29,034 nucleotides of DNA, from IMG/VR virus record IMGVR_UViG_3300024259_000121, positions 1 through 29,034 of that record; one strand, written 5' to 3'. The translations under genes were made by a program, and so were the position numbers. The stretch comes from a virus. The notes beneath the pieces were generated by a model. It was given only the letters and a program-made list of their open reading frames with translations. It made no database searches and had not been told where the DNA came from. Below, in pieces: positions 1-29,034 of this stretch (position 1 is the stretch's first letter; each line of letters begins with the position of its first letter).

Positions 1-478
1 GAACTTTGTAGTCAGGTACTCCAGCAGCAAGAGAAAGCGCCTTTAGTAAAATGGCATTATCCTCGCAATCTCGATACTTCATTTGTATGGCAATATCAGA
101 GTCCATCCAGAACTCAGCAAATTTACCGCCAAAGACAGGGTTATTTATATCAAATCTGTAGTGATAGTTGGTTACGATCCATTTAAGTATCGCTAAGATA
201 GTTTTATCCTCAGTATCTTTCTTCAATCTTTTAGTTTTGACGATCTCATCGGCTAAATATGATGGGTAATTTATGAGGGTTCGGACGTCTCTGTAAACCT
301 TACCTTGAGATTTGTATCGGATTATGGTTTTTGGCCACTTGAGATTCCAGTAGTTTTCTTCAGCACTTGTAGTGTTTTTTTTGGTTAATATGTCGCGCAG
401 GTCTTTATTGTTTTTATTAAGTTGATCAATTTCTGCGATTTCTGAACCGCATATAAACCCCTTAATTATATCAATCAT
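1..478 (-). CDS. Transglutaminase-fold cysteine protein (C-terminus beyond window)
   Basis: This reading frame is open from an ATG at 478 to the window edge and shows the first 159 residues. Near the visible end is the motif YRDCEDNAILLKAL followed by AAGVPDY, the typical transglutaminase-core block in which the Cys (residue 138) is the nucleophile; the expected downstream His and Asp would lie outside the window. An aromatic stretch around residues 43-66 (YWNLKWPK, YRDVRTLI) precedes it. The ATG overlaps the stop of the upstream small gene (TAATG), so the two are translationally coupled. Its place after the tail fibres would fit a cell-envelope-cleaving or virion-modifying enzyme. Archaeal pseudomurein endoisopeptidases also use this fold, but nothing here shows the substrate. 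Confidence 0.72.
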   Translation of the reverse strand, partial: MIDIIKGFICGSEIAEIDQLNKNNKDLRDILTKKNTTSAEENYWNLKWPKTIIRYKSQGKVYRDVRTLINYPSYLADEIVKTKRLKKDTEDKTILAILKWIVTNYHYRFDINNPVFGGKFAEFWMDSDIAIQMKYRDCEDNAILLKALSLAAGVPDYKV

Positions 479-636
479 TAGACCGAACTCCAATCTTGTT
501 TAACCTTCAATGTTTTCTGCTTGGCTTTTACCTTATCTGAATTTGTTTTTGAAAGAGTTTTAATTAATGCTTCTAACTGGTTTTCTAAATTTTCTATACG
601 CTCATGTAAATTTAAGGTCTTATTTTGCATTGACAT
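478..636 (-). CDS. Small Lys-rich coiled-coil protein (52 aa)
   Basis: The ATG at 636 lies one base past the TAA of the fibre gene, and the stop (TAA) overlaps the ATG of the transglutaminase-like gene. The protein is 52 residues long. A Leu/Ile heptad pattern (LNLHERIENLENQLEALIK) covers residues 8-26 and a basic tail follows (KVKAKQKTLKVK). This predicts a short helix that forms a coiled coil. No family is recognised. The tight fit between two genes and the absence of any other coding explanation for this interval support it as a real gene. It may be a small accessory to the fibre or to the downstream enzyme. Confidence 0.6.
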   Translation of the reverse strand: MSMQNKTLNLHERIENLENQLEALIKTLSKTNSDKVKAKQKTLKVKQDWSSV

Positions 637-637
637 C

Positions 638-1924
638 TTAATACCAATTATAGCTCGTAGCCGCCTCCGTAATTAAATTTGTTTTGGTTAGATCGTTTCG
701 CGTAAGTGTGAACTTAAGCCAAAGACCTGTTCCTGTCGGAGTTGCTCTCGCGATTGTCGGATCCGTAACAACGGTGTAGTTTGCTCCACCATCATATGAA
801 ATTGAAACTACCAGTACGTCACCTGCATCAATAGTTGCATTCCATGTAGATATACTATTTGTTACTGTAGCTGAAGCAGTGTCTTTTATTATCAAAGTTG
901 CAGTTCCGAACTCAGTTGCTAAACTACTTGCTGCTGTAAAGTCTGGAATAGAATTATCTGAAAAGAAATCTATATTTGAACTTGCAGTTTTAACGGATGC
1001 TGAGTCTTCAGTATATGCCCAAGATATATCTCCCGCACATAAAACAATTAACCACGAATCTGCACCATACCAACCAGATGCAAAACGTCTACCTTCAATT
1101 TGTAATTCACAATCAGCTGGATTATCCGTTTCATCTGCACTGGTATCTGTTCCTATTTCATCAGATGTTGCAGTGCTTTGACCTGTTCCAGTTGTTAACG
1201 TATGAATATCTGTTCCTTCAGGTAATTCCCATGCAGCAATTTGTTTTGGTGCTCCGATATTAAAATTTGAGAAGAAGTTTGACCAACTTGAACAGTCTGT
1301 ATTTGTTGAAGTATCTGCAAAAGTTCCAGTATATCTTGCAAACTCTATGCCTGTATCTCCACCAGTTGCAAGCCATCCATAAGACATTTGAGCGTAGTGC
1401 GCTCTCTTGCCAACATCGTTAGCGTGTGAGGTTTTCATGGCAGTAACATTTGCAAAATCTAAAACTAATTGATCTGATCCATCTGTTCCAAAGAACAATG
1501 ATTTAATTATCTGTGCGCGCTTGACGGCAGTTGTTCCAGTATCACAATAAAGCAACCATTTTCCAGTTCCCATTTTCTCTAGAACACAGTCGTTATTGCT
1601 CCAAGAAACATTAGCATCGTCAGCTTCAATAATTACATATTCAGATCCAACAGTCGCTACACTCACATCAACAGTTTCGTAGTAGTCGTTTGCTGAGTTA
1701 TATTGAAATCCGTCGGATGTTGCGCTTTCTGTTTGAAAAGTATCAGTGACTAAATTCTTGAATTGCGGAACTCCGTCAGCATTTAGCTTCGCGTTCCAAC
1801 TAGTTATATCCCCACCTTGGTCATATGCTTCGTTCCAATTTAGCTGAGCAAAATTCTTAAAAAATATTCCAAAAGCATTCATTACTTCATCCGCATTTGC
1901 AAACTCGCCATTTTTTATTGTCAT
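638..1924 (-). CDS. Putative tail fibre or virion surface protein (428 aa)
   Basis: The protein is 428 residues long, rich in Thr, Ser, Asp, Gly and aromatics and poor in Lys, the composition of a beta-rich extracellular virion protein. No enzymatic motif is visible. The N-terminal 35 residues look helical (ADEVMNAFGIFFKNFAQLNW). The rest appears to be beta-sandwich material, and a C-terminal section (about 345-425) with an ISYDGGANYT motif resembles phage structural beta domains. A GGAGG motif lies about 12 bases before the ATG. It follows the hub and collar-fibre genes in the tail operon, which suggests a distal tail or receptor-binding component. The exact role is inferred from position and composition only. 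Confidence 0.6.
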   Translation of the reverse strand: MTIKNGEFANADEVMNAFGIFFKNFAQLNWNEAYDQGGDITSWNAKLNADGVPQFKNLVTDTFQTESATSDGFQYNSANDYYETVDVSVATVGSEYVIIEADDANVSWSNNDCVLEKMGTGKWLLYCDTGTTAVKRAQIIKSLFFGTDGSDQLVLDFANVTAMKTSHANDVGKRAHYAQMSYGWLATGGDTGIEFARYTGTFADTSTNTDCSSWSNFFSNFNIGAPKQIAAWELPEGTDIHTLTTGTGQSTATSDEIGTDTSADETDNPADCELQIEGRRFASGWYGADSWLIVLCAGDISWAYTEDSASVKTASSNIDFFSDNSIPDFTAASSLATEFGTATLIIKDTASATVTNSISTWNATIDAGDVLVVSISYDGGANYTVVTDPTIARATPTGTGLWLKFTLTRNDLTKTNLITEAATSYNWY

Positions 1925-1958
1925 CTTATCTTATATCCTCCGTTATATATAAATTTCA

Positions 1959-2861
1959 TTATGGATTATTATTGAAAGTTATCGTTTCTTGGAATACTAG
2001 CTCTTCAGTAGCAGACTTAGTGAATGCCGTAAATACATCACGACCTAAGATATTTGCCGAAGAATCTCCATTAAACGCACCATACTCTGTAATTTGAAAG
2101 CCGTTGCCCTCATTTGAATTAATTCGAGATCTAATCTTAACAATTTTATTTGTTTCGTCTATGGTTGGTTCTGCATCAAACGATTTTGTATAATCTCCTG
2201 CTTCAATTAGTTGCCAGAAATCCATAATTATATCATCGTCTACAAAAGTATCTGTTGCATTATTTGTTTCTAAGGCAATGTATGAGTAATCTAAAGAACC
2301 GATTACTGGACTTCCGGTTGTTGAATCTGGACTTGCAATTGATAGATTTCCTATCCAGTTCCATAAGACTGCGAAGTCTGAAGCGTCTTTAGTCCATTCA
2401 TAATAATTACTTGAATCTGATCCAAATCTAATTACTACACAGTCGCTTGTTGTTAATTTAGCTAAGGCTGTTGCGTCTTTAATGTAAAGCCATAATCCTA
2501 ATTCCTTGCTTGTTCCAACTAAGCTTGTAGTTGATTTAGACCAATTTGCGTCAACAGAAGAGTTATCTTTTGGCAATCTTAATGCGCCAGATCCTTCTTT
2601 GAATGTTGAATTATCTAAAACTGTTTGCTCACCAGCATCTGCATGATTCCATCCAGTTATTGCTTCACAATCATCAACAGTTTCCTGACCAGATATTGGT
2701 ACCGACTCTTCTAGATCAGTATCTGATATTGCAGCTGCAGTCGTGCCAATACCAATCTTGATACGATCAAATTTAGTATATGTTGGACTTGATATGAAAG
2801 CATTATCCATAATAACTTTCACTCCATCGTTTGTTATTACTCCGCCTGACATTTTATTCAA
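1959..2861 (-). CDS. Tail fibre/collar protein with inserted jelly-roll-like domain
   Basis: The protein is 300 residues long. The N-terminus (ITNDGVKVIMDNAF, then FDRIKIGIGTTAA) and the C-terminus (ITEYGAFNGD, then EELVFQETITF) resemble the two halves of phage tail-fibre/collar domains, where an E-x-G-[AI]-F strand is typical. Between them, residues about 60-215 look like a carbohydrate-binding jelly roll: GWNHADAG near the start, FKEGSGALRLP, LGLWLYIKDA, then VVIRFGSDSSNYYEW. Such folds bind glycans, so host-surface attachment is a reasonable inference. The start overlaps the end of the hub gene by 8 bases and has a strong Shine-Dalgarno (GAGGTGATT) ten bases upstream. Confidence 0.65.
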   Translation of the reverse strand: MNKMSGGVITNDGVKVIMDNAFISSPTYTKFDRIKIGIGTTAAAISDTDLEESVPISGQETVDDCEAITGWNHADAGEQTVLDNSTFKEGSGALRLPKDNSSVDANWSKSTTSLVGTSKELGLWLYIKDATALAKLTTSDCVVIRFGSDSSNYYEWTKDASDFAVLWNWIGNLSIASPDSTTGSPVIGSLDYSYIALETNNATDTFVDDDIIMDFWQLIEAGDYTKSFDAEPTIDETNKIVKIRSRINSNEGNGFQITEYGAFNGDSSANILGRDVFTAFTKSATEELVFQETITFNNNP

Positions 2862-4674
2862 TCACCTCTATTGTAAGATTATTAAGTGTGGCATTGCCAC
2901 TTGCTGTAACTCTGAACTTAAGTTCTTGGCCAACATTTGCGAAAGTAAGTGCTACTCCGCTTGTAACTGTCTCCCAATTTATTCCATCAACTTGTAGCTC
3001 AAAAGTCATATTAGTTGTATTATCTGCGGTCAGAAGTGCGCTAGTTAGATTGACTGCATTATCATAAATGATCTCACTCTGCGCGATCTCACCATTAGTA
3101 AACGTCGCGCTACCTGTACCAGACCATGTAGCTGTTGTATTGACTGTATCTTTGAACTCAGTATTAACAAACGGTTCGATAACCTTTTGGTTCTGCCAAA
3201 TAGTTCTAACTACAACTTCAGGTATCCCTGCACCATCTCCCCATTTTTTATCATTCCATATACCGAGTGTAGGATTTAGATAAATCATAGAATCCCCCGA
3301 AACATCTTTAGATAGTGCTTGCAGATATTTCCTAGCAACAATCAATGCTTTAGGAAAGTTCTTTACTTCAATAACAAGATCTTCATTCTGCGCAGTTAGC
3401 TCCTCGAGACGCTTGATACGTTCCATAGTCATCTGTCCCCAATCAGCCAAACGCCATTCTTTATCTCCGACTAACAGCGTATCAGATTTATATGGATATT
3501 TACGAACTACTTCATTAATGATTATCCAGCGATCTTCGTTCTGTTGAGTATCTATAACTCTAACTCTATTTCCAACATCGAAATCAAAGACATCAACTAC
3601 GTCTAATTTTGTGCTGATAAATGGCGTTCCAAATTTTATTAAAAATCCATCACCTGCAGACTCCGCATCGTCCGCAGTTTGAATATTACTAAAATGTCTT
3701 GAACCTTCATGTAATCCATATAGCGCGATGCTCTCATCATTAGTTATGATAATTGGTATCGGTTTCGCAAAAGTAGAAGTTATGACGATATTTCCAGTAT
3801 CAGATGAGGGTGCAAACACCTGATTCCAATCTATGAATTTATTTTCTTTATCGATTTCATAATCATATGTTCCAGTAGTTACGCTAGCAATACCTGCTCT
3901 TTTTTCAGATCCATCAACAACGGCTTTAACACCGATTGGTTTGTTAGTCAATACATTCTGTTGATTAGCTAGACCAGTTCCATCAAAGGTTTCTACAGTT
4001 TCGATTATCTGTTCGGCCCCAAGAACTTTTAACTTATTGATTGTCTGACTATCATCTGTGATCCATTCCGGAAGATTAGTAACATTATCACCAACTAGCA
4101 ATGTTGTTGAGCTTTCTAAAAGACCTTTTGGTTCAAAGTGTACTGTTCCATCTGCAGAATCATAAAATACTATATAATCATATACTGTAGCAAGCTTTTG
4201 TAAAGACTCTAGTATACTGGTATTGTTTAATATGAATTTCTTAATTGTAAGTCCGGATGGCGTAGTAACTACTGTTGCAGTCATTCCACCCTCGGTTTCG
4301 ATTAAATCTTGTGCGATTGCGCTTCCGACACCTGCTTGAGAACTAATGTTGATATCATATGTTTTGTTAACTTGAGTTCGTAGTAAAGTAACTAGCTGAT
4401 CCTTTCCTTTAACTTTTATAACTGCGCCATTCTTTTCAACTACATCAATAATTCCGTCAAATATTGTTGTATCTGTAGAAGTAGTTTCCCCTCGTTGAAT
4501 TAGAATTGACTGCCCAATACCTAAATCAGATACAAGATCAAAAACATTCTTAGATAGATTAATTTCGCAAGTGGTTATCTCTTGATTGAACTTCTCTTTT
4601 GTGGCCCATGTCAAAAGATTTGCAGTTACATCTATGCTGTTTATTGTTACTTTTGTTAGCATTGTTGTTGACAT
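2854..4674 (-). CDS. Baseplate hub / tail-tip protein (gp27-like)
   Basis: The protein is 606 residues long. The first 200 or so residues have the layout of phage baseplate hub proteins (T4 gp27, Mu gp44, late-control D family): a first strand naming the axis (KVTINSIDVTANLLTW), a beta-barrel with ILIQRG and IFDGIIDVVE, then VIKVKGKDQLVTLL, and later LQKLATVYDYIVFYDS with VHFEPKG. The last 110 residues (from about FVNTEFKDTVNTTATWSGTG) form a separate beta-sandwich-like domain. It starts one base after the TAA of the Dit-like gene (TAAAATG). It lies after the tape measure, the standard place for the hub that closes the tail tube and carries fibres. Confidence 0.68.
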   Translation of the reverse strand: MSTTMLTKVTINSIDVTANLLTWATKEKFNQEITTCEINLSKNVFDLVSDLGIGQSILIQRGETTSTDTTIFDGIIDVVEKNGAVIKVKGKDQLVTLLRTQVNKTYDINISSQAGVGSAIAQDLIETEGGMTATVVTTPSGLTIKKFILNNTSILESLQKLATVYDYIVFYDSADGTVHFEPKGLLESSTTLLVGDNVTNLPEWITDDSQTINKLKVLGAEQIIETVETFDGTGLANQQNVLTNKPIGVKAVVDGSEKRAGIASVTTGTYDYEIDKENKFIDWNQVFAPSSDTGNIVITSTFAKPIPIIITNDESIALYGLHEGSRHFSNIQTADDAESAGDGFLIKFGTPFISTKLDVVDVFDFDVGNRVRVIDTQQNEDRWIIINEVVRKYPYKSDTLLVGDKEWRLADWGQMTMERIKRLEELTAQNEDLVIEVKNFPKALIVARKYLQALSKDVSGDSMIYLNPTLGIWNDKKWGDGAGIPEVVVRTIWQNQKVIEPFVNTEFKDTVNTTATWSGTGSATFTNGEIAQSEIIYDNAVNLTSALLTADNTTNMTFELQVDGINWETVTSGVALTFANVGQELKFRVTASGNATLNNLTIEVIE

Positions 4675-4675
4675 T

Positions 4676-5041
4676 TTAGACTCCGATTAATAACCTGACT
4701 ACATAATCTGCTCTGAAGGACGTTAAGTTATCCCACGTAACACTTACTTCTCCAATCTTAACAGACTTAGTTCCAGTCTGATCAGATACAAAGTTTACAG
4801 ATTCCTGAACTTTATCTGCAAGAGCTTTTAGCGCATCAATTTGTGACTTTACGGCCGCAACCGTAGCTCCAATATAAAAACCACTCACTTCTATACTATC
4901 TGTAACTCCCAAAAGATCAAAGGTTTCTGCTGAATCTGCTCCTTGAGTTGGAAGTGGTAATTGTACGATATTAGTAGATAGTATATCTCTAATCATCATA
5001 ACTGTACCCATATCAACGCCATCTAGAGTTGGTGCTGTCAT
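4676..5041 (-). CDS. Small Dit-like tail protein (121 aa)
   Basis: This is a 121-residue beta-rich protein between the tape measure and the hub. The segment IVQLPLPTQGADSAETFDLLG followed by IEVSGFYIG resembles the N-terminal domain of distal tail (Dit) proteins, which link the tube to the hub, and a helix (AVKSQIDALKALADKVQE) sits in the middle as in Dit N-terminal domains. No galectin-like C-terminal domain is present, so a minimal Dit is the best reading. Its ATG overlaps the tape measure stop (ATGA), and its own stop lies one base before the hub ATG. The identification rests on position and weak pattern similarity. Confidence 0.45.
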   Translation of the reverse strand: MTAPTLDGVDMGTVMMIRDILSTNIVQLPLPTQGADSAETFDLLGVTDSIEVSGFYIGATVAAVKSQIDALKALADKVQESVNFVSDQTGTKSVKIGEVSVTWDNLTSFRADYVVRLLIGV

Positions 5042-5985
5042 GCTGTTCCTTGCGAGCTTACGCCGCTAAACCCCCTTCTAAATACACCTTCTACGGCGTT
5101 GCTAATCTTATCTAAAACATTTGGAGTTATGCTACCTGCATCTAAAGCGTTAACATTTACTACAGCACTTTGTGATGCTCGACCTGCAGCATTCGTTGAA
5201 TTGACTATGTCTACAGCAGTTATATCTCTGCCACCAGCACTAGCTAAGGGCACAAAGCTTGGTGCTGTTTCGTTTCCAAAAAAGAAAGTTTCTATCTTAT
5301 TAATAAGCCATCCAGCGAAATCGAATGCGAAGTTCCACTTACCAAGTAACATTGGTTTAAAGAAATCGGCTACGATATCCCAACTGAAATCCCATTCATT
5401 TGAAAACTTCTTTTTAAGCCACGTAGCTACATCTAACGTCCATCCCCATCTATCTGCAGCGGTTTGTGTAAACCACTCAGCAAGACTTAGATCTCCGAAT
5501 ACTACGTCTTTCAAAAATGATGCTAAATTGTCGCCAGGTATAATTCCTTTAATAGCGATAGCCAAACCATCACCAATACCTTTTATTAGATCTTTATTTT
5601 CTCGAGTCCATTTAAGCCACTCAATAGACATGCGCAAAAGTGATATTGCCATCGGTCTGATAAATGCGCTGAGAGCATCACCGAATGGCCTCATAAATAT
5701 TAAGAAAGATTTTCTAAGAATATCAACTGTTGCTTTGAACTGTGGGCTAGCGTCTTCAAGAATATTTGTCATTTTCTTGATTCCTTTTCCGATCTGATCT
5801 AATGCTAACAATGGAAGTGCTGCTTTGCCTAACAATCCACCTACGCCTTTTCCGCCACCTGAACCTTCACCAGTAATACCTCTACCTGCATCAGCAATGT
5901 CAGTTCCCGGACTAGAGATGCCACCAGCTATCTGATCGATACCTCCGGTGTCGAATGAGATTCTTGCTTTTATTTCATCTACCAT
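5038..5985 (-). CDS. Tail tape measure protein (short, 315 aa)
   Basis: The protein is the ruler for tail length and follows the tail assembly chaperone. The ATG at 5985 is preferred because it directly follows the stop (5989-5987) of the frameshifted chaperone product (TAAGATG), and its first residues MVDEIK recur in another virion gene; an ATG at 6018 would overlap that product. It has a Gly-rich segment (about 40-70), hydrophobic helices (about 95-160) and three Trp-rich repeats in residues about 170-240 (RWGWTLDVATWL, EWDFSWDIVADFF, KWNFAFDFAGWL), typical tape measure texture. At about 0.15 nm per residue, 315 residues predict a tail near 47 nm, short for a siphovirus. Confidence 0.75.
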   Translation of the reverse strand: MVDEIKARISFDTGGIDQIAGGISSPGTDIADAGRGITGEGSGGGKGVGGLLGKAALPLLALDQIGKGIKKMTNILEDASPQFKATVDILRKSFLIFMRPFGDALSAFIRPMAISLLRMSIEWLKWTRENKDLIKGIGDGLAIAIKGIIPGDNLASFLKDVVFGDLSLAEWFTQTAADRWGWTLDVATWLKKKFSNEWDFSWDIVADFFKPMLLGKWNFAFDFAGWLINKIETFFFGNETAPSFVPLASAGGRDITAVDIVNSTNAAGRASQSAVVNVNALDAGSITPNVLDKISNAVEGVFRRGFSGVSSQGTA

Positions 5986-5986
5986 C

Positions 5987-6504
5987 TTACTGCATTTTTG
6001 CTCCGAATATGCTTGCAATCGCTTTTAGCAAGCGTTCGTCGCGTCGATTATTAAGCTCCTCAGCCGCGATTATCATTAGACCTACTTCATCAAAAGCGGT
6101 CTTGTCGTATACGTCTAAACTTCCTAGTCCGCAGTTTGAGAATCTGGCTTTTTCGATGAGTTTACCGATTCTTTGCTCGGGGCAGTGTCCGTGCTGGATT
6201 GCCCATCGGACTTTTTTGTATCTTTCTCCACTTCAACGCTGTCAATAAGCTGTCTCAAAGCACCAGCGAGTTTAGTATAATCTTCTGGCTCCATAGATCG
6301 TATCTGATCTTTTAATGGATGTGTTGTACCAAACGGATGTTGCTTGATACACTGTGGTAATAAGATCTTTACGACAGTTATTGGGTTAGTTCCCCAAATC
6401 ATTTGTGCTGCCTCTATTGCATCTGTATATATTCCAGCTCCGGGTTTCTTTATCAGAAACTCACCGGCGCTTGTTTCTACTTTTATTTGTTTCAATTCGT
6501 TCAC
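5987..6504 (-). CDS. Tail assembly chaperone, long -1 frameshift product (gpGT-like)
   Basis: Translation starts as in the short chaperone (6124..6504), slips back one base at A_AAA_AAG (6217-6211) after residue 98, and continues in the -1 frame for 74 codons to TAA at 5989-5987. The total is 172 residues if counted from the GTG. The extension (VRWAIQHGHCPEQRIGK at its start, LMIIAAEELNNRRDERLL later) looks like real protein and fills the otherwise unexplained gap between the chaperone and the tape measure. This is the lambda G/GT arrangement: the short form coats the tape measure and the long form recruits tube subunits. The coordinates span both frames, because the table cannot show the slip. 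Frameshifting itself is inferred from sequence. Confidence 0.8.
6124..6504 (-). CDS. Tail assembly chaperone, short form (gpG-like)
   Basis: The protein is up to 126 residues, lies between the tail tube and tape measure genes, and is the expected chaperone of tail assembly. It has an N-terminal beta part (IKVETSAGEFLIKKP), a helical middle (AIEAAQMIWG, YTKLAGALRQLIDSVE) and a polar, disordered Ser/Lys tail that begins exactly at the slippery site. The start is uncertain. A GTG at 6504 sits inside a perfect Shine-Dalgarno (GAGGTGA, 6507-6501), so the TTG at 6495, five bases downstream of that motif, is the better initiation codon and gives 123 residues. The stop is TAG at 6126-6124. Confidence 0.75.
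   Translation of the reverse strand: MNELKQIKVETSAGEFLIKKPGAGIYTDAIEAAQMIWGTNPITVVKILLPQCIKQHPFGTTHPLKDQIRSMEPEDYTKLAGALRQLIDSVEVEKDTKKSDGQSSTDTAPSKESVNSSKKPDSQTAD
6178..6231 (-). promoter_or_regulatory. Programmed -1 ribosomal frameshift signal (dnaX-like cassette)
   Basis: Three elements occur in order. First, an internal Shine-Dalgarno-like GTGGAG (6231-6226) ends eight bases before the slippery site. Second, the in-frame heptamer A_AAA_AAG (6217-6211) has zero-frame codons ACA AAA AAG. Third, after a six-base spacer, GGGCA (6204-6200) pairs with TGCCC (6184-6180), and an inner TCC/GGA stem (6198-6196 with 6190-6188) extends the hairpin. GTCCG (6211-6207) can alternatively pair with CGGAC (6191-6187), which would make an H-type pseudoknot. 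Slippery site, upstream Shine-Dalgarno and downstream hairpin match the set known to drive -1 frameshifting in bacterial dnaX. Confidence 0.8.
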
Positions 6505-6544
6505 CTCATGGTTTACAGGTAAGTCTAGGACTCTACCTACGAAC

Positions 6545-7585
6545 TTATGCGTATGTGTAATATTCTACGATCGTTTTATTTGCTCCGTTAGTTAAGCCAG
6601 ATAGTGCATATCCTCTAACGGTTAGGAATATTGATCCACCAGTATCACTCATTTCAATTGGTTGGTCAATTTCTTCGATGTAACAATCATCAAATTGTAC
6701 TTTTATGGTTTCATCACCAGCGACAGCTCCCTCAGTTAAAGTCAAAGTAATATCGCCACACGGAGTTGGTATACCTCCAGTCTCTGGAGTCGCTGAAGCA
6801 GCAGCTCCAAACAATAGCTCTCTAAGTTCTACACCAGATAGCTTGCTACCTGTTGTATCTGCAGTATGCTTGACAACCATAGTCCAATTATATCTTCGAG
6901 TACCCATAGTTGGCTGTGAAATTAATCTTCCACCAAGTTCTGGATCGATCTTATGATTGTTTGCGCCAGTTACATCAAAACTAGCTACTCTAACAACAGT
7001 ATCTGAGCCGAAAGTTACTGCTGCGTCTACGAAGGTAAGTGGTTCTTCGGTTGTCGGAGTATATGTCAAAGCTCCGCTAGCTGTACGCGTTATGTTCCTA
7101 GCTCTATATGTTCCAGTCCAAACAACTGGTCCAGGTATTTTAACACTAAGATTCCAATTTGTGAAGAAGACTCCGTCTAGGGTGATAACATCATCTACAG
7201 TTCCATCATTACCATATTCGATAGTTAGAGATGGACAATCTGCTGCGCCATATCCGAAAGCATTTGCTTCGTTTACGTCGCTAGGATCTCCCTGCGCTCC
7301 AGTATTAGCTACGACTACACCATTAACCAAATATTGGAAAAACGCTGCGTTAGTCAGCATAGAAGTTATTACTCCGCTAATCTCAACTACGCCGTTAGTT
7401 GTTGTTTTAGCGTTAGGACCCTCACCAATAGCATTATCTCTGGTTCGGTTATTCTTTACGGTTGTACTTATTGCAGTGACTTTGTCTATAAAGTCTGTGC
7501 CTGCCGGATTACCCGGTGTTCCCCATGCAGTATCTTCGGCAAATACCACATAAGTATCGGTTGCTTTGTAGTTATCTATTGACAT
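6545..7585 (-). CDS. Major tail tube protein (346 aa)
   Basis: This is the tail tube subunit. The N-terminus (YKATDTYVVFAEDTAWGTPG) and the early strand (GVVEISGVI) are typical of siphovirus tube proteins, as is the alternation of long beta strands up to the C-terminal LTVRGYAL. The chaperone and tape measure genes follow it and the tail terminator precedes it, as in the canonical tail module. The length is larger than the roughly 150-250 residues usual for simple tubes, so an extra surface domain is likely. The start is supported by AAGGTGAG seven bases before the ATG at 7585. No contractile sheath gene is seen nearby, in keeping with a non-contractile tail. Confidence 0.75.
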   Translation of the reverse strand: MSIDNYKATDTYVVFAEDTAWGTPGNPAGTDFIDKVTAISTTVKNNRTRDNAIGEGPNAKTTTNGVVEISGVITSMLTNAAFFQYLVNGVVVANTGAQGDPSDVNEANAFGYGAADCPSLTIEYGNDGTVDDVITLDGVFFTNWNLSVKIPGPVVWTGTYRARNITRTASGALTYTPTTEEPLTFVDAAVTFGSDTVVRVASFDVTGANNHKIDPELGGRLISQPTMGTRRYNWTMVVKHTADTTGSKLSGVELRELLFGAAASATPETGGIPTPCGDITLTLTEGAVAGDETIKVQFDDCYIEEIDQPIEMSDTGGSIFLTVRGYALSGLTNGANKTIVEYYTYA

Positions 7586-7608
7586 ATTTTACTCACCTTC
7601 TTGTAAGA

Positions 7609-8256
7609 TTATGATGTTTCGTAGTTGAATTTCGTCTGGAAATCCAGATTACGTTGTAATATTTTATTGCTCTTGTTTGGAGAGTTGAGCATTGGACCCA
7701 TAGCTTTAGATACTATGAATTTAGTTTGGATGAAGTTTTTACCATTGCCATTAATGCTAGCCTCTATCGCTGAAATCATATCATCAACAGCTTCGTTACC
7801 TTTTGCATATGCAACGATAGTTAGCATATAAGCATGATGCGTGGTTACTGCTCCTAGATCTTCAACATTTATAATTTTATCAATGATTTCTATGGCCACT
7901 CTTGGAAATGCGCTCAATGGTAAATTATCTTGAGGGAAATCTGTAAATAATGAATCCGTGTTACCTTGATCATAATTGATTGTGTATGCACCAGTCTGGG
8001 CTGCTATAAAAGTAATTACGCCAGTAGATCGGTTAAGAGTATAATCTGTATACAAGGCCAGAGGAGTTCCACCAACAGTGATATCTCGTATGTTTTTTAT
8101 TAAAGTTGGATTAGTTGTTAGAGTATGTGTTGCTGCTGCAGAGAAAGTTCCAGTATCTTGGCTAGTTGTGACTCCGCGATTTGAAGTTGATATAATATCA
8201 GCATTTCTAAGCCAATATACTAATTCTTGTTTTATCTCAAATATGTCTTGTGCCAT
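7609..8256 (-). CDS. Putative tail terminator / tail completion protein
   Basis: The protein is 215 residues long and is encoded directly before the tail tube, where the tail terminator (gpU-like) is expected. The last 90 residues carry a terminator-like pattern: FPRVAIEIID, then a strand HAYMLTIVAYAKG, then a helix (EAVDDMISAIEASI). The N-terminal half contains a small beta insertion with a LYTDYTLNRSTGVITF motif, seen in many phage structural proteins. It is the first sizeable gene downstream of the late-type promoter at 8360-8380. A TGA at 8266-8268, from a possible 24-codon leader frame, lies just upstream of its ATG. Confidence 0.55.
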   Translation of the reverse strand: MAQDIFEIKQELVYWLRNADIISTSNRGVTTSQDTGTFSAAATHTLTTNPTLIKNIRDITVGGTPLALYTDYTLNRSTGVITFIAAQTGAYTINYDQGNTDSLFTDFPQDNLPLSAFPRVAIEIIDKIINVEDLGAVTTHHAYMLTIVAYAKGNEAVDDMISAIEASINGNGKNFIQTKFIVSKAMGPMLNSPNKSNKILQRNLDFQTKFNYETS

Positions 8257-8265
8257 GTGTTCTTC

Positions 8266-8340
8266 TCATGAAGATACGGTTCCACCAAAGGGCAACCGGT
8301 TGGTCATCTGCCAACCCTCGTAAGGATCAACAGGGATCAT
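8266..8340 (-). CDS. Possible leaderless mini-ORF (24 aa) at start of tail operon
   Basis: An ATG at 8340 lies about 27 bases downstream of the centre of the TATA element at 8362-8373, where archaeal transcription would be expected to begin. The frame runs 24 codons (MIPVDPYEGWQMTNRL and so on) to TGA at 8268-8266, ten bases before the tail terminator ATG. A second ATG at 8358 in the same frame lies too close to the TATA box to be transcribed from it. The peptide could be real or could act as a leader that couples translation to the next gene. Support is only positional. Confidence 0.3.
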   Translation of the reverse strand: MIPVDPYEGWQMTNRLPFGGTVSS

Positions 8341-8359
8341 GCTAAGTAAACTACCCATC

Positions 8360-8380
8360 TGTTTTATATAAAATACATTA
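8360..8380 (-). promoter_or_regulatory. Late-type TATA promoter, copy 1 (tail operon)
   Basis: The symmetric core TTTTATATAAAA lies at 8362-8373, and the whole 21-base element, including the TAATGTA flank upstream on the minus strand, is identical to the copies at 19377-19397 and 22072-22092. On the minus strand it would start transcription near 8341 and serve the tail terminator, tube and downstream tail genes. An inverted repeat (8388-8411) lies immediately upstream of it. The exact repetition at three intergenic sites is direct evidence of a shared regulatory element. Its reading as an archaeal TATA box is an inference. Confidence 0.75.
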
Positions 8381-8387
8381 ATCTTAC

Positions 8388-8411
8388 ATTGTTTGCAATA
8401 CTGTAAACAAT
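8388..8411. repeat. Inverted repeat ATTGTTT-N10-AAACAAT upstream of promoter 1
   Basis: ATTGTTT (8388-8394) and AAACAAT (8405-8411) are perfect seven-base arms around a ten-base spacer, centred 32 bases upstream of the TATA core. The site could bind a dimeric activator, or act as a hairpin after the gene that ends at 8477. It contains TTTGCAATA, which also occurs upstream of promoter 2 (19402-19410), although at a different distance from the TATA core. Confidence 0.5.
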
Positions 8412-8448
8412 AGACTATGTGAGAATGCACGTGTGTCTGTACGTGTTT

Positions 8449-8476
8449 GTGTATGTGTGTATATACGTATATGCAC
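8449..8476. other. Strict alternating purine-pyrimidine tract
   Basis: Twenty-eight consecutive bases alternate purine and pyrimidine without interruption, and most of the preceding 25 bases do so as well. The tract directly follows the stop of the HK97 gp10-like gene. It includes a near-palindrome (8457-8476) centred on TATACGTATA. Such sequence can adopt Z-DNA or a cruciform. It may act in transcription termination between two operons, but it has no T run. Confidence 0.5.
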
Positions 8477-8890
8477 CTATCTAAAGTTCTCTGGCAAAGC
8501 CTTCTTGAGCGCAGGAACGAGATCAATATCTATTGTTGGCCGGATAAATGGCTGTGGACGTGTACCTAACCTTCCAATAGCTCTAGCGATAGGGAAAGCG
8601 GCCTTTTCTTCAATGCCTTTGACTCTCAGCCATGCTCTGATAGCTTCTAATGGTGGCATTTTACCGGGCGGTCTACCCCATTCAACCCATTGTGCATAAA
8701 AAGGAAAAGAAAATATCAGATCAACACTTTTCTCATTGACCTCAATCTCAAAACGTATGCCATTAACTAATGCTCCTGTAGCAACTGGTGCGCGTTCCTT
8801 CATCTTAGAGATCATTTCTTCGCCGACCTGTGTTAAACTATCGACTACGTTTTTGATCTCTTGATCCTTATTTAGAATGATTCGAACCAT
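8477..8890 (-). CDS. HK97 gp10-like neck / tail completion protein
   Basis: The protein is 137 residues long and shows the family signature clearly: an N-terminal helix, then ERAPVATGALVNGIRF (about residues 32-47), FPFYAQWVEWGRPPG (about 63-77), an amphipathic helix with IRAWLRVKG, and the C-terminal block GTRPQPFIRPT. This HK97 gp10 family sits at the head-tail interface and is usually encoded between the stopper and the tail terminator, as here. The ATG overlaps the stop of the stopper gene (TAATG). It is the last gene before the promoter-containing gap at 8257-8476. Confidence 0.88.
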   Translation of the reverse strand: MVRIILNKDQEIKNVVDSLTQVGEEMISKMKERAPVATGALVNGIRFEIEVNEKSVDLIFSFPFYAQWVEWGRPPGKMPPLEAIRAWLRVKGIEEKAAFPIARAIGRLGTRPQPFIRPTIDIDLVPALKKALPENFR

Positions 8891-9255
8891 TATGATTTTA
8901 GATCTAGCAATCCGTACTTAAATAAATTGGTGCTGTCTGGCTGTATTGTAATTAAGCTTCTAACTTCATAGGTTTTACCATCAAAAGTAACAAAATCTTG
9001 CTCGTTTAGCGTGGTATCTTGTGCAACCATGATGTATGCGTCTGCGCCTTCTAGCTTAAGAACCTCATCTTGAGTCCATGTAACATCAACACTCATTGCA
9101 ATAGCTAATATGTTAACTGGCGTTCCTTCGGTCAAAGTCTCTCTACCAGATGTATTATCGAGAGTTTTAGTAATTGGTATTCTAGAAATTGTTCTGCCTA
9201 AGTCTGCTAAAGGTCCGTTCTCAAAATCACTTGCCGTTACATTACTGACTACCAT
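8890..9255 (-). CDS. Head-closure (stopper) protein
   Basis: The protein is 121 residues long. It is a small beta barrel with the late strand pattern FVTFDGKTYEVRSL followed by a C-terminal strand (LFKYGLLDLKS), as in SPP1 gp16-like head-closure proteins. The order adaptor, stopper, gp10-like protein, terminator is the standard neck module, and this gene occupies the stopper slot. ATG at 9255 abuts the TAA of the adaptor gene (TAAATG). The family is assigned mainly from pattern and context. Confidence 0.65.
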   Translation of the reverse strand: MVVSNVTASDFENGPLADLGRTISRIPITKTLDNTSGRETLTEGTPVNILAIAMSVDVTWTQDEVLKLEGADAYIMVAQDTTLNEQDFVTFDGKTYEVRSLITIQPDSTNLFKYGLLDLKS

Positions 9256-10110
9256 TTAAACCGTCGCTGGATATTTCTGCACCTTAGCTTTCAATTCAAC
9301 TGTTTCATTTCTAAGACGCAATAACGTCTCTCTAATGTTTGTGAATGGCTCTCCTTTTGAGGCTGTAAAGTGTGGTACGGTGTAACTCGTTACATCATCG
9401 AATGTTCCACCTGTTTGTTCAATTAAACACTGCATTGCAGCTAAATTGGCAGTTAGTTTCAGAATGTTACGAGGAATTGGATAAACTCCAAATACCCATT
9501 TAATAACTATGTCTTGAGGTACGACTTTTGAGAATGATGTAGCTTCAGGATTTAAATTTCCGTTTAGTAAAAGCAGTCCTTTCTTCTCGTATTTGTAAAC
9601 TTTTGCTGGCGTTACAGTTACGCTATTTATTTCTAGAGCTTCCAGAGATTTAATTGGATATGGATGGAAGTATTGTTTATCAACGCCAGAACCATCTAGC
9701 GTATCTGAATTGATAACATCAGGTATGATTCGATACACACTGTCGGCTCCAGGAGCCGTAGTTAGCTCATCATCAGACTCTAATGTAAGCGTGTCACTTG
9801 TGTTGCTAGCAATCCGCGCATATTGGCCAGATCCAGTTCCGGACTTTATCCAAAGAACATAATTCTCATATGCGTCTACGTCCCAACTTTTATCTGTATC
9901 TGTTAGTGTTAGAGTTGTTCCAGATTCAGCAGTTCCACTGTCTTCTGTGGAGTGGAATCGAGAGTGTACGATTAGATCGACTTTGTCGCTAGCATCTATG
10001 ATAGCTGCTAGAATATCTGCTTGACTTACATTAGTCGCTGCTGCTGCGAAACCTTGAGTTCGTTCAACATCGGATTGTGAGCAGTAGCTTTTTGTTGTTA
10101 GGTAGTCCAT
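9256..10110 (-). CDS. Head-tail connector adaptor with inserted beta domain
   Basis: The protein is 284 residues long. The helical adaptor core is split. The N-terminal part has YCSQSDVERTQG and ILAAIIDASDKVDLIVHSRF, and the C-terminal part has IPRNILKLTANLAAMQCLIE, matching the helices of HK97 gp6/SPP1 gp15-type adaptors that sit under the portal. Between them, residues about 60-125 form a beta insertion with the repeat-like pattern SGTTLTLTDTDKSW, GSGQYARIASNTSDTLTLES, common in virion proteins. The YFHPYPIKSLEALEIN block (about 145-160) is typical of adaptors. It starts one base after the stop of the preceding gene. Confidence 0.72.
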   Translation of the reverse strand: MDYLTTKSYCSQSDVERTQGFAAAATNVSQADILAAIIDASDKVDLIVHSRFHSTEDSGTAESGTTLTLTDTDKSWDVDAYENYVLWIKSGTGSGQYARIASNTSDTLTLESDDELTTAPGADSVYRIIPDVINSDTLDGSGVDKQYFHPYPIKSLEALEINSVTVTPAKVYKYEKKGLLLLNGNLNPEATSFSKVVPQDIVIKWVFGVYPIPRNILKLTANLAAMQCLIEQTGGTFDDVTSYTVPHFTASKGEPFTNIRETLLRLRNETVELKAKVQKYPATV

Positions 10111-10111
10111 T

Positions 10112-10471
10112 TTATGTTACAAGTAGTTTTGGATCGAGCATTTGTGTTCGATCTATAAACTGTTCTCCATCTATAAATTGATCGCGATCTATTACTGAAA
10201 GCGCGTCTATGACGATAACTATTGCGCCATTACACTTCCACGTACCAAGAACAGTAAATGTTCCGGGATGAGTTACATCACAACACTCGAAAGTAGCTCC
10301 AGTATCGACTATGAATGTTGTTGTTACATCTACAGTTAGTGAGAGTGCAGCACCATCAATATCTAATATGAAAATCCCTGCTTTAACTGTGACATCGTCT
10401 GCTGCAGTAAACACATTCTGTAGTTCACTCATTCTTAGAGTTCCGCCAGTTGCTATTCTATAGTCTGCCAT
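10112..10471 (-). CDS. Small beta-rich virion-type protein
   Basis: The ATG at 10471 (MADYRIATGG) is preferred because it follows the stop of the giant gene with the recurrent TAAAATGG junction; an ATG at 10486 would overlap that gene. The protein has 119 residues, mostly short beta strands (TVKAGIFILDIDGAAL, TFECCDVTHPG, FTVLGTWKCNG) and a C-terminal segment with a repeated theme (RDQFIDGEQFIDRTQ). The strand pattern resembles one or two rungs of a beta helix, like parts of the neighbouring giant protein. It may be an assembly partner or cap for that protein. No family is recognised. Confidence 0.55.
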   Translation of the reverse strand: MADYRIATGGTLRMSELQNVFTAADDVTVKAGIFILDIDGAALSLTVDVTTTFIVDTGATFECCDVTHPGTFTVLGTWKCNGAIVIVIDALSVIDRDQFIDGEQFIDRTQMLDPKLLVT

Positions 10472-10472
10472 T

Positions 10473-13400
10473 TTAGCATGAACCATCCCAGTTAGTAAAG
10501 ACGATACTGGAATTAAGACCGAGTACGATATTATTCAGATAACAGCTCAAGCCAGTTACTTCTACAATTGTGCCTATGTTCTGCGATTCTATATTCCAGA
10601 ACTGTTTTGTTCCAGATGCGATATGTGTATTTGTTGAATTAAATATAAACGTTCCATTATTGTGCAATAAAGTGCCGTTTGTATCTATGGTGAAATTGCT
10701 AGTGGTGATAGTCGTATTTGATGAAGTAGCGTGATAAAATGCGTCAGTTCCTATATACATGCTTCCAAAATCACATATGTCACCTTGTGAGGCATTGATG
10801 CCAGATCCAGACCCAGTTATATTAGCGAGTTCTCCAACAGTTAAGTTAAATCCATCAGTATCCCATACAAAACCGTTAGTGGTTAAATTATCACATTCAT
10901 AGTTTCCAAATTGTAAGACATTCGCAAACATATTGCACGAGATCACATCATCTGTAAAATTAAATTGGAAGGGTGTAGCAAAGCTAGAGTTAACATCTTC
11001 TGTAACTGCTATTGTTTTCCAGTAATATGTGGTATTGACTGTCAATTGTGATGTATTGAACACGAACGTGTTGGTTGCAATACCTTCAGTTTCATTAAGA
11101 ATTGTGCTAAAGTCAGAGTCATTATCTAGCTGGAAACCGTAAGTGATGCTATCTAAATCAATATCGGTACTAGCTACCCAAGTAAATGAAATTGTGTCGG
11201 ATAAGTTAATTTGTATAGTATTATTTGCTGGGAAAGATAAAACTGGATCTGAAGGTGGTGCATTTACAATTGTGACGTTTGTACTAAATAAAGTTGATGT
11301 GTTAGCAAAGCCATCCGTAGCCCAAACAGAACAATTGTAATAATTAGTCTTAGTTGTAAATGAGCTAGATAAATTAAGTGTACAATCTTCACCATTAGCA
11401 CAGTTTTTCAGTTCGGAGAATATAGCAGTTCCGTTCTCATAAAAAGTAGCATTCATAGTTAGTGTTTGTCCAGCATCAGTATCTGTTATGCTAGAATTAC
11501 AAAATAATGTCTCGTTAGTATAATTATTTGCTCCAGCAAAGATATTTGGGGTAGCTATTGTTAGTGGTAAATTAATTATAAAGTAAGCTTCTTCTGTAAC
11601 AACATTTACTCCGCCGATGGATTTGAAAGTTATATCTTTTTTATTGGTTGTAATTGTGGCTTTTACTTTTGTACTTGATACACGAGTTATCTGAATAATG
11701 CTATTTGGGTCATCATTTTCAAAATCAACCCACGTGTGTCCGATACCATCACCAATAACTATATGACCTGTATATTTGCTAGATTGTCTTATCGTAATTG
11801 GATCTGCGCTTTCCACATATCTAACTATAGTTTTAGTTCCAATATTTGCAAACTCGATCTTCTCTTGATAACGATCGTTCATCGGAATTATAATTAAAGA
11901 CTCTACTTTGCTAAGATCTTTATTGTCTGTATATATCTTAGTTTTCTTGTCATTAATAGTATACTCATATCCACCGAGAATCGCAGAATTATCTTTATCG
12001 ATGCCTTTAAGCGTATGATCATCTGAAACAGATACTATTTGACGATATAATCCGGGAGCTAGTGATCCAGTATTGTTTGTCCACGTGAAAGAGCTATTTA
12101 CTATGTTGCTGATCTCTTCGAAGAAGACAGAGTCTCCAGTTGAGTTAATAATAGAATTATTTGTACCGAATAGATTATTATCACTAACTGTAATATTCAT
12201 AGTTACGTTGTCTACAAAGGTTTGATTTACAACATTAGAAGGAACAACCCATGTGATTGTCGGACTGGTTACATCTATTTTGAAGCTAGCATTTCCAGAA
12301 CTATCGCTTTGGGCAATTGTTCCATTAGCGAATACTTCCCACGTATAATTTCCTTCACCACTAGAAGTAGCATTTGCCCATGTATGATTAAGATTCGGAG
12401 TATTTGCAGATTCAACAATATCACTTGACGAATTATAAATATAAACTATATAGTTAGTCGCACCAGTAGATTCGTTCCATATAAAAGACAGGTTTATGAA
12501 TGTATTAAATAATTGATTTACTGGACTAACTTGTAATGGTGCATCTAATCCACAGGTATTGCTTAAAGTTCCAAGACCGATATTTGTTCCAGTTCCCAAT
12601 AATCTACAATAAGACATGTTGATATTTATTGTGATATTAATATCCCCATCCAATCGTAATGTATCATTAACAAAAATGGACGCATTTCTACCAATGTCAT
12701 CAACAATATTATTTCCCGCCAGCGTTAAATTTGCGAATTGAGTTTCGTTTGCACCTAAAAGCGTTCCAGATCCAATTATGTTAATGAGAGAAGTTATTTC
12801 ATCAAAGGTTTTAGTATCTGCCCATGCCGTTGTTTGTGTTATTCCATCATTAGTTCCCTTAAAGTCAGAAACATTTGTTCCGAATCCTTCATCAAACTGA
12901 TAACAAGAAATTAAATTAGCTTGATTAACTAAGTCTGAGCATTGTTTCAGTGAGTTAGTTCTAAGTTCATCAGGAGTTAATTGTATATTATAAAATTCAA
13001 CTCTTCCGATAGTTGTTTCTGCATAAAGTCCTACAGCTCTACGACCAACAAAACCTATATTGGTAGGATCTGCGGCCCAAGCACCATTAGAAAGTTCTGC
13101 AGAGAAAAATCCATTGATATACATATCCACCGTAGTTGTTGAAGTTCTAACTAGTGAAATCTGATTCCAAGAGTTATTGGTTAGATCCACCATTGCTGAA
13201 CTAGAATCGCCTGTGCTTCCTAAGTATAATAACATACTTGCGCCATTGTATCTAAAACCCAGTGCACCGTCAGTTTCTCCACCAAAAATATATTCTGTAG
13301 AAGCTAGTCCGGGATAATAATACCAAATATTAATTGTATTGCTGGTTCCTAAATTTAGTGCGGGCGTTATATTTAGGTATTCATCGACACCATTTAACTC

Positions 13401-15467
13401 TAGTGCTGATGTTCCGATAAATGCACCATTACTTCGCCAATTTTCTGAGATATCGTGCGTTCCTGCGCGTGCATCGAACTCACCTGTAGATAAAATTGTT
13501 AGATTTCCTGCAGCTAAATTATAATTTGATGAACTAGCATCTAGCTTTAATCCAATGAATAGATTTCCACTAGTGTTCCAATCACCTGTTAGTGTAGTAT
13601 TTTTGTTAATCAATATGTCACCACTCATTGAACCACCGTTGTTATCAAAAGTTCCGCTAAACAATGCAGATTCTTCTAGTTGTGTTAAATCGGACGTTGC
13701 TGTATAAAAACCGCCATCTATTAATAATATGTTTTCGTGATATGCAATTTGATTGGCGAGGGTTGCATTGTAAGTTCCATTTACAAAAACATTACCAGTT
13801 ACATTAACTGTCGTGTTCTCAATTGTTAGAGTTGCAGAGGTATTCAGAATATTAAGATCTCCATCAACAACTAGCGCAGTATTGTTATATAGCGTATCTG
13901 CAGTGATATTTAAATCTGATGCGATTGTGTGGCTTCCACCTACAAATCGGAAAGGTGCATTGACATAAAAGTTGCTAGAAGTTAGAGTCATATCCGTATA
14001 GTTTGTCTCCTTTAGAATTGTTGTGTCTCCTGAGATATTCAGCATTCCGCCAGCATCATGTAATATCGTGCCGTTCTGAATAAATGCGTTATCGACAGTT
14101 AGATTGAACGTGCTGATGTTCCATGTATTGTCTTGGATCTCGAGAGAAATACACCGAACATTCCCATTTTGAGCATAGTCAACGTCTTGGCCAGCTGCAA
14201 CAGTTAAATCGCAGATAGGTAGGATCGCCATGTAATCTATAGATATATCGTGATTGATATTTCCAGATTCAGCGTGTTGAACTCTTGTATGTATAACACC
14301 GTTAGTGATCCAATCATCTGCACTCTGAACAGTCTCATTTTGGAATGTCATGGTGCTATTTTTGAATACGAGTAGTGCTTGATTCCAACTTCCATTATAT
14401 ACAGACCACCATTCGTTATGTGACGGACTGCCATCATAAACTGCAAATGTGCTGAAGTTCCACAATAAACCTGCTGGAAGCTCAGAATTAGTAAAATTCA
14501 TCTGGCACTCTTGTCCGGGAGTTCCGGTTGTTTCAGAAACATTAAGTGAATCACCATCAATAGCTTGCAAAGATGCTAAATTACCTGCATCAACAACACC
14601 AACAATTCCTTGTAAGGTATCTGGAGTCCAAGCACCCGTAGTTACATTGTAAGGATCGTATGCTCGAATAAACTCTAGAACTTGATAATCTTTAAATGAC
14701 TTAAAGTGAACTAGTAAAACCTCGTCTTCTGCATCATATACTGCCTTATCGAAGTTTGACTCATCACACCACTCAATCTTCATATTATAGTTAAAATCCA
14801 ACGAACAGCGATCACTGAAAGAGCCGAGCGGATAATCATAATTATCAATGGCTTCAGCTTCTCGTATTCGCCAAGTGAGACGATAACTCGCAGTATCTTT
14901 TGCATTATATTCAACTCTATAGTCGCTAGGGAACTGCTCAAATTCAGCAAGTGCGTTTATTGTCTGTATTTGGGTCATGTACCCCCCATCTCCAGTGCTT
15001 CTGACAGCATAATACGGCGTGTTCTTGATCACGCGCATGGAGACATTATCCTCGACTTCCTCGTAATAGAGATCAATCTTAGTTGCTTTGCGATTGCTTC
15101 TCTCCCAATAATCATCGACGTAACATCGAGTTGCAGTTACTTTAGAACATATTGAGACATCATCTACGTCTTTTAGTTGCAGATAGGTTCTCTGACGCTC
15201 AACAATCCAGTCTTCTTTGAATCCGATGTATCGACCAGAGTAAAGTGTCCACTCATCTGTTGTATATTTCCAACGTAAGAAATCATCAATACCTCTAGTA
15301 ATGAACTCTAGCTTCTTGCCAGATTCATAGTCTAGTAGAATATAATTAGCGTCTGGATTGTCTTCCAGTAAATTTCGATAATCTGCCGTATTAAGGGCTG
15401 ATAAGACTATCATAATTAGAATAAGTCCACTTGCTACACTACCCACTACCGTTGTTTTATTGACCAT
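10473..15467 (-). CDS. Giant sequon-rich surface protein with LamG and Fn3-like domains (1664 aa)
   Basis: A hydrophobic segment at residues 8-25 (VGSVASGLILIMIVLSAL) is a signal anchor or signal peptide. Residues about 30-290 hold a globular N-terminal part. A beta-helix-like region follows (about 430-680), then a LamG/concanavalin-like domain (about 688-865, ending in ISCYQFDEGFGTNVSD). Fn3/Ig-like modules lie at about 974-1063, 1064-1160 and 1404-1505, with another beta domain at about 1172-1295. More beta-helix rungs run to the C-terminus. Dozens of N-x-S/T sequons occur across the length, as in archaeal surface glycoproteins. It lies between head and neck genes, so it may be a head fibre or adhesin, or a host-type protein displayed on the infected cell. 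Confidence 0.75.
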   Translation of the reverse strand: MVNKTTVVGSVASGLILIMIVLSALNTADYRNLLEDNPDANYILLDYESGKKLEFITRGIDDFLRWKYTTDEWTLYSGRYIGFKEDWIVERQRTYLQLKDVDDVSICSKVTATRCYVDDYWERSNRKATKIDLYYEEVEDNVSMRVIKNTPYYAVRSTGDGGYMTQIQTINALAEFEQFPSDYRVEYNAKDTASYRLTWRIREAEAIDNYDYPLGSFSDRCSLDFNYNMKIEWCDESNFDKAVYDAEDEVLLVHFKSFKDYQVLEFIRAYDPYNVTTGAWTPDTLQGIVGVVDAGNLASLQAIDGDSLNVSETTGTPGQECQMNFTNSELPAGLLWNFSTFAVYDGSPSHNEWWSVYNGSWNQALLVFKNSTMTFQNETVQSADDWITNGVIHTRVQHAESGNINHDISIDYMAILPICDLTVAAGQDVDYAQNGNVRCISLEIQDNTWNISTFNLTVDNAFIQNGTILHDAGGMLNISGDTTILKETNYTDMTLTSSNFYVNAPFRFVGGSHTIASDLNITADTLYNNTALVVDGDLNILNTSATLTIENTTVNVTGNVFVNGTYNATLANQIAYHENILLIDGGFYTATSDLTQLEESALFSGTFDNNGGSMSGDILINKNTTLTGDWNTSGNLFIGLKLDASSSNYNLAAGNLTILSTGEFDARAGTHDISENWRSNGAFIGTSALELNGVDEYLNITPALNLGTSNTINIWYYYPGLASTEYIFGGETDGALGFRYNGASMLLYLGSTGDSSSAMVDLTNNSWNQISLVRTSTTTVDMYINGFFSAELSNGAWAADPTNIGFVGRRAVGLYAETTIGRVEFYNIQLTPDELRTNSLKQCSDLVNQANLISCYQFDEGFGTNVSDFKGTNDGITQTTAWADTKTFDEITSLINIIGSGTLLGANETQFANLTLAGNNIVDDIGRNASIFVNDTLRLDGDINITININMSYCRLLGTGTNIGLGTLSNTCGLDAPLQVSPVNQLFNTFINLSFIWNESTGATNYIVYIYNSSSDIVESANTPNLNHTWANATSSGEGNYTWEVFANGTIAQSDSSGNASFKIDVTSPTITWVVPSNVVNQTFVDNVTMNITVSDNNLFGTNNSIINSTGDSVFFEEISNIVNSSFTWTNNTGSLAPGLYRQIVSVSDDHTLKGIDKDNSAILGGYEYTINDKKTKIYTDNKDLSKVESLIIIPMNDRYQEKIEFANIGTKTIVRYVESADPITIRQSSKYTGHIVIGDGIGHTWVDFENDDPNSIIQITRVSSTKVKATITTNKKDITFKSIGGVNVVTEEAYFIINLPLTIATPNIFAGANNYTNETLFCNSSITDTDAGQTLTMNATFYENGTAIFSELKNCANGEDCTLNLSSSFTTKTNYYNCSVWATDGFANTSTLFSTNVTIVNAPPSDPVLSFPANNTIQINLSDTISFTWVASTDIDLDSITYGFQLDNDSDFSTILNETEGIATNTFVFNTSQLTVNTTYYWKTIAVTEDVNSSFATPFQFNFTDDVISCNMFANVLQFGNYECDNLTTNGFVWDTDGFNLTVGELANITGSGSGINASQGDICDFGSMYIGTDAFYHATSSNTTITTSNFTIDTNGTLLHNNGTFIFNSTNTHIASGTKQFWNIESQNIGTIVEVTGLSCYLNNIVLGLNSSIVFTNWDGSC

Positions 15468-15835
15468 TATTGACTACTTACATAAACACCGGCTTTAACA
15501 CCTATTGAATCTGCGGCTGCTGTTGCTCTCAATCGAACATTTTTGTATTTCCCTAACCATGGAATTGATTTAATTGCTGCTGCGGAAATAGTTGTTCCTG
15601 CTGATTCATTGTCTATTTGAAACCAATTAGTTCCATCTGGACTATGCTCTGGAAATACAACGATATCAGTTGCTGCGCCATTAGTATTATCTACTACAAA
15701 TGCACCAGATAGGCCATTTGCTTCAAAAGCAGTTACTAGAGTTGTTGAGCCAGTATCTGAAACGGTTACGGTCGTAGTATCTATACGCGAGTGTACTCTT
15801 CCTGCTGTGCCTATTGTTTTAATTTCATCTACCAT
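15467..15835 (-). CDS. Small virion protein, likely head decoration or minor capsid
   Basis: The protein is 122 residues long and made of beta strands with the pattern VVFPEHSPDGTNWFQIDNES, IPWLGKYKNVRLRATA and GVKAGVYVSSQ, a beta-sandwich type frequent among minor capsid and tail proteins of phages. Its first six residues (MVDEIK) and most of the surrounding DNA match the start of the tape measure gene. It starts one base after the stop of the LEM/SAP-like gene and its stop overlaps the ATG of the giant surface protein (TAATG), so the three are coupled. Its function is inferred from composition and position. Confidence 0.55.
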   Translation of the reverse strand: MVDEIKTIGTAGRVHSRIDTTTVTVSDTGSTTLVTAFEANGLSGAFVVDNTNGAATDIVVFPEHSPDGTNWFQIDNESAGTTISAAAIKSIPWLGKYKNVRLRATAAADSIGVKAGVYVSSQ

Positions 15836-15836
15836 T

Positions 15837-16121
15837 TTAATCTGCTTGCGCTCCTAATATCTTGTTAATTAAATCAGCCTTTCGGTTGTCTTTAACATTC
15901 ATTTCCTCGCCAATCTTTCTTAGCTCGGTCATTTTCATTGCCTTTAGGTCCTCTTCCGAGAACTTTGCTTCAGACTGCTCTTCTTCAGAGTTTGGATCTT
16001 CTGGAGCTTCCACTTCTGGTTTTTCTTCCACAAGATTACCTCTGATTTTCTTAACAGCAGTCTTACCGTCATCAGTTTTTATGATCATGTAATCATCGGT
16101 TTTGCTTAATATTTCTTGCAT
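15837..16121 (-). CDS. Acidic protein with C-terminal LEM/SAP-like helix-extended-helix domain
   Basis: The protein is 94 residues long. Residues 1-32 form a small beta hairpin part (DDYMIIKTDDGKTAVKKI), followed by a disordered acidic linker rich in Glu and Pro (about 33-55). The C-terminal part (LKAMKMTELRKIGEEMNV, then KADLINKILGAQ) matches the helix-extended-helix of LEM, HeH, SAP or Rho-N domains, which often bind nucleic acid and are common as small domains in head-region phage proteins. The start has AGGAG eight bases upstream of the ATG at 16121. It is the first gene after the terminator at 16150-16185, so it needs its own promoter or read-through. Confidence 0.6.
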   Translation of the reverse strand: MQEILSKTDDYMIIKTDDGKTAVKKIRGNLVEEKPEVEAPEDPNSEEEQSEAKFSEEDLKAMKMTELRKIGEEMNVKDNRKADLINKILGAQAD

Positions 16122-16149
16122 TGTTTTTTCTCCTGTCTTGAGATTAATT

Positions 16150-16185
16150 AAAAAAAGATAAAAAAAGGGCTAATCAAACCCCTTT
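16150..16185 (-). terminator. Hairpin plus T-run terminator after capsid operon
   Basis: On the minus strand AAAGGG (16185-16180) pairs with CCCTTT (16169-16164) around a ten-base loop, and two runs of seven T follow (16166-16160 and 16156-16150). The hairpin starts within the stop codon of the preceding virion gene. T runs of this length terminate archaeal transcription, and the hairpin would also fit a bacterial intrinsic terminator. It would allow strong capsid expression with reduced read-through into the giant surface-protein operon. Confidence 0.75.
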
Positions 16186-16954
16186 ATTCGAATATTATTC
16201 GAGATATTTTCTCCCAAACTATATTCATGGTCTTTGCGGCTCCAGAGTTAGCTTGTAATCCGATGTACGGAATCAAGTCAACGTCATTTGTCAAAGCTGT
16301 ACTTGTAGCAACTTCCTGATCATTTATCCAGAAGTGAGCTTTTCGATCGGAATCGATCTCAATTCGGAAATGATAGTTAGTATTTGCTGCAATTGCAACT
16401 CCACTATCGACAGCTACATCAGTACCACCAATTGAATAAATCAATTGCCAGTTGGTATCTGTTGCAGTTGCGCCTCGAAACATTACTTGATCATCGTCAG
16501 TTGCAATTACACTAGTATCGGTTAGCTTTAGGCCAGCCCAAATAGTTTCTGTAGCAATTGCTGCTGTTCTGATCACTGCTTCCCAAATGACTTGGTTCTC
16601 TGTACCCCATAAAACACCAGCCCATGCGGTTTGGCTAGTATCTAAATGTGGTAAAACAATAACTTGGTCGTTATCTGCTCCATCAGTCTGTAGCTGAACG
16701 CCTCCAACTGTAGTAGCAAAAGTAACATCGTCATCGCTGGCGTTAGTTCCAAGGATTTCGAAGTTACGATTGTATACAATCGAAACACTACCATTCAACT
16801 GAGGCAAGTGGTTGAAGTTCTCTAACAGAAAGAATCTGTTAGGATTTTCAGTCCATCTACCTGTTTGCGTAAGTCCTTGATCGTTTGTGTATGGACCATT
16901 TCTGTATGGAGGTGCTGCAGGATTTCCATTTGTTGCGCGTAATCCTCGTCCCAT
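16184..16954 (-). CDS. Virion protein with concanavalin/LamG-like domain
   Basis: The ATG at 16954 (MGRGLRATNG) is chosen because GGAG lies nine bases upstream; an ATG at 16975 would overlap the preceding gene and precede that motif. The protein has about 256 residues. The N-terminal 50 residues are Pro/Asn/Gly-rich. The rest resembles a laminin-G/concanavalin fold: IWEAVIRTAA, TIWAGLKLTDT, NYHFRIEIDSDRKAHFWIN and LIPYIGLQANSGAAKTM are typical strands, the fourth with the usual F-W-I-N-D motif. This kind of protein decorates heads or binds glycans. The gene directly follows the small virion gene after the capsid gene and ends at the terminator. Confidence 0.6.
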   Translation of the reverse strand: MGRGLRATNGNPAAPPYRNGPYTNDQGLTQTGRWTENPNRFFLLENFNHLPQLNGSVSIVYNRNFEILGTNASDDDVTFATTVGGVQLQTDGADNDQVIVLPHLDTSQTAWAGVLWGTENQVIWEAVIRTAAIATETIWAGLKLTDTSVIATDDDQVMFRGATATDTNWQLIYSIGGTDVAVDSGVAIAANTNYHFRIEIDSDRKAHFWINDQEVATSTALTNDVDLIPYIGLQANSGAAKTMNIVWEKISRIIFE

Positions 16955-16958
16955 GTCT

Positions 16959-17225
16959 TTATTCTCCAAATGCAATTATTGTTCTAGCTTCGTTGTCAGT
17001 TGAACCCGGTATTGTGATGCTTCTATCTGTATATACTGGTGCGGCGACTAATAATGAATTATCAGTTGCTCCAGAACAAATAGCCATACATCCAACACTG
17101 AACAGAGTAGACACATCTATTGTGTCTGCATCATCAGCGGTTGCAGGGGTAACAATCTTTACCATCTTGAAACCTGCTGTAAACAAGTTTGTAACGGTAC
17201 AATCGGTAATTAATATTGCTGCCAT
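16959..17225 (-). CDS. Small capsid-associated protein (88 aa)
   Basis: The protein is 88 residues long, hydrophobic and beta-rich (ILITDCTVTNLFTAG, FKMVKIVTPATADDAD, GCMAICSGATDNSLLVAAP), and lies immediately after the major capsid gene. The junction is TAAAATGG with GGAG upstream, a strongly coupled start. Such small proteins next to the capsid gene often are decoration or cement proteins on HK97-type heads. It contains three Cys and no recognised domain. The role is inferred from position. Confidence 0.5.
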   Translation of the reverse strand: MAAILITDCTVTNLFTAGFKMVKIVTPATADDADTIDVSTLFSVGCMAICSGATDNSLLVAAPVYTDRSITIPGSTDNEARTIIAFGE

Positions 17226-17226
17226 T

Positions 17227-18378
17227 TTATGCTATCTCCGTAATAGACGCACAGAAAGTTGGCGCACGTATGATTAAGGCCTCGTAGATCTTAAGCATAA
17301 ATGGGGTTGAATCTGCTGTCTTCGCAAGCTGTTCAAACGTTAAGTCTTGAAGAACTCGCATTTCGATTACAGTCATATCTAACAAATACATAGCTTTGCT
17401 ACCTGTTGTGTTAGACAAGAACATACTTGGTATCAGTGTTACTGGTCCGACCATTGTCCATAAGGTTATTCCGCTAGGTACACCAAAAGGCAATACGCCG
17501 TTTGCTGAGTCTGCAGGTGACCATCTGAACTGATCAACTAGCAATTTTCTTGTGTCTTTGACTACTGAGGATGAGCCTACTGCGATAGTTGGTCTTCCAC
17601 CGTCATCAAAAGCATACTGAATTGCTTCTTCAATGTCATCGTATTCTAGAGCGGTAGTATTCTTATCAACTGTATTAGTTGTGCTTAGTGTTGCAATTAT
17701 TCCATTGAACTCGGTTCCGTTAGGATTGCCTGAGATTCCAGAAGTTGTTGCATTACCATTGATAATCATATTCTCTTCTAGTTCACGAATTGATCGTGTT
17801 TTGACAAGAACTTCCATCTGCATTGCGTTAGGTGCGTTCTGATCTGAAAAGCTTCCGACTGCTCCACCGTTTGGGTTGAATCCCATTAGGTTGTATGGAG
17901 GTACAGTAGCTAATGCTTGACCGGTTACTCTTCCCTTAGCATATAAATACTTAATTACAACTGAGTCTCGCTCATAAGTATCATTTGTCTCGGTTAGAGA
18001 TGAGTCTTCTGCTCTTGCAAATGCTCCGCCTTTAGCGGTTATCTTGTTAAAGTCTGCTGTTCTACCACGGTTAGTTACTCTAGGGATTATCTCCACTAAA
18101 GGAGTAAACTTACGTGTTATGTCGACGATCTGTGGATCTACGAAAATAGGTACAAGTACCTTATCTGTTGATCCGCTTCCACCCGTAGTTGAAGTAAGTG
18201 CTTTTATTTGTGCCTTCATCTGTGGAGAAGCTATAAATCTCTTGTTCATCTCTTCCTTGGTCATAGTACCGCTGTAATTCTCTCCGAAACTTTTCAGAGT
18301 AAAACCACATGGATTTGAGTAAACAAATCTATCGGGCATGTTTCCAAAAGAGGCTCCATAATTTCCTTGTTCTTCCAT
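17227..18378 (-). CDS. HK97-fold major capsid protein (383 aa)
   Basis: The protein that builds the icosahedral head follows the prohead protease. The core from about residue 72 has the HK97-family layout: VPIFVDPQIVDITRKFTPLV, then IPRVTNRGRTADFNKI at the start of the E-loop region, VIKYLYAKGRVTGQALATV as the long spine, ELEENMIINGNAT in the P-domain, and a C-terminal A-domain with KAMYLLDMTVIEMRVLQDL. The first 60-70 residues look helical and polar and end at SPQMKAQIKA (51-60), a motif shared with scaffold and portal; they may form a removable N-terminal delta-like segment. AGGAG lies six bases upstream of the ATG. Confidence 0.88.
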   Translation of the reverse strand: MEEQGNYGASFGNMPDRFVYSNPCGFTLKSFGENYSGTMTKEEMNKRFIASPQMKAQIKALTSTTGGSGSTDKVLVPIFVDPQIVDITRKFTPLVEIIPRVTNRGRTADFNKITAKGGAFARAEDSSLTETNDTYERDSVVIKYLYAKGRVTGQALATVPPYNLMGFNPNGGAVGSFSDQNAPNAMQMEVLVKTRSIRELEENMIINGNATTSGISGNPNGTEFNGIIATLSTTNTVDKNTTALEYDDIEEAIQYAFDDGGRPTIAVGSSSVVKDTRKLLVDQFRWSPADSANGVLPFGVPSGITLWTMVGPVTLIPSMFLSNTTGSKAMYLLDMTVIEMRVLQDLTFEQLAKTADSTPFMLKIYEALIIRAPTFCASITEIA

Positions 18379-18393
18379 ATTAGTCTCCTATAG

Positions 18394-18735
18394 TTATCTG
18401 ATTAAACCTAGCGTGCCTTTTAGTGTTGGCTCAGCAGCTTGTGCTGGTTCAGCAGGCGTGTCATGAATCTTAGCCTTCATTTGAGGCGCATTCATTGCGT
18501 TTTTAAGGGATTTCATCTCTGCGGTCAATGCTTTTATTGTAACACCTTGTGCTTCAATAAGAGCTTTCATCTGTGTTGTACTTTCGGTTTCAGCTGCTCC
18601 AGCGTCAACCGGTGCATCAGGTGTAGGTTCCGCAGGTACAGGAGCTTCTACCGTTGGCTCGGCAGTTTCAGTTGCAGGAGCTGGTGCTTCTGCGCCCTCT
18701 ACTGGAGCTGTTGCTTCGGTTTTTTCTTCTGTCAT
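18394..18735 (-). CDS. Nested in-frame scaffold protein from internal start (113 aa)
   Basis: Within the protease gene an ATG at 18735 (residue 206, MTEEKTEATA) is preceded by AAGGAG (18747-18742) with a six-base spacing, the best Shine-Dalgarno in this part of the window. Translation from it would yield the scaffold domain alone: an Ala/Pro/Glu-rich linker of about 50 residues and a helical C-terminus. This is the logic of the lambda C/Nu3 pair, where separate scaffold is needed in many copies and the protease in few. The internal start is visible in the sequence. Its use is inferred. Confidence 0.65.
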   Translation of the reverse strand: MTEEKTEATAPVEGAEAPAPATETAEPTVEAPVPAEPTPDAPVDAGAAETESTTQMKALIEAQGVTIKALTAEMKSLKNAMNAPQMKAKIHDTPAEPAQAAEPTLKGTLGLIR

Positions 18736-19350
18736 GTTTTTCTCCTTGTTTGTCTTATCAGACTGTGATTTTTCCTCGTCCTCTATTGTTTTTACGAGGG
18801 ATTTCATAACTGGTGCGAAAGTCGCACGTGGATTAACTGGTGTAGCTGTCAGAGCTACGTTTAGAATATTAAGTGAATCTAAGAATCGGAATCGTTCGCC
18901 TTTGATTACTTTGGTACTAGATTTAACTGGTGATCCAAAAGTAATTGAAAATGCACGTAAGAAGCCGTCTTTGATGCTTTTGAATATGGTTGGGAACTTT
19001 GCTATGTGAGTGTTTAACTTGGCACGTACTCTAACGCTGTGAGGCATGCGCTTAACTTCAACGACCTTACCAACTGCAATTCTATTGCTTGGCTCGATCC
19101 TAAGCTGATCGTTTTCATCTCTGAACGTCTCATGCTCTAGATCTAAAGTAAGATTACGATCCTGTAACTGATTAGCAACATGATCTAAACCCTTCTGTGT
19201 AACAACGTCGTTCTCTAAGTCTGGATCATCTGTTGTAATATCGCCTTCAATGAATACATCTCGACCGCCTTTAGTCTCTACAATACGCCAGTTTAGATTA
19301 CCATTTGTTTGAAAATTACATGTTTCATTAATTATATCTTCTTTAGGCAT
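18394..19350 (-). CDS. Prohead protease fused to scaffold (HK97/S78-like)
   Basis: The N-terminal about 180 residues form a prohead serine protease: FIEGDITTDDPDLENDVVT, then LTLDLEHETF with the catalytic His73, and FLRAFSITFG with the catalytic Ser135, followed by NILNVALTATPVNP, all typical of the U35/S78 family. The remainder is disordered (Pro/Glu/Ala-rich) and ends in a helical part with MKALIEAQGVTIKALTAEMK, a scaffold-type coiled coil. The gene lies between MuF and the capsid gene. Promoter 2 sits about 35 bases upstream of the ATG, which implies a leader of about ten bases. The C-terminal part is also started internally at 18735. Confidence 0.85.
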   Translation of the reverse strand: MPKEDIINETCNFQTNGNLNWRIVETKGGRDVFIEGDITTDDPDLENDVVTQKGLDHVANQLQDRNLTLDLEHETFRDENDQLRIEPSNRIAVGKVVEVKRMPHSVRVRAKLNTHIAKFPTIFKSIKDGFLRAFSITFGSPVKSSTKVIKGERFRFLDSLNILNVALTATPVNPRATFAPVMKSLVKTIEDEEKSQSDKTNKEKNMTEEKTEATAPVEGAEAPAPATETAEPTVEAPVPAEPTPDAPVDAGAAETESTTQMKALIEAQGVTIKALTAEMKSLKNAMNAPQMKAKIHDTPAEPAQAAEPTLKGTLGLIR

Positions 19351-19376
19351 ATATACTCACAGTAATAGAAGTGATC

Positions 19377-19397
19377 TGTTTTATATAAAATACATTA
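19377..19397 (-). promoter_or_regulatory. Late-type TATA promoter, copy 2 (protease-capsid operon)
   Basis: The 21-base element is identical to copies 1 and 3, with core TTTTATATAAAA at 19379-19390. The core centre is about 35 bases upstream of the protease ATG, so the transcript would have a leader near ten bases. Upstream on the minus strand lies TTGCAA 17 bases before TATAAA, which by chance or design also fits a bacterial -35/-10 spacing; the other two copies lack it at that distance. Confidence 0.75.
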
Positions 19398-19416
19398 TTT
19401 ATTTGCAATAATAAGC

Positions 19417-19446
19417 CCAGAGGCGCAGGTGGCATAGGTCCTCTGG
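19417..19446 (-). repeat. Seven-base hairpin between MuF gene and promoter 2
   Basis: CCAGAGG (19417-19423) and CCTCTGG (19440-19446) form a perfect stem around a 16-base loop. It lies just past the MuF stop and before promoter 2 and is noticeably GC-rich for this genome. No T run follows, so it is not a typical terminator. It could protect the transcript end or hold a binding site. Confidence 0.5.
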
Positions 19447-19457
19447 AACTTAGGTTT

Positions 19458-20237
19458 CTATGGCTTTCGAAGTAGCTCGAAAGAGTGTCTACAGTTGATG
19501 TGTGGCGTGAATGGCCTGCTGGGAGTATAAGTATTCGGATCTGCTTCTTCAGCGATGATCTGTTTAAGTTTTTGTAAGGTTACGCCCTCGCTAGCACGCG
19601 CAGTTATTCTTTGACAATACTCTGTTGTTCGGGAGTCCCTTGGTCCAGTCCATATCAAGTTTTCTTCTGTTGCTCTTGCTCGCTTAAGTGCCTGCTCATT
19701 AGCTAGATTGACTATGTTTTGACTCTCTGTACGTATGATAACTCGCATCTTGTCTTCTGCAGACTCGAACTCTGGTGTTATATCTCGGATTACTTCTTCG
19801 AAGGTCGCGTCCATGAGTAACTGTGGAACTGCCGCAACAGCTTTCTTTACCATAATATCTTCTAGATTCTGGAAAGCATTAGTAACTATGCTAGAATTAA
19901 GCACACTCTCAACAATCATTCGATCAGAGTCGTTTACGAAGAACTCTATGTTTAGCTCTTTAGAAGCCCTTTGAAGCTGATCTTTGTAGATGTTCGCTAT
20001 CTGATCCTGTGTAGATCTCTTGAGTTTAGCTGCAGTTTCCTTAGCGAAGTTTCGGATTTTAGTCGCAATATCAACCATTGTGAGTCTTTCAAGCTTGAAT
20101 CGCTCTACTTGGTCTTTTAGCTCGTCCTCTTCCTTATCAACAAAATCATCCTCTATCTTAGAAGGGATTGCTTTAAGGAAAGCTTTGCATTTAGCTAAAA
20201 GTAATTTCTCGACGGCCAATTTATCAAACGATTCCAC
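19458..20237 (-). CDS. MuF-like head morphogenesis protein (259 aa)
   Basis: This minor head protein is encoded between portal and protease, its usual place. The first about 165 residues are helical and charged (KLAVEKLLLAKCKAFLKAIP, VERFKLERLTMVDIATKIRN). The C-terminal domain carries the Mu gpF signature: IIRTESQNIVNLANEQALKR, IWTGPRDSRTTEYCQRITAR, and the final PHINCRHSFELL, whose Cys and His are conserved in the family. The start is GTG at 20237 and overlaps the zinc-ribbon gene by 14 bases, with a GAGAGAG stretch upstream. The length is somewhat shorter than typical Mu gpF fusions. Confidence 0.8.
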   Translation of the reverse strand: MESFDKLAVEKLLLAKCKAFLKAIPSKIEDDFVDKEEDELKDQVERFKLERLTMVDIATKIRNFAKETAAKLKRSTQDQIANIYKDQLQRASKELNIEFFVNDSDRMIVESVLNSSIVTNAFQNLEDIMVKKAVAAVPQLLMDATFEEVIRDITPEFESAEDKMRVIIRTESQNIVNLANEQALKRARATEENLIWTGPRDSRTTEYCQRITARASEGVTLQKLKQIIAEEADPNTYTPSRPFTPHINCRHSFELLRKP

Positions 20238-20424
20238 TTTTCTTTACTCTCTCCCTGATTTCCTTGAGTAAGGGTATTCTTTGAGTGCTTGCTGTTCTAC
20301 AACCAGCAACTTTTCCGCATTCCTTACAATATTCCGCGGTAATTAATCTATTTTTTTCAATATGACGGTCGCAGTTCTTACAACGTCGATTTTCTAGAAT
20401 CTGATGTCTCTCTCGGGGTCTCAT
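20224..20424 (-). CDS. Small zinc-ribbon protein between portal and MuF (66 aa)
   Basis: The protein has 66 residues, with a CKNCDRH pair (Cys 15 and 18) and a CKECGKVAGC group (Cys 33, 36 and 42). This is a zinc ribbon with a possible fifth ligand. Basic residues occur throughout (MRPRERHQ, IRERVKK), which suggests nucleic-acid or protein contact. The ATG overlaps the portal stop (ATGA) and the end overlaps MuF. It is one of several Cys-rich small proteins of this virus. A role in head assembly or packaging is possible from position only. Confidence 0.68.
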   Translation of the reverse strand: MRPRERHQILENRRCKNCDRHIEKNRLITAEYCKECGKVAGCRTASTQRIPLLKEIRERVKKSGIV

Positions 20425-22055
20425 ACTTTATCAATAGTTTCTTGCAGATCAGTTATGAACTCAGCTACCTTAGCGCGCATTTCTGGGTTCGGCTTGATAC
20501 TCTTCTGAGTTGGAGCTTTGTCTTTATCGTCATCTTTTGACTTATCCTCTTTAGGATCTACGTCCTCTTCAGGTTTTGGTGGTAGATCTGGAGCTTCATC
20601 AGCCATCTTCTTCTTGCTCTTGTTTAGCTCTTCGACATTGATATCTAATTGCTCTGCAGCCATCTCTGAGGTTAGAACGCCCATGTTGATTTGCTTTTCT
20701 AGTAGCTCAGTCTTCTTGATATCGTCTTCAATATCATTATCAATATATCTGTAGACAAGTGGATTAGCAGCAACGGCCTGGTCCCAGGCAGATTCTCCAG
20801 TTTCTTCATTATCTTTAAAACGATGTACGCTAAACTCTGGCAGGATCTCTGTAGTCATATGATATTCAAAGGTATTGCTAATTGGCCGGATGGCCTTTCG
20901 CTTAAAGACCTTAGTTTGCTCTTCAGATATTGCGCGATTAGATTGCTCGGTGAATCCCATCTCGTCTGGAGTAACTCCATAGTTCATCCAAAGTAATTTA
21001 ATAAACCAGTCTTGCTGCTGGATAATCATTAGCTCTTTTGGTGATAAGTTAAACCCAACAAATGTTGGTGGTTTCTCAGCATTAGACCATGGTAGCTTGT
21101 GTCCGATTCTTCGAGTATTATCAAAACCATCTTTAGCAGTTACTCTATCTTCGAACTGGTCTTTCATAGTCTGTAATTCATCGTTTGGTATACCCGGAAC
21201 ATTAATCAATCCTTCTGGGATTCCTGAGTTAATGTACCAATCTAGATTGTATTGTAGTCCATAGTACATAGTTAGAATTATATCTGCTGCGATCTCTAGC
21301 ACGCTTCGGCCATAAACACTATCTGTTCGAGGATTCTGCATTAGATAGACGATCTCTCGCTTTCCGAATGGAACTGGTCTAGCAGCTGCGGTCCATCCAT
21401 ATTGGAAGTAAGCTGCACGATCGCTAGCATAAACATTAAAATATCCTTCATAGTGTTCGTTAGTCAGTTGATTTGTTCCAAAGAAACGATTGATTGGCAA
21501 TATGACTTCATCTCGATTACCTATTGCGCCATATATATCTGGATTCTTAAGGAAAGTTAGGCCATCTCTAGCATAGATCTCCTTCATAATATTAAACTGA
21601 TTGAAAACCTTAACGATTACTCCAGAATCAAAGTCAATAAGATCGCCCATGGATGCTCGCTGGATCGATTCCCAGCTTTCATTGTTCCGGTTTGGATTCT
21701 GGAAGAAAGCTTCTGCGTCTTTCTTATCTTCTTCTGCTGCCTTTAATGCTTTTGTGTCAGTAATGTCTTCACGTATAAAAATACCATAATCAAGTGAGCT
21801 GACCTCATCAGTAAGCGTTTTCTTAACTGAAAAAGTATATGGGGTCTTGGAAAGATTCTTTAACAAATTAGTGTCAATCCGTCGAGGGAATCCGAACGGC
21901 GGCTTCCACAGAAAGTTTGGTATGAATGACTTCATGATACCCATATTATCTGCAGGTCGTGGAGTATTTCCAACAACTGCGCGATTAACGGGATTTACTG
22001 TAGCGTTCGTAGACTTGCTTGTTAAGTTCTTAAAAGCTTCCCAGATATTAGCCAT
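20421..22055 (-). CDS. Portal protein (544 aa)
   Basis: The dodecameric channel for DNA entry. Family features are visible: the N-terminal clip-to-wing path (NLSKTPYTFSVKKTLTDEV, LDYGIFIRED), ESIQRASMGDLIDFDSGVIV, QYGWTAAARPVPFGKREIVY, the helix-rich wing (SVLEIAADIILTMYYGLQYN), FVGFNLSPKELMIIQQQDWF and the crown TPDEMGFTEQSNRAISEEQT. The C-terminal about 60 residues are charged and disordered, with a final helix after NPEMRAKVAE, a motif also seen in scaffold and capsid. It lacks a Shine-Dalgarno, and promoter 3 lies about 25 bases upstream of the ATG, so it is likely translated from a leaderless transcript. Confidence 0.85.
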   Translation of the reverse strand: MANIWEAFKNLTSKSTNATVNPVNRAVVGNTPRPADNMGIMKSFIPNFLWKPPFGFPRRIDTNLLKNLSKTPYTFSVKKTLTDEVSSLDYGIFIREDITDTKALKAAEEDKKDAEAFFQNPNRNNESWESIQRASMGDLIDFDSGVIVKVFNQFNIMKEIYARDGLTFLKNPDIYGAIGNRDEVILPINRFFGTNQLTNEHYEGYFNVYASDRAAYFQYGWTAAARPVPFGKREIVYLMQNPRTDSVYGRSVLEIAADIILTMYYGLQYNLDWYINSGIPEGLINVPGIPNDELQTMKDQFEDRVTAKDGFDNTRRIGHKLPWSNAEKPPTFVGFNLSPKELMIIQQQDWFIKLLWMNYGVTPDEMGFTEQSNRAISEEQTKVFKRKAIRPISNTFEYHMTTEILPEFSVHRFKDNEETGESAWDQAVAANPLVYRYIDNDIEDDIKKTELLEKQINMGVLTSEMAAEQLDINVEELNKSKKKMADEAPDLPPKPEEDVDPKEDKSKDDDKDKAPTQKSIKPNPEMRAKVAEFITDLQETIDKV

Positions 22056-22071
22056 ATTTTATCAACTCACT

Positions 22072-22092
22072 TGTTTTATATAAAATACATTA
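22072..22092 (-). promoter_or_regulatory. Late-type TATA promoter, copy 3 (portal operon)
   Basis: The 21-base element is identical to copies 1 and 2, with core TTTTATATAAAA at 22074-22085. Its upstream end overlaps the stop codon of the preceding gene. The core centre is 24-25 bases from the portal ATG, the distance at which archaeal RNA polymerase would start on or next to the ATG. No Shine-Dalgarno lies before the ATG, as expected for a leaderless message. Confidence 0.78.
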
Positions 22093-22515
22093 TATTCTTT
22101 TAAACTGAGGTAAGACTTTCTCCATCTCAGCGATTTCCTTCTTTATGCGCTCGTATTCAGGCTTATTCTGTTGGTAGGTCATCATTATCTTTGGATCGTT
22201 ATCTAGAGCCATGATTGCCATTACATCAGTAATCTCTTTCCACATCGGTAGATCTTCCTTATGCTCTTTAATCTTAATCAATCGCTCAGTCTCTTCTATA
22301 TAGACCTTCATCCGTTCTTTCATCTGCTTCATGTTAGCCATAATATTGCGTGTGCCTTGCAAATCATACGTAGTTACGTTGTTAGAATTTTGCTGACCTG
22401 CTTTGCTTTTGCCTTTAGCACCGTGTCTATTTATAGCCACAGTTCTTGTTTCAGTTATACACAGCTTTTGTTGCCGCTGATCCCATTCATATGTTGTATT
22501 TTCTTTATTTTTCAT
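22090..22515 (-). CDS. Hypothetical coiled-coil protein upstream of portal (141 aa)
   Basis: The N-terminal 50 residues are polar (EWDQRQQKLCITETRTVAIN, GAKGKSKAGQQNSNN). The remainder is helical and charged, with Met-rich stretches (NIMANMKQMKERMKVYIEET) and a final coiled coil (YERIKKEIAEMEKVLPQF). No family is recognised. It overlaps the preceding Cys-rich gene by 11 bases, with AGAGGGA near its ATG, and ends within promoter 3. Its position between terminase and portal suggests a packaging or assembly accessory, but this is not shown. Confidence 0.55.
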   Translation of the reverse strand: MKNKENTTYEWDQRQQKLCITETRTVAINRHGAKGKSKAGQQNSNNVTTYDLQGTRNIMANMKQMKERMKVYIEETERLIKIKEHKEDLPMWKEITDVMAIMALDNDPKIMMTYQQNKPEYERIKKEIAEMEKVLPQFKRI

Positions 22516-22810
22516 TAGTTTCCCTCTCGAAATATTGCTTCTTATGACAATATCTTTTCGTGCAGATACATATAACTTTTTTGTGAGTTGTCTGTATCTT
22601 GCTCGGAGTATTAAAGCAGTGATTCAGTATGCCTACATCATATTTATCTTTTACTCTAAATTGTTGTATCTTCCTGCAGGTTCTACAAATCAACAGAATA
22701 TATGGCTTGTCTTTGATTCTCGCTATCTGAGCGTAGAATATGCCTCTACCCTTACTATGTTTATTTTTATGGCAACAGGTTAAAACTTTTAAGTTGCTTT
22801 TAGAAAACAT
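22505..22810 (-). CDS. Cys/His-rich basic protein, probable zinc binder
   Basis: The ATG at 22810 (MFSKSNLKVL) is preferred: GGAGG lies eight bases upstream, while an ATG at 22834 would precede that motif and deepen the overlap with the previous gene. The protein has 101 residues with several Cys pairs: TCCHKNKH near the start, ICRTCRK in the middle and VICICTKRYCHKKQ near the end. The pattern fits two small zinc-binding modules with a basic surface. The family is unknown. It overlaps its neighbours on both sides, so it belongs to the terminase-portal transcription unit. Confidence 0.58.
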   Translation of the reverse strand: MFSKSNLKVLTCCHKNKHSKGRGIFYAQIARIKDKPYILLICRTCRKIQQFRVKDKYDVGILNHCFNTPSKIQTTHKKVICICTKRYCHKKQYFERETNEK

Positions 22811-23015
22811 CGGGTTTGCCTCCATTGTATTCATAAGGTGGATTACCTCGATGTTGCGCTCTTACCCTACGACGTATGACGTTATATCTTCGAAGTACCC
22901 TAATATTGCGATCTACGGAACAACTGCTAATCTTCAACTCGGCGCATATTTCTTTAGTAGTAAACCATCCATCAATATGTTTCTTTAAGAAGTTCTTTAC
23001 GCTATCTTGTGACAT
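22800..23015 (-). CDS. Winged-helix DNA-binding protein (71 aa)
   Basis: The protein has 71 residues and is a compact winged helix: VKNFLKKHIDGWFTTKEICA, ELKISSCSVDRNIRVLRR as the helix-turn-helix, and a basic wing (NVIRRRVRAQHRGNPPYEY). It resembles small archaeal transcription regulators. The ATG overlaps the terminase stop (TAATG). Encoded in the middle of packaging genes, it could control late transcription, for example at the shared late promoters, or act in packaging. Both are guesses. Confidence 0.62.
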   Translation of the reverse strand: MSQDSVKNFLKKHIDGWFTTKEICAELKISSCSVDRNIRVLRRYNVIRRRVRAQHRGNPPYEYNGGKPDVF

Positions 23016-24472
23016 TAGAACAGCACCGTCCCTCTGTGTGCTACAGCAAATAATAACATGAAGGCATCTGCCCAGTCTGGAGATTTATCCTCTGGATCGA
23101 TTATACGTACCTTGCCAGATACTGTTGTGTACTTCATTGATAGGAGCTGTCTACGTAAGGTTCTATCAACTGGGATTGAGACTCGACCATCTGACAGAGC
23201 AGTAGCCATATACCAAAAGAACTCTGCTTTCTGATTTAATCTTGTATCTTTAAGGCGATGATTTGTTGGAGATCTACCAACTTTGATGTCATTTGCTCTG
23301 TAGCCGTCTGCTCTAAGTGTTGAACATACTCCTGAACCAATTCCAATCGCATCTACGTTAATCTCCCACGTCTTTTCTAGGTATTTTTCTGCCCATCTGG
23401 CCGTATCTGTAGGGTCTTTTTTAGATGTATAATATATCTTCATAACCTCATATTTGTTCATCCATACTAGCGCAATCATCAAGACCGTAAAGTCTCGGCC
23501 AAACTCTGCAGGATCTATACTGGCTAGAGTCTTAATCGCCGGGATCTTCTCGCGATCCTTCTCAGGTAGCTTTGAGTTATCTAGGATTGCTTGCTTGTAT
23601 GTTTTCATTAGGTTGAAGACTTGCTCTTCTGCGTCTATTATCCATGAGAATCTTACTAGCGAATCATCTGACTCGTCAGGGTAGTTTGAATCGTATAAAA
23701 TTACGAACATGATCGGAGCCATTTCCTTGCGCATCTCATCAATATGCTTCTGAGTAGTTCGACCTTCTTTGATGCCTTGCTGCCAGTCAATATGGATAGC
23801 AAACCATTCTGGATCTGTGTAGTGATCGTAAGCGACTGTATCTCGATCCCAAGGGTTAGTGATCTCAACCATGATTGCTGTGTCTGGAGCATCTCCAAGC
23901 ATTCGTAGGATCTTAGCGTAAGCGTCTCTTTTAATCTTAGCTGCCTCGTCAATGATAATTATTCCATTTGCGCCAAATCCCATGATTCCGCTAGCATCAC
24001 CGTGCGCTGTGAAGATCCGGTACTCCATGCCGTTCTTGAACGTCTGCCTGTACCGGGAAGCCTCGCTCTTTAGCTTGGATAGTTTCTTGCCTCTCTGCAG
24101 CTCAATGATCTCTTGTAGCTGTCTGCAGCGCATTACTCCGTCTAGAATATAGTCTCTAATGATTCCTGCTTGCTCTCGCTTAGGCGCGATAAGTGCAATT
24201 TGCTTGTTTTCGTTTAGTAGAATATACAGATCTACGCCAATACCTACTGCAAAAGACTTTCCATACCTAGTGTAAGCGTTGATAGATACTCTCTTATGCG
24301 TACCAAATGCGATAGTTCGTACTATGACTTCCTGCCCATGAGGTAGACTAACCTTAAACAACCACCGAACTAGGAACCTTACGTCCTTTAGTTTTATTGC
24401 TCTTTCCAGTATCTGTGCGTCTTGGCTTGATTGGTTTTCTTGCCTTTCTTCTAACCTGCTTCTTAATCCCAT
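23015..24472 (-). CDS. terL: Terminase large subunit (485 aa)
   Basis: The packaging ATPase and nuclease. Walker A is INAYTRYGKSFAV (about residues 64-76), the variant R-x-G-K-S form usual in terminases. Walker B is GIIIIDEAAK (about 170-179), followed by the coupling motif VEITNPWDRD. The C-terminal RNase H-like nuclease has ASIDPAEFGRD (Asp320), VDAIGIGSG (Asp374) and SPDWADAF (Asp466, Asp469). The start at 24472 overlaps the small-subunit gene by 119 bases. A later non-ATG start cannot be excluded, because the conserved part begins near VRFLVRWLFK (31-40). Length and motifs indicate an intact enzyme. Confidence 0.93.
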   Translation of the reverse strand: MGLRSRLEERQENQSSQDAQILERAIKLKDVRFLVRWLFKVSLPHGQEVIVRTIAFGTHKRVSINAYTRYGKSFAVGIGVDLYILLNENKQIALIAPKREQAGIIRDYILDGVMRCRQLQEIIELQRGKKLSKLKSEASRYRQTFKNGMEYRIFTAHGDASGIMGFGANGIIIIDEAAKIKRDAYAKILRMLGDAPDTAIMVEITNPWDRDTVAYDHYTDPEWFAIHIDWQQGIKEGRTTQKHIDEMRKEMAPIMFVILYDSNYPDESDDSLVRFSWIIDAEEQVFNLMKTYKQAILDNSKLPEKDREKIPAIKTLASIDPAEFGRDFTVLMIALVWMNKYEVMKIYYTSKKDPTDTARWAEKYLEKTWEINVDAIGIGSGVCSTLRADGYRANDIKVGRSPTNHRLKDTRLNQKAEFFWYMATALSDGRVSIPVDRTLRRQLLSMKYTTVSGKVRIIDPEDKSPDWADAFMLLFAVAHRGTVLF

Positions 24473-24956
24473 CTTGACTATGAACTTCGTCGTATATCTT
24501 CTTTAGAAATGAAAATGAATTTACATCCTCGGAGTCTGATATTGGAAGAGGTAGCTCCTCTAATCCAGTTAGCTTGATCTCGACGTCTGATCCGGTCTTG
24601 ATCATAGACATGATATCTCTAAGCTTCTCGGTCGATATCTCCTCCTCTTTAACTCTACGGACTAGCTCTTTGATGCCTACATTCTGTAAAAATTGCGCGT
24701 TCTTAAGGAGCTTTGTCTTAGCCTTCCAGCGATGATCCATATAGCTCTGTAACTCTACGCCTTGTATGTAAGCCTCGTACTTTACAATACGCGCTTTCCA
24801 GCCGAACTTCTTGGCCCAGCGTTTTATTAATGTAGCTGATTTCGATAACTGTTCGGACACCTTTTGGTAACTTCGATCGTTACCTAGATCTCTGTAGGCT
24901 ACGAATGCAGCCCATGCCTTACCTGTCTCTTTCTTATCTGGTTGTTTGAAACTCAT
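24354..24956 (-). CDS. Terminase small subunit (200 aa)
   Basis: The DNA-recognition subunit of packaging. Residues 14-65 have the helix-turn-helix layout typical of small terminases: WAAFVAYRDLGNDRSYQKVS, then QLSKSATLIKRWAKKFGWKA and RIVKYEAYI. A helical oligomerisation region (about 80-130) and a basic C-terminal tail (RRKARKPIKPRR) follow. AAAGGAG lies six bases before the ATG, which overlaps the stop of the zinc-ribbon gene (ATGA). The tail is coded in the stretch shared with the large subunit. Confidence 0.8.
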   Translation of the reverse strand: MSFKQPDKKETGKAWAAFVAYRDLGNDRSYQKVSEQLSKSATLIKRWAKKFGWKARIVKYEAYIQGVELQSYMDHRWKAKTKLLKNAQFLQNVGIKELVRRVKEEEISTEKLRDIMSMIKTGSDVEIKLTGLEELPLPISDSEDVNSFSFLKKIYDEVHSQDGIKKQVRRKARKPIKPRRTDTGKSNKTKGRKVPSSVVV

Positions 24957-25114
24957 TGTTCTCCTTTAGATTTCTGCGGATATATCTCTTCGCAAGTGTA
25001 CTCCTCGCACTGCTCACAATATTTTAGCCATACCTTCAGTATGCCTTTATTTTCTGTTTTTATCTCACTAAACTCATCGATTGTTTCTTCGCCGCAATAG
25101 ATACATTTTGTCAC
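24953..25114 (-). CDS. Small zinc-ribbon protein upstream of terminase (53 aa)
   Basis: A GTG start at 25114 overlaps the stop of the preceding gene (GTGA), with GGAG upstream, and the TGA at 24955-24953 overlaps the terminase small-subunit ATG (ATGA). The 53-residue product has CIYCGEE near the start and YCEQCEEYTCEE later, two CxxC knuckles plus an extra Cys, separated by about 26 residues. This is a classic small zinc ribbon. Overlaps at both ends and the absence of any other content in the interval support a real gene. Confidence 0.7.
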   Translation of the reverse strand: MTKCIYCGEETIDEFSEIKTENKGILKVWLKYCEQCEEYTCEEIYPQKSKGEQ

Positions 25115-25635
25115 TTTAATTTTAATTCTCCTAGCTCTACAAAGTAAAAGCTACACTTACTGTATACTAGATGATATACTTGATCGTTTGGATGAGGGAA
25201 CTGGTCGCATGCTCTGGGGAAGGTCTTCTTCTTCCACTTAGCGCATTTATTAGTTCTAGTATTAAGATGCTTACAGGTTACTTTGATTGATACGCCCTCG
25301 CCATCGAAGTCTCCAAAGCCTGACCAATATGAATGAGGTACGCTTCCAACATGACAGAACTTACAACAGGCTGATTTACATTTAACTGGATCGCATTTGC
25401 CTCTTCGTTCTAGAAGGTAGGATTTCTTAGTTTTATTATCTTTGACAGTATACCAAACTTTACTTGCATCGATAGATGAGAATCTTTTAAGCTGTGCTAG
25501 GGTAAGTCTCTTAGTCTCATCGGGTTTAACTTTATCAATCATGTTAGATCTTCCTCCCACACTTCTGACAAACACCGCATAAGCAAGTAATTCTCGGTCC
25601 GGTGCAGGTGCATTTACCTTCTTTAATTGGCTCAC
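25111..25635 (-). CDS. YkgJ-type cysteine-cluster protein 1 (174 aa)
   Basis: The Cys pattern matches the YkgJ/UPF0153 putative metal-chelating family: CDPVKCKSACCKFC (Cys 81-94), then CKHLNTRTNKC (121-131), a Cys at 143 in RACDQFPHP, and Cys161 near the end. The family is thought to bind zinc or an Fe-S cluster; its reaction is not established. The N-terminal 75 residues are an extra basic part. Start is GTG at 25635, overlapping the stop of the next YkgJ-like gene upstream (GTGA), with AAAGGAG nearby. The side-by-side pair suggests cooperation or duplication, although sequence similarity is mostly limited to the Cys motif. Confidence 0.75.
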   Translation of the reverse strand: MSQLKKVNAPAPDRELLAYAVFVRSVGGRSNMIDKVKPDETKRLTLAQLKRFSSIDASKVWYTVKDNKTKKSYLLERRGKCDPVKCKSACCKFCHVGSVPHSYWSGFGDFDGEGVSIKVTCKHLNTRTNKCAKWKKKTFPRACDQFPHPNDQVYHLVYSKCSFYFVELGELKLK

Positions 25636-26078
25636 ACATGTTGCGCTCCTTTATATTTGAATAGACATCTGGGTGTGGTTCGATACTTAGCGTGTATCCC
25701 TTTGGCAGTTTCTGCATTAAAATCCCTACAAATCTTAGGTTTCTTATCTGGATGGTCTAAACACTTGTTATCTTTTAGTCTACTACATGAATGGATGTAA
25801 ACAATATCATTACCAATCATTGATATCCTGTATTTTCTAAATCGTAGAACACCGTGAGTATAGGGGACATCTCGATATTTATAATATATGATCTCACCGT
25901 AGGATAATTTTCTACCGGGAAAGACATCTAAAAAGCGCGTATTTTCTTTAAGCCTTTTAGGATTAATATTTAGGTATGCTATCTTGCAACACTCTGCTTG
26001 ACACCATTTATGCCATCGTAGACAGTCAGCGCAGGTCTTAGCCTCTTCGATCATGTCCTCTCGTAGTTTTTTATTCAT
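25632..26078 (-). CDS. YkgJ-type cysteine-cluster protein 2 (148 aa)
   Basis: The ATG at 26078 (MNKKLREDMI) is preferred, because it lies inside the stop junction of the upstream gene; the frame is open further upstream, but the extra 30 residues would overlap that gene. Cysteines occur at 16, 19, 26, 30 and 31 (CADCLRWHKWCQAECC), 98, 106 (CLDHPDKKP), 117 and 138, the layout of YkgJ/UPF0153 proteins including the terminal Pro-x-x-C block (KPKICRDF). A metal-binding role is likely. The partner is unknown. Confidence 0.72.
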   Translation of the reverse strand: MNKKLREDMIEEAKTCADCLRWHKWCQAECCKIAYLNINPKRLKENTRFLDVFPGRKLSYGEIIYYKYRDVPYTHGVLRFRKYRISMIGNDIVYIHSCSRLKDNKCLDHPDKKPKICRDFNAETAKGIHAKYRTTPRCLFKYKGAQHV

Positions 26079-26337
26079 CTTCTTTATTTTCAAATATGTT
26101 TGGTTTAGTGGTTTTCTTAATCGATATATTTGCAACCCTATCGATAAAATCAAACAGAAGTGGTACATTGGGTGCGTTATCTAAATCAGATCTCCAGCTT
26201 TCCATCAATTCTTGAACGTCTTTAAGTGCTTGATTGTATCCAAGCCATAACATAGAAACATTATCTTTTTGTCCCTTGTAACATTTAATATTCAATATCT
26301 TTCTATTTTCTAAGTCTTTTAGTGTTTCAAATTTCAT
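26071..26337 (-). CDS. Hypothetical protein (88 aa)
   Basis: The protein has 88 residues with a mixed alpha/beta pattern: IKCYKGQKDNVSMLWLGYNQ, ALKDVQELMESWRSDLD, then VPLLFDFIDRVANISIKK. No family is recognised. The ATG overlaps the methyltransferase stop (ATGA) and the end overlaps the start of a YkgJ-like gene, so it is part of one coupled operon. Confidence 0.5.
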   Translation of the reverse strand: MKFETLKDLENRKILNIKCYKGQKDNVSMLWLGYNQALKDVQELMESWRSDLDNAPNVPLLFDFIDRVANISIKKTTKPNIFENKEDE

Positions 26338-27539
26338 AATTTAACTGCCTCCTTACCTGTTAGCTTTTCCCATCTAGCAATTATAACATCACAATAGTAT
26401 GGATCGATCTCCATAGTGTAGCAAATCCGTCCTAGTTTTTCTGATGCAATTATCGTTGCTCCGGATCCACCATAAAGGTCTGCAACTATATGGCCTTTTT
26501 TACTAAATTTAGTTAGGAACCAATCTACAAGTTTCAAAGGTTTCTGTGTAGGATGTAATCTCTTCTTAGTATCTTCTTCAGATAATCCAAAGATTCCCTT
26601 CCATAAGACTCTAGCAATTGCGCGTTTATGTTTAGCTTTGCTCCAACATAGTTCAAAGTTAGATCCAAACATCTTATCGTAGGCATCATTTACACCTTCA
26701 CCATTGTTCATCTTATCCCAGACGATCCAAGAGCCTTGATTTCTCTTAGGAACTAACTCTGCAAAATAGTCTGCTCCCCATACAAATATCTCTTTACAAT
26801 AATTAAAGTTAGAGAATATCGTAGTGATTAGCTCTGGAGTAAAATCATCATTATCTCCCTCGACTTTTTTGTATTTGTTACCTTTAGCGATTCCTTCCAT
26901 CGACGAGAAATCTGTATCTAAAAACATTCCATAAGGCGGATCTGTAAATACAACATTAGCTAGCGCGGAGTTCATCAAAATATCTACGTCAGTCTTCTTA
27001 ATCGAATCTCCACACATAAGTCTATGATGTCCTAGTTGCCAAACTTCTCCAATCTTTACGACCGGGTTTTCTTTAATCTCTGCAGCATCAGCATCAAAAT
27101 CATCTTCTTCAACTACCGGTGGAAACTCCTTTTCGATTAGTCCTTGGACGTCTATCTCTTCTTGAGCCAGTAACTGCATGAATTTATTAACTGCTTGATC
27201 ATCATGTTCTAATATGAATTGGTACTCTTCTGCGTCTTTCTTATTGTCATGCTCTCCTTTAAGCTTGTTCATGATCTGTCTAAGTAAGCGTCGGTCTACC
27301 TCATCAACATCTAGTGCAACAACTGGAACTTCTTTCATGCCAAGTTCTCTTGCTGCGTTCCATCTATGCTCGCCGTCTGCGATTAGGTACTCTTTATTTG
27401 TTATAATTGGTACTATAAATCCGAACTTCTTTAAATTGTTCTTTAGCGCGAAGAACTTGTTGACATCCATCTTATTAGGATTTTGATCGTCTGTCTTCAA
27501 TAGTCCAATATCAATTACTTTTACTTCTGGTATTTTCAT
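26334..27539 (-). CDS. ParB-like domain fused to adenine-type DNA methyltransferase (401 aa)
   Basis: The N-terminal 90 residues are a ParB/Srx-like domain with IADGEHRWNAARELG (about 53-67). The C-terminal methyltransferase has motif IV TDPPYGM (199-205), then HPTQKP (329-334), and the AdoMet motif DLYGGSGAT (354-362), followed by MEIDPYYCD. The catalytic motif before the AdoMet motif marks the beta class, which usually makes N6-methyladenine (or N4-methylcytosine). Such ParB-methylase fusions are common in phages and may protect viral DNA or change gene control. The ATG at 27539 is preferred over the TTG at 27599, because the ParB-like domain begins with MKIPEVKVIDI. Confidence 0.85.
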   Translation of the reverse strand: MKIPEVKVIDIGLLKTDDQNPNKMDVNKFFALKNNLKKFGFIVPIITNKEYLIADGEHRWNAARELGMKEVPVVALDVDEVDRRLLRQIMNKLKGEHDNKKDAEEYQFILEHDDQAVNKFMQLLAQEEIDVQGLIEKEFPPVVEEDDFDADAAEIKENPVVKIGEVWQLGHHRLMCGDSIKKTDVDILMNSALANVVFTDPPYGMFLDTDFSSMEGIAKGNKYKKVEGDNDDFTPELITTIFSNFNYCKEIFVWGADYFAELVPKRNQGSWIVWDKMNNGEGVNDAYDKMFGSNFELCWSKAKHKRAIARVLWKGIFGLSEEDTKKRLHPTQKPLKLVDWFLTKFSKKGHIVADLYGGSGATIIASEKLGRICYTMEIDPYYCDVIIARWEKLTGKEAVKL

Positions 27540-27617
27540 TTTAATATAAGTGATGAGCCTGACAATGCGCAGCGTAGTACAGCTGCCCTCCCCCTTCAAC
27601 CCATCGTGGGAAGAGTA
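27540..27617 (-). other. GC-rich untranslated leader with two hairpins
   Basis: This 78-base gap separates a membrane peptide gene from the methyltransferase gene. CCCA (27600-27603) can pair with TGGG (27607-27610), and GCAGC (27569-27573) with GCTGC (27582-27586); between them lies GGGGGAGGG on the minus strand. Composition is clearly richer in G and C than the surroundings. No tRNA features or T run are seen. It may hold a structured leader or a transcription signal for the methyltransferase. The start of the frame at TTG 27599 cannot be fully excluded. Confidence 0.45.
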
Positions 27618-27749
27618 TTATGTTCCGGTCCATGCGAATCTAGCTACTCTTACTAAAAACCACACGACTGCCGCTATTCCAAATAATATAACTCCAAATA
27701 TGAATATAACTATCATCAATCCAATAAAGTTGTCTAGTAAATCGCTCAT
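27618..27749 (-). CDS. Single-pass membrane peptide (43 aa)
   Basis: The frame from ATG 27749 to TAA 27620-27618 encodes 43 residues. A ten-residue polar start (MSDLLDNFIG) is followed by a strongly hydrophobic helix (LMIVIFIFGVILFGIAAVVW) and a short basic tail (LVRVARFAW), which suggests an inside-positive C-terminus. The ATG overlaps the stop of the preceding small gene (ATGA). No family is recognised. Small membrane peptides of this kind in phages include superinfection, holin-like or signalling proteins; none can be chosen here. Confidence 0.62.
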   Translation of the reverse strand: MSDLLDNFIGLMIVIFIFGVILFGIAAVVWFLVRVARFAWTGT

Positions 27750-27859
27750 ATATTATGTTCCGTAATAGTCTCAGTAACTTTCTCACCGTACTTTTTGATA
27801 GTTATGATTTTAGAGTTCAATTTAGCTTTTCTCTTCTGTGATTTAGTAAAACAGCTCAT
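27746..27859 (-). CDS. Small basic peptide (37 aa)
   Basis: The frame runs from ATG 27859, which overlaps the stop of the preceding gene (ATGA), to TGA 27748-27746, which overlaps the next ATG (ATGA). The product has 37 residues and is Lys-rich (MSCFTKSQKRKAKLNSKI, then KKYGEKVTETI). The double overlap supports translation as part of the chain. The function is unknown, and it is too short for domain assignment. Confidence 0.5.
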   Translation of the reverse strand: MSCFTKSQKRKAKLNSKIITIKKYGEKVTETITEHNI

Positions 27860-28038
27860 TCTGCTTTATCGTAAGTCCGTTCGATTGCATCTAGGATTTC
27901 TGAGCCCCTATGTCTCTCTCCAAGAATTACAAATGTACATTTAATCACTTCTTTAATCTGCGCTATGCTTAAGTTTCGTCTTCCACCCTCTTCTTTACTA
28001 ACGTCTATAGCTAGTTTATTTAGATTTATTTTTTTCAT
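27856..28038 (-). CDS. Small conserved-looking hypothetical (60 aa)
   Basis: The protein has 60 residues: a basic start (MKKINLNKLAIDVSKEEGG) followed by a helical block (LSIAQIKEVIKCTFVILGER). The phrase with EGG..NLSIAQ.KEV resembles a small protein type seen in many phages, without a known activity. It overlaps the ribbon-helix-helix gene by 23 bases, with AGGT near the ATG. It belongs to the operon behind the palindromic operators. Confidence 0.6.
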   Translation of the reverse strand: MKKINLNKLAIDVSKEEGGRRNLSIAQIKEVIKCTFVILGERHRGSEILDAIERTYDKAE

Positions 28039-28228
28039 GTTTACCTGCTAGGAGTCCAAGTTTCTCAAAGTGTTTTCTCAACAGTCGTTCAATCAGACCC
28101 GATGCTTTCTTATGGAAATGTCTCTCTAGAATTTGATTAATATCTAGGGCAAGGCTGATATGTCTGTTAGAACGCCTAAATCGGTCTTCGTACTCTTGCT
28201 TATTCTTAGGCCACTTTCTCGAACTCAT
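28016..28228 (-). CDS. Putative ribbon-helix-helix regulator (70 aa)
   Basis: The ATG at 28228 (MSSRKWPKNK) is preferred over a GTG at 28246. Of 70 residues, the segment RHISLALDINQILERHFHKK followed by ASGLIERLLRKHFEKLGLL has the strand-helix-helix arrangement of CopG/Arc-type DNA-binding proteins, with basic residues at both ends. It is the first gene behind a promoter region with two matching palindromes (28288-28305 and 28324-28337), the usual layout for autoregulation by such dimers. The family assignment is from pattern only. Confidence 0.58.
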   Translation of the reverse strand: MSSRKWPKNKQEYEDRFRRSNRHISLALDINQILERHFHKKASGLIERLLRKHFEKLGLLAGKHEKNKSK

Positions 28229-28257
28229 ACTTGTATGTTTAAACACACACTTTAAAG

Positions 28258-28337
28258 GGTTTATAGTCTAGAGTATACAATAGACTTCATTCATCTGGAT
28301 GAATGATCATTTATAAAGAACTATTCATCTCAATGAA
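28258..28337 (-). promoter_or_regulatory. Promoter region with two palindromic operators
   Basis: CATTCATC (28288-28295) and GATGAATG (28298-28305) form a perfect inverted repeat. TTCAT (28324-28328) and ATGAA (28333-28337) repeat its core with the same four-base gap, 34 bases away. TTTATAAA-type sequence lies between them (28310-28317), and CTATAAAC (28266-28258, minus strand) lies closer to the regulator gene, about 35 bases before its ATG. Either could be the TATA box. A dimeric repressor bound at both sites would cover the promoter. Confidence 0.62.
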
Positions 28338-28349
28338 CGATAGACCGAA

Positions 28350-28541
28350 CTATCTTTTGCTGATCTTACTATCCCAAATATAGAATAGCATTATTGTCAT
28401 TATGATATTCCAACTTATCAAACATAATATTGCTATCTCATTTGATTGAATATTGCTATTCAGTGTTTCATTGATTACTGCTTGGCCATCTGTTAGTTTG
28501 TTCAAGGCTACAGCTAAATCAAAAAAGCTATTTACTTCCAT
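28350..28541 (-). CDS. Small membrane protein (63 aa)
   Basis: The protein has 63 residues with an N-terminal amphipathic helix (FFDLAVALNKLTDGQAVINE) and a C-terminal membrane helix (IAILCLISWNIIMTIMLFYI) followed by a basic end (WDSKISKR). It overlaps the preceding membrane peptide gene by 14 bases. AAGGAGGT lies 12 bases before its ATG. Single-pass, tail-anchored topology is likely. It could be a holin-like or host-membrane protein; there is no family evidence. Confidence 0.6.
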   Translation of the reverse strand: MEVNSFFDLAVALNKLTDGQAVINETLNSNIQSNEIAILCLISWNIIMTIMLFYIWDSKISKR

Positions 28542-28650
28542 CAGTTACCTCCTTGTTTGTCTTATCACGTATTCTACTAGCGATTATAAGCAAACTAGCA
28601 TAGATCATCCAACTCAACCAGAATGCCAAACTCAGATATTTATCTTCCAT
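28528..28650 (-). CDS. Small membrane peptide (40 aa)
   Basis: The frame runs from ATG 28650, which overlaps the stop of the gene before it (TAATG), to TAG 28530-28528. Its 40 residues include a hydrophobic helix (LSLAFWLSWMIYASLLIIAS) and a charged C-terminal tail (RIRDKTNKEVTDG). Together with the next gene (63 aa) it forms a pair of overlapping single-pass membrane proteins, an arrangement that recalls two-component holin or spanin-like gene pairs, but no lysin is seen next to them. Confidence 0.58.
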   Translation of the reverse strand: MEDKYLSLAFWLSWMIYASLLIIASRIRDKTNKEVTDGSK

Positions 28651-28925
28651 TAGTCTCTCCGAGGTTTTCCGCTGAAAAGATTGCGCGCATCAGTCTTCTC
28701 CCGTATCTTTTGGTAGCTTGCGCTCCTGAACAAGCTTAAGCATTCCAACGCTATTAATTTTGAGAGTTTATCTCCTGCAGCATACATGCCTTCACCACTT
28801 AATGTAATTGGATCCATGAATCTAAAAGTAACTGCCAACGTGGCGGAATCATCTGTTGGTGGAAATCTGTCTAATCTAAACGTGCCATGTGTTGTTTTAA
28901 TCATCAAAGGTTTTTCTTGTTTCAT
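28650..28925 (-). CDS. Hypothetical protein (91 aa)
   Basis: The protein has 91 residues. The first half is beta-rich (MIKTTHGTFRLDRFPPTDDS, ATLAVTFRFMDPITLSG) and the second half helical and basic (KLSKLIALECLSLFRSASYQ, IREKTDARNLFSGKPRRD). No family is recognised. The ATG overlaps the stop of the partial gene at the right edge (ATGA), and its stop overlaps the next ATG (TAATG). Confidence 0.52.
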   Translation of the reverse strand: MKQEKPLMIKTTHGTFRLDRFPPTDDSATLAVTFRFMDPITLSGEGMYAAGDKLSKLIALECLSLFRSASYQKIREKTDARNLFSGKPRRD

Positions 28926-29034
28926 GGTGAATCCTTATCTATCCAAAAACACTTTTCGTGAATTGGTATGCACATGATGTTTGCAAAGCCCTTTCTAGGT
29001 TTCTGAACTGGTGCTAGAACGATTTCTTCTTCAA
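28922..29034 (-). CDS. C-terminal end of a gene entering from the right edge
   Basis: An open frame enters at the window edge and ends at TGA 28924-28922, overlapping the next ATG (ATGA). The visible 36-37 residues include EEEIVLAPVQKPRKGFANI and IHEKCFWIDKDSP. The start lies outside the window and no family can be named. Confidence 0.5.
   Translation of the reverse strand, partial: EEEIVLAPVQKPRKGFANIMCIPIHEKCFWIDKDSP

Follow-up and report, generated by a model that had tools for sequence, protein, structure and literature searches.

The window analysed here comprises 29,034 nt, positions 1 to 29,034 of the IMG/VR record IMGVR_UViG_3300024259_000121, and carries the structural module of a tailed virus on its minus strand, with TerL at 23015-24472, the portal at 20421-22055 and an SU10-like capsid protein at 17227-18378. 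The tail genes follow in the order tail tube, G, T, tape measure and a 606-aa protein, the last of which keeps its position in relatives and is the probable hub. The major tail tube protein (Phage_tube_2, PF18906, 2.1e-8; 6545-7585, minus strand) lies directly 5' of G, and the 315-aa tape measure protein occupies 5038-5985 on the same strand. A short, 80% identical stretch (15814-15864 and about 5964-6015) covers the starts of a 122-aa gene (15467-15835) and the tape measure gene, and both proteins begin with MVDEIK. Elsewhere on the minus strand, at 26334-27599, a ParB_N domain is fused to an N6/N4 DNA methylase, and similar proteins occur in the related loci L155, L045 and L024.

Between tail tube and tape measure, the open reading frame of the short tail assembly chaperone, G, extends over 6124-6504 on the minus strand and ends with a TAG at 6126-6124. 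Translation of G probably starts at the TTG at 6495-6493, as judged from the Shine-Dalgarno (SD) sequence GAGGTGA (6507-6501) five bases before it and from the relative L119, which likewise starts with TTG; given these two features, the GTG at 6504 is disfavoured as a start. Within the G frame, the slippery heptamer A_AAA_AAG is located at 6217-6211 (codons ACA AAA AAG), exactly where an earlier note on this DNA had placed it. It is the sole in-frame copy in the window, and the other genes, with 8605 codons, contain three in-frame A_AAA_AA[TC] sequences and none ending in G. From 6211, the -1 frame is open for 74 codons (VRWAIQ...AKMQ) up to a TAA at 5989-5987. This T domain (5987-6211, minus strand) would form the C-terminal half of a GT fusion, with the junction TKK-VRWAIQ replacing the 0-frame G tail KSDGQSSTDTAPSK. 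Starting from TTG 6495, the fusion would comprise residues 1-95 of G plus T, that is 95 + 74 = 169 aa. The ATG of the tape measure gene (5985-5983) follows the T stop after a single base; the earlier note was right about the 74 open codons and had counted two bases here.

Two further elements flank the heptamer, both as previously described. An internal SD-like GTGGAG (6231-6226) is positioned 8 nt upstream, and a stem-loop (6204-6180; GGGCA.TCC.....GGA...TGCCC, 5 + 3 bp) begins after a spacer of six bases (6210-6205). Folded alone, the hairpin reaches -9.9 kcal/mol (z -2.6), and in longer context it is moderately stable (z -1.6 to -1.9 versus shuffles). The alternative pseudoknot that had been suggested for this stem-loop did not hold up, there being no loop-tail helix of at least 4 bp within 50 nt of the hairpin. 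A CCGAT/ATCGG pairing was ruled out as a pseudoknot, since it is nested and begins inside the spacer.

To place the cassette in an evolutionary context, we assembled a family of uncultivated relatives that have capsid, portal, tail tube and hub in common with the window. Scans with G, tail tube or TerL as single proteins returned no real matches. The first relative, IMGVR_UViG_3300005077_000065, was reached by aligning TerL with distant homologues from phages and is 55% identical to the window in the capsid, 44% in the portal and 41% in the tail tube. Its tail module contains CTT AAA AAA AAC TCA TTA GAG CCA TAG with a GGAGG upstream, and its -1 ORF ends TAA-G-ATG before the tape measure, the same as in the window. 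Alignments of capsid and tail tube then yielded 60 and 23 loci, respectively, in viral contigs and five in cellular genomes, and more were obtained from whole records. Two matches to the GT fusion (L003 and L004) were discarded as tyrosine integrases having WAIQHGHC in common by chance. Podovirus-like records from Manatee Spring that matched TerL were set aside too, having the terminase alone in common. The capsid and GT proteins of the family had no match in 50,697 phage records, and at blast level the family showed no sequence similarity to named phage proteins. One TerL relative (L013:5645-8962) encodes a portal protein that continues into a Mu F-like end and seems to contain an intein. HNH-type homing endonuclease-like ORFs are found beside the chaperone genes at L143:10587-10961 (in the gap between tail tube and G) and L172:6577-7017 (after T).

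After removal of identical copies, 29 loci were available for comparison in which a pair of overlapping ORFs separates the tail tube gene from the tape measure gene. In 26 of these (the window and 25 relatives), the second ORF lies in the -1 frame and fills the space before the tape measure, a placement that had been noticed for the window. Every one of the 26 overlaps contains an in-frame A_AAA_AAN, compared to 2.3 expected under a first-order Markov model. The heptamer ends in AAG in eight loci (the window, L114, L135, L144, L146, L170, L173 and L189), in AAC in six (L107, L117, L119, L154, L166 and L184) and in AAA in twelve, among them L155 from a Woesearchaeota bin. In the remaining three loci (L097, L127 and L181), the second ORF is instead shifted by +1. 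They carry TTT_C at the expected place, and their T domain aligns with the rest of the family. The +1 sites (L127:7455, L097:8855, L181:6332 and also L012 around 18092) read TTT CAA GAA, TTT CGA or, in the haloarchaeal virus HRTV-28, TTT CGT TGA. In the lineages L120/L163 and L140/L164, a single ORF of 132-133 aa is present between tail tube and tape measure (2466-2864 in L163/L120 and 2466-2861 in L164/L140). Because there is one ORF and no overlapping second one, these lineages seem to do without frameshifting. The earlier note had held that relatives lacking the heptamer would count against the cassette; among the relatives seen, those without it are confined to the three +1 members, which retain the frameshift by other means, and to these two lineages, which have a different gene at this position.

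The putative stimulators were distributed less evenly. SD-like 4-mers precede 13 of the 26 slip sites and SD-like 5-mers precede eight, where 3.6 and 1.2, respectively, would be expected judging by frame-matched windows in the same genes. Downstream sequences fold slightly better than shuffles on average, with a mean z of -0.8 to -1.2 (SEM about 0.3). L154 and L117 each possess an 11-bp hairpin that begins exactly 6 nt past the heptamer, as does the one in the window; at three base pairs, these two loci have diverged by compensatory changes. Across the family, about half of the members have the SD and a few have a hairpin at the 6-nt spacing. All -1 members thus have the heptamer, with SD and hairpin as optional additions, and the window has all three. 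The designation "dnaX-like" given previously is apt in sequence for the window, with its A_AAA_AAG, SD and hairpin, but of these elements the family as a whole keeps only the heptamer.

We next asked whether both frames behave as protein-coding sequence. T and G are both alignable over the family. For the T-only part beyond the G stop, dN/dS ranged from 0.11 to 0.42 in every pair with finite dS, all of them pairs of relatives, with dS saturated in pairs involving the window. This purifying selection, a check that the earlier note had called for, bears out the impression that the -1 frame is protein-like, as do the T relatives, of which eight of 25 match PHROG 9001 (tail assembly chaperone; best 3.4e-8). 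The window's own T gave no profile match. G relatives weakly match Phage_TAC_5 (2.9e-4) and PHROG 344 (1.4e-3), and a profile search with G against PDB sequences found nothing relevant. In an AlphaFold2 model of G, pLDDT is around 92 over residues 1-80, and the low-confidence end begins near the slip site; residues 1-85 are predicted to fold as a chaperone domain, with a disordered tail past the slip site. Among PDB structures, this model comes closest to 2OB9, the tail assembly chaperone of HK97 (probability 0.82, E 0.22). Tail assembly chaperones are also frequent among its viral fold matches, with examples from Mu (FS-gp41) and from the haloarchaeal viruses HHTV-2 and ChaoS9. The T model consists of four helices (mean pLDDT 90), and a fold search with T alone returned no match. 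The similarity to chaperones therefore arises via the relatives and the fold, and is weak for the window taken alone. Sequence elements, their conservation, selection on -1 coding in the relatives and similarity to chaperone families were all seen directly.

A shift of frame at the heptamer could in principle be made by RNA polymerase rather than by the ribosome. Polymerase slipping on the A-run would generate mRNAs with one extra A or lacking two, from which the T frame could be entered without a ribosomal slip. Run lengths in the family span 6-10, and six relatives have runs of 9 or 10, where such slippage may occur; the run of the window comprises only six. Moreover, polymerase slippage needs no phase, yet all A-runs keep xxA AAA AAN (chance about 5e-5), and the SD enrichment, the covarying hairpin and the TTT_C sites of the +1 members point to the ribosome. 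Because the phase of the A-runs is kept, along with stimulators and +1 variants, the comparison favours ribosomal shifting, and we consider transcriptional slippage very improbable as an account of the region.

Less probable still is that T constitutes a separate gene, translated from an internal start or by reinitiation after G termination, with no fusion being made. The genes are tightly packed and TTG codons exist within the T frame, which speaks for such an arrangement, but the head of T has no conserved start codon. Instead, the slip site marks the beginning of the T family, whose members mostly open with KK[VI][RK]xAI. The G stop varies among relatives from 0 to about 85 nt past that site, and the in-frame heptamer is universal. 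The idea that one continuous gene was split by a sequencing or assembly indel deserves almost no credence: a six-A homopolymer is a common error site, but the same -1 layout recurs, in diverged sequence, in relatives from independent metagenomes, which already refutes it. Programmed -1 frameshifting to produce a G/GT-type tail chaperone pair, as proposed in the earlier note, is strongly supported by the conserved heptamer, ORF and position, by selection, and by profile and fold matches.

Indirect evidence on the host came from contigs binned into metagenome-assembled genomes, in a scan of about 85,000 genomes. Four of the five capsid relatives in cellular genomes fall into archaeal bins: three into bins of Woesearchaeota/Nanoarchaeota and one into another archaeal bin, for whose phylum 34 genomes were available, nearly all under 1.5 Mb. 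The fifth is a 4.6-kb contig in a WOR-3 bin. The same cassette is present in L155, the locus from the Woesearchaeota bin. In the window, three identical copies of TGTATTTTATATAAAACA lie in intergenic gaps on the minus strand (8360-8377, 19377-19394 and 22072-22089), where 0.11 matches would be expected with up to three mismatches allowed. Two copies directly precede the protease and portal genes, at distances suiting archaeal TATA boxes and short leaders; from general knowledge of archaeal promoters, we take the copies to be probable TATA-box promoters. A search of the first 20 kb of the window against CRISPR spacers in 371 genomes from the phylum to which the Woesearchaeota bin belongs gave no convincing match; outside related virus contigs there were four weak matches of 29-99 nt, and the three short ones lay outside repeat arrays. 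Taken together, an archaeal host is likely, and a DPANN host is probable at a somewhat lower level of confidence. The earlier suggestion of an archaeal virus hence stands as likely, from mostly DPANN archaeal bins and TATA-type promoters, rather than as proven. The window also encodes a 1664-aa protein (10473-15467, minus strand) with 75 N-X-S/T sequons, at 4.5 per 100 aa five times the density of 0.9 elsewhere. It has no Pfam match and is perhaps a glycosylated fibre or surface protein.

The host assignment bears on how the slip site would be decoded. In the dnaX-type mechanism, tRNA-Lys(UUU) reads AAG and pairs anew on AAA, in the absence of tRNA-Lys(CUU). The Nanoarchaeota bin of the relative L159 carries tRNA-Lys(CUU), so in such a host AAG decoding may differ from the tRNA-Lys(UUU) reading of Escherichia coli dnaX. 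That A_AAA_AAC and A_AAA_AAA are common as slip sites would be compatible with a less strict requirement for the codon in the A site. In its layout, the window resembles bacterial dnaX, its A_AAA_AAG being preceded by an SD and followed by a hairpin at comparable distances (8 nt and 6 nt, compared to about 10 nt and about 5-6 nt for dnaX). It differs in gene and product, in the lack of conservation of SD and hairpin within its family, and in a likely host lineage that has tRNA-Lys(CUU).

G-T frameshifting is widely conserved among long-tailed phages (PMC5009743, PMC8211752). Like lambda gpG/gpGT, the window has a gene with a chaperone-like G fold between major tail protein and tape measure, a predicted -1 shift near the end of G, and a T reading frame, offset by -1, that runs up to the tape measure gene. 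Unlike in lambda, the slip site is A_AAA_AAN, and the shift in the window is predicted from sequence. In archaea, programmed frameshifting has been demonstrated for a single gene, Saccharolobus fucA1, and is predicted for a few others (PMC8211752). Among tailed viruses of archaea, -1 G-T shifts have been reported or predicted for the haloarchaeal siphoviruses HVTV-1 and HCTV-1, -2 and -5, and a +1 shift for HSTV-2, and A_AAA_AAR has been proposed for the magnesium chelatase of methanogens (PMC5009743, PMC8211752). As an archaeal example, the window is thus not the first. The HVTV-1/HCTV viruses share the predicted -1 G-T shift with the window, HCTV-2 at A_AAA_AAC, but belong to another virus family with other probable hosts, and the window combines A_AAA_AAG with SD and hairpin. 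The haloarchaeal virus HRTV-28 (Suolaviridae) resembles the window in its portal and gene order, and its G and T appear to be connected by a +1 shift at TTT_C (TTT CGT TGA), as in three members of the window's family; relative to the window, the shift direction differs, and capsid and terminase are not similar by tblastn. Suolaviridae membership, judged by a common capsid and terminase, was accordingly rejected, as only the portal matches, at 23% identity. Tailed proviruses are also known from Woesearchaeales, a probable host order; a tail assembly chaperone is annotated among them, and frameshifting is not mentioned for them (PMC11705971).

According to these data, we interpret the region as a G/GT-type tail chaperone pair expressed via a -1 slip at A_AAA_AAG in a tailed virus probably infecting DPANN archaea, a reading to which we assign a probability of about 0.92. 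In the proposed mechanism, most ribosomes would read the G frame to the TAG at 6126-6124, so that a chaperone of about 123 aa results. A smaller share would be held up by the SD-like GTGGAG before the heptamer and the hairpin after it, with Lys tRNAs on AAA AAG; these ribosomes would slip one base back at the heptamer and continue into the 74-codon -1 frame, giving the fusion of about 169 aa. By analogy to lambda, many G and few GT molecules may coat the tape measure protein, with T recruiting the tail tube subunit. The occurrence of slippage, its rate and these binding roles are what we infer here.

G/GT-type -1 frameshifting is classic and was already reported in haloarchaeal viruses; what is new is its family-wide conservation in DPANN-associated viruses and, as read from the sequences, an apparent switch between -1 and +1 shift direction within one family. 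With slightly better than even confidence, we propose that a DPANN-archaeal virus family has kept the chaperone frameshift over family-level divergence, while SD and hairpin were gained or lost and some members changed direction, with -1 shifts at A_AAA_AAN and +1 shifts at TTT_C, and that A_AAA_AAG would shift in cells with a separate AAG tRNA-Lys. If true, the family would allow changes of frame by archaeal ribosomes to be studied by comparison: its 26 diverged A_AAA_AAN sequences with partly conserved stimulators, together with the three +1 variants, would make archaeal frameshift rules testable in reporters. The cassette could also serve as a marker for annotating the tail modules of uncultivated DPANN viruses, with T being added to these virus genomes as a missed piece of protein. 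A known phage trick would thereby be extended to a little-known group of archaeal viruses.
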